A stretch of 64,000 bases of DNA, taken from NCBI RefSeq assembly GCF_030542965.1, contig NZ_JAUAOA010000003.1, forward strand, positions 248,001 through 312,000, written 5' to 3'. Each line of letters opens with the position of its first letter. Position 1 is the stretch's first letter. A program made the translations under genes and the position numbers. This stretch comes from Azotosporobacter soli. Its GTDB lineage: Bacteria; Bacillota; Negativicutes; SG130. This document shows, piece by piece, positions 1-64,000 of the stretch. Under the pieces are notes generated by a model. That model was not told the DNA's origin. It was given only the letters and a program-made list of their open reading frames with translations, and did no database searches.

Positions 1-1005
<1,005 letters not shown>

Positions 1006-1072
1006 TTATTCCTCCTTGCGCTAATTACGGCAACGATCCAAATTTCCCGATCGTATTCCTGTCGTACAGTAG

Positions 1073-1089
1073 AGCAAAAACGATGCCAA
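1073..1089 (-). promoter_or_regulatory. Likely sigma-54 (-24/-12) promoter of tpl
   Basis: On the minus strand the sequence reads TTGGCATCGTTTTTGCT, which fits the sigma-54 pattern YTGGCAC-N5-TTGCW. The GG and GC dinucleotides have the correct spacing; two positions after TGGCA differ from consensus. It lies about 70 nt upstream of the tpl start. Three GTTTCC direct repeats (plus-strand 1141-1146, 1153-1158, 1172-1177) lie 50-105 nt further upstream and could bind an activator. The rest of the 325-nt intergenic stretch 1003-1327 holds only the terminator of the preceding gene. Confidence 0.6.
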
Positions 1090-1215
1090 GCGTGCCAAGG
1101 CGTTCCTTTCTTTGCTCACGCTTCTTTTTCGGAATCTCAAGTTTCCACTTTAGTTTCCTCTGTTGCTTTTGGTTTCCGATTTCAAACGACTCTTGCAGCA
1201 TACAATTAGCAAGAA

Positions 1216-1255
1216 AGGCTTACCTCAAATAGCAGCGCTATTTCGGGGTAAGCCT
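1216..1255 (-). terminator. Hairpin terminator after the SNF2 helicase gene
   Basis: The arms AGGCTTACC and GGTAAGCCT are extended inward by CTATTT/AAATAG. On the minus strand the stem is followed by TTTCTTGCTAATT. It lies about 70 nt past the helicase stop codon. The T tract is imperfect. Confidence 0.55.
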
Positions 1256-1327
1256 GACTCAGTCAAACGAGAACAGTTTTATCTTGACACGTAGCGAATT
1301 AATCCGTGTTTCCCTAAGCAGTCACTG

Positions 1328-4300
1328 TTATAAACCGAATAAGTCTCTGACTTCCGCTTCGCCCAGTTTGTTCAGGAACGTTTCGCCCGGTTGGATCAGA
1401 CCGTCAATGATCTCCCGTTTCTTTTCCTGCAGTTTGTATATCTTCTCTTCGATCGTATCTTTCGCAATCAGCTTATAAACCTGCACAGCCCGCTGCTGGC
1501 CAATCCGGTAGGCACGGTCGGTAGCCTGATCCTCGACCGCAGGGTTCCACCATGGATCATAATGAATAACCACGTCTGCGCCGGTAAGATTCAGCCCTGT
1601 GCCGCCCGCTTTCAAGGAAATCAGGAACACCTCCGCCTGTCCGCCGTTAAAAGCATGCACAAGGCGCATGCGTTCCGCAGCAGGCGTACTGCCGTCGAGA
1701 TAAAAATGCTGAATGTCTTCCGCCGCCAGTTCACGACGGATCATGCCGAGCATTTCGGTAAACTGTGAAAACACCAAGATGCGATGTCCGCCGCTGACCG
1801 CGTCCGTTACCAATTCTTTGAGCATTTCAAGTTTACCGCTGCCGCCGTCATAGCCATCGAGAAAGAGACCGGGGTGACAGCACACTTGGCGTAAACGCGT
1901 AAGCAGCGTCAAAATTTTGATCTGGCTCTTGGCAAAACCGTTGGTCGCCACTTCCTGTTCAAATTCGCGCCGCGCCTGGAGCAGCCATGCGTCATAAACT
2001 TTCGCCTGTTCTTCGCTCAATTCGCCGCTGAGCTTCGTTTCGATTTTTTCCGGCAGTTCTTTCAGCACTGTTTTCTTCAGACGCCGCAAGATGAACGGAC
2101 GGATATGGCGACTCAATTCGGCCATCGTTCCTTTATCGCCGTCTTTGACGATCGGCGCTTCAAAGCGCTGACTGAAGTCACGATGGCTTTTCAAATAGCC
2201 CGGCATCACAAAATCAAAAATCGACCACAGTTCGGTCAGCGTATTTTCGACCGGCGTACCTGTTAACGCGAAACGCGCTTCCGATTGCAGGCCTTTCACC
2301 GATTTGGCGCTCAAGGTATACGGGTTCTTGATATGCTGCGCCTCATCAAGAAAGCAGTAGCGAAATTGTTGCGCCTGGTAAAGATGAATATCGCGTTTGA
2401 TCATGCCGTAGGAGGTGACGATAAGATCTACTCCGGTCATTTCCTGCAGCAACTCCTGACGCTGTCCCTGATTTCCGGTAATTACGAGCACCTTCAGATC
2501 AGGAGCAAACTTAGCCGCTTCTTCCTGCCAGTTGTACACGAGCGAAGTCGGCGCGATAACCAATGAAGGTTTACCGTTTTCGCTTTGTTCGGACAGGAGC
2601 AGCGTCAAAACTTGCAGTGTCTTACCAAGGCCCATGTCGTCAGCGAGAATTCCGCCGAGACGATAGTCAGCCAATGTCTTGAGCCACTTCACGCCGGTCT
2701 TTTGATAATCACGCAACTTTCCGTTGATGCCGGGCGGCACAGACCACTCTATTTCCTGCGGGTCACGCAAATCCTGCACCATTCTGCGAAATGCGCTGCT
2801 TCTTTCCAGCGCGACGCCGCCTTCTTCTCGCGCCGCCTGATCCAGGTACATCGCGCGGTAAGTCGGCAATTCGATCACCGATTTTTCCAGATCGGCACTT
2901 TGCAAGCCCAATTGTTCGACCAGCGCAGCCACCGCCTGAAACTCTTCGCCTTCCAGCGGAATAAAACCGCCTTCCGGCAAGCGATGATAGCGTTTCTTTT
3001 CTTTATAATCGGCCAGCAACGCCAATAATTCCCTGTGATCCATATTTTCATACTGAAAAGACAGTTCCATCAAACCGCTGTCGCTGTTTAAACGCACACC
3101 GGCGGACACCTGCGCCGGCGGCTGGATGCGCACGCGCAAAAATGCGTCGCTGGCCATGATTTCCGCCATCTCGCGCAGCGCAGGCAATCCGGTCAGCAGG
3201 AAATCATAACAGGCGCTCTCGCCTTCCAGCATCATTTGATCGCGCCCCAGTACAAAGCCATGCCGGTTGAAAACACCAAGCAAACGTCGCTCGCCTCTCA
3301 CGTCGCGCAGCAGCAGACGTTCTCCGCCCGGCATAACGCCGCAAGCCGCATCTTTAAGGTCAAGAATGCGCTCGCCATACTGAAATTCGACTTTGGCGAT
3401 GATGCTGTCCGCCTGACGATCAAGATAGATGCGGCTGTTAAGCGTTTCTTTATAGTAGCGGCTATAAACACTGTCATCCACTTCGACTTCGGCAACCTCT
3501 TCCAGCGCGGGCAATAAGCCGGCAAACAATTCTGAGGCCGCTTCGAGCGGCAAGGCCAGCGCGTCGGTCTCCTGACTTTGAAAGTAATGCAAGATGGGTT
3601 CCACTCCGGCGGCAAATTCCGCATCACAGTGGTAAATAGCCTGATCGCACCAAATATAGCGACATTGCGAATCAAGGCCGATCACGGACTTCGCATCCGG
3701 GCGCATCGTCAAACGCAGTCGCCCTTCTGCAGTCATTTCCTCCAGCTTAAATGAAATCGGCGGCCGTTCTTCGCGAACCATTTCATTGCGGCAGCGTCCG
3801 TTATCAGTTTCCACCAGGAAGGGTCGTTTTGCCATGATCGTCAAAAACTGCTGCAGCGTCTCATCGGTCAAACGCAGCCAGCGCGGTTCGGCAAAGGCCG
3901 AAGTCTCCCCCCGCCCAAACGATGCAGCACGCCAAGAGTCGCGCTGCGAGTCTTCGCGCCAGGCCGTCTGCAGCAGCGCCAACAGCTCTCGCGACAGAGA
4001 ATCGAATTCCATGATCGCCGGATCAAAAGCAAACTGTTTGCCGAACACGACTGCCTTTTGCTCTCGCACGCCTTCCAACAGACGCGGAATGTCTTTGAGC
4101 ACGTATTGTCGGCTGCTGCCGATGCCAAAACCAAGGCAATGCAGCACGCCCCATGGTTCGCGCGTGATCTGGTAAACCGGCGTCAAGCGCGCGGTCACTT
4201 TTCCTTTTCGTTCGCCGTTTTCCGACTCGGCGACAAGCAGAGGCTGCACATAGCGCCCCAACAACTCCTGCGTCGGCTGGTCGAGACTGACGCTCGACGC

Positions 4301-4618
4301 GGCTTCGACCGTAGTCGGCCCGAAATAATCGACCCAACGGTTTTGGATGTTTTTCATCACCGCGATCACATGTTTACAGGCGCCTTCATGTTCGCGCCAG
4401 GTAGCGCACTGGCATTCATAACCTACCAAAACCAGCGCTTCGTCAAATTCGACCTCGACGCGGTAATCGGTCCTTCCTGCCACCTTCGCTTCGAAGATTC
4501 TTTTCTTTCTATGAAAACGAAGCGGCTGTCGCACATGACCGTCTTCAAAATAACGACAACCTTTCTCATAACCATTTTTCAGAGCGGCTTGCGCCCGAAT
4601 CGTTGCATCCGTTAGCAT
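1328..4618 (-). CDS. SWIM zinc finger + SNF2 family helicase
   Basis: 1096-residue Swi2/Snf2 ATPase, presumably a double-stranded DNA translocase that remodels protein-DNA complexes. A SWIM zinc finger (C69-x-C71-x9-C81-x-H83) lies at the N-terminus. Residues about 90-620 are the bacterial SNF2-associated region. The helicase core follows: Walker A DDMGLGKT (660-667), DEAQ (758-761), SAT-like motif FALTGTPVEN, and the C-terminal RecA lobe with LVFSQFTEML and QATDRAYRIGQ. Architecture and length are typical of Firmicute SWIM-SNF2 proteins; the in vivo substrate is not known from the sequence. The start is ATG at 4618 with AGGAGA upstream. A terminator-like hairpin lies in its leader (4651-4684). 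It has no same-operon partner. Confidence 0.93.
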   Translation of the reverse strand: MLTDATIRAQAALKNGYEKGCRYFEDGHVRQPLRFHRKKRIFEAKVAGRTDYRVEVEFDEALVLVGYECQCATWREHEGACKHVIAVMKNIQNRWVDYFGPTTVEAASSVSLDQPTQELLGRYVQPLLVAESENGERKGKVTARLTPVYQITREPWGVLHCLGFGIGSSRQYVLKDIPRLLEGVREQKAVVFGKQFAFDPAIMEFDSLSRELLALLQTAWREDSQRDSWRAASFGRGETSAFAEPRWLRLTDETLQQFLTIMAKRPFLVETDNGRCRNEMVREERPPISFKLEEMTAEGRLRLTMRPDAKSVIGLDSQCRYIWCDQAIYHCDAEFAAGVEPILHYFQSQETDALALPLEAASELFAGLLPALEEVAEVEVDDSVYSRYYKETLNSRIYLDRQADSIIAKVEFQYGERILDLKDAACGVMPGGERLLLRDVRGERRLLGVFNRHGFVLGRDQMMLEGESACYDFLLTGLPALREMAEIMASDAFLRVRIQPPAQVSAGVRLNSDSGLMELSFQYENMDHRELLALLADYKEKKRYHRLPEGGFIPLEGEEFQAVAALVEQLGLQSADLEKSVIELPTYRAMYLDQAAREEGGVALERSSAFRRMVQDLRDPQEIEWSVPPGINGKLRDYQKTGVKWLKTLADYRLGGILADDMGLGKTLQVLTLLLSEQSENGKPSLVIAPTSLVYNWQEEAAKFAPDLKVLVITGNQGQRQELLQEMTGVDLIVTSYGMIKRDIHLYQAQQFRYCFLDEAQHIKNPYTLSAKSVKGLQSEARFALTGTPVENTLTELWSIFDFVMPGYLKSHRDFSQRFEAPIVKDGDKGTMAELSRHIRPFILRRLKKTVLKELPEKIETKLSGELSEEQAKVYDAWLLQARREFEQEVATNGFAKSQIKILTLLTRLRQVCCHPGLFLDGYDGGSGKLEMLKELVTDAVSGGHRILVFSQFTEMLGMIRRELAAEDIQHFYLDGSTPAAERMRLVHAFNGGQAEVFLISLKAGGTGLNLTGADVVIHYDPWWNPAVEDQATDRAYRIGQQRAVQVYKLIAKDTIEEKIYKLQEKKREIIDGLIQPGETFLNKLGEAEVRDLFGL

Positions 4619-4650
4619 TTCACGTTTCTCCTCTTGATTCTGGATTAAAA

Positions 4651-4684
4651 GACCGGCCAGGTTCCCGCGCGGGAACGGCCGGTT
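4651..4684 (-). terminator. Terminator-like hairpin in the SNF2 leader
   Basis: The arms GACCGGCC and GGCCGGTT, with inner GTTCCCGCGCGGGAAC, form a GC-rich stem. On the minus strand it is followed directly by TTTTAATCC. It ends about 30 nt before the helicase start codon, so it is in the 5' leader rather than simply behind the preceding gene. A possible -10 (TATACT, 4729-4734) lies upstream of it, with a weak -35 (TAAGAC, 17-nt spacer). It could be a second terminator for the kinase gene upstream, or an attenuator of the helicase. Confidence 0.5.
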
Positions 4685-4811
4685 CGTATAAAATCAGTCC
4701 GCCAATCTGTTTAAAGGCATACATTTTAGTATAGCATATTTTCTCCGCTGCGTCTTAAACTACATGAAAAAGAAAACGACTTTTAGCACTTCTTTTTCAC
4801 ACGCCCGATCG

Positions 4812-4853
4812 AACAAACCCGGCGACGCGCTTTTGCGCATCACCGGGTTTGTT
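4812..4853 (-). terminator. Terminator of the 4854-6473 kinase gene
   Basis: The 11-bp arms AACAAACCCGG and CCGGGTTTGTT with an inner GCGCAAAAGCGC stem start directly after the TGA stop. The tail is only moderately T-rich. Confidence 0.6.
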
Positions 4854-6473
4854 TCAGTTTTTCTTCATCACATAGCGCTTTGGCATGCGCAGGGTAAAGC
4901 GGCTGCCCGCGCCGGGCGCGCTTTCGCACTCGACCGTGCCGCCTAATTTTTGCGTCACGATATTATAGACGATAAAAAGACCGAGCCCGGTTCCGCCGCT
5001 GGTTCTGCCGGTCGTGAAAAAAGGTTCGAAAATTTTTTGCCGGATTTCTTCGCTCATACCCCGCCCATTATCGGCAAACTGGAATACAATCTCTCCTTCC
5101 GCTTCGCGGATTTTAAAGAGCAGCGTTCCTGCCTCCCCCGGCGCAAAGCCATGCACGACGGCATTGACGACAAGATTGCTGATCACCTGCGCAAATGCAC
5201 CGGGATAGCTTTCGATCTCCACTCCTTCCGCACAGTCCACTTCCAGCTGTAAGTTTGTCTTTTTGAGACTCGGCCGCAAGGTGAAGAGCACTTCCTCCAG
5301 ATGCGCCTTTAAGTTGAAACGGCAGCGTTCTTCCACCATTTGCGAGACCGCTACGTTCTTAAAACTGCTGACCAGCTTGGCCACCCGTTCCAAATTGGGC
5401 AGCAAAGCCGCAAAGCCTTCTTTTTGATCCAGGCCGTACTCCTGCATCTGCTTAACGGTCATTTTCTTTTCTTCAAAAGCATTGAGCAGACGCTTCGTGT
5501 TTTCTTCCAAATAAGAAGCCGCCATGATGCCGTTGCCCAAAGGCGTATTAATTTCATGCGCCACCCCGGCGACCAGACTGCCCAGCGCCGCCATTTTCTC
5601 CGCATCCACCAATTGCGACTGCATCCGCTGCAAACTCTCCAGCATCTCTTTCAGCTCTTCTTCCATACTGCGCCGTTGTCGAACTTCTTCTTCCAAAGAA
5701 TGATTAGCAAACTGCAACGCCTCATTGGAAGCCACCGCTTCTTCGTTCATTGCGCTCAATTCCTGATTGGATGCCATCAGTTCCTGCGTCCGCAAGTTCA
5801 CCTTCTCCTCCAACGCTTCGTTCAGCGCAAGCATTTGCCTCTCCGACAGCATGATTTTTCGTGCCACCAAGAGGCCGATCAATAGGAAAATCAGGCCGGC
5901 CCAAACGGCAACGACAAGCATGTTTTGCTTCGCGCTTTGCGCCGCGTCCGAAATGGCGGTCGTTTCCTCTTGCACATTGCGCTGATGAAAATCAATGACC
6001 ATCTTCATCCCATTGTTTATCCGTTCGAGATATAGCATGCTGTTCAATATCTTTTGCTCGGCCTGCGCGTCGTCGCCTCTTTGGCTCGCCGTCACCGCAT
6101 CGTCGACCAATCGTTTGTAGCCCAGCCAGTTTTCTTTCAGGTATTGGTACAATGCATCTTCACGCGCATCTGTTTTGTCGCCCTGCAGATAGCCTTTGTC
6201 AATTTCCGCAATTTGCGCCTCTAACCGGTCATGAAAATAGACTTTTTTTCCTTCGTCCGGCGCTGCAAGCAACTCCGAAACGGAAAGAGGCACTTTATTA
6301 ATCTTGTTCTGCAGTTCGACAACTTCATGAAAGCCGCTGCGCTGCGCCTGTTCGACGCGCAGCGTGTTTTGCTCGATCAGCGACAGCTGCTTGTAAAAAA
6401 CAATTTGCGAATAAGCAATGATTGCGAAAACCGTCAGCACCAAGAGCGAGAGCGGTTTTTTGCTTGACTTCAT
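4854..6473 (-). CDS. Membrane sensor histidine kinase (orphan)
   Basis: 539-residue two-transmembrane kinase. TM1 is about residues 8-28, followed by an extracytoplasmic helical region of about 155 residues resembling a four-helix-bundle sensor, and TM2 about 184-204. A long heptad-rich coiled coil follows (about 210-290). The HisKA H-box is [14 protein letters not shown] with phospho-acceptor H306. The HATPase domain has an N-box [19 protein letters not shown] and [10 protein letters not shown]. No response regulator gene is adjacent, so the partner is unknown. ATG at 6473 is preceded by GAGGAGAGG; nine further in-frame residues upstream are unlikely to be translated. The H-box closely resembles two other kinases in this window (29381-31222 and 41411-43702). 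Confidence 0.9.
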
Positions 6474-6584
6474 ACAATACCTCTCCTCTGCCAGGCACAT
6501 CGCCTTGCAGTCTTTTCACAACGACTGACCGCCGCAAGCAGCAAAGAGGACGATTCGCAAACCGCCCTCTCTCAAGCTGCCGTG

Positions 6585-7421
6585 TTATTCCCGGAACATG
6601 ATCCGCGCCACTTGTTCCAAATGAACCGCCGAATCAGTAAGTTCTTCGATCGACGCTGCAATCTGCTCGGAAGCGGCGGCCTGCCGTTCACTCAACGACA
6701 GCAGTTCCTTGATCTTGTCTTCAATAACCAGCGATTCGCCTTTAATCGCCCCCAAAATATCCTGAATCCGCTTGACCGATTCGCCGCTGTTTACAGCCAT
6801 TTTGCGAATTTCTTCCGCCACTACCGCAAAACCGCGGCCATGCTCACCGGCCCGCGCCGCCTCGATCGCCGCGTTAAGCCCCAGCAGATTCGAATTGGCC
6901 GCCACGTCATTAATAAAACGCAGGATTTCTCCGGTATTGCTGATATCGTCAATAACCTTGGCATCGGATATACGCAGCGCATCCATCCCCGAAGCAAGTT
7001 CAGTGGCCGAAGCCGCCAATTCCTGCGCGGTCGCAACCATTTGCTGCGCCGAACCGGACAGCGTATGTGATATTGAATCGAGTTTTTCCCGGTTCGTCAG
7101 ACTCACTGCCATATTAAGGCTGCCGACGATTTGCCCGCCCGCGTCACGCAGCGGTACCGCCGTCGACATGATCGCCATGCCGTACACTTCAGGAGGAACT
7201 ACACTACTGGTTCTTTTTCCGCTGTCCATCGCCTTGCGCGCCGGTCCGGCCGGCGCTACCTGGCGCTCGACCAGATTGCACAAATTGACTTGGCTGCCCG
7301 GCTGGCAAAAAAGAATGGTTTCCTTATCGGTCACGACCACCGAACAATCCAGCGGCGATACCTCTACAATCTGGGGCGCTAATCGAATGGCCTCTTCTAT
7401 AATCCCATGCATTTCCGCCAT
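6585..7421 (-). CDS. Soluble methyl-accepting-chemotaxis-type protein
   Basis: 278-residue cytoplasmic chemoreceptor-like protein with no membrane segment. Residues 1-110 form a small sensor domain (Cache/PAS-like, with [13 protein letters not shown] near its end) holding three cysteines, C26, C39 and C48. Residues 111-278 are a short signalling domain with the conserved hairpin tip [20 protein letters not shown] and [11 protein letters not shown]. It is much shorter than a usual receptor, so it may feed a chemotaxis or chemosensory-like cascade from the cytoplasm, perhaps in response to redox state or a metal (inference from the cysteines). Start ATG 7421 with AAAGGAG upstream. It lies 111 nt before the kinase gene on the same strand; only a weak hairpin (6547-6575) separates them. 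Confidence 0.85.
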
Positions 7422-7669
7422 ATTTTACCACTCCTTTTCTTTTTGTGGTCTTTTTTAATTTCTATCGAACCGCCGTCTTATTATTGCAGCTCTTATAAAC
7501 TCTCACAAGTTATTCTCATTATAACAAATATGTCCTTTGCTTTATATGATTTTTCAAAATCATGCGATATTTTATTTTACAATATTTTCAATTTCCGTCA
7601 CACAACTGTAACAAATTTAATTTATACTTAATAAAACGACATCATGCTGAAAAGGAGGTGAATCGAGTC

Positions 7670-8014
7670 ATGAGCATCTCATCCGTCCAGCAGAATATAA
7701 ATTACTATTTAAGCCGCCTCACGGCAACGTCCGGCATAGCGACCGATTCGCAAACGACGGCAACAAGCGCTGCCTCATCGATCGGCGCGGCCGCCAGTCT
7801 GACTTTGTCCGCCGCCGGCGTCGGCGCTTCCAGCAGCAGCAGCGGCGCCTCAAGCAGTACAAGCTGCCCGCAGGGAAAAAGCAGCTGCACCAGTTGCGGC
7901 CAGTGCGGCAAACCAGTTTCCAGTTCCCTCGCTCAGACAGGTTCGGCGGCAGCACTCAACTATTACAGCGCCGCAGCGCTGCAAGCGTATGACAAAACTC
8001 AAACTTATTTATAG
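7670..8014 (+). CDS. Small Ser/Ala-rich protein with Cys cluster
   Basis: 114-residue protein not assigned to a family. A perfect Shine-Dalgarno (AAAGGAGGTGA) precedes ATG 7670, and a strong terminator follows the stop, so it is very likely expressed. Residues about 1-65 are rich in Ser, Thr and Ala with low-complexity runs. The middle carries four cysteines in CPQGKSSCTSCGQC (C-x6-C-x2-C-x2-C), able to bind a metal or form disulfides. The tail is again Ala/Ser-rich with several tyrosines. No signal peptide or membrane helix is evident. A possible -10 TATACT lies at about 7624. The gene converges with the RTX lipase gene and shares its terminator. Confidence 0.75.
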   Translation: MSISSVQQNINYYLSRLTATSGIATDSQTTATSAASSIGAAASLTLSAAGVGASSSSSGASSSTSCPQGKSSCTSCGQCGKPVSSSLAQTGSAAALNYYSAAALQAYDKTQTYL

Positions 8015-8022
8015 CAAACGCA

Positions 8023-8063
8023 TTAACGCCAGTCGGCAGACTATTTCTGCCGACTGGCGTTAA
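8023..8063. terminator. Bidirectional terminator, 18-bp perfect stem
   Basis: TTAACGCCAGTCGGCAGA, a 5-nt loop CTATT, then the exact reverse complement. It sits between the convergent stop codons at 8014 and 8065. It lacks a long T run in either direction, so termination efficiency is uncertain. Confidence 0.6.
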
Positions 8064-8064
8064 C

Positions 8065-10563
8065 TTATGCCAACTTAAATGTTTGTCCCTCTATTTTGTA
8101 ATGCGCACCGTCGACAAATTGAAAATCATTGACGTGATTTGTCGTCGCGTACCAATTGCTGAGCGTCAGTTCATTTTTTCCCGTTGCGTCAGCTGACTGA
8201 TAAGAAATAAGCAAATCATTTCCGTTTTGCTTCGCCGTAAACGAGGTCGGATCAAACGCATGCGTAAACACCACTTTATCTTTTCCGTCTGCACCGATTA
8301 ATGCGTCATGACCAAAGGCATCCGCAAAAACAAAAGTGTCCGTTCCCGCGCCGCCGAACAGCAAATCACTCCCGCCGCCGGCCAATAGGGTATCGTTGCC
8401 CTGCGCCGACGCAATCAGCAGACTGCCGGAATATTTATCGTCCGAACTGGCGCTGATTACGCTTGTTCCGGTGCAGACATGGTAGAGCTGATCGCCGCTA
8501 TACAAACTTCCGTTAGCAAACTTGAAGTCCAGCTGCTCCTTATTCGCCTCAAATACCGTCAGCGCATTGCGAAATGTGACGCTCGCCGGCAGGTTGCCCC
8601 GGTTATCCGTCATTATAATATCATTGCCGCTTTCCGCCCACTTCATATCCTGAAAATGAATTTCGTCGACAAAATTAAACAACAAGTGACTCTCTGCACT
8701 CATCGCGCCTTTAATCTCAACCGTACTGTTGCCGATATTCGTAAAATTGCGTTGCCACTTCAATTGCGAATTACCGCGTGCGCCCTGCTCAATCAGGAAC
8801 TGATACGTTCCTCCAGCCTGGCCATTGTACATGATATCATTGCCGTTGTTCCAGTAGAAGGTATCGTTCCCTCTGCCGCCAAACAGCAGATTGTTTCCGC
8901 CGCCGCCGGTCAGATAGGTAGTGCCGGAACCGGCATATATAACGTCATTGCCGCTGCCGCCGTACAATTGTGAATTGCCGCTGCCGCCGCTGATATAATT
9001 ATCGCCGCTGCCGCCGTAAATAATATCATTACCCGAACCGCCAAGCAACATATCCCCATTGTTGCTGCCGTATATCACATCATTGCCGCTACTGCTGACA
9101 ACCAACGCATTCTGTTTGCCGCTGACATGTTCCGCGACGCGAATTACCTGATCCGTCGCGCGCCCGAAAATTTTCACCTCTGGGATATTCAACTGTGAAC
9201 CGCTCCATTGCTCGACTGGTGCGCCGTTCGTTCGTTCAATTTGCGCGCCAAGACCGATGGCACCGTTCGGATCATATAAGCCGAGCGACGAACCTGACCA
9301 CAGACCTTCCGACTGCGCCGGCAAATGGCGGTCAATTCGGCTTGCGTCAATTCCGCTGATGCCCGGAAACAAATTTAATGCATCCTGCGGCATTTGCGGC
9401 GTGACAATTCCTAAATTATTAATCGGATACAATGCCGCATAATCGATATCCTGAAGACATTCGCGCGCCGTTAGAATCGCCGGAACAATAATGTTGACGC
9501 CGACATGCCCATCTTTAGCCGGATCGCTACTGTAGCGAACCTGCCCAACCGGATCTTGCTCCGTCAAGAGATTAACTATATTGCTAAAATCCTGCCCGAC
9601 AAAGGAGTTCGCAATCGCCTTGGCCTGATTTGCGCGTTGCAACAGCGTACCTCCTTCGAGTCTCACGCTTCCGCCGCTTGGCAAATGTATCGTATGCCCC
9701 GCCAGCAATTGTTCTTCGGCGTACATTTTCAGTTGGCGCAACATGCCCGGCGCTTCTTCAGCCAGCGTCGGCAACGCAACGCCGGTGTCAAGAAAATACA
9801 TCCCTGCCATCATTTCCGCCAAACCGCCGCCCAGCGAATGCCCGGCCAATGAGATTCCATAGCCTTTGCCGCCAAAATCTTTCTGCACGCGCGCCATTAA
9901 CTCTTTGAAGCGTCCATAACCTTCGACGACCTGGTTGGGTATGACGCCCAAACCGATTTCCAAATCCGTTGCGCCATCCTTGCTTAACACCCACGTGCTA
10001 AGCGGACTGTTGGGCGATGTGCCTTCGAACGTGATGGCCACCTGCTTGTTTGCAGCGTCAACATAGGTACTGCTGTCATAGCCGCTGACCGTCTCGGTAA
10101 AATCATAGCGCTGCCATTTTTTATCGATTGTTTGATTCGTCGCCTTGTTTTCCGTGTAAATAAGCCAGGATAAATCTCCCATTGATGCGCCGCTAAGCGT
10201 TTCATTTGTGATCGTTTCCCCGGGCCGTGCATTGATGCTGCCTTCTTGCTGGGCAAAAACCGGCGCTGTCGTCCCCGTCGGCAGCGCATTAAAGATGTTG
10301 ATGCCCGTGTCGATTACAAGCTGCACGCCATCCTTCACGAGATCCGCGGCATCGCGGACCGGATCCGGCTGACGGCCAAAAATCGCGATCGGGATGTCTT
10401 CGATGACTTGCTTCGCAACGCCAAGCGGATCGCCTATCACCCGGCCGACCTGTTTGCCCGCTAAATCGGCAATGCCGTCGATCAATTCTTTGCCGCTTTC
10501 AAGAACTGGATTCTCGGTTACATCCTGGATGATCTTGCGCGTCAAATTTCCGATTAAACCCAT
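8065..10563 (-). CDS. RTX-repeat lipase/alpha-beta hydrolase
   Basis: 832-residue protein joining a lipase-like alpha/beta hydrolase to a calcium-binding RTX region. Residues 1-105 lack a signal peptide and are amphipathic. The nucleophile elbow is GHSLGG with S243. RTX nonapeptides fill about 490-570 (GGSGNDIIYGGSG, GGSGNDVIY, FGGRGNDTF), with another block near 725-770 (GGGSDLLFGGAGTDTF). The C-terminus resembles the end of type I-secreted haemolysin-like proteins. RTX proteins are normally exported by an ABC/MFP/OMF system and fold on binding calcium outside; no such exporter is in this window. Start ATG 10563 with GGCAGGTG upstream, behind a good sigma-70 promoter. It could act as a secreted lipase or esterase; the substrate is unknown. 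Confidence 0.88.
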   Translation of the reverse strand: MGLIGNLTRKIIQDVTENPVLESGKELIDGIADLAGKQVGRVIGDPLGVAKQVIEDIPIAIFGRQPDPVRDAADLVKDGVQLVIDTGINIFNALPTGTTAPVFAQQEGSINARPGETITNETLSGASMGDLSWLIYTENKATNQTIDKKWQRYDFTETVSGYDSSTYVDAANKQVAITFEGTSPNSPLSTWVLSKDGATDLEIGLGVIPNQVVEGYGRFKELMARVQKDFGGKGYGISLAGHSLGGGLAEMMAGMYFLDTGVALPTLAEEAPGMLRQLKMYAEEQLLAGHTIHLPSGGSVRLEGGTLLQRANQAKAIANSFVGQDFSNIVNLLTEQDPVGQVRYSSDPAKDGHVGVNIIVPAILTARECLQDIDYAALYPINNLGIVTPQMPQDALNLFPGISGIDASRIDRHLPAQSEGLWSGSSLGLYDPNGAIGLGAQIERTNGAPVEQWSGSQLNIPEVKIFGRATDQVIRVAEHVSGKQNALVVSSSGNDVIYGSNNGDMLLGGSGNDIIYGGSGDNYISGGSGNSQLYGGSGNDVIYAGSGTTYLTGGGGNNLLFGGRGNDTFYWNNGNDIMYNGQAGGTYQFLIEQGARGNSQLKWQRNFTNIGNSTVEIKGAMSAESHLLFNFVDEIHFQDMKWAESGNDIIMTDNRGNLPASVTFRNALTVFEANKEQLDFKFANGSLYSGDQLYHVCTGTSVISASSDDKYSGSLLIASAQGNDTLLAGGGSDLLFGGAGTDTFVFADAFGHDALIGADGKDKVVFTHAFDPTSFTAKQNGNDLLISYQSADATGKNELTLSNWYATTNHVNDFQFVDGAHYKIEGQTFKLA

Positions 10564-10668
10564 ACGCTTTTTTCACCTGCCTTGCTTTTTTCACTTTGCC
10601 TCACCATTTCTTTCCCATACATACCAAACCACCCCTTACAAACTCTCATTTTTTCCCATTGCTTCAAC

Positions 10669-10697
10669 AGAATATCCATTATGGATTTAACTGTCAA
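10669..10697 (-). promoter_or_regulatory. Sigma-70 promoter of the RTX lipase gene
   Basis: TTGACA, 17-nt spacer, TATTCT on the minus strand, with the -10 about 105 nt before the start codon. The -35 is a perfect consensus. Confidence 0.7.
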
Positions 10698-10760
10698 CTA
10701 TCTCAAAGCACCTATTTCCCATGTATTAAGTATTCTTGGTTCCACACTCTGCCAAATAAA

Positions 10761-10802
10761 AAATGCTCCGCCTAAAACATACCGTTTTAAGCGGAGCATT
10801 TT
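10761..10802 (-). terminator. Terminator of the 36-codon gene
   Basis: The arms AATGCTCCGC and GCGGAGCATT, with inner TAAAAC/GTTTTA, are followed on the minus strand by TTTTTTATTT. This is a textbook intrinsic terminator, 17 nt past the small gene's stop codon. Confidence 0.85.
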
Positions 10803-10819
10803 CTCATTGCGCACTGCTG

Positions 10820-10930
10820 TTAGCCAAGCAGAGCAAAACGTACAAAGGAGATCACGTTCTTTGCCGCCTGCGGGCGAACTTCGACGCTCTTCTCACTTTT
10901 CATCTGGAACAGGGTAGCCCATACCATCAT
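10820..10930 (-). CDS. 36-residue small protein of unknown function
   Basis: A complete miniature gene: near-consensus promoter (10962-10990), AGGAGG seven nt before ATG 10930, 36 codons ending in TAA at 10820, then a strong terminator. The product begins MMVWATLFQMKSEKSV and ends KNVISFVRFALLG. It has short hydrophobic ends and a basic/charged middle (VEVRPQAAKN), with net positive charge and no cysteine. It could be a membrane-associated small protein, a regulator peptide or a toxin-type peptide; nothing in the sequence decides this. A second in-frame ATG follows the first directly. It lies downstream of, and on the same strand as, the M20 hydrolase gene but has its own promoter. I do not recognise a family. 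Confidence 0.7.
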   Translation of the reverse strand: MMVWATLFQMKSEKSVEVRPQAAKNVISFVRFALLG

Positions 10931-10961
10931 TGCCAATCCTCCTACTACAATACTGTTCGCT

Positions 10962-10990
10962 ATTATATGTCAAATTTTTCTTGTTGGCAA
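10962..10990 (-). promoter_or_regulatory. Sigma-70 promoter of the 36-codon gene
   Basis: TTGCCA, 17-nt spacer, TATAAT on the minus strand. The perfect -10 is about 30 nt before the start codon, giving a leader of roughly 25 nt. An alternative TTGACA lies just before the -10 but with poor spacing to any downstream -10. Confidence 0.75.
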
Positions 10991-11005
10991 GGAGAATCTC
11001 ATGCG

Positions 11006-12244
11006 TTATATCCGGACGGCCGCTAACTTTTTTACGGCTGCCAGCAAGATATCCGCACCAGCTGCAATATCGGCCATTTCGGCATGTTCGGCCGGATTAT
11101 GACTGATGCCGTCGCGGCAAGGGATAAAGAGCATGCCGGTCGGCGCAAGTGCAGCCAGATGCATCGCGTCATGCCCTGCGCCGCTCGGCAGCAGGCGGTG
11201 ACGATAGCCTTGTTCGTGACAAAGCGTTGTCAGCAGCTCTATCATGGAAGCGGCGAGTTTAACCGGCGCTTCTTCGCTTACTACGCTGATTTCAGCAGCA
11301 ACGCCGCGCCGCCTGGTAATTTCTTCGATGGCAGCGTGCAATGCGGCTACGACCGCCAGCTTACTTTCCTGACCAATCCCCCTGATGTCGACGCCCATTT
11401 CGACGCGGCCGGGAATCACATTCATCGCACCCGGTTTAGCCTCAATCACGCCGACAGTTCCAACAATGCCTCCGTCAGCCGCTGCTTTCGCCAATTTTTC
11501 CACCTGCAGAATGATTTCCGCCGCCGCCGCAAGCGCGTCATGACGCAAATCCATCGGCGTCGCGCCGGAATGATCAGCCTGTCCGTTTACGACAATCGTA
11601 AAGCGGCTCGGCGCGGCAATGCCGGACACGATGCCAAGCTGCGCCTTAGCAACTTCCAACACCTTGCCTTGTTCGATATGCAGTTCGAGAAACGCCTTGA
11701 TCGGCATCGCATATTTCGCTTCAGCAACACGCTGCGCGTCAAAACCACGCTGTGCGAGCGCTTCCGCTAGGCTGACGCCGTCTTTATCCCGATACCGTTC
11801 GAGCGCTTCACGCGTCAGTTTGCCGCAAAAAGCTTTGCTGCCCAGCGTCGCAACGCCGAAACGGCTTGATTCCTCGGCCATGAAAACCACCACTTCAATC
11901 GGGTTTGCATGCTGCGCTTTCGCATCGGCCAAACATTGCAGCACCTCGATTGCGGCGAGCACTCCGACGACGCCGTCATAGTTCCCGCCACTCGGTACGC
12001 TGTCAATATGCGAACCCAGCATCACCACCGGCGCCGCCGGATCCGTTCCTGCACGCCTGGCAATCAGGTTGCCGAAGCTGTCTTCCCGCAGCGCCAGACC
12101 GGCCTGGCGCAGCAAGGCTTTTACATAGTCCCGTCCCTGCCAGTCCGCAGCGCCGAAAGCAAGACGCGAAACCCCGCCATCGCTGTCTCGCCCGATTTTT
12201 TCCATTTCAGCAAACGTCTTTGCCAGTCGCGCCTTGTTAATCAT
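11006..12244 (-). CDS. M20 family hydantoinase/carbamoylase-type amidase
   Basis: 412-residue zinc-dependent amidohydrolase of the N-carbamoyl-L-amino-acid hydrolase / allantoate amidohydrolase group (M20). Metal-ligand segments are visible: GSHIDSVPSGGNYDGVVG, the FMAEESSRFG stretch, LELHIEQGKVLE, and a C-terminal SGAGHDAMHLA. The dimerisation domain carries FTIVVNGQADHSGATPMDLR. It cleaves a carbamoyl or ureido amide from an amino-acid derivative in the cytoplasm; whether the substrate is an N-carbamoyl amino acid or allantoate cannot be decided. Start ATG 12244 with AGAGGAG nine nt upstream; a TTG 8 codons earlier is less likely. It follows the HelD stop by 24 nt, so the two may be cotranscribed. 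Confidence 0.88.
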   Translation of the reverse strand: MINKARLAKTFAEMEKIGRDSDGGVSRLAFGAADWQGRDYVKALLRQAGLALREDSFGNLIARRAGTDPAAPVVMLGSHIDSVPSGGNYDGVVGVLAAIEVLQCLADAKAQHANPIEVVVFMAEESSRFGVATLGSKAFCGKLTREALERYRDKDGVSLAEALAQRGFDAQRVAEAKYAMPIKAFLELHIEQGKVLEVAKAQLGIVSGIAAPSRFTIVVNGQADHSGATPMDLRHDALAAAAEIILQVEKLAKAAADGGIVGTVGVIEAKPGAMNVIPGRVEMGVDIRGIGQESKLAVVAALHAAIEEITRRRGVAAEISVVSEEAPVKLAASMIELLTTLCHEQGYRHRLLPSGAGHDAMHLAALAPTGMLFIPCRDGISHNPAEHAEMADIAAGADILLAAVKKLAAVRI

Positions 12245-12268
12245 CCCGCCACGCTCCTCTTCTTTCAA

Positions 12269-14491
12269 TCAGTTTCCCCGCCGCTTGCGCAGCAGAGGCG
12301 TCATCTCTCCCTGATACAGGATATGCAGGTTATGCATTGCCCGCGAGAGCGCCACATACAACAAGCGTGCGTCAAACGGCGTATCTTTGAACGCTTCTTC
12401 CGACGCATCCCAGACGATGACGCCGTCAAACTCTAAGCCCTTCGCCAGTGCTACCGGCAAGACCGAAATGCCGCCCCGGTAGGTTGCGCCATCACCCGAC
12501 ACCAGACAAAGCGGCAGCTCACACTCCGTTTCCGCCCTTTCCGCTTTGAGCGCCGCATAAAGCTCGACGGCCTGCCTTTCTAATTTCGTGATTACAGCGA
12601 TCGATTTCGCGCCGCGCTCCATAAACAAATCGAGCATTGCCGCTGTCCGCTTTACTCCATGCGCAAAGGAGCGGATCTTTTCCGCGGTCGGTTTGCGGCC
12701 AATTTCATAAACCGGAATCGCACGGCTGTGTCCCTGTGGCATCACGCGGTTAAAGATATCGATGATCTCTTTCGCCGAACGATAGCTATGCAGGATTTCG
12801 CGGTATTCGGCCTTGGCATCGGCAAACACTTCCTTGATCACGACGTTCCAGCTCGCGATGCTGCGGTACGAATGAATCCCCTGCGACAAATCGCCCATAA
12901 TCGTAAACGAACCGTTGGCCGACAGTCGCTTCAGCACGACAAATTCCAGCGCGTTCAAATCCTGCGCCTCATCAATAACCATGTGATCGAAGCGATCCAT
13001 ATGACTCCAGCCGTTCAGCAGCATCGCCAGATATGCGAGCGGCGCCAAATCTTCGCGCTCCACCTGTCCAGCGTCGAAGACCGCCTGACTATGACGACGA
13101 ATCGCATCAAGGTCGTAATTGGTATCTTTCACCGGTTTAAAGATGCCTTTTTTATTGAAGACATCACGATACGCATCAAGCAATGACGGCGCGTGCCAGC
13201 TTTTCGCATGCTTCTTCAAAAAGGTAGCCGCCTCTTTACGACAGCGCTTCAATTCCTCTTCCGTGCCCTTGCCTTTCTCAAAACGCGCCTGCATGACATC
13301 GAGATAATTGTTCACCTTAAAATTGACAAAGCGCCCCAGCATTTCAAGCCGCTCCCGATAGGGCGAAGCGGCGGCTTCCATAAATTGATTAAGCTGTTCG
13401 CGCGCCGTGATCGTCAGCACTCCTGCAAAGAGCGAGATGTCTTCCAGCTTCAGACAAAACGCGCGCGCTTTTTGCTCGACGTAATTTTCGAGAATTTGAA
13501 TAAAATCGAGTGATCCCTTAAGACGCGCGGTATCTTCGAGCAGCTTTACCGCGGTCCGGTCTTCGCCTGACAAAATCATCTCCAAACGTTTGTCGGCGGC
13601 GACATTCCAGGTTTGCTGCGTAATCGCCGCAGCCAGATCGTCCCAGACCATCTGCTTGACGTCAGCCGCGTCAATCTCAGGCAACAACTCGGAAATATAA
13701 TCGAGAAAAATACGATTCGGCGCAATAACGATAAGTTTTTCCGGATTCAGCTTTCCGTTATAAAGCAGGAACGAAAGGCGATGCAGACCAATCGTGCTCT
13801 TGCCGGAACCGGCTACGCCCTGAATCACGGTCACCTGGTTCAGCGGTTCACGAATGATCTTGTTCTGCTCCGCCTGAATGGAAGTAATGATGTCTTTCAA
13901 CTTGTCCGCCGCACCCTCGCGCAATCGTTCGCGCAGTGCCGGATCGGCCAGCAGCGCTTCCTCCTGACGGTTCAAAACCTGGTTTAAAATATAATTATCC
14001 ATCACCGCCTGCAGCTGTCCCTGCGCGATTTTATACTGTCGTTTCAGGCTGACAGCACCGCTGTAATGGTAGCGATCCATCACAGAATAACTGGCCCGTC
14101 CGTCATAGCATTCGTAAAAAACAGTCGCGACCGGATCACGCCAGTCAAAAACTAAAATATCCGCCGGTCCATTTATTTCGAGCCGCGCCGCTTTGCAGCG
14201 CCCGATATAAAAAGGTAAAAATTCATCCGTGCCGTCTTCTTTAAAATCCACGCGGCCAAAATACGGATTCGCCAATGCATTGTCCAAATCAAAGATTTTT
14301 TTGCTGTTGTCGCCGCGCAGCATCGCATGCACATAGGCGCTCACTTCATCTTTGATCGCCAGCGCATTTTGCCGTCGGTTGAAACGGTCGTCAATATCAT
14401 GCTGCAACTGTGCAATAATTTCTTGCATCTCTGCCCTCGTTTGGGCAAGATGCTGCTCTTCCTTATTAAAATCAGCGTGCTGTTCTTCCAT
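12269..14491 (-). CDS. helD: HelD-like UvrD-family ATPase
   Basis: 740-residue superfamily 1 ATPase of the HelD type, which in Firmicutes binds RNA polymerase and helps release it from stalled or terminated complexes. Order: an N-terminal coiled coil (about 1-55) that in the family reaches the secondary channel, a 1A domain with Walker A GVAGSGKST (225-233), an inserted helical arm, Walker B MVIDEAQDLN, and a C-terminal 2A region with AKGLEFDGVIVWDASEE and YVALSRAMHNLHIL. The length is typical of family members. Start ATG 14491 with GGGAGG seven nt upstream; an ATG/GTG seven codons earlier has no good ribosome site. The gene precedes the M20 hydrolase gene in the same direction; a functional link is not evident. 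Confidence 0.88.
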   Translation of the reverse strand: MEEQHADFNKEEQHLAQTRAEMQEIIAQLQHDIDDRFNRRQNALAIKDEVSAYVHAMLRGDNSKKIFDLDNALANPYFGRVDFKEDGTDEFLPFYIGRCKAARLEINGPADILVFDWRDPVATVFYECYDGRASYSVMDRYHYSGAVSLKRQYKIAQGQLQAVMDNYILNQVLNRQEEALLADPALRERLREGAADKLKDIITSIQAEQNKIIREPLNQVTVIQGVAGSGKSTIGLHRLSFLLYNGKLNPEKLIVIAPNRIFLDYISELLPEIDAADVKQMVWDDLAAAITQQTWNVAADKRLEMILSGEDRTAVKLLEDTARLKGSLDFIQILENYVEQKARAFCLKLEDISLFAGVLTITAREQLNQFMEAAASPYRERLEMLGRFVNFKVNNYLDVMQARFEKGKGTEEELKRCRKEAATFLKKHAKSWHAPSLLDAYRDVFNKKGIFKPVKDTNYDLDAIRRHSQAVFDAGQVEREDLAPLAYLAMLLNGWSHMDRFDHMVIDEAQDLNALEFVVLKRLSANGSFTIMGDLSQGIHSYRSIASWNVVIKEVFADAKAEYREILHSYRSAKEIIDIFNRVMPQGHSRAIPVYEIGRKPTAEKIRSFAHGVKRTAAMLDLFMERGAKSIAVITKLERQAVELYAALKAERAETECELPLCLVSGDGATYRGGISVLPVALAKGLEFDGVIVWDASEEAFKDTPFDARLLYVALSRAMHNLHILYQGEMTPLLRKRRGN

Positions 14492-14536
14492 AAATCCTCC
14501 CGTTTTTATCACTGCAGCGTTTTGCCCGCTGCTTTT

Positions 14537-15391
14537 CTATTTGCGCAAGCTCGACGGCGGCAACTGCTTATATTTTTTAAACAAGCGACTGAAATAATTG
14601 ATATCGTCAAAACCGACCGCCATCGCCACTTCGCTGATATTCATGCTGCTTTGCTGCAATAACTGCACGGCACGGTTAATTCGCAAATGATTCACGTATT
14701 CAACCGGCGCTTTGCCGGTAACGCTTTTGAACTGACGGCAAAAATGCGGTCCGCTCATATTGGCCAATGAAGCCAAGTGAGGCAAAGTAATTTTGTTCGC
14801 ATATTCGCACTCGACGTATTCGAGTATCGGTTTCATTTGCTGCAGCCGCCGTTCCTGCCGTTGCCGTTTCGCAGGGCTCTCCTTATCTTGATGACGCCGG
14901 AGTAAGCAAACCAGAATCCGGTAACAGCAAGCCTTAACCGCCAGTTCATAGCCGACTTCCTGTGCATTAAACTCAGACACCAAACACTGAATTTCTTCAC
15001 GCAACTCTGCATCCTCGCCAATCCAATTTTTAAAACAAATTTGATTGTTCATCAGCGGCGTCATATAGCGGATTTGACAAAAATCCATCTGACTGCTGAG
15101 CAAGAATGATAAGTCCATCTTGATTACATGATAAATCAAATGCTGGCAGTGGTTCTCACCGAAATGAAGTTCATTGCCGTTGATCACCACGACCGCTCCG
15201 GGAACGAGCGAAAATTCACTGGAATTGCAATGAATCATGCCTTTGCCCTTTTCGCACCAGACCATTTGAAATTCGCTGTGCCAGTGCCGTTCAAAAATCG
15301 GCCCGATGGTAAATTGTTCATGCCGTACCACCTTGAGCGGAAAATCACGCTTGAGATTTTCCCGCCACTGACCGTCATCATCGACTTTCAT
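14537..15391 (-). CDS. AraC-family transcriptional regulator
   Basis: 284-residue regulator. A cupin-like sensor domain (about 10-150, with ERHWHSEFQMVWCEKGKGMI and PGAVVVINGNELHF) is followed by a double helix-turn-helix DNA-binding domain (about 185-284) with ISEVAMAVGFDDINYFSRLF. It probably binds a small effector in the cupin and switches nearby genes. It is divergent from the MFS transporter gene at 15531 (140-nt gap), which is the natural candidate target. Start ATG 15391 with GGGGTGG upstream; a GTG three codons earlier is possible. Confidence 0.88.
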   Translation of the reverse strand: MKVDDDGQWRENLKRDFPLKVVRHEQFTIGPIFERHWHSEFQMVWCEKGKGMIHCNSSEFSLVPGAVVVINGNELHFGENHCQHLIYHVIKMDLSFLLSSQMDFCQIRYMTPLMNNQICFKNWIGEDAELREEIQCLVSEFNAQEVGYELAVKACCYRILVCLLRRHQDKESPAKRQRQERRLQQMKPILEYVECEYANKITLPHLASLANMSGPHFCRQFKSVTGKAPVEYVNHLRINRAVQLLQQSSMNISEVAMAVGFDDINYFSRLFKKYKQLPPSSLRK

Positions 15392-15530
15392 GCAAACCAC
15401 CCCGTCAATATCATGCTAGTTTAGCGCAACATACTCCATGTATTTTCCTTTGATAATCTATATAATACTATCATATCCGCATCTACAAAACAGCAACTTC
15501 ATGCTATTATGACGAGAAAGAGGTGCCCTT

Positions 15531-16733
15531 ATGTCCCAACTAGTGCAGCAACTGCGGACGATGGACCGCAACTATTTTTATTTCCTCCTTTCGACCGCCT
15601 TCATCGGCATCGCGCAAAGCGTCGACGGCGCGACACTGACCAATTACCTGCGCGACAATCTCGGCATGATGATTCTGGAGCGTTCCGCGCTCGAATTTCC
15701 GCGCGAGCTGCCCGGACTATTGATCGTCTTCATCATCGGCGCCCTCTCTTCGCTCGGCGACATCAAAACAACCGTCATCGCCAACATCCTGGCTGCCGGC
15801 GGCATGTTCGCGCTCGGCATCATACCGCCGGACTACACGTTGGTCGTCATCTTCATTTTTATCTACAACATGGGCACGCATATTTATATGCCGATGTCCA
15901 ACAGTATCGGCATGAGCTTCGCCAGCGCCGCAGACCTCGGCAAGAAACTCGGCCGTATGAATGCGGTCAATACGGCGGCGCTGGTCAGCAGCAGCGCTAT
16001 TCTCTGGGCGCTGTTTCGTTTTTTCCACATCAGCTTTACCGCCGCGTTCAGCATCGGCGCCGTCGCTTACCTCTGCGCCGCCTTTTGCCTGAGTAAAGTG
16101 CATAGCGCAACCGCAAGCAAAAAGAACAGCCGTCTTGTGCTGCGCAAGGAATATGCTCTCTACTACTGGCTGTGCGTCCTCTTCGGTGCGCGCAAGCAAA
16201 TTTTCATCACATTCGGTCCTTGGGTACTGGTCGATATTTTCCATCAACCCGTTACGACGATGACCATCCTCTTCTTCATCATTTCTCTGACCGGCATCGT
16301 CGTTAAACCCTGGATCGGCCGGATGATCGACACGCTGGGCGAACGGCGCGTCCTCTGCGGCGAAGCAGTCGCGTTCCTCTTCGTCTGCCTCGGTTACGCG
16401 TTCGCCACCGACCTGCTGCCACAGGCGCAGGCGCTGCTTCTGATTTGCGCCTGTTACATTCTCGACCAGTCGATGAGTTCGGTCAGCATGGCCCGCGCCA
16501 CCTACATGCGCAAACTGGCGCTGACGCCGGCCGACATTTCGCCCAGCCTCTCGATGGGTACCAGCATCGACCACATCGTAACCATGTTCTTGCCGATCCT
16601 CGGCGGCATCGTTTGGTATAACGGCGGCCCGAACGGCTATAAACTCGTTTTTCTCGGCGGCGCGCTCATCGCCTTGCTGAATTTTTTCTCCGCCCGCTTT
16701 ATCAATTTGACAGCGCACAAAAGCAACAACTAG
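15531..16733 (+). CDS. MFS-type transporter
   Basis: 400-residue integral membrane protein with about 12 predicted helices and the fold of the major facilitator superfamily. Between helices 2-3 there is a charged loop (SSLGDIKTT), and the central loop is SKVHSATASKKNSRLVLRKE. The loop before the helix-8/9 region (GRMIDTLGERRVL) resembles the family's motif A. Substrate cannot be told from sequence. Start ATG 15531 with AAGAGGTG upstream. It is followed by a strong terminator, so it is a single-gene unit, divergent from the AraC gene. Confidence 0.8.
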   Translation: MSQLVQQLRTMDRNYFYFLLSTAFIGIAQSVDGATLTNYLRDNLGMMILERSALEFPRELPGLLIVFIIGALSSLGDIKTTVIANILAAGGMFALGIIPPDYTLVVIFIFIYNMGTHIYMPMSNSIGMSFASAADLGKKLGRMNAVNTAALVSSSAILWALFRFFHISFTAAFSIGAVAYLCAAFCLSKVHSATASKKNSRLVLRKEYALYYWLCVLFGARKQIFITFGPWVLVDIFHQPVTTMTILFFIISLTGIVVKPWIGRMIDTLGERRVLCGEAVAFLFVCLGYAFATDLLPQAQALLLICACYILDQSMSSVSMARATYMRKLALTPADISPSLSMGTSIDHIVTMFLPILGGIVWYNGGPNGYKLVFLGGALIALLNFFSARFINLTAHKSNN

Positions 16734-16750
16734 GCTTGCTAAGATAAAGA

Positions 16751-16784
16751 AAACCCGTCTTTTTTAGGACGGGTTTTCTTTTTT
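16751..16784 (+). terminator. Terminator of the MFS gene
   Basis: The arms AAACCCGTC and GACGGGTTT are followed by TTCTTTTTT. Confidence 0.9.
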
Positions 16785-16842
16785 ATGACAACTTTACTTT
16801 AAACAACATTCCATATTCTCTTTTATTACCAGACTCTTTTTC

Positions 16843-16871
16843 TTGTATCTCTTGTTTACAATTGTTATAAT
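16843..16871 (+). promoter_or_regulatory. Sigma-70 promoter of the purine permease gene
   Basis: TTGTAT, 17-nt spacer, TATAAT. The leader is only about 35 nt, leaving no room for a purine riboswitch. Confidence 0.65.
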
Positions 16872-16910
16872 GTCGTTTATGTCCCTAAACTGCAATAATT
16901 GAGGTGTATT

Positions 16911-18209
16911 ATGAAAAAATGGTTTGAATTGGAACAGCGCGGCAGTTCGGTTTCCACGGAACTGATCGCCGGTTTCACGACGTTCCTCACAATGGCCTAT
17001 GCCGTCATCGTCATTCCCGCGGTGCTCAGCAGCACCGGTATGGATTTTAACGGCGCCTTTCTCGCCACCGGACTGACGATCATCGTCGCAACGCTGATCA
17101 TGGGAATTTTCGCCAACTATCCGATCGTAATCGGCCCCGGCCTCGGACTCAACGCTTATCTGGCCTACAGCGTCGTCTCGGGCAGCGGGCACAGCTGGCA
17201 AACGGCGCTTGGTGCAGTCTGCCTGTCCGGCATCTTGTTCTTCCTGATCTCACTCACGCCGCTGCGTTCGATTTTACTCGAAGCGATTCCCGCCAGTTTA
17301 AAGCATGCGATCACCGCCGGCATCGGCCTTTTCGTCTGCTTCATCGGCCTGCAGAGCGCCAAAGTGGTCGTCGCATCGCCGGCCACGCTCGTTACGCTGG
17401 GAAAACTCAGCGAGCCGACCGCGCTTCTCTCCTGCATCGGCCTGATCCTCTCGCTGGTCTTGATGGTCTACCGCGTAAAAGCTGCCTTGATCGTCGGCAT
17501 GCTGATCACCGGCATCCTGGCTTACTGGCAGGGTATGCTGGTACTGCCGGAACACAGCCTGGTCGTACCCAACGGTTTAGAGAAGACACTGCTGCAACTC
17601 GATCTCTCCTCGATCTGGCAGCAAGGTCTCTACTCCGTCGTCTTCACTTTTTTGCTGATCACGCTCTTTGATACGACCGGTACACTGCTCGGCATCGCCG
17701 AACAGGCTCATATTCTTAAAGACGGCCGTTTGCCGCGCGCGCGCGGCGCATTCCTGGCCGATGCCACCGGCACCGTGATCGGATCGCTGCTTGGCACCAG
17801 CCCGACTGCAACGTATATTGAATCCGGTTCCGGCGTCGCGGCCGGCGGTCGCACCGGCCTAACTGCGGTAACGGTCGCCGCCTTAATGACGCTGACGCTC
17901 TTCTTCGCGCCGTGGGCCAAAGTGCTCTCGACGATTCCGGCCGTTACCGCTCCGCCTTTGATTATCGTCGGTTTTTTCATGATGAACAGCCTGCGTCACA
18001 TCGACTGGCAAAACATCGAAGAAGCGTTCCCTGCCTTCTTGATCATGGCGACGATGCCGCTGACCTACAGCATCGCGACCGGCATCGGCCTCGGTTTCAT
18101 CGTTTATCCGCTTTTAAAGCTGCTACGCGGCAAATATGGCGAAGTGCATCCGATCTTATATCTCTTTATGGCGTTGTTCGTCTTTCAGATGACGTTGCAA
18201 AGTCATTAA
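16911..18209 (+). CDS. NCS2 family AzgA-type purine permease
   Basis: 432-residue permease of the nucleobase:cation symporter-2 family, hypoxanthine/guanine (AzgA/PbuG-like) branch. It has about 13-14 membrane segments. Hallmarks are STELIAGFTTFLTMAYAVIV at the N-terminus, FLATGLT, FANYPIVIGPGLGLNAYLAY, the substrate-site region TFLLITLFDTTGTLLGIAEQ, and SPTATYIESGSGVAAGGRTG. It imports purine bases across the inner membrane. Start ATG 16911 with TTGAGGTG upstream. A bidirectional terminator follows at its stop. Confidence 0.92.
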   Translation: MKKWFELEQRGSSVSTELIAGFTTFLTMAYAVIVIPAVLSSTGMDFNGAFLATGLTIIVATLIMGIFANYPIVIGPGLGLNAYLAYSVVSGSGHSWQTALGAVCLSGILFFLISLTPLRSILLEAIPASLKHAITAGIGLFVCFIGLQSAKVVVASPATLVTLGKLSEPTALLSCIGLILSLVLMVYRVKAALIVGMLITGILAYWQGMLVLPEHSLVVPNGLEKTLLQLDLSSIWQQGLYSVVFTFLLITLFDTTGTLLGIAEQAHILKDGRLPRARGAFLADATGTVIGSLLGTSPTATYIESGSGVAAGGRTGLTAVTVAALMTLTLFFAPWAKVLSTIPAVTAPPLIIVGFFMMNSLRHIDWQNIEEAFPAFLIMATMPLTYSIATGIGLGFIVYPLLKLLRGKYGEVHPILYLFMALFVFQMTLQSH

Positions 18210-18256
18210 AAAGAACGCGGCTCCCTTGCTAACGCAAGTGGAGCCGCGTTCTTTTT
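18209..18256. terminator. Bidirectional terminator between convergent genes
   Basis: The 14-bp arms AAAGAACGCGGCTC and GAGCCGCGTTCTTT with inner CTTGC/GCAAG. The tail is T5 on the plus strand; on the minus strand the end of the stem merges with TTTTTAATGAC. Confidence 0.9.
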
Positions 18257-18263
18257 AACTTTT

Positions 18264-19856
18264 TTACTGGCTCATATCCTGGCAAATGCCGTAGAGTTTT
18301 TGGTATTCCCGTTCGGCGTAAGAATCGGTCATGCCGGCGATATAATCGGCAACGGTACGCAATAACGCCAATTTGAAATCGAGGCGGTCGACTTCGATCC
18401 GCTGCCCCTGTGCGGCAGAAAAGTTGTCCCAGGATTCTTTCGCATAGCAATGTTCGAACGTCACGCGAACCTGCGCCGGATCGTCAAACAAAGGCCGGGC
18501 AAAGGCCAGCGGGTTGCCCTGGCTGCGCAGATACTCACGAAATACCGATTCGATCGCGCTGTCCGACATTTGCTGCGGCGACGTGACATATGCTTCGAAT
18601 AAGCGCTTGATGACGAATTCGCCGCGGCCGTCCATCCGTTTTACGCTGCGCGAATTTAAGATCACGTTCTTCAAACGGTATTGCAGCAGCTTATCGGCTA
18701 ATCGCGTCGTGCCGTCAAAGCCCATCAAACGTGAAATTTCAGGATTATAACGCACCTTCATCTGTTCTCCGTCTTCCTGCGGCTTCTCCAGCAATATGCC
18801 GGGATTGGCAAGCGGCGTCGGATCGGTGAGCAGTTTCTTCATGCGCTGGATGTAACTGTCGGTCAGCCAGTTGACGATATATTTCGGTACCGCCTGAATG
18901 AAAAGGTTGCGGTCGGAAATGTAATTCGTCACTGTGCGGCGTGTCGCGCCTTTAATCTTATTGGCAGTCAGCATCAAATCAAAGATACGGAAGTCCGCCT
19001 CGGCAAACTCCGGCATTTCTTTGACCAGGTCGCGCCGCTCATATTCTTGAATCGGCATTTCAAACACGTCGATGATCCGCTTTGGCGTCAGGTAATTACA
19101 GGATAACGCGTCTTCGATATCATGGTGGCGCTGCGCGATCTTGTCGGCAATCGCAACGGCCAAGCATTCGCCGCTCCAAATATAATGGCCGTCCGCCTGC
19201 AGGCGCTGCAGATATTTGCTGTAATAAGCCGGAATCTCGCGTTTGCCGTAAGTGATCGTGCTATGGAACAAAATGCCCGACAGCGCGAACAGCGTCAGTT
19301 CCATGCTGAAATTCTGATAGCTGCGGCTCAAATCCTCCAAGATGCGAATGCTTTGCCAGTTGTGCTTAAAACCTTCGTGCAGCTTCAGGCGCAAGCGGTC
19401 TTCGCCCTCATCGGCCAGGTAACGGTTGATGCCAAGCTTGGTATTGATCTTCTTGTTTTGGTACGACAGAATCGCGTCGATCGTCCGCTCTCCGGCATGG
19501 CCGAACGGCGTATGTCCGAGATCATGGCCGAGTGCGATCGCTTCGACCAGATCCTGATCGAGGCCGAGCGCCTTGGCAATCGTCTTGCCGATTTGCGCCA
19601 CTTCAAGCGAATGCGTCAATCGATTACGGGCATGGTCATCATGCCCGTCGCCGTACACCTGCGTCTTGCCCGCCAAGCGTAATAAATTTCGGCTATAGAG
19701 GATGCGATCGCGATCGCGCATAAATACGGTGCGATACGATTGCATCCCTTTCGTCCGTTTATTGATTCCCGCACTGATATGAAAATAATCCTTCAGCGGT
19801 CGACCAGCCAGTCCGGCGAACGTCTTGCGTACCCGCTCCTCATACGTTTCACTCAT
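18264..19856 (-). CDS. dGTPase-like HD-domain triphosphohydrolase
   Basis: 530-residue deoxynucleoside triphosphate triphosphohydrolase (dGTPase family), releasing a deoxynucleoside and tripolyphosphate. HD metal-site motifs are present: RNRLTHSLEVAQIG, IALGHDLGHTPFGHAGERTID, and later histidine/aspartate helices. It is longer than the roughly 330-480 residues of many Firmicute members and keeps a long C-terminal region. Start ATG 19856 with GGGAGG nine nt upstream; earlier in-frame starts lie inside the intergenic gap and lack ribosome sites. It is 32 nt downstream of the nuclease-like gene on the same strand, so the two are probably one operon. Confidence 0.88.
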   Translation of the reverse strand: MSETYEERVRKTFAGLAGRPLKDYFHISAGINKRTKGMQSYRTVFMRDRDRILYSRNLLRLAGKTQVYGDGHDDHARNRLTHSLEVAQIGKTIAKALGLDQDLVEAIALGHDLGHTPFGHAGERTIDAILSYQNKKINTKLGINRYLADEGEDRLRLKLHEGFKHNWQSIRILEDLSRSYQNFSMELTLFALSGILFHSTITYGKREIPAYYSKYLQRLQADGHYIWSGECLAVAIADKIAQRHHDIEDALSCNYLTPKRIIDVFEMPIQEYERRDLVKEMPEFAEADFRIFDLMLTANKIKGATRRTVTNYISDRNLFIQAVPKYIVNWLTDSYIQRMKKLLTDPTPLANPGILLEKPQEDGEQMKVRYNPEISRLMGFDGTTRLADKLLQYRLKNVILNSRSVKRMDGRGEFVIKRLFEAYVTSPQQMSDSAIESVFREYLRSQGNPLAFARPLFDDPAQVRVTFEHCYAKESWDNFSAAQGQRIEVDRLDFKLALLRTVADYIAGMTDSYAEREYQKLYGICQDMSQ

Positions 19857-19888
19857 CGCAGTTCCTCCCCGCCTTGCGCCGCAGTTCA

Positions 19889-20647
19889 TTACTCGGCGCT
19901 GATCAGATACTCCGTCCGCAAGTCTTCGACTTTTACCGGCACGCAGGCCCACTGCTCCGCACCTTCAACCGGCGGCTGAGGAAACGCGATCGACAAGCCT
20001 TCCGACTTGGCGACAAAATCAAGCAGAATGCGCAGCTGCGATTGCGCAATGCCGCGTACCGCCACCTGATCTGTTCCGAACCCAGCGCCGAATCGCTGCG
20101 CGCTAAGGCGCGAAAAAAAGAGCGGTATGCAGCGCGTCCCTTCACCCGGCCCCGGAATCCAGACATAATTGCCGTTAAGCCGTTCTTCCTGCACTTCCAT
20201 CAGCGCCCAAAACGGTTGTCCGGCCAGTTGATCGCCGGGAATCGCCTTCTGCTGCAGCATATATGACAGCACCGACTGCAACTGCGCCAGATCACTTTGA
20301 TCGACGAGCATCAAGTTGAATTGCTGCGCAAACGTCGCCATATCATCTTCATAGCCGTTACGTGCGACGACAACGCCCGCCAGTCCCGGCACATCGGCCA
20401 CCTGTCCGGCAAAATCGGCCAGATCGCGACCGGATAACGGCTGCTGATCCTCGCGGCAATGGAACGCCACCGGCAAACGCAACTCGCCGACCGCCATTTC
20501 CGCATAAATAGGAAACTCATGATTCTTGCCTGACATCCCCCGGACATACGTATTCTTCGCCACCAAAGTCTGCGGCTGCTGAATCTTTTGCAACGCAGCA
20601 TAAACCTGCTGCAGAAACTCTTTTTCACTACGCGTAACTTGCGCCAT
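19889..20647 (-). CDS. Nuclease-fold-like protein, unknown function
   Basis: 252-residue cytoplasmic protein. Residues about 5-125 resemble the Mrr/NERD restriction-endonuclease-like fold in pattern: FPIYAEMAVGELRLPVAFHC, then SGRDLADFAGQVADVPGLAG, VVVARNGYEDDMATFAQQFN, LMLVD. The acidic/lysine catalytic positions (D-x(n)-E-x-K) are not clearly kept: HEFPIY and AFHCRE replace the expected motif, so activity is doubtful. The C-terminal half (RCIPLFFSRLSAQRFG and LRILLDFVAKSEGL) is unassigned. Start ATG 20647 with GGAGAG upstream. It precedes the dGTPase-like gene in the same direction. Assignment rests on pattern resemblance only. Confidence 0.6.
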   Translation of the reverse strand: MAQVTRSEKEFLQQVYAALQKIQQPQTLVAKNTYVRGMSGKNHEFPIYAEMAVGELRLPVAFHCREDQQPLSGRDLADFAGQVADVPGLAGVVVARNGYEDDMATFAQQFNLMLVDQSDLAQLQSVLSYMLQQKAIPGDQLAGQPFWALMEVQEERLNGNYVWIPGPGEGTRCIPLFFSRLSAQRFGAGFGTDQVAVRGIAQSQLRILLDFVAKSEGLSIAFPQPPVEGAEQWACVPVKVEDLRTEYLISAE

Positions 20648-20845
20648 CGTTCATCTCTCCTTTTCTTTGCCAAAGACGGGCAGACTTCTTCTGCTTCCGT
20701 CAACAGTAAGACAACTTCTATAGTATTCTGCCCCGCCGTTTCTTTTTCCTTCGCTAAAATCGCATTCTAATTTTTGAAAACGCTATTTTAATTTGTTTAA
20801 TTGAATCTCTTTTTCTTTTGGCTGGTATAGATTCAAAAGAAAAGA

Positions 20846-20864
20846 GGTTCACGCGACGTGAACC
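20846..20864. terminator. Hairpin terminator after the yjcQ-like gene
   Basis: GGTTCACG, loop CGA, CGTGAACC. T-rich on both sides (minus: CTCTTTTCTTTT; plus: CATTTTTCTT). The rest of 20648-20917 is AT-rich with no gene seen. Confidence 0.7.
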
Positions 20865-20917
20865 CATTTTTCTTAATTCGCTTATGCAGTTTCCTCTGAT
20901 TGCTATTTTGTACCTCT

Positions 20918-21304
20918 TCAAATTCCAGTTGCCATTTTAATTCCTTCAACGATTGCTCTTGCAGTTAAATCTTGCCCTTGATCTAGAAGCCACTTCATAA
21001 CTTTTTTCAACTTACTCTCTTTATCTAAATCCGAATTAATCTCTAATAATTTTTCTGTATACTCAATTCCTGCAACAGTAATTTTAGCCATCCCAGTATA
21101 TATATCCATAATGGTGCTATCACCAGGTAAAACCTTAATATTGCTTATCAAGCGCTCATTTTCCAACTTTACTAATGCCGAAATAAAAACTTGTTTATCC
21201 ATTTCTAATTTGTTAGCACAAATGAATTCTCTCATATTAGGAACATCTTTTTGATATTCTGTATATATTGCTATTAAAACTTTGTCCTTTGTAGTTAATT
21301 CCAT
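20918..21304 (-). CDS. YjcQ-like protein, probable foreign origin
   Basis: 128-residue protein resembling the YjcQ family (winged-helix-like, frequent near mobile and phage regions of Firmicutes). Pattern: TTKDKVLIAIYTEYQKD at the N-terminus, ALVKLENERLI, then YTGMAKITVAGIEYTEKLLE, and a C-terminal helix. No enzymatic motif is visible. Start ATG 21304 lies 9 nt after GGAGGTG; a GTG six codons earlier overlaps that site and is rejected. The gene is clearly more AT-rich than its neighbours and stands alone, so horizontal acquisition is likely. A regulatory DNA-binding role is possible but unproven. Confidence 0.65.
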   Translation of the reverse strand: MELTTKDKVLIAIYTEYQKDVPNMREFICANKLEMDKQVFISALVKLENERLISNIKVLPGDSTIMDIYTGMAKITVAGIEYTEKLLEINSDLDKESKLKKVMKWLLDQGQDLTARAIVEGIKMATGI

Positions 21305-21453
21305 TTTCTTCAGCACCTCCACTACTATAATTCACCAATCATATTCATTCTTGGTTATATCAAAATTTACCTTTATCAGTTTTATAAAAAAAACTCTTTA
21401 CCCCACTGATTATTTTTGAATCCTAATTCACTTACCTTCGTTCTCTCCAAGCC

Positions 21454-21619
21454 CCGCAGCTGTGGTTTTTCTGGAGCATTAAGGGCAAGGAATAGCAGAC
21501 AGGAAGAAATAGACAAGTCTGATGGCAGCAGCGACACGGACGTCGCTGCCATCAGACGCAGGCTATTTCCTCCATGTCTGCTCCGCCGCCCGACGGTTCC
21601 GGAAAAACCATTGCTGCGG
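21454..21619. repeat. Large nested imperfect palindrome (about 166 nt)
   Basis: The intergenic stretch 21305-21771 holds no convincing gene but folds end to end. Outer arms: 21454-21460/21613-21619 (CCGCAGC), 21463-21471/21602-21610 (TGGTTTTTC), 21473-21475/21598-21600. Middle arms: 21495-21501/21575-21581 (GCAGACA), 21502-21504/21571-21573, 21506-21512/21563-21569 (GAAATAG). Inner arms: 21517-21529/21545-21557 (GTCTGATGGCAGC, perfect 13 bp), closing on a small loop. It is GC-richer than the yjcQ gene beside it. It has the size of a non-autonomous mobile repeat or a structured RNA. Both strands also give open frames there, but these are by-products of the symmetry. Confidence 0.7.
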
Positions 21620-21683
21620 AAAGAGCTAAAACTGCGAGTATTTACATCACTAGCAATTTGAATTTTCAAATGTTGAATATAAA

Positions 21684-21714
21684 AAAGAAGGCACCATGCT
21701 GGCACCCCTTCTTT
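21684..21714 (-). terminator. Terminator of the flavin-type oxidase gene
   Basis: The arms AAAGAAGG and CCTTCTTT enclose a GC-rich centre. On the minus strand the stem ends in TTCTTTTTTATATTC. Confidence 0.8.
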
Positions 21715-21771
21715 CCATGTGTCGATACGCTGATATTTTTCACCTTTCATTGCTCAACAAATAAGCAGACG

Positions 21772-22236
21772 CTACCGTCTCGCCTTGCCGCTAATCTTCT
21801 CCACCGCAAGCTTTATCACAACGGTACGCGCTTTGCCTTTGACAATGTAATCCTTGCCTGCAGCGATAAAGTCGGGCGAATATTTTTCCACCAGCGCCAA
21901 GAGTGCCGCGTCTTTTTCTTCGCCCTCCACCAGACTCGCCCTGCCAAACGCAATCGCACTTTCATATTTTGTGCTGAATTTTTCCGGCAGCACTTGCGTC
22001 GCGCCGACCACGCAGAAGGAGACTTTTTCATTTTGCGCCAGGCAATCGAGTTTTTTACCCTCCGTTGCGCAATGAAAATAAATCGTATCTGCGTCATATA
22101 CATAGCTTAGCGGTATCCCATAGGCATAACCGTTTTCACCCTGCATCGACAGGATGCCGTATTCGCCGCCACGCAAAAGCGCCGCTGCCTCTTCTTGCGT
22201 CACTTGGCGTTCCGCCTTTCGCATCTCACGATACAT
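21772..22236 (-). CDS. Pyridoxamine 5'-phosphate oxidase-family protein
   Basis: 154-residue split-barrel FMN-binding protein of the NimA/NimC-like group (COG3467 type), whose members include nitroimidazole reductases. Visible features: RQVTQEEAAALLRGGEYGIL, the barrel core GYAYGIPLSYVYDADTIYFH, FHCATEGKKLDCLAQNEKVS, and a C-terminal VVIKLAVEKISGKARR. It probably binds FMN as a dimer in the cytoplasm; the physiological substrate is unknown. Start ATG 22236 with GGGGGAG upstream (a TTG directly before it is in frame). It follows the DEAD helicase stop by 18 nt on the same strand and may be cotranscribed. Confidence 0.82.
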   Translation of the reverse strand: MYREMRKAERQVTQEEAAALLRGGEYGILSMQGENGYAYGIPLSYVYDADTIYFHCATEGKKLDCLAQNEKVSFCVVGATQVLPEKFSTKYESAIAFGRASLVEGEEKDAALLALVEKYSPDFIAAGKDYIVKGKARTVVIKLAVEKISGKARR

Positions 22237-22254
22237 CAAAACTCCCCCTTCGCC

Positions 22255-23739
22255 TTAGCGTTTCTTATTGCCGGATTTGCCGCTCGGTTTGGTGCCCGGT
22301 TTCGCCCACGGCGCAAGATTAGAATGCCCCTCCGATTTCGCAAACGATTTCGGCTTGGCCATTTTCGCTCCTGCCGGACGTTTTCCCTCGCCCGCTTCGC
22401 TCTGGCGTTCGCTCGGCTTGACCGCCGCTTTCGCACCGGGTCTAACGAAGGTTGCAGGCGGCCGCCAATCCGGACGATCACCCGGTTTGCCTGCGCCGCT
22501 TTGCACTGGTTTTGCCGAAAGGCGACGTTCCGGCGCAGCGGCTTTATCGCCAGCCGCAGTTTTTTTAAGCGGCGTTTTCACATAGTCCTCAACCTTCTTA
22601 TGACTGTCAAACAAGCGGCCTTTGGCAATTGTTTTCGCCTTAATCGACAGCTTCAGCACTTTTTCAAAACGTCCCATCAGCGCCGCTTCGCGCGGATTCA
22701 AGATGCAAAGCGCCGTGCCTTTCTTGCCGGCGCGTCCGGTTCGCCCGGCGCGATGCAGATAAACCTGCGGTTCTTCCGGCAAATCGAGATTGAAAACGAA
22801 CGCTACGCCGGGAATGTCAAGGCCGCGGGCCGCCAAATCGGAGGCGACCAACAATTTGGCCTTGCCTTTGCGAAAATCCTCCAAAGACTGCTTGCGATCG
22901 GTCTTAAACGAACTGCCATGCAGTCCTGCTGCCTTGAGACCATGATGGTTCAACTTGGCGACCGTGATCTCAATATCTTCGCCGCGATTGACGAAGACGA
23001 GCGCACGGTCGACTTCGAGCGCAAAAACCAATTTGCGCAGCACTTCGATCTTGTCGCGCTGTTCGGCGACGAAATAAAAATGTTCGATGTCCGGCCGCGA
23101 ATCACCGCTGTCGGGAATATCGACCAACACCGGCTGATTCATCATTTTTTGCGCCTGTTCCAGCGTCTTGGGCGTAATCGTCGCGGAAAAGAGCATAATC
23201 TGCCGATCTTTCAGCGTCGTCTGCACCACGGCTCTGACGCCGGCAAAGTTGTTTTCATCAAGCAGACGATCCGCTTCGTCGATAACGATTGTTTTGATCG
23301 TCGGCGCGGCAATCTTCTTTTTCTGGATCAATTCCATGATCCGGCCGCTCGAACCGACGATGATATGCGGCTTTTCCTTTAGCTTGTCAATCTGACGCAT
23401 AATGTTGACATTGCCGATCAGCGACGTCGACGTAACCGGCAGACCGGAATTCTTCGCCAGCAATTCAACCTGCCGTAAGATTTGGATCGCCAATTCATGC
23501 GTCGGCGCGAGGATCATCGCCTGAATGTCGCGTTTCGTCGTGTCGATACGCTGAAAAATCGGCAGCAGATAAGCCAGCGTCTTACCGGTACCGGTAGCCG
23601 ACTGCGCAACGATGTCCTTGCCTTCGAGCGCCTCTGGAATGACCTGAACCTGAACGGCGGTCGGTTTGCTGATCTCAGCCTGGAGGAGCCCGGCGCTAAG
23701 CGCTGGGTTCACGCCAAGGTCTGTAAATGTTTTATTCAT
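22255..23739 (-). CDS. DEAD-box RNA helicase
   Basis: 494-residue ATP-dependent RNA helicase. Motifs in order: Q motif ISKPTAVQVQVIPEAL, I ATGTGKT, Ia PTHELA, II DEAD (VIDEADRLLDE), III SAT (LFSATITPK), V SDLAARGLDIPGVA, VI HRAGRTGRAG. Residues about 360-494 form a basic, low-complexity tail rich in Lys, Pro, Ala and Arg (GAKAAVKPSERQSEAGEGKR), which usually tethers the helicase to structured RNA or ribosomal precursors. Likely roles are ribosome assembly or mRNA decay. Start ATG 23739 with AGGAG nine nt upstream. A second DEAD helicase (25265-26596) is encoded on the other strand beyond the Eis-like gene. Confidence 0.93.
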   Translation of the reverse strand: MNKTFTDLGVNPALSAGLLQAEISKPTAVQVQVIPEALEGKDIVAQSATGTGKTLAYLLPIFQRIDTTKRDIQAMILAPTHELAIQILRQVELLAKNSGLPVTSTSLIGNVNIMRQIDKLKEKPHIIVGSSGRIMELIQKKKIAAPTIKTIVIDEADRLLDENNFAGVRAVVQTTLKDRQIMLFSATITPKTLEQAQKMMNQPVLVDIPDSGDSRPDIEHFYFVAEQRDKIEVLRKLVFALEVDRALVFVNRGEDIEITVAKLNHHGLKAAGLHGSSFKTDRKQSLEDFRKGKAKLLVASDLAARGLDIPGVAFVFNLDLPEEPQVYLHRAGRTGRAGKKGTALCILNPREAALMGRFEKVLKLSIKAKTIAKGRLFDSHKKVEDYVKTPLKKTAAGDKAAAPERRLSAKPVQSGAGKPGDRPDWRPPATFVRPGAKAAVKPSERQSEAGEGKRPAGAKMAKPKSFAKSEGHSNLAPWAKPGTKPSGKSGNKKR

Positions 23740-23823
23740 CTTTCATTCTCCTGTATTCCATATTGCAGATTATCCTATTATACCGCAAAACCGCTTTGCT
23801 GCCGACTCTCTCCTTGCATTTCC

Positions 23824-25077
23824 TTAAAAACGCGTGCTGCAGATCGGTTTTTCTTCCGTTGCAAAGAGCCGTTGCACGACGTCGCGATATCGTTCATCCG
23901 ACAAATGTGCCAGGCCGTAACGTTCAAGCGTCTTGAAATCGACCGCGCCCATGACGAGCGAAGAAAATTCGGCCACGTCGATATGCAGCTCGACCTCCGC
24001 CTCTACCACCCCGGAAACAATGCTGGGCAATCCGTTTCTGAACGCAACGACCAGCGGCGCAGCGTTCTCAGGCAAAAAATCATCCCTGAGCATAAGCGAG
24101 AGCGTGCAGTCCTGGCCGCCGAACGATTGCTTGGCCGCTGAGCGGAAGAATCCGGCAGCATCGACCACGCGGTACATGATGCCGACGCCGCTGTTGTGGC
24201 TGGCGTGCGCCAGCACCGGCATCACATGATCCGAGCCGTCGCGCGGATCGCTCAGCAAGTGGTGGAAGTTTTCTTCCTGGCTATAGAGAATCACCCGCTT
24301 CACCTGATCCGCCTGACTGCGCAAAAAATGCAGCAAGCCTTGCAACGCCGCCGTGTCTTCATAGATCAGTTCTTCGACGACCATGTCATAGACAAGAAAA
24401 TGACTGTCCTTGCGCGGCTGGAATTGAAAGTTCAAAAATCCTTTCAGCCCTGTCCCATCATCATAGCCTACGACCCGATAAGCCGGATTGTTGAACAGGA
24501 GTTCAAATGCGCCCGCCGTCCGGGCCAGCATGCCATGCCTGCTTTTGGCGCAGCGATTGTAGCAGGCGGCGGTTTCCTCGGCATCACTGGCCGAAAGCAT
24601 CCGGCAAGCTTTTCGCCCCGTTTGCGCGAAGGCCAATGGATCGACGCTATATTCGCTGTACTTGCCGCCGAAACCGAAGCCCATCCGTTTGTAAAAGTCA
24701 GGCCGGAACGGATACAGTGCTACCATGCTCTGCTTCTTGCGTCTCGCCTGCGCTAAGAAATAGCGGATCATCTCCTTGCAGACCCGCTCCTTCTTGTGCA
24801 GCAAATCAACCGCGATCGAGCCTACGCCGCCAATCGGCATTCTGCCCTGGCGATAGGTCAGCATGAAATCGTAAATGATCATGCCGCCCAGCATTTCACC
24901 GTCCCGATACAGACCATGCACGCTCTGGCTCGCATCATACGCCATCCGTTCCAATAATTGAAAGCCTACGGCGGCCATATTTTCCGTTGTGCGCGGCACG
25001 CGCAGCGGATATGCATTGGACATCAAGTCCACAAATCGTTTGATTTCATTACCTGTTACCTTGCGAATATCCTCCAT
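23824..25077 (-). CDS. Eis-type GNAT N-acetyltransferase
   Basis: 417-residue protein of the Eis family: two GNAT folds plus a C-terminal SCP2-like domain. The N-terminal GNAT holds the acetyl-CoA loop (GGVGSIAVDLLHKKERVCKE, fitting V-x-P-x-x-R/K-x-x-G), then FRPDFYKRMGFGFGGKYSEY. The middle GNAT spans about 160-285. The C-terminal region has LMLRDDFLPENAAPLVVAF. Family members acetylate amines of aminoglycosides or protein lysines; the substrate here is unknown. Start ATG 25077 with GGGGGC upstream (GTG just before it is in frame). It is divergent from the 25265 helicase gene, 187 nt apart. Confidence 0.88.
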   Translation of the reverse strand: MEDIRKVTGNEIKRFVDLMSNAYPLRVPRTTENMAAVGFQLLERMAYDASQSVHGLYRDGEMLGGMIIYDFMLTYRQGRMPIGGVGSIAVDLLHKKERVCKEMIRYFLAQARRKKQSMVALYPFRPDFYKRMGFGFGGKYSEYSVDPLAFAQTGRKACRMLSASDAEETAACYNRCAKSRHGMLARTAGAFELLFNNPAYRVVGYDDGTGLKGFLNFQFQPRKDSHFLVYDMVVEELIYEDTAALQGLLHFLRSQADQVKRVILYSQEENFHHLLSDPRDGSDHVMPVLAHASHNSGVGIMYRVVDAAGFFRSAAKQSFGGQDCTLSLMLRDDFLPENAAPLVVAFRNGLPSIVSGVVEAEVELHIDVAEFSSLVMGAVDFKTLERYGLAHLSDERYRDVVQRLFATEEKPICSTRF

Positions 25078-25216
25078 CACTGCGCCCCCAAACTTTTTCC
25101 TCTTACTCTCTCTTTGATTTCGTCAAGAGCCTCGCTTCCCCTGCCTCCTTCTCTCTTTTGTCGGCCTTTCCAAACTTTTTTTGTAAAATTTCCTACCAAT
25201 TATTGCGCTAAACAGG

Positions 25217-25234
25217 TATAATGACCAGTGGTCA
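25217..25234 (+). promoter_or_regulatory. TATAAT -10 overlapping a 13-bp palindrome
   Basis: A perfect -10 (25217-25222) runs into TGACCAGTGGTCA (25222-25234), a perfect palindrome around a central G, at the expected transcription start of the helicase gene at 25265. No good -35 is seen, so an activator or repressor may act here. Confidence 0.5.
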
Positions 25235-25264
25235 CTTTGATTTTATAAAAAAGAGGTATATTGC

Positions 25265-26596
25265 ATGTCTATCGACTTTAAAGCGCTCGGCATTCGGCGT
25301 GAGATACATACGTATTTGGCTGAAAACGGTATTGCGACCCCTACCCCGATTCAGGAAGAAGCGATTCCTGTCATTCTCTCCGGCAAGGACGTCATCGCGC
25401 AAGCGCAGACCGGCACCGGCAAAACGCTGGCATTTCTGTTGCCGTTTTTAGAAAAAATCGATCCGAAGAAACCGTACACGCAGTGTCTCGTCGTCACACC
25501 GACGCGCGAGCTGGCTTTGCAAATCACGGAAGAAGCCTCGCGTCTTGCTGACATTCTCGGCATCGGCGTGCTTTCCGTACACGGCGGCCAATCTTTGATG
25601 CAGCAACGGCGCAAGTTAAAAGGCGACGACGCGATCCATCTTGTGATCGGCACGCCAGGCCGTATTCTCGACCAATACCGCCGCAAGGCCTTGTCGCTGT
25701 CCGGCGTTACGCGCCTCGTCCTCGATGAAGCGGACACGATGCTGCACATGGGCTTTTTGACCGAAGTGGAAGAAGTCATCCGTTTGACGTCCGGCAACCG
25801 CCAAAGCGTAATTTGTTCGGCGACGCTGCCGCCCAAGGTGCGCAACCTGGCACGCCAGTATATGAAAAAACCGACCGTCATCCAGGTGCAAAGCCCGAAA
25901 GTGACGCTGGATGAAATTCGTCAGGTCATGATGGAACTGTCTGCCGACGACAAGCTCGACCGTCTCTGCCAATTGATCGACTTGTACACGCCGTATCTGG
26001 CGATCGTCTTCTGCCACACCCGGCAAAAAGCAATCGCACTCAACCTGGCGCTTGGTCAGCGCGGCTACAACACCGACGAATTTCACGGCGACATGTCGCA
26101 AAACAAACGCCAACAGGTGCTGAAGCGCTTCAGTGAAGCCAAGCTGCAAATTCTCGTCGCCAGCGACATTGCCGCACGCGGCCTCGATATCGAAGGCGTC
26201 ACGCATGTCTTCAACTACGATATCCCGCATGACGTGGAAAGCTACATCCATCGCATCGGCCGCACCGGCCGCGCCGGTGAAAAAGGCATGGCGATCACCT
26301 TTGTCGAAGAAGCGGAGCGCCGCTACCTTCGCCTGATCGAACAGGGCATCCGCTCACCGCTGGAAAAGATCCGTCCGGACGGTCATAGCATTATCAAGCG
26401 CGCCCCTCGCGCCAAAGTCGCCGAAGAGCCGGGCCTTAAACCGCCGCTGCCGAAGCGCCTGGAAAAGAAGAAAAAGATCACCGGTCACAGCGGCAAAAAC
26501 CACCGCAGCAACCGCAAACCGAAAGCGACTCCCGGCAGTGAAGACGGCAAACCGCGGACAACAAGTAAAGCACGTCCTGGGCGGACGCGAAAATAG
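25265..26596 (+). CDS. DEAD-box RNA helicase, CshA-like
   Basis: 443-residue ATP-dependent RNA helicase. Motifs: Q motif PTPIQEEAIPVIL, I AQTGTGKT, Ia PTRELA, Ib GTPGR, II DEAD (LVLDEADTMLHMG), III SAT (VICSATLPPK), IV IVFCHTR, V SDIAARGLDIEGVTHVFN, VI HRIGRTGRAG. A basic, Lys/Pro/Gly-rich tail (about 375-443) follows, expected to bind RNA. The core matches the CshA/DeaD group involved in cold adaptation, ribosome maturation and mRNA turnover. Start ATG 25265 with AAGAGGT upstream. It ends in a strong terminator shared with the convergent MBL-fold gene. Confidence 0.93.
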   Translation: MSIDFKALGIRREIHTYLAENGIATPTPIQEEAIPVILSGKDVIAQAQTGTGKTLAFLLPFLEKIDPKKPYTQCLVVTPTRELALQITEEASRLADILGIGVLSVHGGQSLMQQRRKLKGDDAIHLVIGTPGRILDQYRRKALSLSGVTRLVLDEADTMLHMGFLTEVEEVIRLTSGNRQSVICSATLPPKVRNLARQYMKKPTVIQVQSPKVTLDEIRQVMMELSADDKLDRLCQLIDLYTPYLAIVFCHTRQKAIALNLALGQRGYNTDEFHGDMSQNKRQQVLKRFSEAKLQILVASDIAARGLDIEGVTHVFNYDIPHDVESYIHRIGRTGRAGEKGMAITFVEEAERRYLRLIEQGIRSPLEKIRPDGHSIIKRAPRAKVAEEPGLKPPLPKRLEKKKKITGHSGKNHRSNRKPKATPGSEDGKPRTTSKARPGRTRK

Positions 26597-26598
26597 CA

Positions 26599-26635
26599 AA
26601 GAAAGCGACAGATTCGTCTGTCGCTTTCTTTTTTT
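26599..26635. terminator. Bidirectional terminator
   Basis: The 12-bp perfect arms GAAAGCGACAGA and TCTGTCGCTTTC with a run of nine T after a C on the plus strand. It lies between the helicase stop (26596) and the MBL gene stop (26651). Confidence 0.92.
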
Positions 26636-26650
26636 GAGCGCTGCTCTTAT

Positions 26651-27478
26651 TCAATCGTATTCCAGTACCAATCCCACGCCCACTTCCTTTAGCGTAAAAT
26701 TCTGCGCCAAGCGTATTTTGGCCGCGAGATCGGTGCAATGCGCCGCATGCAAGATCTTCACATTCTGCTTTTTCAAATGCGCACAGGTTTGTTCGAGAAT
26801 TTCCGGCGGACTGTCGAGCAGATGAAAACCGCCGATGACGTCTTGAAGCCGCGTTTCTTCGCAAACCAGCTTGGCGTAGTCCACAGTGTTGCAGATTCCG
26901 GCATGCGAACAGCCGGTAATAATCACCAAGCCGTTTTCCCCTTTGTATGCCAGCGCCGAGTCGTCAAGGCTGAAATCCGGCTCCCTGCCGCTACCGTTCT
27001 CGACGCTGCCGACCGGCGTCTTATTTTCAAAGCCATTGCCGCGCGGGATTTCACCAAGAAAGACCAGCCGCTCCGTCAGCCAGACCGGTTGGCGGCTCAA
27101 GAGCATGCTAAACTGTCGCTGCAGCACATCCAGGCTGAGCAGCGAACCGATTTCGCCGACCTCTTCGACGCGTTTGCTGTAAAACGCACAGGGGTGGGCG
27201 ACCAGCGTCGGCTTTTGCGCCGCCTGATTCTCCGACAGCCATTGCACCAAATGCCCCAGCCCCCAGGTATGATCGTTGTGCCCATGCGAAATAGCGACAA
27301 AATCAATTTCGCCCAGCGGCAGCTTCATTTTCAGCGCATTTTTAAGGAAAACATCGGAATATCCGGTATCGAACAGAATCCTGTTTTCACCTTCTTCAAT
27401 AAAATACGCTACCCCCGGTTCTCCCAGATAATAGCGGTCAATCAACGTATTGTTATCTACCAGTACGGTTACCTTCAT
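26651..27478 (-). CDS. MBL-fold metallohydrolase (COG1237 type)
   Basis: 275-residue metallo-beta-lactamase-fold protein. It has the metal-binding motif SHGHNDHTWG (H-x-H-x-D-H), a later GCSHAGICNTV histidine, and GGFHLL near the end, the pattern of the COG1237 group (related to the archaeal beta-ribofuranosylaminobenzene 5'-phosphate-related enzymes). The reaction is a hydrolysis of an undetermined substrate, with two metal ions in the cytoplasm. The start is the ATG at 27478 giving MKVTVLVDNNTLI, which matches the family N-terminus; 39 upstream in-frame residues are rejected. Confidence 0.85.
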   Translation of the reverse strand: MKVTVLVDNNTLIDRYYLGEPGVAYFIEEGENRILFDTGYSDVFLKNALKMKLPLGEIDFVAISHGHNDHTWGLGHLVQWLSENQAAQKPTLVAHPCAFYSKRVEEVGEIGSLLSLDVLQRQFSMLLSRQPVWLTERLVFLGEIPRGNGFENKTPVGSVENGSGREPDFSLDDSALAYKGENGLVIITGCSHAGICNTVDYAKLVCEETRLQDVIGGFHLLDSPPEILEQTCAHLKKQNVKILHAAHCTDLAAKIRLAQNFTLKEVGVGLVLEYD

Positions 27479-27574
27479 TTCCTGCTCCCTTCCTCTCTTC
27501 TGCCATTTACTTCCCCGTTTGTTTTTCATTGTCCTGCTTGACCCGATCTTTTCCCTTTTGCAAAAGAGAAAACA

Positions 27575-27618
27575 AAAGCGGTCATCCCGAAGCATTATGC
27601 CTCTGAGATGACCGCTTT
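27575..27618 (-). terminator. Terminator of the 55-codon gene
   Basis: The arms AAAGCGGTCATC and GATGACCGCTTT are followed on the minus strand by TGTTTTCTCTTTT, 15 nt past the small gene's stop. Confidence 0.85.
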
Positions 27619-27632
27619 ATTCCTATCCTTAC

Positions 27633-27800
27633 TCATTGATCAAAGTCGCCGTTTCGACCCAGCCATGCTTTAAATTGCAATGAGTGATCTTCCAATTGTT
27701 GTTGTTGCTTCATTTCCAGTTTACCTTGTTCAATTTCCTGTTCAGTCAATTTTCTCGGGCCACTAACCTCAATTTCACGAAGCTCTGCCATCGATTTCAT
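27633..27800 (-). CDS. 55-residue charged small protein, unknown
   Basis: A complete small gene: ATG 27800 with AGGAGG seven nt upstream, 55 codons, TGA, then a strong terminator. The product starts MKSMAELREIEVSGPRKL, continues as a charged, Glu/Lys/Gln-rich helix (TEQEIEQGKLEMKQQQQLED) and ends with AWLGRNGDFDQ. There is no signal peptide, membrane helix or cysteine. It looks like a short soluble helical protein; I do not recognise a family. Its leader is about 130 nt long and carries a hairpin and a 9-codon frame (27863-27899). It is likely monocistronic. Confidence 0.78.
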   Translation of the reverse strand: MKSMAELREIEVSGPRKLTEQEIEQGKLEMKQQQQLEDHSLQFKAWLGRNGDFDQ

Positions 27801-27862
27801 GCCTTACTCCTCCTACACATTTTTAATACGTTTAGGATTTGTTGCAATCTAAATTCCATGTA

Positions 27863-27899
27863 GTATTTATCAGTTTTTGATAAATACACGCCTCTCCAT
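27863..27899 (-). promoter_or_regulatory. Leader: 9-codon frame plus stem-loop
   Basis: In the leader of the 55-codon gene, AGGAGG (27905-27910) is followed 5 nt later by ATG 27899 and a 9-codon frame (MERRVFIKN) ending at 27870. The last half of this frame overlaps a stem-loop with perfect 10-bp arms, GTATTTATCA/TGATAAATAC (27863-27887). A second frame without ribosome site (27859-27797) overlaps the start of the 55-codon gene by ATGA. The arrangement resembles a translated leader, but short frames arise by chance. Confidence 0.4.
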
Positions 27900-27938
27900 C
27901 CTCCCCTCCTCTCTTCTTTCTCTTGGGAGAGTACTTCT

Positions 27939-27967
27939 ATATTATCTTTTTTATACAAACTAGTCAA
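27939..27967 (-). promoter_or_regulatory. Sigma-70 promoter of the 55-codon gene
   Basis: TTGACT, 17-nt spacer, TAATAT on the minus strand. The -35 is near consensus and the -10 is weaker. The stretch 27968-28075 to the next gene is AT-rich with nothing further seen. Confidence 0.55.
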
Positions 27968-28075
27968 ATCTCACCGACTGGCGCTAACTGGTAAATTTCT
28001 CACATATTAACGCTCAATATCTTTCCCGCTCTTATTTTCGAAATATTTCAATTTATTTTTTACTTTTTTTCCCAC

Positions 28076-29239
28076 TCAGCAACCACGCAATCGTTGCCAG
28101 TTTTTTTGCCGTTCTTTCTGCAAACAATCACGCTCTAGTTCCAAAACAACATCCTGAACATAACTCATGCGGCGCATCCCGACGAGAGCCGTGCTGATGC
28201 CCGCCGTAGAACGCAACACCCTTACTGCCAATTGGCTAAGATTGTCCGTACCCAACCAGTCTTCCGTCACTTTTTCCACTTTTGCCTTATATCTCTTCGC
28301 CTCTTCGCTTGCTTGCCCCTTATAGGCCTGTTCGGATAAACGAACGAGCTTGCCTTCTTTGATCGCATTGAGCGTGCGATTGGTCAATACGCCGAGCCCC
28401 TGTTCGCGGGCGTAATCAAGAACGGAAAGGCCGCACGGCTGATTTTTTTGCAATACGCCGCCGGGTTCCATCAAGTTCAAGGGAAACTGCACCACGCGAA
28501 AATGGTGTTGCGGCGAAATATCCTGCGCCAATTCCCATAGTTCCTGCAAACAGGTGAATTCATAATGGCTCTGCGGCCTGACGAAGGTGTTGGAACTGAC
28601 GCCGTACGAGCTGATCCGGCCTGCGGCGACTTCTGCTTCGAGATGCGTGAAAGCCTGACGAAAACGCTGCAGATATTCGCCGCGCGCCTCCCGTCGTCCT
28701 ACCCGGTGCTGCTTCGCCCAGGTCAGATAATATTCCGGATTGTGCAGCAAGTAGCAATCGAGACACGATAAATTTAAGCGCTTCAGGCTCCGTTCAAGCT
28801 GATCCGCCAAAAAATCGGGATGGATGCAATGTTCCAAACCTTCGCCATAAATGACCAAATCGGAAAATTCTTTGCCCGCGCTCTTTCGTTCCTGACTCAG
28901 CAGATAATTCTGCCCTTGCAGATATCCCGCTTTGGAGATGACAACCACCTGATCGCGTGCGATTTTCCCCTGACCGATCAGTTCGTTTAGCACAAGCCCG
29001 ACCAATTCTTCCGATTGTCCATCGGTGTAATTTGCACTGGTATCGATCATGTTCACCCCGGACAATAAGGCTTGCGCCAACGCCTCGCGCTGCTCTTCGC
29101 TGCCAGCGGCGACACGGTAACAGCCGAACCCAACAGGACTGACCGCCAAATCCAGCCCGCCCAAGCTGTGATAAGCAATGGCAGGATGATCTTGCGCATA
29201 TTTTTTTGTTCCCTCGGGTGTGGCTGAGCCTATTATCAT
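28076..29239 (-). CDS. Aldo/keto reductase family protein
   Basis: 387-residue protein with a (beta/alpha)8 NADPH-dependent oxidoreductase fold. AKR signatures: SPVGFGCYRV, the catalytic-Tyr region MIDTSANYTDGQSEELVG (D, Y), LDCYLLHNPEYYLTWAKQ, SSYGVSSNTF, and a C-terminal region ISTALVGMRRMSYVQDV. It is longer than the usual 280-330 residues because of insertions in the middle, so it may belong to a less studied branch. The substrate is unknown. Start ATG 29239 with GGAGGTC upstream. A 16-bp palindrome lies 115 nt upstream. Confidence 0.85.
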   Translation of the reverse strand: MIIGSATPEGTKKYAQDHPAIAYHSLGGLDLAVSPVGFGCYRVAAGSEEQREALAQALLSGVNMIDTSANYTDGQSEELVGLVLNELIGQGKIARDQVVVISKAGYLQGQNYLLSQERKSAGKEFSDLVIYGEGLEHCIHPDFLADQLERSLKRLNLSCLDCYLLHNPEYYLTWAKQHRVGRREARGEYLQRFRQAFTHLEAEVAAGRISSYGVSSNTFVRPQSHYEFTCLQELWELAQDISPQHHFRVVQFPLNLMEPGGVLQKNQPCGLSVLDYAREQGLGVLTNRTLNAIKEGKLVRLSEQAYKGQASEEAKRYKAKVEKVTEDWLGTDNLSQLAVRVLRSTAGISTALVGMRRMSYVQDVVLELERDCLQKERQKNWQRLRGC

Positions 29240-29353
29240 AATGACCTCCAATATTCCAAACCAAACAACGGAAAAATTCCGGCATCCGGCAGCTATCCAT
29301 TCCTTGAAGAGCCTCTTACCTCTTCATTCACCGCCCTGCCGTCACAATCCTCT

Positions 29354-29369
29354 AATCTGACGTCAGATT
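29354..29369. promoter_or_regulatory. 16-bp perfect palindrome, possible operator
   Basis: AATCTGACGTCAGATT, between the stop of the kinase gene (29381) and the start of the aldo/keto reductase gene (29239). It has no loop and no T tract, which favours a dimeric-protein binding site over a terminator. No clear promoter is seen next to it. Confidence 0.4.
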
Positions 29370-29380
29370 CAGTGAAAAAG

Positions 29381-31222
29381 CTATGGAAGAAGTGGAAATT
29401 GCAAAGTAAAAACAGTCCCCTTACCTGCTTCACTGCTGCAAAGCAGTTCACCGCCGAACGTCTGCTGCGCCAGCTGATAGAGGACATAAAGCCCGAGTCC
29501 CGTATTGCCGCCACTGCGGTTTGTCGTATAAAACGGATCGAAGATATGCGGCAATATTTCCGCTTCGATCCCTTTGCCGTCATCGCTATACGTAAAAATA
29601 AAGCGGTTCTCTGCCTGGCGCGCCGACAACGTTATTTGTCCTGCATCGTCCGGGTTATAGGCGTGGCTGAGTGAATTCAAGATCAGATTGGCCGCAACCT
29701 GCGACAGCGCGCCGGGATAACTGTCAACACACCAGTCTTCCGGACATTCCACAATGATTTTCAGTTGCCTATTCTTTAACGCTCCGCGCAGGCTGGCCAC
29801 TACATCCGCCAAACATTGGCGCACTGGAAAGACGCGCCGGACTTCACTGGCCTGGTCCGCGGAAACCCGTTTAAAGCTTTGCACCATTTCGGCCGCACGC
29901 TGTAAATTTGCCAGCAACAACGCCGCCGCTTCCCGCTGTCCGCTCAAGAACTCCTGCAACTCACCGCGCGTGAGCTTGCTTTGCGCAAATGTTTCTTCCA
30001 GTTCTTTCGCTTGTTGCGCCAAAAACGAAGCCATCGTGACGCTGCTGCCGAGCGGCGTATTGATTTCATGCGCAACGCCTGCCACGATCGTATTAAGAGA
30101 AGCCATCTTTTCCGACTGGACGAGTTGGCTCTGCGTCTGCTGCAGCTGTTCGAGCGCGTTGGCCAGTTTTTCATTGCTTTTTGTCAGTTCACGATTCGCC
30201 GTTGTCAACGCCTGCGTTCTCTTTGTCACCTGTTCTTCAAGGCTATCATTGGCAAGACGTAAATCCTCCGTCTTTTCCGCGACTTGACGGCGCAGCGATC
30301 GATTCCAGACAAAGCCAAACGCAAACACCGTCAATGCCAAACCAGTCGCCAACGCTGCTACGATGCGAAATTCACGGTTTTGCCAAAGGCTCTTCTTTTT
30401 CGTCATCAACCATTTATCATTGATCCGGTTGCGCTCGCTCTGCGGTATCGCAGCCAGCGCCTTATTCACTATGCCGGCCAATTCAGGCCAGTCTTTGCGC
30501 ACCGCCATGCGCCCTTCCCAAAAATACGGCGTTTCCATCGCAATTCTAAGATTACTTAGTTGCAGCTGTTCGATCTGATAATTGGCGGTCGCCGCATCGG
30601 TAATATACGCATCAGCATCGCCAACGGACACAGCACGCAAACAATCGCTTTCCGTTTGGTAATAGCGCCAGGTTAAAAAAGAATAGACCAGACGACTCAG
30701 ATCATAGATCCAGTAATCTTTGACACCGGCTACTGTTTTGCCGCGCAGCCCCTCCACCGACTCCAAGTCCTTCAGCGTGTCGCGCGTCACGACGACCACC
30801 GGATAGCGCAGGTAGACTTCGCTGAACAGCATATACTTCTCACGTTCCGGACTTTGCGCCATGCTACAAATCAAATCCACTTTTCCTTCTTTAGCCGCCG
30901 TTAGAACCTGCGACCAGTTCAGTCCTCGTGTCGTCTCGATTTTGACATGGAGCTGCCGCTCAAGAATCGTCGCATATTCGGCGCTGATGCCTATGAATCT
31001 GCCTTTTTCATCATACGCTTCTAGCGGCAGATATTGTTCATCCAGGCCGAGCCTGATTACTTTATGCGCCTCCAGCCATTGACGTTCATCCTCCGTGAGA
31101 TTCAATTCCGTCGGCTGCCATGCAGTCTCGGGCTGGCAAAAAGACTCGTAGAAAAAGAAGGCGCCTAACATTGCCGTTATCAGCAATGCGCCCAGCACGA
31201 TCCGCCGCCTAATTTCCATCAT
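29381..31222 (-). CDS. Histidine kinase with periplasmic binding domain
   Basis: 613-residue sensor kinase. TM1 (about 7-26) anchors the protein. Residues about 45-270 form an extracytoplasmic type-3 solute-binding domain (EAHKVIRLGLDEQYLPLEAY, GISAEYATILERQL, DLICSMAQSPEREKYMLFSE, GDADAYITDAATANYQIEQL), which normally binds an amino acid or similar ligand. TM2 is about 285-307, then a coiled coil. The kinase core has H-box [15 protein letters not shown] (H385), N-box LILNSLSHAYN, YSDDGKGIEAE, and GGNTGLGLYVL. Start ATG 31222 with AAGGAGG upstream. No response regulator gene is adjacent. It is divergent from the tyrS T-box. Confidence 0.9.
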   Translation of the reverse strand: MMEIRRRIVLGALLITAMLGAFFFYESFCQPETAWQPTELNLTEDERQWLEAHKVIRLGLDEQYLPLEAYDEKGRFIGISAEYATILERQLHVKIETTRGLNWSQVLTAAKEGKVDLICSMAQSPEREKYMLFSEVYLRYPVVVVTRDTLKDLESVEGLRGKTVAGVKDYWIYDLSRLVYSFLTWRYYQTESDCLRAVSVGDADAYITDAATANYQIEQLQLSNLRIAMETPYFWEGRMAVRKDWPELAGIVNKALAAIPQSERNRINDKWLMTKKKSLWQNREFRIVAALATGLALTVFAFGFVWNRSLRRQVAEKTEDLRLANDSLEEQVTKRTQALTTANRELTKSNEKLANALEQLQQTQSQLVQSEKMASLNTIVAGVAHEINTPLGSSVTMASFLAQQAKELEETFAQSKLTRGELQEFLSGQREAAALLLANLQRAAEMVQSFKRVSADQASEVRRVFPVRQCLADVVASLRGALKNRQLKIIVECPEDWCVDSYPGALSQVAANLILNSLSHAYNPDDAGQITLSARQAENRFIFTYSDDGKGIEAEILPHIFDPFYTTNRSGGNTGLGLYVLYQLAQQTFGGELLCSSEAGKGTVFTLQFPLLP

Positions 31223-31325
31223 TTCGCCTCCTTTTTCTGCAAGTCCCATTATATGGCACTTCGCCGTTTTCCTGCGATTCCCTGCTCTTGAAGCGTTGCA
31301 AATCGCCTGTCCTTTTGCACAGCAA

Positions 31326-31354
31326 TTGACAAAGCCTTCTTCGCCTAGTATAGT
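31326..31354 (+). promoter_or_regulatory. Sigma-70 promoter of tyrS
   Basis: TTGACA, 17-nt spacer, TATAGT: perfect -35 and a near-consensus -10, directly upstream of the T-box leader. Confidence 0.85.
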
Positions 31355-31371
31355 TTATCCATAACGCAATA

Positions 31372-31641
31372 TTGCATCGCAATGATCGGGCTAAGTACCT
31401 TCTTTTTTCTTCTTCAGAGAGCCGGTGGCAGCTGTGAACCGGTGAAGCAAAGTTGGGAATTACCCCCGTGAGCAGCAGGCCGAACCCCTTGTGGCAGTAG
31501 GTTGAGCCGGCATGCCGCCGTTATCCGGCAGACGACCGCTGCGGCAGTCGTTCACATGAGAGACTGGAGCGTTGGCTCCGGTAATCAGGGTGGTACCACG
31601 GGTTTTAGACTCGTCCCTAACCAGGGGATGAGTCTTTTTTA
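31372..31641 (+). promoter_or_regulatory. T-box riboswitch (tyrosine) of tyrS
   Basis: Leader RNA that reads the charging state of tRNA-Tyr. Stem I carries the AGTA motif (31394-31397) and the apical AGAGAGCCGGTGG region. The specifier is probably UAC (Tyr) at 31461-31463 in GGGAATTACCCC. The T-box core AGGGTGGTACCACGG lies near 31587-31601, and its TGGT pairs with the ACCA end of uncharged tRNA. The terminator (AGACTCGTCCC / GGGGATGAGTCT then TTTTTT) lies at 31607-31641. When tRNA-Tyr is uncharged the antiterminator forms and tyrS is read. Confidence 0.93.
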
Positions 31642-31689
31642 TGCTTAAAAAACATTGTCGCATTGCAAATAACACTGGGAGGTTTCACC

Positions 31690-32910
31690 ATGTCCGTATT
31701 TGACGTATTGAAAGAACGCGGTTTTATCCAGCAGGTCACCCATGAAGAAGAATTGAAAGAACGCCTTGCCAACGAATCCGTCACCTTTTACATCGGCTTC
31801 GACCCCACGGCGGATAGCCTGCATGTTGGCCATTTTCTCACCTTGATGGCAATGGCTCACATGCAGCAGGGCGGTCACCGTCCGATTTGCCTGCTCGGCG
31901 GCGGCACCGGTTCGGTCGGCGATCCGAGCGGTAAGAGCGATATGCGCCGCATGATGGATCGTACAGAGATTAATCACAATATCGAATGCTTCAAAAAGCA
32001 GATGCAGCGCTTCATCGACTTTTCCGACGACAAGGCTCTGATGATCAATAACGCGGATTGGCTGCTCGAACTGAATTACGTCCAACTTCTGCGCGAAGTC
32101 GGCGTCCATTTCTCGGTCAATCGAATGCTGGCTGCCGAATGCTACAAGCAACGCTGGGAAAAAGGCCTGACCTTTTTTGAACTGAACTATATGATCATGC
32201 AAGCCTACGACTTCTGGGAGCTCTTCAACCAGCAAGGCTGCATCCTGCAAATGGGCGGCGACGACCAGTGGTCTAATATCCTCGCCGGCGCCGACCTGAT
32301 TCGCCGCAAAGAAAGCAAGCCGGCTTTCGGCCTGACGCTGACGCTGCTCACGACCAGCGACGGTCGGAAAATGGGCAAGACCGAAAAAGGCGCCTTATGG
32401 CTGGACGGCGAAAAAACATCGCCGTATGAATTTTATCAGTATTGGCGCAACGTGGCCGATGCCGACGTCGAGAAATGCCTTTCTTTGTTGACGTTCCTGC
32501 CGATGGATGAGGTGCGCCGCCTTGGCGCGCTGGAAGGGCAGGCCATCAACGAAGCCAAGAAGGTTCTCGCCTTTGAAGTAACCAAACTGATTCATGGCCA
32601 GGAAGCAGCGGAAAACAGCCGACAGGCGGCGGAAGCCTTGTTCAGCGGCAGCGGTTCACTCGATAATACGCCGACCGTAAATGTAACGAGCGCCCAGCTT
32701 GGCGGCAAACTGCTCGATATCTTATTTGACGCCGGCATCTTCGCTTCCAAAAGCGAAGGCCGCCGTTTGATCGCACAAGGCGGTCTGCACCTTGAACAGG
32801 AAAAGGTCAGCGACCCCGACCGACTGCTTAGCCAGGACGATTTCACCGACAATGCCGCGCTGCTGCGCAAAGGCAAAAAAAATTACTATCGCCTCGTCTT
32901 GAACCAATAA
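31690..32910 (+). CDS. tyrS: Tyrosyl-tRNA synthetase
   Basis: 406-residue class I synthetase charging tRNA-Tyr. HIGH-type motif HVGH (45-48) in [13 protein letters not shown], tyrosine-pocket segments [13 protein letters not shown] and [17 protein letters not shown], and KMSKS-type loop KMGKT (227-231). The C-terminal S4 RNA-binding domain spans about 340-406 ([19 protein letters not shown]). Start ATG 31690 with GGGAGG upstream. Expression is governed by the T-box in front. Confidence 0.95.
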
Positions 32911-32933
32911 GTAAAAAAGATATTCTTTTCTCT

Positions 32934-32968
32934 AACCGGATCGCGCTTTCGCGGTCCGGTTCTTTCAA
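32934..32968 (+). terminator. Hairpin after tyrS
   Basis: The arms AACCGGA and TCCGGTT with GC-rich inner pairs (TCGCGCTTTCGCGG), followed by CTTTC. A weaker companion of the next hairpin. Confidence 0.55.
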
Positions 32969-32971
32969 GCG

Positions 32972-33018
32972 AAAGGGAGTCTTCGCAAAGCCAATTTGGC
33001 TGACGAAGACTCCCTTTT
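32972..33018. terminator. Bidirectional terminator between tyrS and permease
   Basis: The 14-bp arms AAAGGGAGTCTTCG and CGAAGACTCCCTTT with inner GCCAA/TTGGC. TTTGCTTTT follows on the plus strand. Convergent stop codons lie at 32910 and 33026. Confidence 0.85.
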
Positions 33019-33025
33019 GCTTTTC

Positions 33026-34375
33026 TTACGCCGACTTTTTTGCGCCGCAGGCGCCTTTCTTTTGGCGCAGCATCAGCCAGTAGACCGGTACGCCGAGAAG
33101 CGTCAGCGACAATGCATAGAGCGTGTCCTGCGGATTATTCAGCAGCGTACTGCCGATGATATAGAGACCGCCGAGGATCGCAACCGCCGGAACAACCGGA
33201 TAGAGAGGAACCTTATACGGCCGTTCGGCCGCAGGCTGGCGTTTTCTCAACAGGAAGACCGCGACAAACGCAAGCAGATAAAAAATCTGGATCATGAACA
33301 TTGCGATGTCGGTCAGGCGATCGGGATCGCCCAGCGTCATCAACAGCACCGCCATGCAGACCTGAAACAAGGTCGCTCCGACCGGTGTGCCATATTCCTT
33401 ATGCACCTTCGCTAAAAAACGCGAACCCGGCAGCTGCCCTGCCACCGCCATTGCATACGGCACACGCGCATTTGTCATGATATAACCGTTCAACGCACCG
33501 AAAATCGAAACCAAAATGCCGATGCTAATCAGCTTGCCGCCGATATCACCGAAAAGAATTCCGGCGGCAGCGCCGCTGGCGAGCGGTCCGAGCGCCGCAA
33601 TTTCTGCGGCCGGCAGCACATGCAGCACCGCAACGTTCACCGAAAGATACGCCACGATGACAATGCCGAGGCCCAAGATGATCGCGCGCGGCAATAACTT
33701 CGCCGGATTCTTCATCTCACCGGCGACAAATCCGGCCGCGATCCAACCGTCATACGCCCATAGCGTCGCCAATATCGCCGCGCCCATGCCGGCCGATTCG
33801 CTCACGCCGCTGCTCATGTTAAGAATTTGTCCATTGCCCTGCCACAGTCCGAAGACGGCAATGCAGGCAATCGGAATCAATTTTGCAATTGTCGCAACCG
33901 ACTGGATCATCCCGCCGCAGCGCGCGCCGAGGCAGTTTATACCGGAAATGAACGCCACCGCCAAGATAGCCAGCGGCATCTTATAACTGGTCGGAATATT
34001 TAAAAAGGGAATCAGCAAGGCTGAGAAATAAAGCCCCAATGCGCCGATTGTCGCCGGTCCATAAATCAACGTCTGTACCCAGCCGAACAGATAAGCCCAG
34101 AATTTCCCGTACACCTCGTCCAAATAAGCATACATGCCGCCGGTGCGCGGAATCTGCGCACCAAGTTCGGCGATCGTCAGTCCGGCCGTGACCGTGATGA
34201 TGCCGCCGATCACCCAGGCTGCCAGTCCCAACGTCGAATCCCCGGCCGCCAGCAGCACCTTGCCCGGTTTCATGAAAATTCCGGAACCGATCACCATCCC
34301 CACGACCAACGCCATTGCGGGAATCAGGCCCAGTTCCCTTTTTAACAGTTTGTCCGCTTGCGATTCTTTTTCCAT
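33026..34375 (-). CDS. APC superfamily amino-acid permease
   Basis: 449-residue membrane transporter with about 12 helices, of the amino acid-polyamine-organocation superfamily (LAT/SteT-like branch). Signatures: GLIPAMALVVGMVIGSGIFM (helix 1), IAELGAQIPRTGGMYAYLDE (helix 2 and loop), WAYDGWIAAGFVAGEMKNPA (helix 6/loop), GALNGYIMTNARVPYAMA. The C-terminus is basic (RQKKGACGAKKSA). Because a tandem glycine riboswitch precedes it, glycine or a related small amino acid (alanine, serine) is the likely cargo. Start ATG 34375 with AAGGAGTG upstream. Import versus exchange cannot be decided. Confidence 0.88.
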   Translation of the reverse strand: MEKESQADKLLKRELGLIPAMALVVGMVIGSGIFMKPGKVLLAAGDSTLGLAAWVIGGIITVTAGLTIAELGAQIPRTGGMYAYLDEVYGKFWAYLFGWVQTLIYGPATIGALGLYFSALLIPFLNIPTSYKMPLAILAVAFISGINCLGARCGGMIQSVATIAKLIPIACIAVFGLWQGNGQILNMSSGVSESAGMGAAILATLWAYDGWIAAGFVAGEMKNPAKLLPRAIILGLGIVIVAYLSVNVAVLHVLPAAEIAALGPLASGAAAGILFGDIGGKLISIGILVSIFGALNGYIMTNARVPYAMAVAGQLPGSRFLAKVHKEYGTPVGATLFQVCMAVLLMTLGDPDRLTDIAMFMIQIFYLLAFVAVFLLRKRQPAAERPYKVPLYPVVPAVAILGGLYIIGSTLLNNPQDTLYALSLTLLGVPVYWLMLRQKKGACGAKKSA

Positions 34376-34443
34376 TTTGCTTCACTCCTTCATCTGCCCC
34401 TCCAGCTGGGGCTGTTCTTACAACTTTTGTCTCTGCAGAGTAA

Positions 34444-34481
34444 TGAAACAAAAGGAGTCAAATCATTGCTGATTTGACTCC
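34444..34481 (-). terminator. Expression-platform terminator of glycine riboswitch
   Basis: The 12-bp perfect arms GGAGTCAAATCA and TGATTTGACTCC, 4-nt loop, then TTTTGTTTC on the minus strand. It lies between the aptamers and the permease start, so it is likely the switched element. Confidence 0.85.
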
Positions 34482-34597
34482 GGAGGACACTTCGAAAAGG
34501 GTATTTCAATCCGGCATGTACGCCATGCTTTGCGAAAACACAGACCCTGCGTTGCCGCAGCGTCTTTTCCCGTTTCTCGACACCAATTTCTGGTGCT
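34482..34597 (-). promoter_or_regulatory. Riboswitch linker with three hairpins
   Basis: 116-nt linker between the second aptamer and the terminator. It contains CACCA/TGGTG, a CTGCG-GCAA-CGCAG stem with a GNRA loop (34547-34560), and CATG-GCGTA-CATG hairpins. No convincing coding frame. An alternative pairing that disrupts the terminator was not established. Confidence 0.5.
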
Positions 34598-34782
34598 TCT
34601 TGTGCTCTGTCCTTTTGCCTGAGAGATTGAGCAGCATTTCTGCCGCCTTGCCCCTTCGGCGCCCTTGTTCAGGGTCTCTCCAGAGTCCCGTCCGTTTACG
34701 GTTCCACCTGCAAGGCAGGTACCTGAGAGTGTTACTCCTTCGGTGAGCCAACGGCCTACGCCATGGCTGCTCTTCCGCAAAC
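34598..34782 (-). promoter_or_regulatory. Tandem glycine riboswitch
   Basis: Two glycine aptamers in series on the minus strand. Aptamer 1: GGAAGAGC start, CCGAAGGAGTAA, CTCTCAGGTACC, ending GGGACTCTGGAGAGACC. Aptamer 2: GCGCCGAAGGGGCAAGGCGG, CTCTCAGGCAAAAGGACAGA. These are the hallmark conserved segments of the family. Glycine binding normally stabilises the read-through state. It controls the amino-acid permease downstream. Confidence 0.93.
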
Positions 34783-34832
34783 ATCATCCGGCCATATGTA
34801 GTTGTGTACTGGACACTAACCGATAATGATCG

Positions 34833-34861
34833 ATTATACAACAGCGTCGGAAAAAGCGCAA
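34833..34861 (-). promoter_or_regulatory. Sigma-70 promoter of riboswitch/permease unit
   Basis: TTGCGC, 17-nt spacer, TATAAT on the minus strand, about 50 nt upstream of the first aptamer. Confidence 0.75.
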
Positions 34862-34982
34862 CCGTTTTTCCATTTTTAAGCCTTATTGCCATTGACGAAA
34901 AGCATCGCTTTGCTGTATTCTGATAGCTACAGTATCTTTTTATTCCGATCGGACTACCCAGTCAATTTAGGAGGTGCACGGC

Positions 34983-35354
34983 ATGACCAAACGTTGTCCT
35001 ACTTGTCGGCGTGAAACAAGCGAAACTGGCGAATCCTCTTCCGGCGGCTTTTCCCTTCATGCGACGCTTACCGGACTCAGCATGGAATTTCCGACCGCAC
35101 GTCGCCTTCCCTGGCGCGCTTTTTTCGGCATCTTGCTGCTGATCGGCATTTGGCAGACGATTGCCGCATTCATTTGCACGCACCTCTTACAGATGAGCGC
35201 TGCCGCCACCGACAGCATTCGTCAGCTGATCGCCGGCGCCTTCTTCTTTTTCGGCTGTTGCGGCGCTTACCAGCGCAGCCTCGCTAAACGCACGACAAGC
35301 CTTGACGTTAAAGAAAGCTGTCCCGATTGCGGACGTGCCTTCACGCACAAATAA
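34983..35354 (+). CDS. Small membrane protein with two zinc-ribbon ends
   Basis: 123-residue protein. The N-terminus has CPTC (RCPTCRRE) and the C-terminus CPDC (ESCPDCGRAFTHK), so the two knuckles together could form one four-cysteine zinc site if both ends face the cytoplasm. Between them are two hydrophobic segments (about 46-68 and 77-98), consistent with a helical hairpin. Function unknown. Start ATG 34983 with TTAGGAGGTG upstream. A possible promoter (TTGACG, 18 nt, TATTCT) lies at 34892-34921. Single-gene unit closed by a strong terminator. Confidence 0.72.
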   Translation: MTKRCPTCRRETSETGESSSGGFSLHATLTGLSMEFPTARRLPWRAFFGILLLIGIWQTIAAFICTHLLQMSAAATDSIRQLIAGAFFFFGCCGAYQRSLAKRTTSLDVKESCPDCGRAFTHK

Positions 35355-35365
35355 ACAAGCCTGAT

Positions 35366-35407
35366 GAATAAGAAAAACCGGCATTCATTTGCCGGTTTTT
35401 CTTATTC
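35366..35407. terminator. Bidirectional terminator, 17-bp stem
   Basis: GAATAAGAAAAACCGGC and its exact complement around ATTCATTT. Convergent stops lie at 35354 and 35415. Confidence 0.92.
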
Positions 35408-35414
35408 ATTCGCA

Positions 35415-35969
35415 CTACTTTCCGCTGTCCACCAAACGCTGAAAGTAGTGGAGAAACTCCGCCTTCACTTCGCTCATCTTTCTCTCCCTGACATCCGGTT
35501 CGGACTGAAGCGGCGTAACGTATCCATTCAAGCCCTGCTGATGCAGCTTGTCAAATTCATAATACAGCAGCGTATTGTCAATCGCGTCAACATGGGCCAA
35601 TTCCTCTTCCGTCAAATCGCCCAAATCAAAACGTTCATAGATCAACTGCTGCAGTCGCCCTTCGATATCGCGATATTCCGGCAGATAAATTTTGACCGGC
35701 CGGGTAACGTCGGACAAATATGCTTCACTGCCGTCGTGCAGCAGACAGGCCCGCTGCACGCGCTTCGGCAGTTGGCGCGCTTCGGCTTCCTTCCGGCAGT
35801 TCAGCGAATGCTGCGCAACGCTGTAAAAAGTGTCAAAATGTCCGTTCGCACGGCAGATATGCGACAGCGCATGCGCGATGTCCGCAATCAGAATTTCCTC
35901 CCGCCGCGGCGCGAACGGATAAAAAAGAACATTGCTGTGCGTCAGGATCGGATTTTCTCGTTTCTCCAT
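35415..35969 (-). CDS. HD-domain nucleotidase-like phosphohydrolase
   Basis: 184-residue metal-dependent hydrolase similar to the YfbR/5'-deoxynucleotidase-like HD proteins. HD-type residues: SVAQHSLNC (first His), CLLHDGSEAYLSDVTRP (HD pair), and HVDAIDNTLLYYEF (last Asp). It probably cleaves a phosphate from a (deoxy)nucleotide in the cytoplasm. The gene follows topB in the same direction with a 22-nt gap, so the two are likely cotranscribed. Start ATG 35969. Confidence 0.82.
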   Translation of the reverse strand: MEKRENPILTHSNVLFYPFAPRREEILIADIAHALSHICRANGHFDTFYSVAQHSLNCRKEAEARQLPKRVQRACLLHDGSEAYLSDVTRPVKIYLPEYRDIEGRLQQLIYERFDLGDLTEEELAHVDAIDNTLLYYEFDKLHQQGLNGYVTPLQSEPDVRERKMSEVKAEFLHYFQRLVDSGK

Positions 35970-35991
35970 GCTAACCTGCTTTCTGCCCGCT

Positions 35992-38184
35992 TTATTTCAG
36001 TTTAAGTTTCGCCAGCGCATCGGCCAGCGCCGAATTCAGCGGCTCTTCTTTCGCCTTGCTCTGATTGCGCAAATATTGATTCACATCGCTCTTCGAAACC
36101 TTCGACGTCTCTTTTTCGCGCCGTTCGTTGAACGACGACAATTTTTCCCGATGACCGCAGCCGCAGACAAACAGACGGGCGTCGCCTTCGCCGCGCATTT
36201 CCATCTTCTTGTGGCAGTTCGGGCAGCGAGCGTTCGTAACCCTGGCAATACCCTTGCGATGGCCGCACTCACGGTCCTGACAGACCAGCATTTTGCCTTT
36301 CTTGCCGTTGACTTCGAGCATATACTTGCCGCAGTCGGGACACTTCGTGCGGGTCATATTGTCATGCCGATATTGTTCCTGACTGTTTTTGATGTCCGTC
36401 ACGACCGCGCGGGCATACGCGCGCATTTCATTAATGAACGAGGTCTTATTCAGTGCGCCTTTCGCAATCGCGGCCAACTTTTGTTCCCAGTTCGCGGTCA
36501 GTTCCGGCGATTTCAGATCGCGCGGCACCAGTTCCAAAAGCTGTTTGCCTTTTGACGTGATGTGCAAATCCTTGCCTTTTTTTTCGATCAGAAAACTGTT
36601 GAACAATTTTTCGATGATGTCGGCCCGCGTCGCAACAGTACCGAGCCCGCCAGTTTCGCCGAGCGTCTTCTTCAGCGTCTCATCGCTGCTGCTGATGTAT
36701 TTCGCCGGATTTTCCATCGCCGTGAGCAGCGTCGCTTCGTTGAACAAAGGCGGCGGTTTCGTTTCCCCCTTGGTCTGTGAGAGTCCGGCCACTTTCAGTA
36801 CATCGCCCTTGTGCAACTCGGGTAGGCTTTGATCGACCAAATCATCTTTAGCGGCGTCTTCATCCTCATATTTGTTTTCATAGACTTCTTTCCAGCCCTG
36901 CGCAATCACACGCTTGCCTTTGGCAGCGAACGTTTCGCCGCCGATCTTGGCCCTAAGCGTCGTCTGCTCATATTCGAAGGCCGGATGCAACGCGGCCAGG
37001 AAGCGCTTCACAACCAAGTCGTAAATCTTGCGTTCCTTATCGTCGAGATTGTTGAGAAACACCGCCTGTTCGGTCGGAATGATCGCATGATGATCGGATA
37101 CCTTACTGTCGTCGACGACATGTTTGTTCGTTCTGACGTTGCCGCGCAGCGCCTTGCCGCCCAATTTCGCGTACGGTCCGACGGTGCAGGCGCGAATCCG
37201 CTCCGGCAGCGTGTCGACAATGTCCGCCGAGATATAGCGCGAATCGGTGCGCGGATACGTCAATATCTTATGCGTCTCATAGAGGCGCTGCATGATATTA
37301 AGCGTGTCCTTTGCCGAAAAACTATACAGTTTATTGGCGTCGCGCTGCAATTCGGTCAGGTCGTAAAGCGACGGTGCAGGCGTCTTTTTGTAAGCCTTGT
37401 CCACATCGACGATTTGCAATTCTTTGCCTTGCAGTTCACGTACAAGCTTATCGCAGGCTTCTTTACTGAACGTCCTTGTTTCTTTTGTCTTGGCATCCTG
37501 CCAGAAAAAACGAGCGCCCGGCACCGCGGCCGCGATGCCGTAAAATGTGCGCGGTTTAAACGTTTGAATTTCCTCTTCGCGCTGCGCAATGATCGCCAGC
37601 GTCGGCGTTTGCACGCGGCCGCAGGAAAGCTGCGCATTGTAGCGGCAGGTCAGCGCCCGCGAGGCATTCATCCCGACCAGCCAATCCGCTTCCGAGCGCG
37701 CCACTGCCGAAGCGTAGAGATTTTCATAGTCGCGGCCGGGTTTTAAATTGCGAAATCCGTCCTGGATCGCCTTGTCAGTGACCGATGAGATCCAAAGCCG
37801 CTTGACCGGCTTGTTCACATGCGCCTTGGCCAAAATCCAGCGCGCTACCAATTCACCCTCGCGTCCGGCATCGGTCGCGATGATCACTTCATTGACGTCC
37901 TTGCGCAGCAACTGTTCCTTGACTGTGTTATATTGCCGCCCGGTCTGCTTGATGACAACCAGCTTGAGCGGTTCGGGCAGCATCGGCAGATCTTCCATCT
38001 TCCATGACTTATAGCGCTCATCGTAGCTTTCCGGATCGGCCAGCGTCACCAGATGCCCGAGCGCCCAGGTCACGATATATTTATCGTTTTCAAAATAGCC
38101 GTTGCCCTGCTTGGCGCAGCGCAATACCCGCGCCAAGTCACGCCCTACTGAAGGCTTTTCCGCCAATACCACTGCTTTACTCAT
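35992..38184 (-). CDS. topB: DNA topoisomerase III
   Basis: 730-residue type IA topoisomerase that decatenates DNA and relaxes negative supercoils by single-strand passage. The N-terminal Toprim domain shows E9 (LAEKPSV) and ATDAGREGELVARW (acidic metal ligands at 105-111). The active-site tyrosine Y310 lies in TYPRTDSRYIS. SCGRVQTPTL (187-196) is typical of the family. The C-terminus (about 623-690) carries zinc-ribbon repeats (CPDCGKYMLEVNGKKG, CPNCHKKMEMRGEG) and a basic tail. Start ATG 38184 with AAGGATGG upstream. Confidence 0.94.
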   Translation of the reverse strand: MSKAVVLAEKPSVGRDLARVLRCAKQGNGYFENDKYIVTWALGHLVTLADPESYDERYKSWKMEDLPMLPEPLKLVVIKQTGRQYNTVKEQLLRKDVNEVIIATDAGREGELVARWILAKAHVNKPVKRLWISSVTDKAIQDGFRNLKPGRDYENLYASAVARSEADWLVGMNASRALTCRYNAQLSCGRVQTPTLAIIAQREEEIQTFKPRTFYGIAAAVPGARFFWQDAKTKETRTFSKEACDKLVRELQGKELQIVDVDKAYKKTPAPSLYDLTELQRDANKLYSFSAKDTLNIMQRLYETHKILTYPRTDSRYISADIVDTLPERIRACTVGPYAKLGGKALRGNVRTNKHVVDDSKVSDHHAIIPTEQAVFLNNLDDKERKIYDLVVKRFLAALHPAFEYEQTTLRAKIGGETFAAKGKRVIAQGWKEVYENKYEDEDAAKDDLVDQSLPELHKGDVLKVAGLSQTKGETKPPPLFNEATLLTAMENPAKYISSSDETLKKTLGETGGLGTVATRADIIEKLFNSFLIEKKGKDLHITSKGKQLLELVPRDLKSPELTANWEQKLAAIAKGALNKTSFINEMRAYARAVVTDIKNSQEQYRHDNMTRTKCPDCGKYMLEVNGKKGKMLVCQDRECGHRKGIARVTNARCPNCHKKMEMRGEGDARLFVCGCGHREKLSSFNERREKETSKVSKSDVNQYLRNQSKAKEEPLNSALADALAKLKLK

Positions 38185-38340
38185 ATCATGTTTCCATCCT
38201 TTTGTTCTCTGTTAGACTCCTTTGATTGTACTGGATATCCTCACAATCGGCAAGTTCAGCGCTTCTTTTCGATTTCACTCCGGATTAAATAACGATCATC
38301 CCTCGCATTTTTCATTCCGCCGCATATTTTTTACGCCGCA

Positions 38341-38370
38341 TTGTACTTTCTTTTTCGAACAGAGTATAAT
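38341..38370 (+). promoter_or_regulatory. Sigma-70 promoter of the 38464 gene
   Basis: TTGTAC, 18-nt spacer, TATAAT. The transcript would have a leader of about 85 nt with a weak stem (AGTGGCG/TGCCGCT). Confidence 0.7.
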
Positions 38371-38463
38371 ACCGTAGTATAAATATTTTTTAGTGGCGTG
38401 TAATCGTTATATGCCGCTATTTGCAGACACATAGCCACAATTAAAAAATGGAGGTATTTTCTC

Positions 38464-38979
38464 ATGCAAGAAAAACTAAAATCGGTTCAATGGGGCGTTA
38501 TACTGGCTATCGCAACTATTTTTCTCGGCTTTTTCCTTGGCGCAGCAATGGGCGGCGCCGAAGCGCAAATCAAACAATATTGGACCGCTTCCGCACAGCC
38601 CGTTTTAAGCAGCGTCTATAATAATGATGCGCAAAAAGTATCGGCTATCGTGGATCGTTCTTGGAAAATGCTGCAGCGGGCCCATATGCATGCCGCCGCT
38701 ATCGGTTCAGCCAGTTTAATTTTACTCTACGTGTTATCCTGTCTCAATCTGTCGGCCCTCTACAAAAAAACTCTCGCATTATTCTTGGGACTCGGCTCGC
38801 TCGGTTATTCTCTGTCGTGGCTTTACACTGCGTTCGCCGCGCCGCTTACCGGCAGTATCCCCGCCGCCAAAGCTTCAATTCACATTTTGGCAGCCGGTTC
38901 GATCGGAATGTTGCTGGCAGGCACTTTTGCGATTCTGGCGTTAAGTTGCAAAACCTTACTCTGCAGCAAAAACACGTAA
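38464..38979 (+). CDS. Four-helix membrane protein, unknown function
   Basis: 171-residue integral membrane protein. Segments: about 10-30, 74-93, 98-120 and 132-158. The first loop (residues 31-70) faces outward by the positive-inside rule and is followed by RAHMHAAAIGSASLI, where two histidines at the membrane edge could ligate haem or another cofactor. I do not recognise the family. Start ATG 38464 with ATGGAGG upstream. Own promoter and terminator, so probably monocistronic. Confidence 0.7.
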   Translation: MQEKLKSVQWGVILAIATIFLGFFLGAAMGGAEAQIKQYWTASAQPVLSSVYNNDAQKVSAIVDRSWKMLQRAHMHAAAIGSASLILLYVLSCLNLSALYKKTLALFLGLGSLGYSLSWLYTAFAAPLTGSIPAAKASIHILAAGSIGMLLAGTFAILALSCKTLLCSKNT

Positions 38980-39004
38980 ATCTATACGCTGCTTTTCAGC
39001 AAGA

Positions 39005-39044
39005 AAATGGCCTCGGGTGATCACACACCCAAGGCCATTTTTTT
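39005..39044. terminator. Terminator of the membrane protein gene
   Basis: The arms AAATGGCCT and AGGCCATTT with inner GGGTG/CACCC and seven T on the plus strand. Convergent with the phytase gene stop at 39047. Confidence 0.9.
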
Positions 39045-39046
39045 AC

Positions 39047-39958
39047 TTAACGCTGCTTGCTCCATGCTGTCCAAGATTCAGTCGGACTTTGCGCCGCATA
39101 CGCGTAGAATTCTTGCAAGAATTGCAGCCGTTCCTGAGACGCTTTTATCTTCCAGGCTTCCTGCGAGCTTTCCTGCAGCAAATTCGCACCGCCGAGCAAT
39201 TGCTGACGCGCCAGGATATCGTTGAAGGAAACTTGTTTTGCGTTTTTCAGCATGTCATACATGGCCATGAAAGTTGTCGTGCGACCATGACCGGCCTGAC
39301 AATGAAAATGCAGCGCGGTGCCGGGCGGCAGATTCTTGTAAAAGGCAAGAAAGAGCTCGACCGCCACATCGTCCGGTCGCAAATGGTCGGTCACAGTAAG
39401 ACGAAAATATCCGACGCCGCGTTCCTTGACGAACTCTTCCTCACTGAGCGCGCTAAGGACAAAGAGATCTCGTTTGCAGTCCGCGCGCTTCACTTTATTC
39501 AGCGGCGCGATGCTAACTATGCTGTCTTGCGCCTCCGTCAAATGTATTTTCTCGTCCTGCAGCACTTCCTGCATACTCTTTCCGACATTGGCCCAGTCGC
39601 GCGCGCCGTACCAACTCACCGCGATTCCATTCAGCAAACCGTGCGATTCCTGCCGCAAATCGACAATAACCAGTGGCGCAGGCAGCTTCGCCTGCAGCAC
39701 TTCGAATTCTAAACGGGAGAATTGCGCGCTGCCCGATGCATGCAATTCCGCCAAACCCTGGCGTGACGGCAGGAAACCTTCACCAGTCTGGAACGCATCA
39801 TCGCTCGTCCTGAAATTGCGCGGCAGGCTCGCTTCGTTCTCCGTGTCAATCCGCCAAAATTCTTCGCCCGCCTGCACCTTTGCCGCTCCGGCGTACATTG
39901 GTCCGTTGCAAATGACGGCAAGCAAGACTACCGCCGCCAACCATATTCTTATTTTCAC
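39047..39958 (-). CDS. PTP-like phytase (secreted)
   Basis: 303-residue protein-tyrosine-phosphatase-like inositol polyphosphatase, of the type described in Selenomonas ruminantium. A signal peptide spans about 1-25 (hydrophobic 6-18, AGA cleavage), so it acts outside the inner membrane. Family blocks: EEFWRIDTENEASLPRNFRT, VDLRQESHGLLNGIAVSWYG, TDHLRP with the general-acid Asp191, and the P-loop HFHCQAGHGRTT with nucleophile C220 and R226. In the ruminal enzyme the P-loop is HCEAGVGRT; here Glu is Gln and Val is His. It should release phosphate from phytate. Start ATG 39958. Confidence 0.9.
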   Translation of the reverse strand: MKIRIWLAAVVLLAVICNGPMYAGAAKVQAGEEFWRIDTENEASLPRNFRTSDDAFQTGEGFLPSRQGLAELHASGSAQFSRLEFEVLQAKLPAPLVIVDLRQESHGLLNGIAVSWYGARDWANVGKSMQEVLQDEKIHLTEAQDSIVSIAPLNKVKRADCKRDLFVLSALSEEEFVKERGVGYFRLTVTDHLRPDDVAVELFLAFYKNLPPGTALHFHCQAGHGRTTTFMAMYDMLKNAKQVSFNDILARQQLLGGANLLQESSQEAWKIKASQERLQFLQEFYAYAAQSPTESWTAWSKQR

Positions 39959-40023
39959 CGTTCCGTCCTCCCTTTTCTTTTACAGAGAGCGCTTATTTAT
40001 CTTCCGCCTCTGCACGGCGCAAA

Positions 40024-40689
40024 TCAGCGTCCGCCGCTCAGCCATTCGCCAAGCTCGCCGCGCAGTTCGCCATAGACCGAAATGATCCGATCCGCCTGCG
40101 CTAAATCCTGCTGACCGGAATTTGGATTTTGCAAACCGATGCAGGCCATACCGGCCGCTTTGGCTGCTGTAACGCCGTTATAAGAATCTTCAATAACCAA
40201 GCATTCTTTCGGCGACAGGCCGAGCAGCGACGCCGCTCTAAGAAAAATATCCGGCGCAGGCTTTGAATGGGTTACTTCATTGCCGCTGACTGACGCGACA
40301 AAAAAAGACGATAAGCCAAGCATCTCAATAATCAAATCAATATGCTGGCGTGGTGACGAAGACGCCACCGCCATCTTATGTCCTTCATGCTTGAGACCAG
40401 AGACCAATTCGAGCACGCCGGGAATCGGCGCATCAACATTGGCCGCCTGAAGCGCCGCCAGGTAGCGCTGTTCGTAGCCATCCACCAGCGTCACTATCGA
40501 GTCTTCCAACGCATGCCGCTCTTTCAGCGCCGTAAAGATTTGCCGATTCGTCGTGCCAATGAACGCATCGTGGTCAGCCGGCGTCAAATTGACGCCCAGT
40601 TCCTTTAAATACTGCAAAAATGTTTTCTTATGTATCGGTTCGCTATCGATCAGCACCCCGTCCATATCGAATATCACGCCTTTAATCAT
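40024..40689 (-). CDS. HAD phosphatase, beta-phosphoglucomutase-like
   Basis: 221-residue haloacid-dehalogenase-superfamily phosphohydrolase or mutase. Motif I FDMDGVLIDSEP (nucleophile D and acid/base D), motif II VASSSPRQHIDLI, motif III/IV KPAPDIFLRAAS and VIEDSYNGVTAAKAAGM. A helical cap (about 15-80) as in beta-phosphoglucomutase and sugar-phosphate phosphatases. Specific substrate unknown. It follows the 41179 gene by 16 nt; probable two-gene operon. Start ATG 40689 with GGAGAA upstream. Confidence 0.88.
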   Translation of the reverse strand: MIKGVIFDMDGVLIDSEPIHKKTFLQYLKELGVNLTPADHDAFIGTTNRQIFTALKERHALEDSIVTLVDGYEQRYLAALQAANVDAPIPGVLELVSGLKHEGHKMAVASSSPRQHIDLIIEMLGLSSFFVASVSGNEVTHSKPAPDIFLRAASLLGLSPKECLVIEDSYNGVTAAKAAGMACIGLQNPNSGQQDLAQADRIISVYGELRGELGEWLSGGR

Positions 40690-40705
40690 CGTCCGATTCT
40701 CCTTT

Positions 40706-41179
40706 TCATATCCGCAATGTCGCCAGCAGCCGCTTCGGATTCAAGAGCAGACCGATCGCATCCTGCGGGCTGCTTACCACCAGATCGGCTTCGCGCAGCG
40801 CCGCCATGCTCGCGCCTTCACGGCCAACCACCGCAATCGACAATGCCGCCAGCGCAAACATCGCCGCATCATTCGAGCCATTGCCTATGCAGACGGTGTG
40901 TTCCGGCCCCAGCTTGCGCACCAGTTCGGCTTTTTGTTCGCCTTCCGCACCCGGTTTGATCACCGCAACCTTAACGCCAACAAGCTCTGCCAGTTGGGGT
41001 CGCGCCTGACCGAACGTATCCGCGGTAATCACATTAACGTTCAATTCCTGACTTAGCGCAAGCAAAAGTTCCTTCACCATTGGCGCAATCAAGCCGTCAA
41101 CGGCCAGCGTCCCATTATAATCAACGACCGCATAGCGTAAATCGAGTTTCCTGCCGTCCGGAAAGAACACCGTCTCCAT
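40706..41179 (-). CDS. Small HAD-family hydrolase (COG4087-like)
   Basis: 157-residue capless HAD protein resembling the soluble core of P-type ATPases. Motif I is DYNGTL (VVDYNGTLAVDG) with the nucleophile Asp but Asn-Gly in place of the usual x-D, as known in this subgroup. A VITADTFG motif II and IGNGSNDAAMFALA motif IV complete the site. Start ATG 41179 with GGGAGG eight nt upstream; a basic N-terminal extension from an earlier frame is rejected. First gene of a pair with the next HAD gene. Confidence 0.82.
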   Translation of the reverse strand: METVFFPDGRKLDLRYAVVDYNGTLAVDGLIAPMVKELLLALSQELNVNVITADTFGQARPQLAELVGVKVAVIKPGAEGEQKAELVRKLGPEHTVCIGNGSNDAAMFALAALSIAVVGREGASMAALREADLVVSSPQDAIGLLLNPKRLLATLRI

Positions 41180-41410
41180 ACTGCAACCTCCCCACATCCT
41201 TTTCTTGCGCAAACAGCCACTCAAAGCTTCACAGCTTTCTCTTCTTCTTCCACTTCTCCACGCACGCCGCTCTCTCCTGCCTGCCGGAAGGGCGCTTCTT
41301 TTTTCCCTTTTACGCTCAGCCATTTTTTTACACCTTAGCAGGATAGGTTTCCTTCTCAGCGAACTATATCACTAATATTATTCTACTTTTTCAACAGGCA
41401 GGTGAATGAG

Positions 41411-43702
41411 ATGTTGGATCGGAGCGCTTTGCGCATCGCGCAGATTTATTTGCTCTTCGGCAGTCTTTGGATTTTATTTTCCGATCAATTCGTCTCTTTG
41501 CTGACGCAGGACCCGCTCTGGATTACCCGCCTTTCCACGGCCAAAGGCTGGCTGTTCATGCTGGTTACCAGTTCGCTGCTCTATTTTTTAATCCATCGTT
41601 CGCATCATGAACTGCGCAGCGCCAATGAACGCTACCTCTCCGTACTGCGAGCTGCAGAAACCTACTCGATTATCGGCACGAACCCGCAAGGCCTGATTAC
41701 CGTTTTTAACGCAGGAGCCGAGCATCTGCTGGGATATTCAGCAGATGAGGTCGTCAACCGGCAAACAGTCGAACTCATTCACGATGCCGCTGAAATCGCC
41801 GCCTGCGCCGCCGAACTCAACGTAAAGCCCGGTTTTGAGGTTTTTACCGCGCTCGCCACAGAACAACGGCTCGAAAAAAAATATTGGCACTACCTCACTA
41901 AAGACGGACGACGCATCTCGGTTCAATTATCGCTTTCGCCGCAACGCGATGCAAATGGCGTCATCACCGGCTTTCTTGGCATCGCTAATGACGTCAGCGC
42001 TCATCTGAAAGCCGAAGAAGCTTTACGCAGCAGCGAAGCGCGCTTTCGCCGCATCACGACCCATCTGCCGATCGCCATCTCCTGCAGCGACGCGACCGGA
42101 AACATCTTATTCTTAAACCCTGTTTTCGAAAAACTCTTCGGCTATACGCTTGGCGATGTCCCAACAGTCGCCGCCTGGTTTGAGAAAGCATATCCGGACG
42201 AAACGCTGCGCGAATCCGCCGCGCAGTATTGGCAAGAGTTTCTTTCCCAGCCGGATCTGAAAGCCGCACAACCTTGGGAAGGTACACTCGTCCGCAAGGA
42301 CGGCGAGAAGCTCATCATCCAAATCTACGCGGCGCTCGACGAGGATTACCGCTATCTGGTTTTTTTAGACATCACCGAACGGCGCGCTGCCGAAGACCTG
42401 CTGCGCGAGCAGCGCCTCTTTACCGATGCCGTCTTAGACAGCGTTCCCGGCATGCTTTACCTCTACGACAGCCAGGGCCGTCTGATCCGTTGGAACCGCC
42501 AGCACGAACGGATGACCGGTTACTCGACAGAGGAAATGGCTAAGATGACGCTCTTAGACTGGTACCGCGACGACGAAAGCACCGCCAAACGAATTTTACA
42601 GGCTGTTGATGACTGTCTGACAAACGGTTTTGCCGAAGCGGAAGCCGATATGCAGACCAAGAACGGCAAAAAGCTGCCCATGTTCTTCACCGCAGTCAAG
42701 CTCGATATTAGGAACGAGACCTATTTTACCGGCATCGGGATCGACATAACCTCGCGCAAGCAGGCCGAAGCAGCGTTATTGGAAGCCAATGCGGCCTTGG
42801 AACAGCGGGTCGAAGACCGCACGCAAGATTTGAGCGCCGCCAACGAAGAACTTACCGCGATGAATCAGGAGCTGATGGCCGTCAATGAGACGCTGCTCCA
42901 ACTGAACGAACAACTGCGCCAGACCAAGGCTTCGCTGATTCGTTCCGAACAAATGGCCTCTTTGGCGCGTCTGGTCGCGGGCATCGCACATGAGATCAAT
43001 ACGCCGGTCGGTTTATGCGTGACCTTGTCTTCGCATCTGGCGCAACTGAATGACAACTTTGCCGTCCTCTTCCAAAACGGCGTCGTGAAGCGCAAAGACC
43101 TGACGGATTATCTGGCCGAAATCCAAGAAACCAGCCAAATGCTGCAAATCAACAGCGAACGCGCCGGCAAACTGGTCAGCAACTTCAAACAGGTTTCCGC
43201 CGACCAAGCCAGCGAAACGCGGCGTTCTTTCAATGTCCGGCAATATGTCGACGACATCTTGCTCAGCCTGCGCTCGCACCTGAAAAACAGTGGCCACCAG
43301 ATCACCGTCAGCGGCGAAACCGAGTTGACAATCGATGGCTATCCAGGCGCATTCGCGCAAATCATGACGAATCTGATCCTCAACAGCGTCGTCCACGCCT
43401 ATCCCTCTGGTCAATGCGGCACGCTTCGGATCGATTTGCTCAAGCAGGACGACCACCTCCAGCTCACCTATCAGGATGACGGTCTTGGCATGGAGCCTGA
43501 CGTACTGGAAAAGATCTTCGAACCGTTCTTCACGACCCGGCGCAATCAAGGCGGCACCGGCCTCGGATTGTCGATCATCTACAATCTGGTCACGCAGCTT
43601 TATGGCGGCACGATTGAGTGCCGCAGCACTCCCGGCCAGGGCTCGATCTTCACCCTGCTTCTGCCGCTTACTATTACTGCGCAAGACCAGGCAGCCCTTT
43701 AA
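41411..43702 (+). CDS. Membrane PAS-domain histidine kinase
   Basis: 763-residue sensor kinase. Two hydrophobic segments (about 7-27 and 38-56) form an N-terminal membrane hairpin with little outside. Three PAS domains follow (about 72-190, 205-325, 335-460): SIIGTNPQGLITVFNAGAEH, AISCSDATGNILFLNPVFEK and GMLYLYDSQGRLIRWNRQHE. Then a coiled coil, H-box VAGIAHEINTPVGLC (H527), N-box NLILNSVVHAYP, YQDDGLGM, GGTGLGLSI. Start ATG 41411 after CAGGTG; a GTG three codons earlier is possible. It has no adjacent response regulator. Stand-alone unit with a strong terminator. Confidence 0.9.
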   Translation: MLDRSALRIAQIYLLFGSLWILFSDQFVSLLTQDPLWITRLSTAKGWLFMLVTSSLLYFLIHRSHHELRSANERYLSVLRAAETYSIIGTNPQGLITVFNAGAEHLLGYSADEVVNRQTVELIHDAAEIAACAAELNVKPGFEVFTALATEQRLEKKYWHYLTKDGRRISVQLSLSPQRDANGVITGFLGIANDVSAHLKAEEALRSSEARFRRITTHLPIAISCSDATGNILFLNPVFEKLFGYTLGDVPTVAAWFEKAYPDETLRESAAQYWQEFLSQPDLKAAQPWEGTLVRKDGEKLIIQIYAALDEDYRYLVFLDITERRAAEDLLREQRLFTDAVLDSVPGMLYLYDSQGRLIRWNRQHERMTGYSTEEMAKMTLLDWYRDDESTAKRILQAVDDCLTNGFAEAEADMQTKNGKKLPMFFTAVKLDIRNETYFTGIGIDITSRKQAEAALLEANAALEQRVEDRTQDLSAANEELTAMNQELMAVNETLLQLNEQLRQTKASLIRSEQMASLARLVAGIAHEINTPVGLCVTLSSHLAQLNDNFAVLFQNGVVKRKDLTDYLAEIQETSQMLQINSERAGKLVSNFKQVSADQASETRRSFNVRQYVDDILLSLRSHLKNSGHQITVSGETELTIDGYPGAFAQIMTNLILNSVVHAYPSGQCGTLRIDLLKQDDHLQLTYQDDGLGMEPDVLEKIFEPFFTTRRNQGGTGLGLSIIYNLVTQLYGGTIECRSTPGQGSIFTLLLPLTITAQDQAAL

Positions 43703-43755
43703 AGAGCACGACAGGTTTCAGCCGTTGCGTTGAAACTGTCGCGCTCTTTCTTCTT
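43701..43755 (+). terminator. Terminator of the PAS kinase gene
   Basis: The arms AAAGAGCACGACAGGTTTCA and TGAAACTGTCGCGCTCTTT (two mismatches), then CTTCTT. It overlaps the stop codon. Confidence 0.8.
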
Positions 43756-43981
43756 ACGAAGCAGTCAAAAACACAACTCCGTCTCTAGCAAACATGCATT
43801 AACGCTTTAATTTGTTTTTTAATTATTTATTCCGTCAATTTTAAAAGGTAACTTTTCTTTTATGGCTAATTACTTATAGAAGAGATTGTCATTAGACGGA
43901 TCAAATTTTATGAAAGGAGGATCGCAAAGCAGCATAAGTTCCATCTCGTTACAGAGCATTAGAGAAAGTGGGGAGAACGTA

Positions 43982-45748
43982 TTGCAAAAAATAAAGTATA
44001 AACTGATGGCCAGCCTGATTCTGGTAGGTGTGATTTGCGTCTTGCTTCTGGCAGGCTATGATGTATTCAGCACAATCCGCAGCAACGACAAAGACATTGC
44101 CGATTATCGCGCCGTGCTGTACGAACAGTTTGACCGCAACATCAAGCTGCAGGTCAATACGGTGCACAGCCTGGTGCAGGAAATTTACAATCAACAGCAA
44201 AAGGGTCTTTTATCGGAAGCAGATGCGCGAAAGCGTGCGGCCGATTTGGTCCGTTCGCTCCGCTTTGATGACGGCAATTATTTTTGGATCGATACGACGG
44301 AAGGCGTCAACGTCGTCTTGCTTGGCCGCCCGGCTGAAGGCAAAAGCCGCATAGCGGACGTCGATAAGAAAGGGAATCCTTTCATCAAGAATTTACTGGA
44401 TGCCGCGACGAAAGAAGGCGGCGGCTACAGCGACTACTGGTTCCCCAAGCCAAACGAAGAAACGCCGCTGCCTAAACGCGCCTACACCCAGCAATTCAAA
44501 CCGTACGGCTGGGTCATCGGCACCGGCAACTGGGTCGATAACATCGACAAGTTAGTCGCGCTTAAAGAAGCGGAAAAGAACAAGGAATTGCAGCGCAGCA
44601 TCGCCGTCACCGCGGCCATCGCTCTACTGGGCATCCTTCTGGCCGCCGTCATGGCGCAAATCATCAGTAAAAAAATCGCCACGCCGATCAGTCTGGTTGC
44701 TGACGGCGTGCAGCAAGTCGCCAACGGCAATCTGGCAGGACCGAATCTTCCGGTAACAACAGCGGATGAAATCGGACAACTGACCGCTTCGTTCAATGCG
44801 ATGAAACACAGCTTGCGCAATTTGATTCAAGAGACAGCGGAATCATCCGAGCAACTGATCGCCGCCAGCGAAGAACTGTTCGCCACTTCGGAACAGGCGG
44901 CGCAGGCCTCGGCCCAGGTCGCGACCTCGACGACTGCGGTCGCGCAGGGCGCGGACAACCAAGTGCACAGCGTCCAAAAAACCGCCAGCGTAGTCGAGGA
45001 AATGTCAAACCAGATCGAACAGATTGCGCTGAAAGTCTCCTCGATGTCCGATACCTCGGAAAAAACGGCGCGTTCCGCCCACTCCGGCGGTGAAGTGCTC
45101 AAGGTCGCAATCGGTCAGATGAACAGCATCGAGCAGACCGTATCCGGTTCGGCAGCGGTCGTCGCCAAACTCGGCACCCGTTCGCAGGAAATCGGCCAGA
45201 TCGTCGACACTATTGCCGGCATCGCCGGGCAAACGAACCTACTGGCGCTGAACGCAGCGATTGAAGCGGCGCGCGCCGGCGAGCAAGGACGAGGTTTTGC
45301 GGTCGTCGCGGAGGAAGTTCGCAAACTGGCCGAACAGTCGCAGGAAGCGGCCAAGCAGATCGCCGATCTGATCCAGGAAATTCAAAGCGATACCGGAAAA
45401 GCGGTCAGCGCGATGGATTTGGGTACGAAAGAAGTCAAAACCGGCGCGGAAGTCGTCGCCGGTACCGGAAAAGCCTTCCAGGAAATTTCCGACATGGTCA
45501 AGGAAGTCTCCTCGCATGTGCATGAATTGTCGCTCACGGTACAGCATCTCGCTCAAGGCGGTCTGACGATCTCCAATGCGATGGCATCGGTAGAGGAAAT
45601 CTCGCGCAATGCGTCAATGGAAACGCAGACCGTATCGGCCGCGACCGAGCAGCAGGCGGCTTCGATGCATGAAATCGCCGCAGCCAGCCGTTCCCTAAGT
45701 CAGTTAGCGGAACGACTGCAAGCATCCGTCATTCAATTTCGCTTATAA
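43982..45748 (+). CDS. Methyl-accepting chemotaxis protein with sCache
   Basis: 588-residue chemoreceptor. TM1 about 10-30. The extracytoplasmic ligand domain is a single-Cache type 2 ([60 protein letters not shown]), a fold that often binds carboxylates such as acetate. TM2 about 190-212, then HAMP, and a long signalling helix with the hairpin tip [20 protein letters not shown] and [14 protein letters not shown]. The start is uncertain: TTG 43982 has GGGGAGA at good spacing. An ATG at 43910 in the same frame has no ribosome site in front of it, while an AAAGGAGG follows it. Confidence 0.9.
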
Positions 45749-45753
45749 CAGGC

Positions 45754-45806
45754 AAAAGCCCGCAGGCAACGGCAAACGCCGTAATACCTGCGGGCTTTTT
45801 TATATT
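45754..45806. terminator. Bidirectional terminator after chemoreceptor gene
   Basis: The 13-bp perfect arms AAAAGCCCGCAGG/CCTGCGGGCTTTT with a second inner stem ACGGC-AAAC-GCCGT. T-rich on the plus side. It overlaps the end of the convergent AraC gene. Confidence 0.9.
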
Positions 45807-46600
45807 TTTTCGCAATAATAATGGCTGTGAAACTTATCTTCCTGCAGATAAACAGACGGCGTTTCGCCGACAAACGTTTTGAACTCCTTGATAAAATGTG
45901 CCTGGTCATAGTAGCCGTTATCGAGCGCCAGCGCCAGATAATCGTTCTTTTCCTGCAGCAGCAAACGCTTCAAGACGCCTTCGAAACGGACGATGCGTTG
46001 AAACGTCTTCGGCGTCACGCCGACGCATTCCTTGATTTTTCGCTGCAGCTGACGCTCGCTGACGAATAGTTCTTCGCCTAACTGCATCGTCCGGGTCGCC
46101 GGATTACGATAATACAGACGGCGAACCGCTTCATCCAGCCAGGCTTCCGGTTTGTGAAAGCAGTGAAAAAAGCGGTGCAACGCCCCTTCAAAAATCTGTA
46201 TCCGCTGCGCCAAATTAGTCGCTTCGCATAATTGCTCACGCAAGTTTCTCCCTGCTTCCCCCCAGATGTCTTCGACTGCGAGCACATGATCGGCCAGCGC
46301 TTGCACCGGAAGCGGGGAAAAGTGGCGCAGCGCCCCCGCTCGAAAACGCACGGAAATAAAGCCGACCGCACCGTCCGGCTCCACCTGCAGATTCCTCTGA
46401 CGCGGCGAGAGCAGACAGCAAACCGGCAGGCGCTCTTTGCGCGCCGAAGAAAACGCCAACCACGGTTTGCCATAATGAAAGATCAATTCATGACCGGTGC
46501 CCGGCAAAACATCCGGCAACTCGCTCTCGTTCTCCCAGGCCCAATAACGATCGACATACGGCCGCAGCTCACGGCTCGGCAGGATTCCGCGCACTTTCAT
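45800..46600 (-). CDS. AraC-family transcriptional regulator
   Basis: 266-residue regulator. Residues 1-150 form a sensor domain (RPYVDRYWAWENESELPDVL, PGTGHELIFHYGKPW, VGFISVRFRAGALRHF) like the DUF6597 type found in many AraC proteins. Residues about 165-260 form the helix-turn-helix pair (QLGEELFVSERQLQRKIKEC, LALDNGYYDQAHFIKEFK). Start ATG 46600 with GGGGGAT upstream; an ATG five codons earlier lacks a ribosome site. The nearest divergent gene is not on the plus strand, so its target is unclear. Confidence 0.85.
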   Translation of the reverse strand: MKVRGILPSRELRPYVDRYWAWENESELPDVLPGTGHELIFHYGKPWLAFSSARKERLPVCCLLSPRQRNLQVEPDGAVGFISVRFRAGALRHFSPLPVQALADHVLAVEDIWGEAGRNLREQLCEATNLAQRIQIFEGALHRFFHCFHKPEAWLDEAVRRLYYRNPATRTMQLGEELFVSERQLQRKIKECVGVTPKTFQRIVRFEGVLKRLLLQEKNDYLALALDNGYYDQAHFIKEFKTFVGETPSVYLQEDKFHSHYYCEKI

Positions 46601-46687
46601 CCCACAATCCCCCATCCGGTACAGTTCTCTTCCTTACTCTATACGCTTCAGAAAAGAAAAAACCTGCCGAAAAAACAAAGAATGCCT

Positions 46688-46990
46688 TTAAAACAGCTCA
46701 TCGCCGCTTCGGTTGCCAAAAGCCGGATGTCCGTCGAAGCGAACCACGCCGACTAATGCCTTTCCATCAACCGCCGCCTTTACTTCGGCCACGCCGTTAA
46801 CGCCAAAACCGGCGCATAATTCGATCGCTTCTACGCCTTGCGCAGCCAAACTTATAGCCGCTTCGACCGCTTCGCGATAATTACCGACCCCAACCACCGT
46901 CAGCTCCAGTTCCGGCGTATTGATTACCGTCCTGTGTTCTTTTTCATTCGCCCGCGGCGCGACAAAGAGAAACGCGGCTTTGCACCCCAT
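46688..46990 (-). CDS. DUF6506-type small protein
   Basis: 100-residue soluble protein resembling the DUF6506 family. Pattern: AAFLFVAPRANEKEHRTVI, VVGVGNYREAVEAAISLA, GVEAIELCAGFGVNGVAEVK, VGVVRFDGHPAFG. No catalytic motif is recognised; the fold is probably alpha/beta. Start ATG 46990 with AAGGAGG eight nt upstream. It lies 74 nt behind the terminator of the DJ-1-like gene on the same strand. Confidence 0.72.
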   Translation of the reverse strand: MGCKAAFLFVAPRANEKEHRTVINTPELELTVVGVGNYREAVEAAISLAAQGVEAIELCAGFGVNGVAEVKAAVDGKALVGVVRFDGHPAFGNRSGDELF

Positions 46991-47052
46991 AAAAAAACCT
47001 CCTTTTGCTTCATCTTTTTTCTTCCTCTTTATCTTAGTGCAACGCTAGCGCC

Positions 47053-47072
47053 GCGCATTGTAAAAAAACGAC
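47053..47072. repeat. 20-nt exact repeat, copy 1
   Basis: Plus-strand GCGCATTGTAAAAAAACGAC, identical to 47739-47758. On the minus strand this copy begins inside the terminator stem of the DJ-1 gene and covers its T tract and the first bases of the DUF6506 upstream region. Confidence 0.8.
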
Positions 47073-47101
47073 GGAGACTGCTTCTTTTTGCAGTCCCCGT
47101 C
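47063..47101 (-). terminator. Terminator of the DJ-1/PfpI gene
   Basis: The arms GACGGAGACTGC/GCAGTCCCCGTC (one mismatch), then GTTTTTTTAC on the minus strand. Confidence 0.88.
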
Positions 47102-47114
47102 AAGTTTCCATTAC

Positions 47115-47684
47115 TTATAACGTTATTTTTGCACCAAGCAGGTCAACGAAGGAGCGCAACCATGCCGGATGGTTCGGCCAGGCCTGCGCCGTAACCAGGT
47201 TGCCGCTGACCGCAACCGGCACATCGGCCCATTCGCCGCCCGCCAAACGGCATTCGGCTGCACAGGCCGGATACGATGTAACCGTCAATCCTTTCAGCAC
47301 GCCTGCCGGCGCCAATAATTGCGTGCCGTGGCAGATCGCCGCGACCGGTTTGCCGGCGGCAAAAAAATCCTGCACCAATTGCAGCGTCTCGGCATGCATC
47401 CGCATATATTCCGGCGCGCGTCCGCCCGGCACGACCAGACCGACATAATCGGCGGCCTTGGCATCTTTCGCCGCCAGGTCGACCGAAATCCGATGACCGG
47501 TCAGTTCAATATAGGTATCCAGCCCCGTGAAATCGTGTACGACCAGTTGCAGCATATCGCCTTTTTTCTTGGCCGGTGCGGCGATATCCACCTGATAGCC
47601 CAGCATTTCAAGCGCCTGTTGCGGCACTTTCACTTCATAATCTTCCGCACAGTCACCCGTCAGTATGAGGATTTTTTTTGCCAT
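47115..47684 (-). CDS. DJ-1/PfpI family protein
   Basis: 189-residue alpha/beta protein of the DJ-1/ThiJ/PfpI superfamily. The nucleophile-elbow cysteine lies in VAAICHGTQLL, and the usual upstream Glu region is DCAEDYEVKVP. Members include chaperones, deglycases and proteases of small size; the activity here cannot be set. Start ATG 47684 with AGGAGG upstream; a 20-residue extension lacks a ribosome site. The gene is bracketed by two copies of a 20-nt repeat. Confidence 0.85.
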   Translation of the reverse strand: MAKKILILTGDCAEDYEVKVPQQALEMLGYQVDIAAPAKKKGDMLQLVVHDFTGLDTYIELTGHRISVDLAAKDAKAADYVGLVVPGGRAPEYMRMHAETLQLVQDFFAAGKPVAAICHGTQLLAPAGVLKGLTVTSYPACAAECRLAGGEWADVPVAVSGNLVTAQAWPNHPAWLRSFVDLLGAKITL

Positions 47685-47738
47685 GATCTCTACCTCCTGC
47701 GCTCTATTTTCTTCCACTATACTACATTGCGCCAAACA

Positions 47739-47758
47739 GCGCATTGTAAAAAAACGAC
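47739..47758. repeat. 20-nt exact repeat, copy 2
   Basis: Same sequence as 47053-47072. Here it again covers the T tract behind a hairpin (arms CGACAT/ATGTCG, 47755-47788) and leads into the upstream region of the DJ-1 gene. It also forms the left half of an imperfect inverted repeat, ACAATGCGC-N6-GCGCAATGT on the minus strand. Confidence 0.8.
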
Positions 47759-47790
47759 ATATTTTAGCAAAATTAAGCTTGCATGTCGCT
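47749..47790 (-). terminator. Second terminator-like hairpin after ABC-F gene
   Basis: The arms CGACAT/ATGTCG with inner AAGC/GCT pairs, then GTTTTTTTAC on the minus strand. Weaker stem than its neighbour at 47806-47836. Confidence 0.5.
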
Positions 47791-47805
47791 TTATATAAAT
47801 TTCAT

Positions 47806-47836
47806 AAAAAAACCGCCGACAAAAGCGGCGGTTTTT
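47806..47836 (-). terminator. Terminator of the ABC-F gene
   Basis: The arms AAAAACCGCCG/CGGCGGTTTTT, then TTTATG on the minus strand. Confidence 0.88.
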
Positions 47837-47844
47837 CAGACTGC

Positions 47845-49401
47845 TTATACGATTTTCGTCGTCCAGTTTTCCACATTCCAGACCTCGGTCACCCAGTCCT
47901 GATAAAAATCAGGTTCATGTGAAACCAGCAAGACCGTTCCTCTGTACTCGGTCAGCGCCCGTTTCAGTTCATCCTTAGCGTCCTGATCGAGATGGTTGGT
48001 CGGCTCATCAAGTACCAGCCAGTTGACGTCCTGCAGCATCAGCTTGCAGAGACGAACCTTAGCATTTTCGCCGCCGCTCAAAACCATCATCTGACTGGTG
48101 ATATGCTCATTCGTCAAACCGCAGCGCGCCAGCGCGGCACGTACTTCATAGTTGCTCAAGCCCGGAAAGTCCTGCCAGATCTCTTCAATCGCAGTGTTGT
48201 TGTTCTTGCGGTTCGATTCCTGTTCAAAATAACCGATCTGCAAATGATCGCCCATTTCCACTTTGCCGGAAACTGGTCGGATCGCGCCGATCAGCGTTTT
48301 TAAAAGCGTCGATTTGCCCAGACCATTGACGCCGCGAATCGCGACTTTTTTGCCTTTTTCCAGAATCAGACTGACCGGCCTGGTCAACGGCTCGTCATAG
48401 CCGAGCACGAGGTCTTCACATTGCACGACATATTTGCTTGGCGTACGCCCTTCGCGGAACTGGAAAATCGGTTTTATTCGCTCCTTCGGTTTTTCCAGCA
48501 TCTCCATCTTATCGAGCCGCTTCTTGCGGCTGTTGGCCATGCCGCGCGTCGCGACGCGCGCCTTGTTGCGGGCGATGAAATCTTCCATCTTGTCGACTTC
48601 CTGCTGCTGGCGTTCATATGCCTTCAATTCCTGGCTCTTGCGCATCTCATACATCGCCTGGAATTGTTCGTAGTTGCCGGTATAACGGGTCAAGACCGCA
48701 TTTTCCATATGGTAAATGACGTTGATGACTTCATTCAAAAACGGCAGATCATGCGACACGAGAATAAATGCGTTCTCATAATTTTGCAGATAGCGCTTCA
48801 ACCATTCGATATGTTCAAAGTCCAGATAGTTCGTCGGCTCGTCCAGAATCAGAATCGTCGGATTCTCCAAGAGCAGCTTCGTCAGGAGCACCTTGGTGCG
48901 CTGCCCGCCGCTCAAATCCGCGACGTCCTTATCGAGGCCGATATCGAGCAGACCGAGGCCTTTGGCGATTTCTTCAATTCTGGCGTCAATCATGTAAAAC
49001 GAGCCGTGATCGAGCACGTCCTGAATTTCACCGACATCCTCCATCATCTTTTCCAGTTCCTCCGGCGAAGCCTCGCCCATCTTGTCGTACATCGCCAGCA
49101 TTTCCGCTTCCATATCGTACATCGACTGGAACGCTTCACGCAATACGTCTCGGATACTCTTGCCGCGTTCCAGCGAAGCATGCTGATCCAAATAACCGAC
49201 CTTGACTCGGCGGCACCATTCCACCTTGCCTTCATCCGGCGTTAATTGTCCGGTGATAATGCTGAGAAAGGTCGACTTTCCCTCACCGTTCGCACCGATC
49301 AATCCGACATGTTCGCCTTTCAGCAAACGGAACGTCGTGTCCGTCAAGATTGACCGCGCGCCAAAACCATGGGATACGTTTTCAACTGTTAATACGCTCA
49401 T
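47845..49401 (-). CDS. ABC-F family ATPase (YbiT/EttA-like)
   Basis: 518-residue soluble protein with two ABC ATPase domains and no membrane region. First: Walker A GANGEGKST, linker LSGGQRTKV, Walker B LILDEPTNYLD. Second: GVNGLGKST, LSGGENAKV, LVLDEPTNHLD. An interdomain linker (about 235-315) rich in charged helices is typical of ribosome-associated ABC-F proteins, which rescue or gate translating ribosomes. Not obviously an antibiotic-resistance subtype. Start ATG 49401 with GGAGAG upstream. The SpxA/ArsC-like gene lies 49 nt upstream on the same strand. Confidence 0.92.
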   Translation of the reverse strand: MSVLTVENVSHGFGARSILTDTTFRLLKGEHVGLIGANGEGKSTFLSIITGQLTPDEGKVEWCRRVKVGYLDQHASLERGKSIRDVLREAFQSMYDMEAEMLAMYDKMGEASPEELEKMMEDVGEIQDVLDHGSFYMIDARIEEIAKGLGLLDIGLDKDVADLSGGQRTKVLLTKLLLENPTILILDEPTNYLDFEHIEWLKRYLQNYENAFILVSHDLPFLNEVINVIYHMENAVLTRYTGNYEQFQAMYEMRKSQELKAYERQQQEVDKMEDFIARNKARVATRGMANSRKKRLDKMEMLEKPKERIKPIFQFREGRTPSKYVVQCEDLVLGYDEPLTRPVSLILEKGKKVAIRGVNGLGKSTLLKTLIGAIRPVSGKVEMGDHLQIGYFEQESNRKNNNTAIEEIWQDFPGLSNYEVRAALARCGLTNEHITSQMMVLSGGENAKVRLCKLMLQDVNWLVLDEPTNHLDQDAKDELKRALTEYRGTVLLVSHEPDFYQDWVTEVWNVENWTTKIV

Positions 49402-49450
49402 TCGTAAATACTCTCCTACTTTTTGCTTTCGCTGTTACTGTCGCTTCGGA

Positions 49451-49786
49451 TCATTCCCAGGTTTGCCAAATCTCCGGCGCATAACCAAGCGTTGCTTTGG
49501 CGCCGTTGCGAACGATGGGGCTTTTCAATAATACCGGTGAAGCCAGCAGCGTTTCCTCAATATCATGCAACATATATTTCAGATTCCGCTTGGCATATTC
49601 TTTGCATTCTACGTCAATCAATTTTGTCATGCCGCCCACCGCGGCCTGTACCTTAGCCAGTTCACCGCGACTTAGACCTTTAACCTTCAAATCGATAAAT
49701 TGAAACGCAATGCGTCGTTCTTTAAAATAACGCTCCGCTTTTCGGGTCTCCTGACAGCTTTTCCTGCCGAAAATTTGGATGTTCAT
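49451..49786 (-). CDS. ArsC/Spx-family protein
   Basis: 111-residue thioredoxin-fold protein. The redox loop is GRKSCQETRKAERYF: a single catalytic Cys (C-x-x-T) rather than the CxxC of Spx. The rest (FIDLKVKGLSRGELAKVQAA, ASPVLLKSPIVRNGAKATLG) follows the YffB/ArsC-like pattern. It may be a glutaredoxin-like reductase or a regulator interacting with RNA polymerase. Start ATG 49786 with GGGAGCG upstream. Confidence 0.82.
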   Translation of the reverse strand: MNIQIFGRKSCQETRKAERYFKERRIAFQFIDLKVKGLSRGELAKVQAAVGGMTKLIDVECKEYAKRNLKYMLHDIEETLLASPVLLKSPIVRNGAKATLGYAPEIWQTWE

Positions 49787-49915
49787 TTTATCGTCGCTCC
49801 CGAATTTTCATCTCACCAATGATTTATTGTATCGGCCAAACATGCTGCCGTCAAGCCGCCCAGGCAAATTTAGCAGGAAGATTTGTTGCAAAACGAACGG
49901 ATGAGGAAAACGACA

Positions 49916-49946
49916 AAGACACGAAGCACATACTACTTCGTGTCTT
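49916..49946 (-). terminator. Terminator of the beta-lactamase gene
   Basis: The 11-bp perfect arms AAGACACGAAG/CTTCGTGTCTT, then TGTCGTTTTCC on the minus strand. Confidence 0.8.
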
Positions 49947-49992
49947 CCCTGTTCTTTGCTTCTTTGTGTTGCGACATTTTCGCCGTTTCTAG

Positions 49993-50805
49993 TTAGAAGA
50001 TGCCAAGCTCGTGCAACACCGCATTAGTGATCCGAATCCGCTGCGTGGTAAAGTCGGCTGGCACCGGTTTAGGAGCGGTCAGTACGGTCGCAAAATAATA
50101 GACATTGTCTCCCGTTTCCAAATAACCTACATACCAACCGACATTGTCCGCCGGTTCGTTGGCCCAGCCCGTTTTGGCGCGCAGGACATAGTCCGCTGTT
50201 TTTTCTTTAAGCATGATTTCCTTAACCTGATCGAGCGTCCGCTTTGAAAACGGCAATTCATTGTCATGCAAACGACGCAGGAAATTGATCTGTTCATCCG
50301 GGCTGATCCGTAAGGCTCCCGTCAGCCAGAAATGGTCAATCCTGCCGCCGATATCGCCGTTACCGTAGCCAATCCGTTCAAGATATTGCCGCATCCGTTC
50401 CGCGCCGACACGCCGCGCCAATTCCTGATAGTACCAGACAACCGAATATTGAAACGCGCTGCGCAGCGTGTGATCGCGGTTCCAATCAGGAAAGTCACGC
50501 TGCTGCTTGTCCCAAGGCAACAGATAGTCCGCATCCGGAATCACGCCCGTCTCCAGTCCGATCAGCGAATTGGGAATCTTGAATGTCGAAGCCGGTAGAA
50601 ACCCCTCCCGGCAGCGCTGGCGATTGACATAGCTGAAAAGATCGTTCTTTTGATCATATACAACCATTGCGCCACTGACGCCCGCCGCATCGAAATACTT
50701 CACAAATTCGGCCCGTTCTTCCTCGCGCGCCTCTCCCTCTTTCAGCGGCAGCAGAAGCAGGCATACACTACAGACCAGCAAGACCATTAGACTTTTCTTT
50801 TTCAT
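49993..50805 (-). CDS. Class D (OXA-type) beta-lactamase
   Basis: 270-residue secreted serine beta-lactamase that hydrolyses penicillin-type beta-lactams through an acyl-serine. A signal peptide (about 1-27, MKKKSLMVLLVCSVCLLLLP) sends it to the periplasm. All class D motifs are kept: S73-T-F-K76, S121-V-V, YGN (147-149), W160 in the DHFWL segment, K211-T-G, and WYVGYLE. Start ATG 50805 with AAGGAGCG upstream; a 72-residue upstream extension overlaps the divergent gene and is rejected. A possible -10 TATAAT is at 50840-50845. Confidence 0.92.
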   Translation of the reverse strand: MKKKSLMVLLVCSVCLLLLPLKEGEAREEERAEFVKYFDAAGVSGAMVVYDQKNDLFSYVNRQRCREGFLPASTFKIPNSLIGLETGVIPDADYLLPWDKQQRDFPDWNRDHTLRSAFQYSVVWYYQELARRVGAERMRQYLERIGYGNGDIGGRIDHFWLTGALRISPDEQINFLRRLHDNELPFSKRTLDQVKEIMLKEKTADYVLRAKTGWANEPADNVGWYVGYLETGDNVYYFATVLTAPKPVPADFTTQRIRITNAVLHELGIF

Positions 50806-50971
50806 CGTATCGCTCCTTTTTCCTGTGATCCTTGCTCCGATTATACCTTTTCCGCCTTTGCGCCGGCTATGTCTGCAAGCTGTCAGACGCCTCTCACCCT
50901 GCTCGCAGGAAAAAGGGATACCAAGAGAGAATAAGACTTCGTTAGCATAATCGACTAGAGGAGGTTCAAGC

Positions 50972-51385
50972 ATGTTGCAACAGTTAATTGAAAGCGGCTT
51001 CGGCAACGCTGAAGATTTCAACTGCGCCGAAAAGATACTCTACGGCGCCAATCTTGTCTATAAACTCGGCCTCGATCCCCAGGCACTGCGCCTCTCCGCC
51101 GGTTTCGGCGGCGGCATGGGCATCGGCAGCACTTGCGGCGCTGTGACCGCATCCATCATGGTCTTAAGCTCTCTCTTCGTCAAAGAGCGGGCGCACGAAG
51201 GCGAAACGATCAAACAGCTCAGCCAGCAGTTCCTCGCCGCGTATCAACGCGAAATGGGCGATCTGAACTGCGACGCATTAAAAGCCCAGCATCGCACGCC
51301 GGAGACCAAATGCACCTTTGTGATCGCCAAGGCCGCCGAAATCCTCGACCAAATCATCGAAGAACAGCGCCAGGTTTCGGCATAA
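50972..51385 (+). CDS. C_GCAxxG_C_C family protein
   Basis: 137-residue protein with the family's cysteine pattern: NCAEKILYGAN (first C), GFGGGMGIGSTCGAVTASI, LNCDALKAQH and TKCTFVIAKAAEI. The cysteines may bind a metal or serve redox transfer; the family is common in anaerobes next to redox enzymes. Start ATG 50972 with AGGAGG upstream. Divergent from the beta-lactamase gene (166-nt gap). Ends in a strong terminator. Confidence 0.88.
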   Translation: MLQQLIESGFGNAEDFNCAEKILYGANLVYKLGLDPQALRLSAGFGGGMGIGSTCGAVTASIMVLSSLFVKERAHEGETIKQLSQQFLAAYQREMGDLNCDALKAQHRTPETKCTFVIAKAAEILDQIIEEQRQVSA

Positions 51386-51402
51386 CCACTTTATAGCCTA
51401 CT

Positions 51403-51446
51403 AAAACGAGGTCAACGGCGCTGCTGCCGCTGACCTCGTTTTTTTA
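51403..51446 (+). terminator. Terminator of the C_GCAxxG_C_C gene
   Basis: The 12-bp perfect arms AAAACGAGGTCA/TGACCTCGTTTT, with inner CGGC-GCTGCT-GCCG, then TTTATTC. Confidence 0.9.
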
Positions 51447-51469
51447 TTCTTGTATGCACTTTTGCCCGC

Positions 51470-51790
51470 TTAAAGCAAGGATTTGATAATCGCTAGCAAC
51501 TCATCAACCGAGGTCGAAAAGCGCCGCTCGCCGCAAAGCACGTCAAGCGTGTCGCTCTGCGGCCTTACTGCGATTAGGAGCGTCTGCGCAGCATCCGCAG
51601 CAAACAGGTCCGGCAGCGCATAACTCTCAACCGCCTCGAAGATCAAGACGTCGGGATTCAGCATCTTCAGTTCCTCTCCTGCCTCCTGCAACGTCTGTTC
51701 AAGCAGGCGCACGCGCAGTTCTTTTGCCTTTTGCAAAGAAGAGGCCAGACTGGATAAATAGAGAGAATTGCCGCAGAAAATGACTTCCAT
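51470..51790 (-). CDS. Small receiver-fold-like protein, unknown
   Basis: 106-residue protein. The strand/helix pattern (EVIFCGNSLYLSSLAS, NPDVLIFEAVESYALPDLFA, QTLLIAVRPQSDTL, VDELLAIIKSLL) resembles a response-regulator receiver, but the phospho-acceptor Asp would sit at PDVLIFE, where the usual D is replaced, so it may not be phosphorylated. Start ATG 51790 with AAGGA upstream; a longer frame without ribosome site begins 35 codons earlier. Function unknown. Last gene before the mgl cluster in the same direction but separated by a long terminator. Confidence 0.6.
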   Translation of the reverse strand: MEVIFCGNSLYLSSLASSLQKAKELRVRLLEQTLQEAGEELKMLNPDVLIFEAVESYALPDLFAADAAQTLLIAVRPQSDTLDVLCGERRFSTSVDELLAIIKSLL

Positions 51791-51896
51791 CGCTTTCAAT
51801 CCTTCACCCGCTTTCGCCGCCTTTGATCCTTTCACCCTTTTAACTCTAACAAATTTTAAGTCGGGGCACACTGGCCGAAAGTATAGTCTGCGCAAA

Positions 51897-51956
51897 AAAA
51901 CTCCCGGAGATAAAAGACGAATGCGCTGCAGCCGTCTTTTGTCTCCGGGAGTTTTA
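51897..51956. terminator. Terminator between mglC and the small gene
   Basis: The 13-bp perfect arms AAACTCCCGGAGA/TCTCCGGGAGTTT with inner AAAAGACG/CGTCTTTT. On the minus strand it is followed by TTTTGCGCAG. Downstream end of the mgl unit. Confidence 0.85.
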
Positions 51957-51976
51957 CTCTGCTTCGAAAAAATCTT

Positions 51977-52990
51977 TTATTTCTTCGCGAGATATTTTCG
52001 GATATCGAACGCAACCGCCATAACGATGATCAGACCTTTGATGATCAACTGCCAGTAGGGGTTGATGCCGATGAACGTCAAACCGTAGTTGATGACGCCG
52101 AAGATCAGCACGCCAGCCAGAACGCCGGGTACGGTCCCGATTCCGCCGGCGGTCGATACACCGCCGACTACGCAGGCGGCGATCGCATCGAGTTCATACA
52201 TGTTGCCGTAGTTGTTCGTCGCGCCGCCGGTCCGGGCCGCTTCAAGAACTCCGGCGATACCGTACAACGCGCCGGCAATCGCATAAATCGTGAGCAGGTT
52301 GCGACTGACGTTGATGCCTGAGACGACCGCGGCCTGCACATTGCCGCCGATCGCGTACATGTTCTTACCCAGCCGCGTCTTATTGAAGATAACCCAGACG
52401 ACATAGGAAATTGCCAGTGCAATTAAGACTATGTATGGCACGGTATAGTCGCCAGAGCCGAACGCACCGGAACCAAGATTGGTGAAGTCGGGGCGCAGGC
52501 CGCCGATCGGCTGCGATTCGTTTGGTTTCATGTCAAAGTAGATCGAGTTTACGCCATAGACAATAACCATCGTACCCAGCGTCGCAATGAATGGCGGGAC
52601 ATGAAAGCGCGATACGATCAAACCGTTGATCACGCCGACCAAGAGACCCGCGAAAACAGCCAGCAGTACCGGCAGCCAAAGCGGAAGTTCCGGCATATTG
52701 GGATAAAAAAGTCTCGAATAATCCGACACCTGCAGCATCGAAGCCGAAATGACCGCGGTCAGGCCGACGACGCGTCCGGTCGATAAGTCGACGCCGCCGG
52801 TAATCAGTACGAAAGCCGCGCCCAGTGCGATGATCGCCCGCGTGGAGGACTGGAGCAGAATGTCGCGCATCGTGGTTACCGATAAGAAACGGGGATCATA
52901 AATAGCAATCCCGATTGTCAGTACGAACAGCACGATATAGATGGCATTTTGCGTGATAAATTCCTGTATTCTTTTTCCGTCTATGTTCAC
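51977..52990 (-). CDS. mglC: Galactose ABC transporter permease MglC
   Basis: 337-residue inner-membrane permease with about 10 helices of the ribose/galactose (BPD_transp_2) family, the same length as E. coli MglC. Diagnostic blocks: IIALGAAFVLITGGVDLSTG, PPFIATLGTMVIVYGVNSIY, YELDAIAACVVGGVSTAGGI, and the MglC-like FDMKPNESQPIGGLRPDF. It starts at GTG 52990 with AAGGAGG eight nt upstream. Works with MglA and MglB to import galactose or methyl-galactosides. 16 nt after mglA. Confidence 0.93.
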   Translation of the reverse strand: MNIDGKRIQEFITQNAIYIVLFVLTIGIAIYDPRFLSVTTMRDILLQSSTRAIIALGAAFVLITGGVDLSTGRVVGLTAVISASMLQVSDYSRLFYPNMPELPLWLPVLLAVFAGLLVGVINGLIVSRFHVPPFIATLGTMVIVYGVNSIYFDMKPNESQPIGGLRPDFTNLGSGAFGSGDYTVPYIVLIALAISYVVWVIFNKTRLGKNMYAIGGNVQAAVVSGINVSRNLLTIYAIAGALYGIAGVLEAARTGGATNNYGNMYELDAIAACVVGGVSTAGGIGTVPGVLAGVLIFGVINYGLTFIGINPYWQLIIKGLIIVMAVAFDIRKYLAKK

Positions 52991-53006
52991 AATTGCACCC
53001 TCCTTA

Positions 53007-54524
53007 TTACGCCATGCCCTGAGCCGCTAGGCGCATGATTGCTTCTTCACTTGCTTCCGACCCTTCAATGATTCCGGTCAGTCGACCCTCACTCATCACC
53101 ATGATCCGGTCGGACATGCCGAGCAGTTCCGGCATTTCCGAGGAAATCATGATAATGCTCTTGCCCTGTTTTGCGAGTTCGGCGATGATCGTATAAATTT
53201 CATACTTCGCGCCGACGTCGATGCCGCGGGTCGGTTCGTCGAGCAGCAGGATCTCCGGCTCCGTCAAAAGCCAGCGTGCCAGCAGCACCTTTTGCTGATT
53301 GCCCCCGGAGAGATTTTTTATCAAAGTCTTGATCGACGGCGTTTTCACGCGCAGCTTTTCCATGCTTTCGCTGGCATCTTTGCGTCGTTTTTCGTCATCC
53401 AACAGAAAATACGGCGTCTCATAGCGGGCCTGTTTGGCCATCGCCACGTTTTCCAAAACCGACAGTACCGGGAAGATCCCCGTTACCCGCCGTTCTTCGG
53501 TCAAGAGCGCCATCTTATTCTTTTTCGCATCGACCGGCGATTTAATTTTCACTTCTTTGCCGTTAATGAAGAACTGCCCCTCTGACATCGCTCGCAGGCC
53601 GAAAAGCGATTCGATCAGTTCGGTGCGCTGCGCGCCGACCAAGCCGCCGATGCCGAGTATTTCGCCTTTGCGTAAATCAAAACTGACATTGCGGAACGAT
53701 TTCGGGTAAATGGATGTCAGCTTTTCCGCGCGCAACACCACGTCGCCCGGCACATTGCTGCGCGGCGGGAAGCGATGCGTCATGTCGCGGCCGACCATGC
53801 GGGAAATGATCAGATCGGTCGTCAGTTCCGCGGCCGGCCAGGTTCCCATATGTTTGCCGTCGCGCATGATCGTCACGTCGTCCGATATTTTTAAAATCTC
53901 TTCCATTTTATGCGATATATAAATGATTGCCACGCCGCGTTTTTGCAGATCGCGAATGATGCGGAACAAATGCTCGACTTCCGCGTCACTGAGCGAAGAT
54001 GTCGGTTCATCCATTACGATGACCCGCGCGTTATACGAAACCGCTTTCGCGATTTCAAGCGACTGAATCTTCGATACCGACAGACTGCCGACCCGCGTCG
54101 TCGCTTTAATGTCAATTTCCAGGTCCTTAAGCAGCGCCTCTGTATCCTGGCGCATTTTCTTCTCGTCGATCAACTTGAGCGGGCCGTAACTTTTTACCGG
54201 AAAGCGGCCCAGCCAAATATTTTCCATTACGTTGCGATGCGGCACCGGGTGCAATTCTTGATGGATCATTGAAATCCGATGATTCAACGCATCTTTTGAA
54301 TTGTCGATTTCCACCTTGCTGCCATTTAAGAAAATCTCTCCAGCATCCTGCTTATAGATGCCAAACAGGCATTTCATCAGCGTCGACTTACCAGCGCCGT
54401 TTTCCCCCATCAAGGCGTGAACGGTTCCAGGACGCAGTTGGAACGAAACATTGTCCAATGCCTTGACGCCGGGAAACGCTTTGGAGATATTCTTCATTTC
54501 TAATATATAGCCAGTGTCTGTCAT
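53007..54524 (-). CDS. mglA: Galactose ABC transporter ATPase MglA
   Basis: 505-residue double-ABC ATPase energising MglC. First domain: Walker A GENGAGKST, linker LSVSKIQSLEIAKAV, Walker B RVIVMDEPTSSL. Second domain: GGLVGAQRTEL (degenerate Walker A, usual in this family), LSGGNQQKVLLARWL, ILLLDEPTRGIDVGAKYEI. Length equals E. coli MglA. Start ATG 54524. 82 nt after mglB with no terminator seen. Confidence 0.94.
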   Translation of the reverse strand: MTDTGYILEMKNISKAFPGVKALDNVSFQLRPGTVHALMGENGAGKSTLMKCLFGIYKQDAGEIFLNGSKVEIDNSKDALNHRISMIHQELHPVPHRNVMENIWLGRFPVKSYGPLKLIDEKKMRQDTEALLKDLEIDIKATTRVGSLSVSKIQSLEIAKAVSYNARVIVMDEPTSSLSDAEVEHLFRIIRDLQKRGVAIIYISHKMEEILKISDDVTIMRDGKHMGTWPAAELTTDLIISRMVGRDMTHRFPPRSNVPGDVVLRAEKLTSIYPKSFRNVSFDLRKGEILGIGGLVGAQRTELIESLFGLRAMSEGQFFINGKEVKIKSPVDAKKNKMALLTEERRVTGIFPVLSVLENVAMAKQARYETPYFLLDDEKRRKDASESMEKLRVKTPSIKTLIKNLSGGNQQKVLLARWLLTEPEILLLDEPTRGIDVGAKYEIYTIIAELAKQGKSIIMISSEMPELLGMSDRIMVMSEGRLTGIIEGSEASEEAIMRLAAQGMA

Positions 54525-54606
54525 GCTGTCGCGCCTCTCTTTCCCCTGCAGTTCGGTGCACGGATGGCGGGCAGGAGCCGCAGCCCCTGCCGTCAGCCGT
54601 TTTTCC

Positions 54607-55635
54607 TTACTTGGCTTCGTTCATGTTCGCCTTGGTGATTTTCTTATAAGGAACCCAGACATATTTTCCGTCGATGATTTCAAAACCGGTGTTTTCTTTG
54701 TTCGGCACTAAGCCTTGCGCCAGTGCGTTAGAAATGGCAAACGTCGCCTTGCCTTGGTTGTTGGCATCGTTCAACACGGTGCCGAGCAGCGTGCCGTCTT
54801 CCAGGGCTTTCAGCGCCGGAGCGGTCGCATCCACGCCGACAACCGGGATATATTTGCCGTCTTTGAAGTAACCGGCGGCTTTCAACGCTTCAATCGCGCC
54901 CAGCGCCATGTCGTCATTGTTGGCAAATACGCAGTCGATCTTGTCGCCATTAGCCGCTAAGAAGGCAGCCATTTTTTCCTGGCCTTTGACGCGATCCCAC
55001 ATACCGGTGTCTTCCGCCACTTTAACGACTTTCAAACCGGCATCTTCCATTGCTTTGATCGCATATTTGGTGCGCAGTTCGGCATCTTGATGGCCTGGCT
55101 CGCCTTTCAGCATAACGTAGTGAACTACGTTATCCTTGCTGCGATACGCTTCCGGATGCGCTTTGAAGTAATCGACCATCAGCTGACCGGAAATCGTGCC
55201 GGATTCTTCCGCTTTGGCTCCGACATAAAAGACTTTGTCCCATTTCTTCATATCTTCGGCCAATGGCTCGCGATTGAAGAAGACGACAGGGATATTGGCT
55301 TTCTTCGCTTTGTCGATGATAACACCGGCAGCAGCGCGGTCAACCGGATTAATGGCCAGCGCATTCACCTTTTTGCTGATAAAGAGGTCCACTTTGTCAT
55401 TTTGCGTCGCTTGAGCATTTTGGCTGTCTACGATATCCACTTGGGCTTTTCCTTCGGCTGCTTTGGAGATCGCGTTGCGGACACCCGTCATAAAGGTGTC
55501 GTCAAACTTGTAGATGGCCACGCCGATAGTCGATTTGGCCTTGTCCGTCGCTGCCGGCGTCGAGCTTGAGCACCCGGCGAATAATGCTCCCGCGAGCATC
55601 GTGGTGAGAATGATACCTTTCCAGTTCCGTTTCAC
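54607..55635 (-). CDS. mglB: Galactose-binding lipoprotein MglB
   Basis: 342-residue periplasmic-binding-protein-like galactose/glucose receptor. A lipoprotein signal peptide ends in LFAGC (lipidated Cys22), so it is anchored to the membrane. Binding-site segments: AIYKFDDTFMTGVRNAI, NPVDRAAAGVIIDKA, PVVFFNREP, MLKGEPGHQDAELRTKY, CVFANNDDMALGAIEA, VVGVDATAPALKAL. Start GTG 55635 with AAGGAGG eight nt upstream. First gene of mglBAC in the usual order. Confidence 0.93.
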   Translation of the reverse strand: MKRNWKGIILTTMLAGALFAGCSSSTPAATDKAKSTIGVAIYKFDDTFMTGVRNAISKAAEGKAQVDIVDSQNAQATQNDKVDLFISKKVNALAINPVDRAAAGVIIDKAKKANIPVVFFNREPLAEDMKKWDKVFYVGAKAEESGTISGQLMVDYFKAHPEAYRSKDNVVHYVMLKGEPGHQDAELRTKYAIKAMEDAGLKVVKVAEDTGMWDRVKGQEKMAAFLAANGDKIDCVFANNDDMALGAIEALKAAGYFKDGKYIPVVGVDATAPALKALEDGTLLGTVLNDANNQGKATFAISNALAQGLVPNKENTGFEIIDGKYVWVPYKKITKANMNEAK

Positions 55636-55703
55636 AGATTAACCCTCCTTACCAAATTTTGTGGAATATCATATACCATGAGCCAAACCGTTCGCCCTAG
55701 CAT

Positions 55704-55717
55704 TCGGAAGATTCCGA
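55704..55717. promoter_or_regulatory. Palindrome upstream of mglB
   Basis: TCGGAAGATTCCGA (6-bp arms, 2-nt centre) between the ROK regulator stop (55755) and mglB start (55635). A candidate operator for the ROK regulator or a local control site. No clear promoter elements are seen around it. Confidence 0.35.
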
Positions 55718-55754
55718 TATTTAAGGCCGGATCGTTTCATGATAACGACCACCG

Positions 55755-56948
55755 TTAGCGCTGACTCAGCCAGGCCGAGTCGGCAATCTCCGCCAGCACC
55801 ATATCCGCCATGCCCTTTGCCGTATGGATTGCCGTTTCGTTCGAGTAGCGAATCTCCAGCACGCTGCTGCAGCTTTCGAACGAATGTTCATTCACGGTTT
55901 CCTGCAGTTGCTGTTCGATGAATTTTTGCGCGACGGCCAGACCGCCACTGATTACGATCAGTTCCGGATTCAGCGCATTCACCATATTCGCAATGCCTAG
56001 GCCCAAATGATGCGCTACTTTTTTCAATATCTTGCAAGCCAACGGATCGCCCGCTTCGGCAGCTTGGTAGATTTCATCGGCTGTCAACTGCGCAATTTCG
56101 CCTTCCAGGATTTCAGAAACCAAACTTGTTGCGCCGCCGCGCAGCGCCTCGCTCATAAATTCCACCAACGCGCTCTCCGAAGCCAGCGCTTCGAGACAGC
56201 CCTGTTTGCCGCAGCTGCAGCGCGGACCGTTCATATCGAGCGTCATATGTCCGACTTCACCGGCGCTGTTATTCACGCCCCGGTAGAGACTACCGTTAAA
56301 CATCAGGCCACAGCCGATTCCATAGCCGACTTTCAAGAGCAACAGGTTATTGGCGTTTTTCGCCGCGCCATAGTAATACTCGCCGTTCGTCAAGGCTTTC
56401 GCATCGTTTTCCACAAAGACCGGCAAACGGAACTTCTCTTCCAGGATATATTTGAGCGGCATATTGCGCCAGCCAATGTTCGGCGCAAAGACCGAAATCC
56501 CTTCCTTGGCACGCACCGGACCGCGCGCAACGACGCCGATGGCGACGATTTCTTGCGTCGCTTCCTTGCAGCACTCGCCTACCATGCCGACCAGCAGATC
56601 GACGACGTCCTGCTGCCCCAGGCCGCGGATATTACTGCTGTGCTTGTAATGAATCCCAAGCGCCGGGTCGATCACATAACCGATCATCTTATAGGAACGG
56701 ATGTGAATGACGACAATCTGTTCCCGCGCCGGATTGACTTTCATCAATACGGGACGTCGTCCGCCGCTCGATTCGCCGAGTCGGTCCGTTTGGATCAAAT
56801 CCAGCATTTCCAAGCGTCCGCTAATCGTGTTGACCGTAGGCGGCGTCAAACCGGTAAGCTTTGCGATATCGGCGCGCGAAATCGGTCCGCGCCGCCGAAT
56901 CATGTCAAGGATCAACGTTTCATTGCTGACCGGTTTGCTCAGTTGCAT
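55755..56948 (-). CDS. ROK-family transcriptional regulator
   Basis: 397-residue repressor-type ROK protein. The N-terminal winged helix-turn-helix is ETLILDMIRRRGPISRADIAKLTGLTP in part (residues about 8-60). The sugar-binding ROK domain follows, with ENDAKALTNGEYYYG, YGIGCGLMFNGSLYRG, AGEVGHM and the zinc motif CSCGKQGCLE. Related regulators sense a sugar and control its uptake genes. Start ATG 56948 with AGGTAGGG upstream. It lies 8 nt after galE and in front of mglB, so the sugar sensed is probably galactose or a derivative. Confidence 0.88.
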   Translation of the reverse strand: MQLSKPVSNETLILDMIRRRGPISRADIAKLTGLTPPTVNTISGRLEMLDLIQTDRLGESSGGRRPVLMKVNPAREQIVVIHIRSYKMIGYVIDPALGIHYKHSSNIRGLGQQDVVDLLVGMVGECCKEATQEIVAIGVVARGPVRAKEGISVFAPNIGWRNMPLKYILEEKFRLPVFVENDAKALTNGEYYYGAAKNANNLLLLKVGYGIGCGLMFNGSLYRGVNNSAGEVGHMTLDMNGPRCSCGKQGCLEALASESALVEFMSEALRGGATSLVSEILEGEIAQLTADEIYQAAEAGDPLACKILKKVAHHLGLGIANMVNALNPELIVISGGLAVAQKFIEQQLQETVNEHSFESCSSVLEIRYSNETAIHTAKGMADMVLAEIADSAWLSQR

Positions 56949-56956
56949 CGCAAGCC

Positions 56957-57949
56957 CTACCTTTTTGCGGCAAAACCGCGGGGATTTTTTTCGTGCCAAC
57001 GCCAGGCGGTGGCAATGATTTCATTGATCTCACTAAATTGCGGCTCCCAGCCTAATTCCTCTTTGATCTTCGTCGCGGCAGCGACCAGAATCGCCGGATC
57101 GCCGCTACGCCGCGGCGCGGCTTCGCGACGGATCGCAATTCCAGTGACCGCTTCGGCCGCATCGATGATCTGCCGGACGCTGAAGCCATTCCCATTACCG
57201 AGATTGTACGCGCCCGACCCTTGCCCAGCCTCGAGCGCTTCAACCGCCAGCAGATGCGCCTGCGCCAGATCGTTGACATGGATGTAATCGCGCACGCAGG
57301 TTCCGTCCGGCGTCGGATAATCTTCGCCGAAGATCTTGATCGATTCACGCTGTCCGAGACAGGTCTGCAGCACCAGCGGAATCAGATGGCTTTCCGGTTG
57401 GTGATCCTCACCGATATCGCCCGCCGGATCGGCGCCGCAGGCGTTGAAATAGCGCAGCGCCTTGTAACGCAAACCGTACGCGCGGGAATAGTCCTCCATC
57501 GCATTTTCCATGATCAGTTTCGTTCGTCCGTATACGCTCGCCGGCTTTTTGTCCATCTCTTCCGTGATCATTGCCGCGGACGGTTCGCCGTACACCGCCG
57601 CCGTCGAAGAAAAGACCAGTTGCTTGACGCCGCATTCCGCCATTACATCAAGCAGATTCAACGTTCCGCCCACATTGTTGCGATAATAGGCCTGCGGCTC
57701 TTCCATCGATTCGCCGACCAGACTGTAGGCGGCAAAGTGAACGACGGCCGTTATCGAATTACGCCGAATCGTCTCGCGCAGCAGCGCACTGTCAAAGATG
57801 TCGCCCTTTACCAGGCGGTGTCCGGCGACCGCTTCCTTATGCCCTTTGCTCAAGTTGTCATATACGACGACCTCGTGTCCGGCTTTGGCCAATAGGCGCA
57901 CCGTATGCGAGCCGATATAACCGGCGCCGCCGGTAATCAGTATGTTCAT
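56957..57949 (-). CDS. galE: UDP-glucose 4-epimerase
   Basis: 330-residue NAD-dependent short-chain dehydrogenase-type epimerase interconverting UDP-galactose and UDP-glucose (Leloir pathway). NAD site GGAGYIGS; catalytic SSTAAVYG (Ser/Thr), Y-x3-K in YGRTKLIMENAM. Sugar-site segments RYFNACGADPAGDIGEDH and YPTPDGTCVRDYIHV. Start ATG 57949 with GGGGGG upstream. 171 nt downstream of galK without a clear terminator, and directly upstream of the ROK gene. Confidence 0.93.
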   Translation of the reverse strand: MNILITGGAGYIGSHTVRLLAKAGHEVVVYDNLSKGHKEAVAGHRLVKGDIFDSALLRETIRRNSITAVVHFAAYSLVGESMEEPQAYYRNNVGGTLNLLDVMAECGVKQLVFSSTAAVYGEPSAAMITEEMDKKPASVYGRTKLIMENAMEDYSRAYGLRYKALRYFNACGADPAGDIGEDHQPESHLIPLVLQTCLGQRESIKIFGEDYPTPDGTCVRDYIHVNDLAQAHLLAVEALEAGQGSGAYNLGNGNGFSVRQIIDAAEAVTGIAIRREAAPRRSGDPAILVAAATKIKEELGWEPQFSEINEIIATAWRWHEKNPRGFAAKR

Positions 57950-58120
57950 TGCTGTTCCCCCCATCTTGGTTACCTGTCATGGCGAGTCATCGATTATCAT
58001 CGCCTCCACTAGCCCGACCAACGAGGAATATTTCCTGCATTAGTCCAAGTGTATTTTATTACTTTCGTCCGAATGGTAGAAAATCCCTTTATCTTCTTCA
58101 ACTTATGTCGCTACATCACA

Positions 58121-59281
58121 CTAGTCAAGAATTTTCACGCCATCCGAAACCGCGGCGACATGGAAGTCGGCTTTCAAGCCGGTAGCCTGGCTATAGCCTG
58201 CTCCGACCTGCTCGCTAAAAGCTGTGATCGCGTCGCGTTTTACCAGCGCGATCGCACAACCGCCAAATCCGGCACCGGTCATGCGTGCTCCAATGCAGCC
58301 CGGCGCCTTCAGCGCCAAGTCGACCAGGCAATCCAGCTCGCGTCCCGTCACTTCATAATCCTGGCGCAGCGACGCATGCGATTCGCGCATCAATTGCCCA
58401 AAACCGACCATATCTCCCTGCATCAAGCAGATTTTCGCCTGCTTCACTCTTTCATTTTCCGTTACCACATGGCGCGCCCGGCGACGCAACGTTGCATCGC
58501 TCAATTGCTCTTCCACTTCGGCCACGCTCGCCTGGCAAAGATTCTTCAGCGCTTTACGGCGGCGCAAAATATCGAGCGCCGCTTCACATTCGCTGCGCCG
58601 CTGGTTGTATTTCGAGTCGGCCAGCTCGCGCTTCTTGTTGCTGTTCATGATGACAAGACTGTGTTCCTGCAAGACAAACGGTATATATTCATAGGCAAGC
58701 GTTTCGCAGTCAAGCAGCATCGCCTTATCCTTCTGCCCCATCGCGATCGAAAATTGGTCCATGATGCCGCAGTTGACGCCGATGAATTCATTCTCCACCT
58801 GCTGGCAAAAGCGAGCCAGCGCGACGCGGTCGATCTCCGTTTCTCCGGCAGCGCTGCGCAGCATGAACGCAGTCAGTACTAGAATCGCCGCCGACGAGGA
58901 AAGACCCGCGCCGTCCGGCAGATTGCCGGAAAACAAAATATCGCAGCCTTTGAGCGTCATTCCTGCATTGAACAATTTGGCAAAGACGCCTTTGGGATAG
59001 TTGGCCCAGCCATCTTCGGACAAAAACATGAGCGTATCGGTCAATTCCAGATTCACGGCCAATTCAGCATTCGTCGATTTCAGGCATACCCGGTTGTCGT
59101 CGCGAAAACGCAACGCGCCCCAAATGCCGACCGACAAAGCCGCCGGAAAGACAAAGCCGCCGTTATAATCAATATGTTCACCGATCAGATTGACGCGGCC
59201 CGGCGCAAAAAAACAGTGTACCGGTTCCTGCGTCGCACCATAATTTTTTTCAAACAATGTCGTCAACTGTTTCGCATCCAT
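58121..59281 (-). CDS. galK: Galactokinase
   Basis: 386-residue GHMP-family kinase, phosphorylating galactose to galactose-1-phosphate with ATP. Motifs: FFAPGRVNLIGEHIDYNGG (galactokinase signature), the ATP loop PDGAGLSSSAA, VNCGIMDQFSIAMG, and MTGAGFGGCAIAL. Start ATG 59281 shares one base with the galT stop (TAATG), with GCGGAGG upstream inside galT, so translation is coupled to galT. The ORF could extend upstream without a start in use. Confidence 0.94.
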   Translation of the reverse strand: MDAKQLTTLFEKNYGATQEPVHCFFAPGRVNLIGEHIDYNGGFVFPAALSVGIWGALRFRDDNRVCLKSTNAELAVNLELTDTLMFLSEDGWANYPKGVFAKLFNAGMTLKGCDILFSGNLPDGAGLSSSAAILVLTAFMLRSAAGETEIDRVALARFCQQVENEFIGVNCGIMDQFSIAMGQKDKAMLLDCETLAYEYIPFVLQEHSLVIMNSNKKRELADSKYNQRRSECEAALDILRRRKALKNLCQASVAEVEEQLSDATLRRRARHVVTENERVKQAKICLMQGDMVGFGQLMRESHASLRQDYEVTGRELDCLVDLALKAPGCIGARMTGAGFGGCAIALVKRDAITAFSEQVGAGYSQATGLKADFHVAAVSDGVKILD

Positions 59282-60273
59282 TATGACTTTTCCTCCGCTT
59301 CCTCTTGTACCGCAGCGCAAGCGTTCCGTAAGGCTTCGACCGTCTCTTCCACCGCATGCGGATTGCAGGCTGCCCACGCCCCCATTTCAGAGGACGCATA
59401 AAACTTGATTTTTTTCGCTTCGCGAAGCGGCGGATAAAATTCAATATGAAAATGATAATACGCATCCGCGTTCTCATCTTCTGCGCAGTTTACCGGCGTC
59501 TGATGCAAGCACATCATATACGGAAACGGACGCCCAAACAATTTGTCAAAAGCAGCCGTCACGCATTTTAAGATCCGCGCCAGATCCTTTTTCTCCTGCG
59601 CATCGAATTGCGTAAGATCGCCCTTGTGTTTCTTGCTGACAATGAAGACGCCATACGGATAGTCGGTGAAAAACGGCAGATAAGCCAAAAAATTTTCATT
59701 TTCAGCGACAATGCGCTGCGCAAATCTCTTTTCTTCCCGGTTCATATCGCAGAGCAGACAGCGCTTTTCTTTTGCATGGTATTCGCGACAACTGTCCAAT
59801 TCGACCTGAATCTTTTGCGGCACGAACGAATAGGCATAAATCTGACCATGCGGATGCGGCATCGTCACGCCGACTTCTTCGCCGCGATTTTCAAAGGGGA
59901 AAATATATTTTATTTTCGGATCCTGGCTTAGCGCCGCCTGACGCTCTGCCAACAGCGTCAGCAACTTCTCGATATGTGCGACAGGCAACGCAGACAAGCT
60001 GCTGGTATGATCCGGCGAATACAAAATCACTTCGCACTTGCCGTAGTTTTCCGCCGTCCGGTACGGACCGCCGGTGACTTCATCCGGCAGGCCTGGCGTC
60101 TGGCTCAGTGCAGGAAAGTCATTATCGTAGGCAAACACGTCATATTGCTCGGGCACTTTACCGGAGCCCGGACAAAAAGGACACCAGTCTTTCGGCAAAT
60201 GCGGCCTGGCCTGACGGTTCGATGCCACCATCGTCCAGGTTCGCAGTAAAGGATTCCAGCGTAATTCAGCCAT
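59281..60273 (-). CDS. galT: Galactose-1-phosphate uridylyltransferase
   Basis: 330-residue HIT-superfamily enzyme exchanging UMP between UDP-glucose and galactose-1-phosphate. Zinc cysteines WCPFCPGSGKVPE, active-site HPHGQ (TMPHPHGQIYAYSF), CLLCDMNREEKRF and the C-terminal YYHFHIEFYPP. First gene of the gal cluster; overlaps galK by one base. Start ATG 60273 with AGGGAGGGG upstream. The upstream gap 60274-60420 is AT-rich; a weak -10 (TAATAT) is present. Confidence 0.94.
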   Translation of the reverse strand: MAELRWNPLLRTWTMVASNRQARPHLPKDWCPFCPGSGKVPEQYDVFAYDNDFPALSQTPGLPDEVTGGPYRTAENYGKCEVILYSPDHTSSLSALPVAHIEKLLTLLAERQAALSQDPKIKYIFPFENRGEEVGVTMPHPHGQIYAYSFVPQKIQVELDSCREYHAKEKRCLLCDMNREEKRFAQRIVAENENFLAYLPFFTDYPYGVFIVSKKHKGDLTQFDAQEKKDLARILKCVTAAFDKLFGRPFPYMMCLHQTPVNCAEDENADAYYHFHIEFYPPLREAKKIKFYASSEMGAWAACNPHAVEETVEALRNACAAVQEEAEEKS

Positions 60274-60420
60274 CTTTGCCCCTCCCTAGTAAATCGACAA
60301 ATTTCTCATTTATATTACACGCTTTATTAAGAATTTAATTAAGTTTGTTTTACATTTCTCTCTTCTCATAAAAATTCCTGCCTCTTTTTATCTGTTTTTT
60401 GTAAATATTTGAAAAACAGC

Positions 60421-60450
60421 GCAAAAAGAGGCTGCATGGCAGCCTCTTTC
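60421..60450. terminator. Terminator of the YghZ-like aldo/keto reductase gene
   Basis: The 11-bp perfect arms AAAGAGGCTGC/GCAGCCTCTTT, then TTGCGCTGTTTTTC on the minus strand. Confidence 0.85.
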
Positions 60451-60451
60451 C

Positions 60452-61444
60452 TTAACGCAAGATCTCCTCTATTCGTCTCAGCTCTTCATCACTGAACTGC
60501 AGATTTTTCAACGCGCCTACGCAGTCGTCAATTTGGCTCACTTTACTGGCGCCGATCAAGACCGAGGTAATGCGACTGCCGCGCAGCACCCACGCCAATG
60601 CCATTTGCGCCATGTTCTGGCCTCGCTCCTTAGCTACTTCATTCAGCCGACGAACCTTTGCCACCAACTCCGACGTCAAATCGGTCGCCTGCAGGAAGGC
60701 ACTGCCGCTTGCCGCGCGCGAGTCGCTCGGAATGCCGTCCAGATAACGATTCGTCAGCACGCCTTTGCCAAGCGGCGAGAAGGCAATGCTGCCAACGCCC
60801 TCTTTTTCCAGCAGATCCAGCAGGCCGTCTTCCGGCCAGCGTTCGAGCATCGAATATTTGGGCTGGTGAATCAGACAAGGCGTACCCAGCCTGCGCAAAA
60901 TCCGAATCGCCTGCGCCGCCTCTGGCGCTTTATAATTTGACAGGCCGACATATAACGCCTTGCCTTGGCGAACGATCTGATCGAGCGCCGCCATCGTTTC
61001 CTCCAGCGGCGTTTCCGGATCAGGACGGTGATGGTAAAAAATATCGACGTAATCAAGCCTTAGCCGCTTTAGGCTTTGCTCGAGACTGGCGATGAGATAT
61101 TTTTTCGAACCCCAGTCGCCATAGGGACCGGGCCACATCGTATAGCCCGCTTTCGTAGCGATGATCATTTCGTCGCGCTGCGTCGCAAAATCGCTGTGCA
61201 GGATGCGGCCGAACATCTCTTCGGCCGAACCGGGCGGCGGCCCATAATTATTAGCCAGATCGAAATGCGTGATTCCAAGGTCAAAGGCTCTGCGCAGCAT
61301 CTCCCGGCAGTTTTCCGCCTGATTCACCTCGCCGAAATTATGCCACAGGCCCAGTGAGATCGCCGGCAGTTTCAGTCCGCTTTTGCCGCAGCGATGATAA
61401 CGCATCGTTTCATACCGCTGCAGGTCAGGTCGATAACTCATCAT
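60452..61444 (-). CDS. Aldo/keto reductase, YghZ-like
   Basis: 330-residue NADPH-dependent oxidoreductase close to the YghZ/voltage-gated-channel beta-subunit-type AKRs. Motifs: MRYHRCGKSGLKLPAISLGL, the catalytic Y region FDLANNYGPPPGSAEEMFGR, YHHRPDPETPLEETM, GLSNYKAPEAAQAI, SPLGKGVLTNRYLDG. YghZ reduces aldehydes such as glyceraldehyde-3-phosphate and methylglyoxal. Two ATG codons in a row at the start (61444, 61441) follow GGGGGAA. Confidence 0.9.
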   Translation of the reverse strand: MMSYRPDLQRYETMRYHRCGKSGLKLPAISLGLWHNFGEVNQAENCREMLRRAFDLGITHFDLANNYGPPPGSAEEMFGRILHSDFATQRDEMIIATKAGYTMWPGPYGDWGSKKYLIASLEQSLKRLRLDYVDIFYHHRPDPETPLEETMAALDQIVRQGKALYVGLSNYKAPEAAQAIRILRRLGTPCLIHQPKYSMLERWPEDGLLDLLEKEGVGSIAFSPLGKGVLTNRYLDGIPSDSRAASGSAFLQATDLTSELVAKVRRLNEVAKERGQNMAQMALAWVLRGSRITSVLIGASKVSQIDDCVGALKNLQFSDEELRRIEEILR

Positions 61445-61670
61445 ATTTCCCCCTGTCTTTGACGCTCCGTTTTATACACTATATATTTTCTCTCACTCCT
61501 CGTTCCCCTTTATTTGAGCGGTAATTTTTTGACTGTCCTAAAATTATCGTCGTCTTCTTCATTTAAAATCCATATTGCCGCTTCTTCTGGCAGGATAACG
61601 TACAAAATTCTAGAAATTACCAAACAAGGCTTTTTCTCTGTTCGCACTACGTGAAGATGAGGTGATTGGG

Positions 61671-62825
61671 TTGAAAGCGATTTTCTTGCGTCGGTCGTTT
61701 TTGTTTCTGGTTTCGCTGCTTTTTTTATTCGCCCTGCTGCTCGGCGGCTGCCTGAAAAAGGAACCGATCCGGATCGGCTTCGTCGCCGACCTAACGGGAA
61801 AGCAGGCGGAACTCGGCGTTCAGGAACGCAACGGCGTACAACTGGCTGTTGACAATCTCAATGCGTCCGGCGGCATCGCAGGCCGTCCGATCGAACTTCT
61901 GATCCAGGACGACTTAGGCACAGGCGACGGCGCCCGCGCAGCGATCCATCAGTTACTGCAAGCCAATGTGGCTGCGATCATCGGCCATGCCACCAGCGCG
62001 CAAACCACGCTCGGCCTTCAGCTAACGGATCCGGCTAAAATCGTCCTGCTGAGTCCGACCGCATCGACGCCCGACCTAAGCGGCAAATCGCCTTATTTTT
62101 TCCGCGTTTATCCTACGTTCTTGGATAGCGCGCGCGGCTTTGCCAGTTATGTCTATCAAGATCATGCGCTGAAAAAGATCGCCATTTTAGCAGATAGCGA
62201 TAACGCCGCCTACGCCTTTACTTACCGGGATGTCTTCAGCGATAAATATACCAGTCTAGGCGGCAGCGTCGTCAAATCAATCTCGTACGCTTCTTCCAAA
62301 CAGCCCGATTTCGCTCCGTTACTCAAAGAACTCAGGCAAGGCGAACCGGACGGTCTGCTCTTGGTTACCTCCGATATCGATGCGGCGTTGATCGCGCAGC
62401 GCGCCCGGCTGATGGGCTGGCGGGTGCTGCTCTTCGCTTCCGCATGGGCGCAGACAGAGATTCTTTTGCACAATGGCGGCATGGCGGTCGAAGGGATGGA
62501 AATTGAACAGGCCTATGCGCTCGACAACGAAAATCAGGCTTTCTCGGCCTTTAAGCAGCAATACCAAGCGCGCTTCGGCCGCGCGCCTTCGTTCGGCGCT
62601 TCTTTCGGCTATGAAGCGGCCTCCGTCTTGGCCAATGCTTTGAAAAAGACAGGCGGCCAACGTGAAGGATTGCGCCAGGCGTTGCTCGACACCAAAGATT
62701 TCCCCGGCTTACTGGATACGATTTCCTTCAGCGCCAACGGCGACGTTGTGCGTCCGTTCTATCTCAGCACGATTCGTAATGGCAAGTTTGTCATTCTTGC
62801 CACCTTGTCGCAAGCCAAGCAATAG
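61671..62825 (+). CDS. Leu/Ile/Val-type solute-binding lipoprotein
   Basis: 384-residue periplasmic-binding-protein-like (type I) receptor. Lipobox LLGGC sits at about residues 24-28, so it is a lipoprotein. The mature part starts KKEPIRIGFVADLTGKQAEL, with NGVQLAVDNLNASGGIAGRP and ATSAQTTLGLQLTDPAKIVL. It is of the LivJ/LivK family, but no permease or ATPase genes are beside it. A start at TTG 61671 with GAGGTG is likely; a GTG three codons earlier is possible. The next gene encodes a Cache sensor 36 nt downstream, so the pair may work as receptor and sensor. Confidence 0.85.
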   Translation: MKAIFLRRSFLFLVSLLFLFALLLGGCLKKEPIRIGFVADLTGKQAELGVQERNGVQLAVDNLNASGGIAGRPIELLIQDDLGTGDGARAAIHQLLQANVAAIIGHATSAQTTLGLQLTDPAKIVLLSPTASTPDLSGKSPYFFRVYPTFLDSARGFASYVYQDHALKKIAILADSDNAAYAFTYRDVFSDKYTSLGGSVVKSISYASSKQPDFAPLLKELRQGEPDGLLLVTSDIDAALIAQRARLMGWRVLLFASAWAQTEILLHNGGMAVEGMEIEQAYALDNENQAFSAFKQQYQARFGRAPSFGASFGYEAASVLANALKKTGGQREGLRQALLDTKDFPGLLDTISFSANGDVVRPFYLSTIRNGKFVILATLSQAKQ

Positions 62826-62861
62826 CCTTTCCGCTAAAGTCAAAGCAAAGGGGTGGTGTGC

Positions 62862-64000
62862 ATGCGTTCTCCTCGCGAAAAAATTCCGCCTTTGGAACGG
62901 GTGTTGCTGCGTCTGCTGCTCGGGCGATTATTTATTCCGCTATTGCTTTTAGGCCTCGCCGTACTCTGCAGCGCGACGTATTTCAACGACCGCACCTTAA
63001 AGCAGCACCAGGAACAAACCGCTCTGACGACTGCGCAAATGGTGGATCACTATCTTAAGAACGGCGATCGCATGCTTGACGCACTCGCCAAGACAGCCGC
63101 CAAATCGCCCGCGGATTTCGTCGCTTTTACGCAAAGCAGCTGGGAAGCGTACGGCATATTCGAAACGATTTATTATTTGGATGAAAAAGACACTATCGTC
63201 TTAATGGTACCGCCTGACCCACGCTATCAGGGCATGGACATGTCCAATCTTCCCTATTTTCAAAACTTGGATGAAGCGGATCAACTGCTGGTTTCCCGCC
63301 CGTTCATCTCGCTACGCACCGGCGAGCCGACCGTTTATCTGGCGAAAACACTGCCGCACGGACGCCTGATCGGCGCTTTGAACTTAAACGGCGTGCAACA
63401 GCAAATTGAAGAACTCAATGACGTGAACCGAGGCAATACCGTGTTCATCCTTGATCAGTCCGGCACCTTGCTTGCCTACCCGAGCGCACAGCAAATCCGG
63501 CAGCAGACGAACCTGAGCAATCTCTCCATTTTCCAGCAAGGTTTGCACGGCAATACGACGGCAATTTACCAAAACAATGGCGCTTTCTTTCTCGCCAGCA
63601 CCGCTAAGACGACAAAAAACGATTGGATCATCATCACCCAGACGCCGCTCCTTTCCTCATGGGGGCCCTACCTCGGCGCCTTCGCTTTTGCCTTAATGAT
63701 CGCCATTTTGCTTTGGCTGGCCGTCTGGCGCAATCTTAGCCAAAGCCTGCGCAGCGACATCGTCCAGCCGATTGCGGAATTGAGCCGCAGCACTGCGGCG
63801 CTTGCCTGCGGCGATTATCCGGAAGCCGACGTACAAACCCCGCCGACTTTCTTTGCCGAACTCAATAAGCTGGCGCTCGATTTCTCGCAAATGAGCCGGA
63901 CACTGCAAGCCCGTCAAGAAGCGCTCGCGACGAGCGAACAGCGTTACCGCAGCCTGTTTGCCGAAGTGCCGATCGGTCTCTTTCGCACCATGTTTGACGG
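62862..64000 (+). CDS. Cache/HAMP/PAS membrane sensor, 3' end beyond window
   Basis: Visible part is 379 residues. TM1 about 20-42, extracytoplasmic double-Cache-like domain about 45-265 (DEKDTIVLMVPPDPRYQGMD, SRPFISLRTGEPTVYLAKTL, GNTVFILDQSGTLLAYPS), TM2 about 270-290, a HAMP region (SDIVQPIAELSRSTAALACG), then the start of a PAS domain (SEQRYRSLFAEVPIGLF). The missing C-terminus decides whether it is a histidine kinase or a diguanylate cyclase/phosphodiesterase. Start ATG 62862 with AAAGGGGTGG upstream. In an apparent operon with the binding lipoprotein. Confidence 0.85.
   Translation, partial: MRSPREKIPPLERVLLRLLLGRLFIPLLLLGLAVLCSATYFNDRTLKQHQEQTALTTAQMVDHYLKNGDRMLDALAKTAAKSPADFVAFTQSSWEAYGIFETIYYLDEKDTIVLMVPPDPRYQGMDMSNLPYFQNLDEADQLLVSRPFISLRTGEPTVYLAKTLPHGRLIGALNLNGVQQQIEELNDVNRGNTVFILDQSGTLLAYPSAQQIRQQTNLSNLSIFQQGLHGNTTAIYQNNGAFFLASTAKTTKNDWIIITQTPLLSSWGPYLGAFAFALMIAILLWLAVWRNLSQSLRSDIVQPIAELSRSTAALACGDYPEADVQTPPTFFAELNKLALDFSQMSRTLQARQEALATSEQRYRSLFAEVPIGLFRTMFD

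Follow-up and report, generated by a model that had tools for sequence, protein, structure and literature searches.

The window analysed here, a stretch of 64,000 nucleotides from Azotosporobacter soli, contains a long nested palindrome at 21454-21619. As originally predicted, it lies between two unrelated genes, both of which are on the minus strand. The gene at 20918-21322 (-) is YjcQ-like, with a Pfam score of 20.4 bits that is under the cut-off of 23.3, and it sits in an A+T-rich islet of a composition unlike that of its neighbours. The gene at 21772-22239 (-) is pyridoxamine-5'-phosphate-oxidase-like. Elsewhere in the window, a T-box leader at 31373-31621 (+) and a glycine riboswitch at 34597-34693 (-) score above the Rfam cut-offs. 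The features of the palindromic locus are as follows:

21444-21673 (+), whole RNA element, rod plus 3' tail; matched by covariance model R1 with 202 bits over model positions 1-270 (alignment A1)
21454-21475 (+), outer helix, 5' arm; partner 21598-21619, homologous helix 2 covaries
21494-21512 (+), middle helix, 5' arm; partner 21563-21582, homologous helix 4 covaries
21517-21557 (+), apical hairpin with a perfect 13-bp stem; terminal loop with ACGGAC at 21536-21541, a CsrA-type GGA loop
21563-21582 (+), middle helix, 3' arm; from the fold, arm complementarity and covariation of the homologous helix
21598-21619 (+), outer helix, 3' arm; partner 21454-21475, homologous helix covaries
21620-21673 (+), conserved 3' tail; alignment A1 columns 280-333, AAAGAGCTAA ... 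dyad CAATTTGAATTTTC, consensus CAAGTTNAATTTGC
21684-21714 (+), hairpin 3' of the tail, possibly a weak terminator; perfect arms of 8 nt and a poor T-run, no call by the terminator script

All three nested sets of arms were found as described beforehand. The outer arms (21454-21475/21598-21619) are 22 nt long with a complementarity of 86%, the middle arms (21494-21509/21567-21582) are 16 nt long with 81%, and the inner arms (21517-21529/21545-21557) are perfectly complementary over 13 nt. RNA folding of 21440-21640 gave -108 kcal/mol, compared to -60.7 ± 4.7 kcal/mol for dinucleotide shuffles (z = -10.2), and none of the 200 shuffles was as stable. The predicted extent of 21454-21619 is correct for the rod; comparison with the paralogues revealed that the full unit is longer, comprising 21444-21673 (+), in which about 54 nt of conserved 3' tail follow the rod. 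In alignment A1 this tail forms the 3' end of nearly all copies, as AAAGAGCTAAAG and then the dyad CAAGTTNAATTTGC. Judged by eye, pairing of the tail (CUAAAG) with the left internal loop (CGUUUAG) as a pseudoknot fits some copies and not others.

BLAST of the window segment against its own genome revealed about nine other places, and a better-preserved paralogue found more when used as the query. The covariance model R1 was built from 17 copies of this genome, the window copy itself among them. It gave 31 full-length matches in the genome, scoring from 275 down to 83 bits with E-values down to 1e-72, together with a single partial match and some fragments. Weak echoes on the opposite strand at the same places are expected, as the element is palindromic. 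The dispersed repeat that had been suspected is therefore present as about 31 full-length, diverged copies genome-wide, each of which would encode a non-coding RNA of about 230-270 nt. Three of the matches (C21:72553, C21:73659 and C24:96) have equal scores and identical sequences where compared, and the two on contig C21 also share their flanks, so that the counts are based on 29 distinct copies. The identical copies (L034:12554-12823, L034:13660-13929 and L114:96-365) lie in an apparent repeated segment of about 1.1 kb on C21, which is also found at the start of C24.

The copies adjoin unrelated genes and are partly clustered, on contigs C4, C8, C11, C14 and C21. An integron-like attC array was considered and rejected, as the genes around the clusters on C11, C14 and C21 are unrelated and by eye show neither an integrase nor a cassette pattern. 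The median pairwise identity among the copies is 69%, and no pair exceeds 94% apart from the identical copies in the one repeated segment. The window copy shares at most 76% identity with any other copy. Terminator-like hairpins were found downstream of 17/29 copies versus 9/29 on the opposite side, a modest excess, and no conserved promoter was recognised by eye. Beyond this genome, BLAST against 39 relatives, plasmids and phages returned no copies, and a search of 300 genomes of the same class with R1 gave nothing convincing (best E = 0.005, about 20 bits). An exact motif scan yielded five matches in about 85,000 genomes and two in viral contigs, all of which are chance matches by profile and fold.

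The dispersed copies covary, in agreement with the structured RNA that was one of the two readings of the original prediction; the locus is neither single-copy nor devoid of compensatory change. In the 17-copy alignment, 94.5% of cells hold standard pairs and 44/70 pairs show double-sided changes. Shifting the partner columns by one to three positions lowers the pairing to 33-41%. Compensatory double-sided cells number 201, against 60.2 ± 6.9 in shuffles, and the covariation score is 0.511 against 0.201, with 0/500 shuffles reaching such values. Such massive covariation of the rod indicates that the structure is under selection and is not that of a drifting miniature inverted-repeat element (MITE). 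For the 53 pairs that both strands predict independently, the plus strand has 25 G-U against 8 A-C (P = 0.005), whereas the union of both strands' pair predictions has no G-U excess (69 vs 88). The bias in the 53 pairs favours selection on the plus strand as a single strand, for which it is modest evidence. In addition, the plus-strand fold is more stable than that of the reverse complement in 23/29 copies. We infer transcription from the plus strand.

The apex of the rod forks into two short hairpins with GGA in their terminal loops. The original prediction recognised the structure correctly and overlooked these loops, which hint at the function. The loop GGA is invariant among the aligned copies wherever the hairpin is present, with loop sequences such as AUGGAC, AGGAC, ACGGAU, CGGAU, AAGGAC and similar, whereas the stems vary with compensation. 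Of the predicted hairpin loops, 63/104 contain GGA on the plus strand and 0/121 on the reverse complement; the rate is about 10% in dinucleotide-shuffled copies and 13/165 in flanking DNA. At least two GGA-loop hairpins are present in 28/29 distinct copies, and the copy at C14:55426 has four through an insert of 57 nt. The sole exception is the window copy, which has lost the second apical hairpin seen in the others and retains a single GGA loop (21536-21541). It is probably a weakened or decaying member of the family. GGA in hairpin loops, generally paired, is the signature of CsrA binding (PMC4333381), the pairing being due to the homodimeric nature of CsrA.

At the gathering cut-offs, Rfam gave no match for the element. 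The best permissive match is TwoAYGGAY (RF01731), with 32.1 bits for the best copy compared to a gathering threshold of 43, which no match in the genome exceeds. All of the 20 sub-threshold matches in a whole-genome RF01731 scan fall on element copies (20/20), several of which were missed by BLAST. No other Rfam family, HEARO/IscB-type RNAs included, reached the gathering level, and the permissive scan returned only TwoAYGGAY and chance-level matches. Conversely, R1, although built from this genome alone, recovers RF01731 loci in other bacterial families with E-values of 3.6e-13 and 1.4e-9. RF01731 loci from related genomes fold alike, into an irregular long rod that forks into GGA hairpins. 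The element thus shares with TwoAYGGAY (clan CL00106) the long basal stem carrying a fork of two AYGGAY-loop hairpins (28/29 copies, the window copy having one), the reciprocal model matches and the multicopy occurrence seen in many genomes of the phylum. It differs in its score (32 bits against a cut-off of 43), in its unit of 270 positions with rod and conserved tail versus 168 in Rfam, in its relaxed loops (AGGAC, CGGAU), in the presence of about 31 copies in one genome and in the missing hairpin of the window copy. Based on the reciprocal matches and the shared plan, the element is in our view a divergent relative, not a formal member, of TwoAYGGAY. Rfam assigns RF01731 the type 'Cis-reg', according to which the element would act as a leader, terminator or attenuator of neighbouring genes; such a role is very improbable, as the copies share neither the identity nor the orientation of the genes beside them and both flanking genes in the window are on the other strand.

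Related elements were also found in genus g40 of the same class, where dozens of RF01731 copies form sharp-ended units of about 219 nt; inspection by eye did not reveal the conserved tail in them. Some RF01731 positions, together with both flanks, are common to species of this genus and others are unshared; one locus holds the element in two species and a short stretch in its place in a third. These shared and unshared positions indicate that the wider family is multicopy and shifts position over evolutionary time. Comparison between genomes of the genus (G053, G078, G086 and G134) revealed, for example, that the upstream flanks of L171 and L176 are 95% identical over 1 kb. At the same locus the elements themselves share just 80% identity and the flank on the other side is unmatched, suggesting a rearrangement at the element.

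The sharp ends, the high copy number and the presence/absence differences between species in genus g40 make some form of spread possible. They agree, together with the dispersed multicopy palindrome itself, with a non-autonomous mobile repeat of the MITE or REP type, in which the rod would be a transposase substrate and the RNA-like features would be incidental or serve single-stranded DNA recognition. The outer arms do form terminal inverted repeats as in a MITE (22 nt, 86% complementary), and, like MITE, bcr1-like and REP elements, these are short palindromic intergenic repeats in many copies. An IS200-type tnpA also lies near two copies. The gene, the same in both (TnpA of about 154 aa), is located within about 250 nt of the element at L010:3423-3887 (-) and L111:12122-12586 (+), and both sites are near contig ends. 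However, the element departs from such repeats in its strong compensatory evolution, far beyond that of drift, and the invariant GGA loops would have no obvious role in a mobile repeat. Flanking direct repeats measure 4.41 nt versus 4.36 nt with permuted flanks, that is, no signal of target-site duplications in a test weakened by imprecise ends. The most similar copies mostly lie near each other on a single contig, suggesting local duplication, and outside the one repeated segment no copies exceed 94% identity. The miniature inverted-repeat element of the original prediction thus finds no support in this genome, and we consider a mobile repeat of this kind unlikely.

The genome encodes two csrA genes above the cut-off. 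One adjoins fliW in a flagellar locus; the second paralogue (G000:C30:7840-8052, L116) is near a second flagellin cluster, and no FliW was seen beside it. In both CsrA proteins the arginine of the YRGEIY/LRGELY segment is retained; we regard it as the residue that contacts RNA. Among 398 sampled genomes of the phylum, csrA was found in 48/50 RF01731-positive and 233/348 RF01731-negative genomes (P = 3.5e-6, a value that ignores kinship). The two positive genomes without a csrA match are assemblies of 75% and 94% completeness. Within the same class, csrA is present in 8/10 other RF01731-bearing genomes. The two RF01731-rich genomes of genus g40 in which csrA was not seen are G053, whose contigs stop within the flagellar region carrying csrA in sister species, and G134 (87% complete), in which most of the csrA-bearing flagellar region was not found. 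As this region is broken or largely missing, absence of csrA from the two genomes cannot be concluded.

The GGA loops might alternatively bind a different protein or make loop-loop contacts, with the rod as the functional part of the RNA. This would agree with the outer-helix base, the UUUU/AAAA segment and the 3' tail, which are conserved to the same degree as the loops, and with the 94% complete genome G477, which has at least six RF01731 matches and no csrA match. Nevertheless, the consensus of the loops agrees with the motif bound by CsrA (PMC4333381) and csrA co-occurs with RF01731, making another partner or function improbable.

We therefore propose, with a probability of roughly 0.6 and by analogy with known CsrA-antagonist RNAs, that the element constitutes a multicopy family of small RNAs sequestering CsrA. 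Each copy would be a non-coding RNA with a long irregular rod, an apex of two GGA-loop hairpins and a 3' tail. The paired GGA hairpins would be bound by the CsrA dimer as in CsrB/RsmZ-type RNAs, and the copies would jointly titrate CsrA from its target mRNAs, alongside the protein antagonist FliW. Both the binding of CsrA and the regulatory effect of the copies are what we infer from this analogy. The element resembles CsrB/CsrC and RsmX/RsmY/RsmZ in its GGA-bearing hairpin loops, of which each RNA except the window copy has two or more, and in the presence of CsrA in the host. The small RNAs of the CsrB/RsmZ type have few genes per genome with many sites each. In contrast, about 31 genes are found here, mostly with two sites each on a long covarying rod, a number of copies far above what CsrB-type systems are known to need. 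According to PMC4333381, CsrA-sequestering RNAs had been described only from Gammaproteobacteria, and TwoAYGGAY was predicted there in 2014 to bind CsrA in Clostridia, a prediction unvalidated at the time. No later test of it was found in the literature searched.

The present analysis adds to that prediction a divergent lineage below the Rfam cut-off, with about 31 copies, strong covariation, near-universal double GGA hairpins and co-occurrence with csrA. The Rfam cut-off therefore misses at least one whole lineage of TwoAYGGAY-like RNA. Whether the CsrA-sponge RNAs of the phylum are as a whole a spreading repeat family is a more tentative idea, possible though rather doubtful, in which dozens of semi-redundant sponge genes would multiply by duplication or mobilisation and the CsrA set-point would be set by element dosage. 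About 31 copies whose structure is strongly selected, together with the invariant GGA loops, the two csrA genes and fliW, make the 2014 prediction directly testable in this genome. This bacterium may use a large set of decoy RNAs to control CsrA, which, if true, would be an unusual regulatory sponge built from a dispersed repeat.
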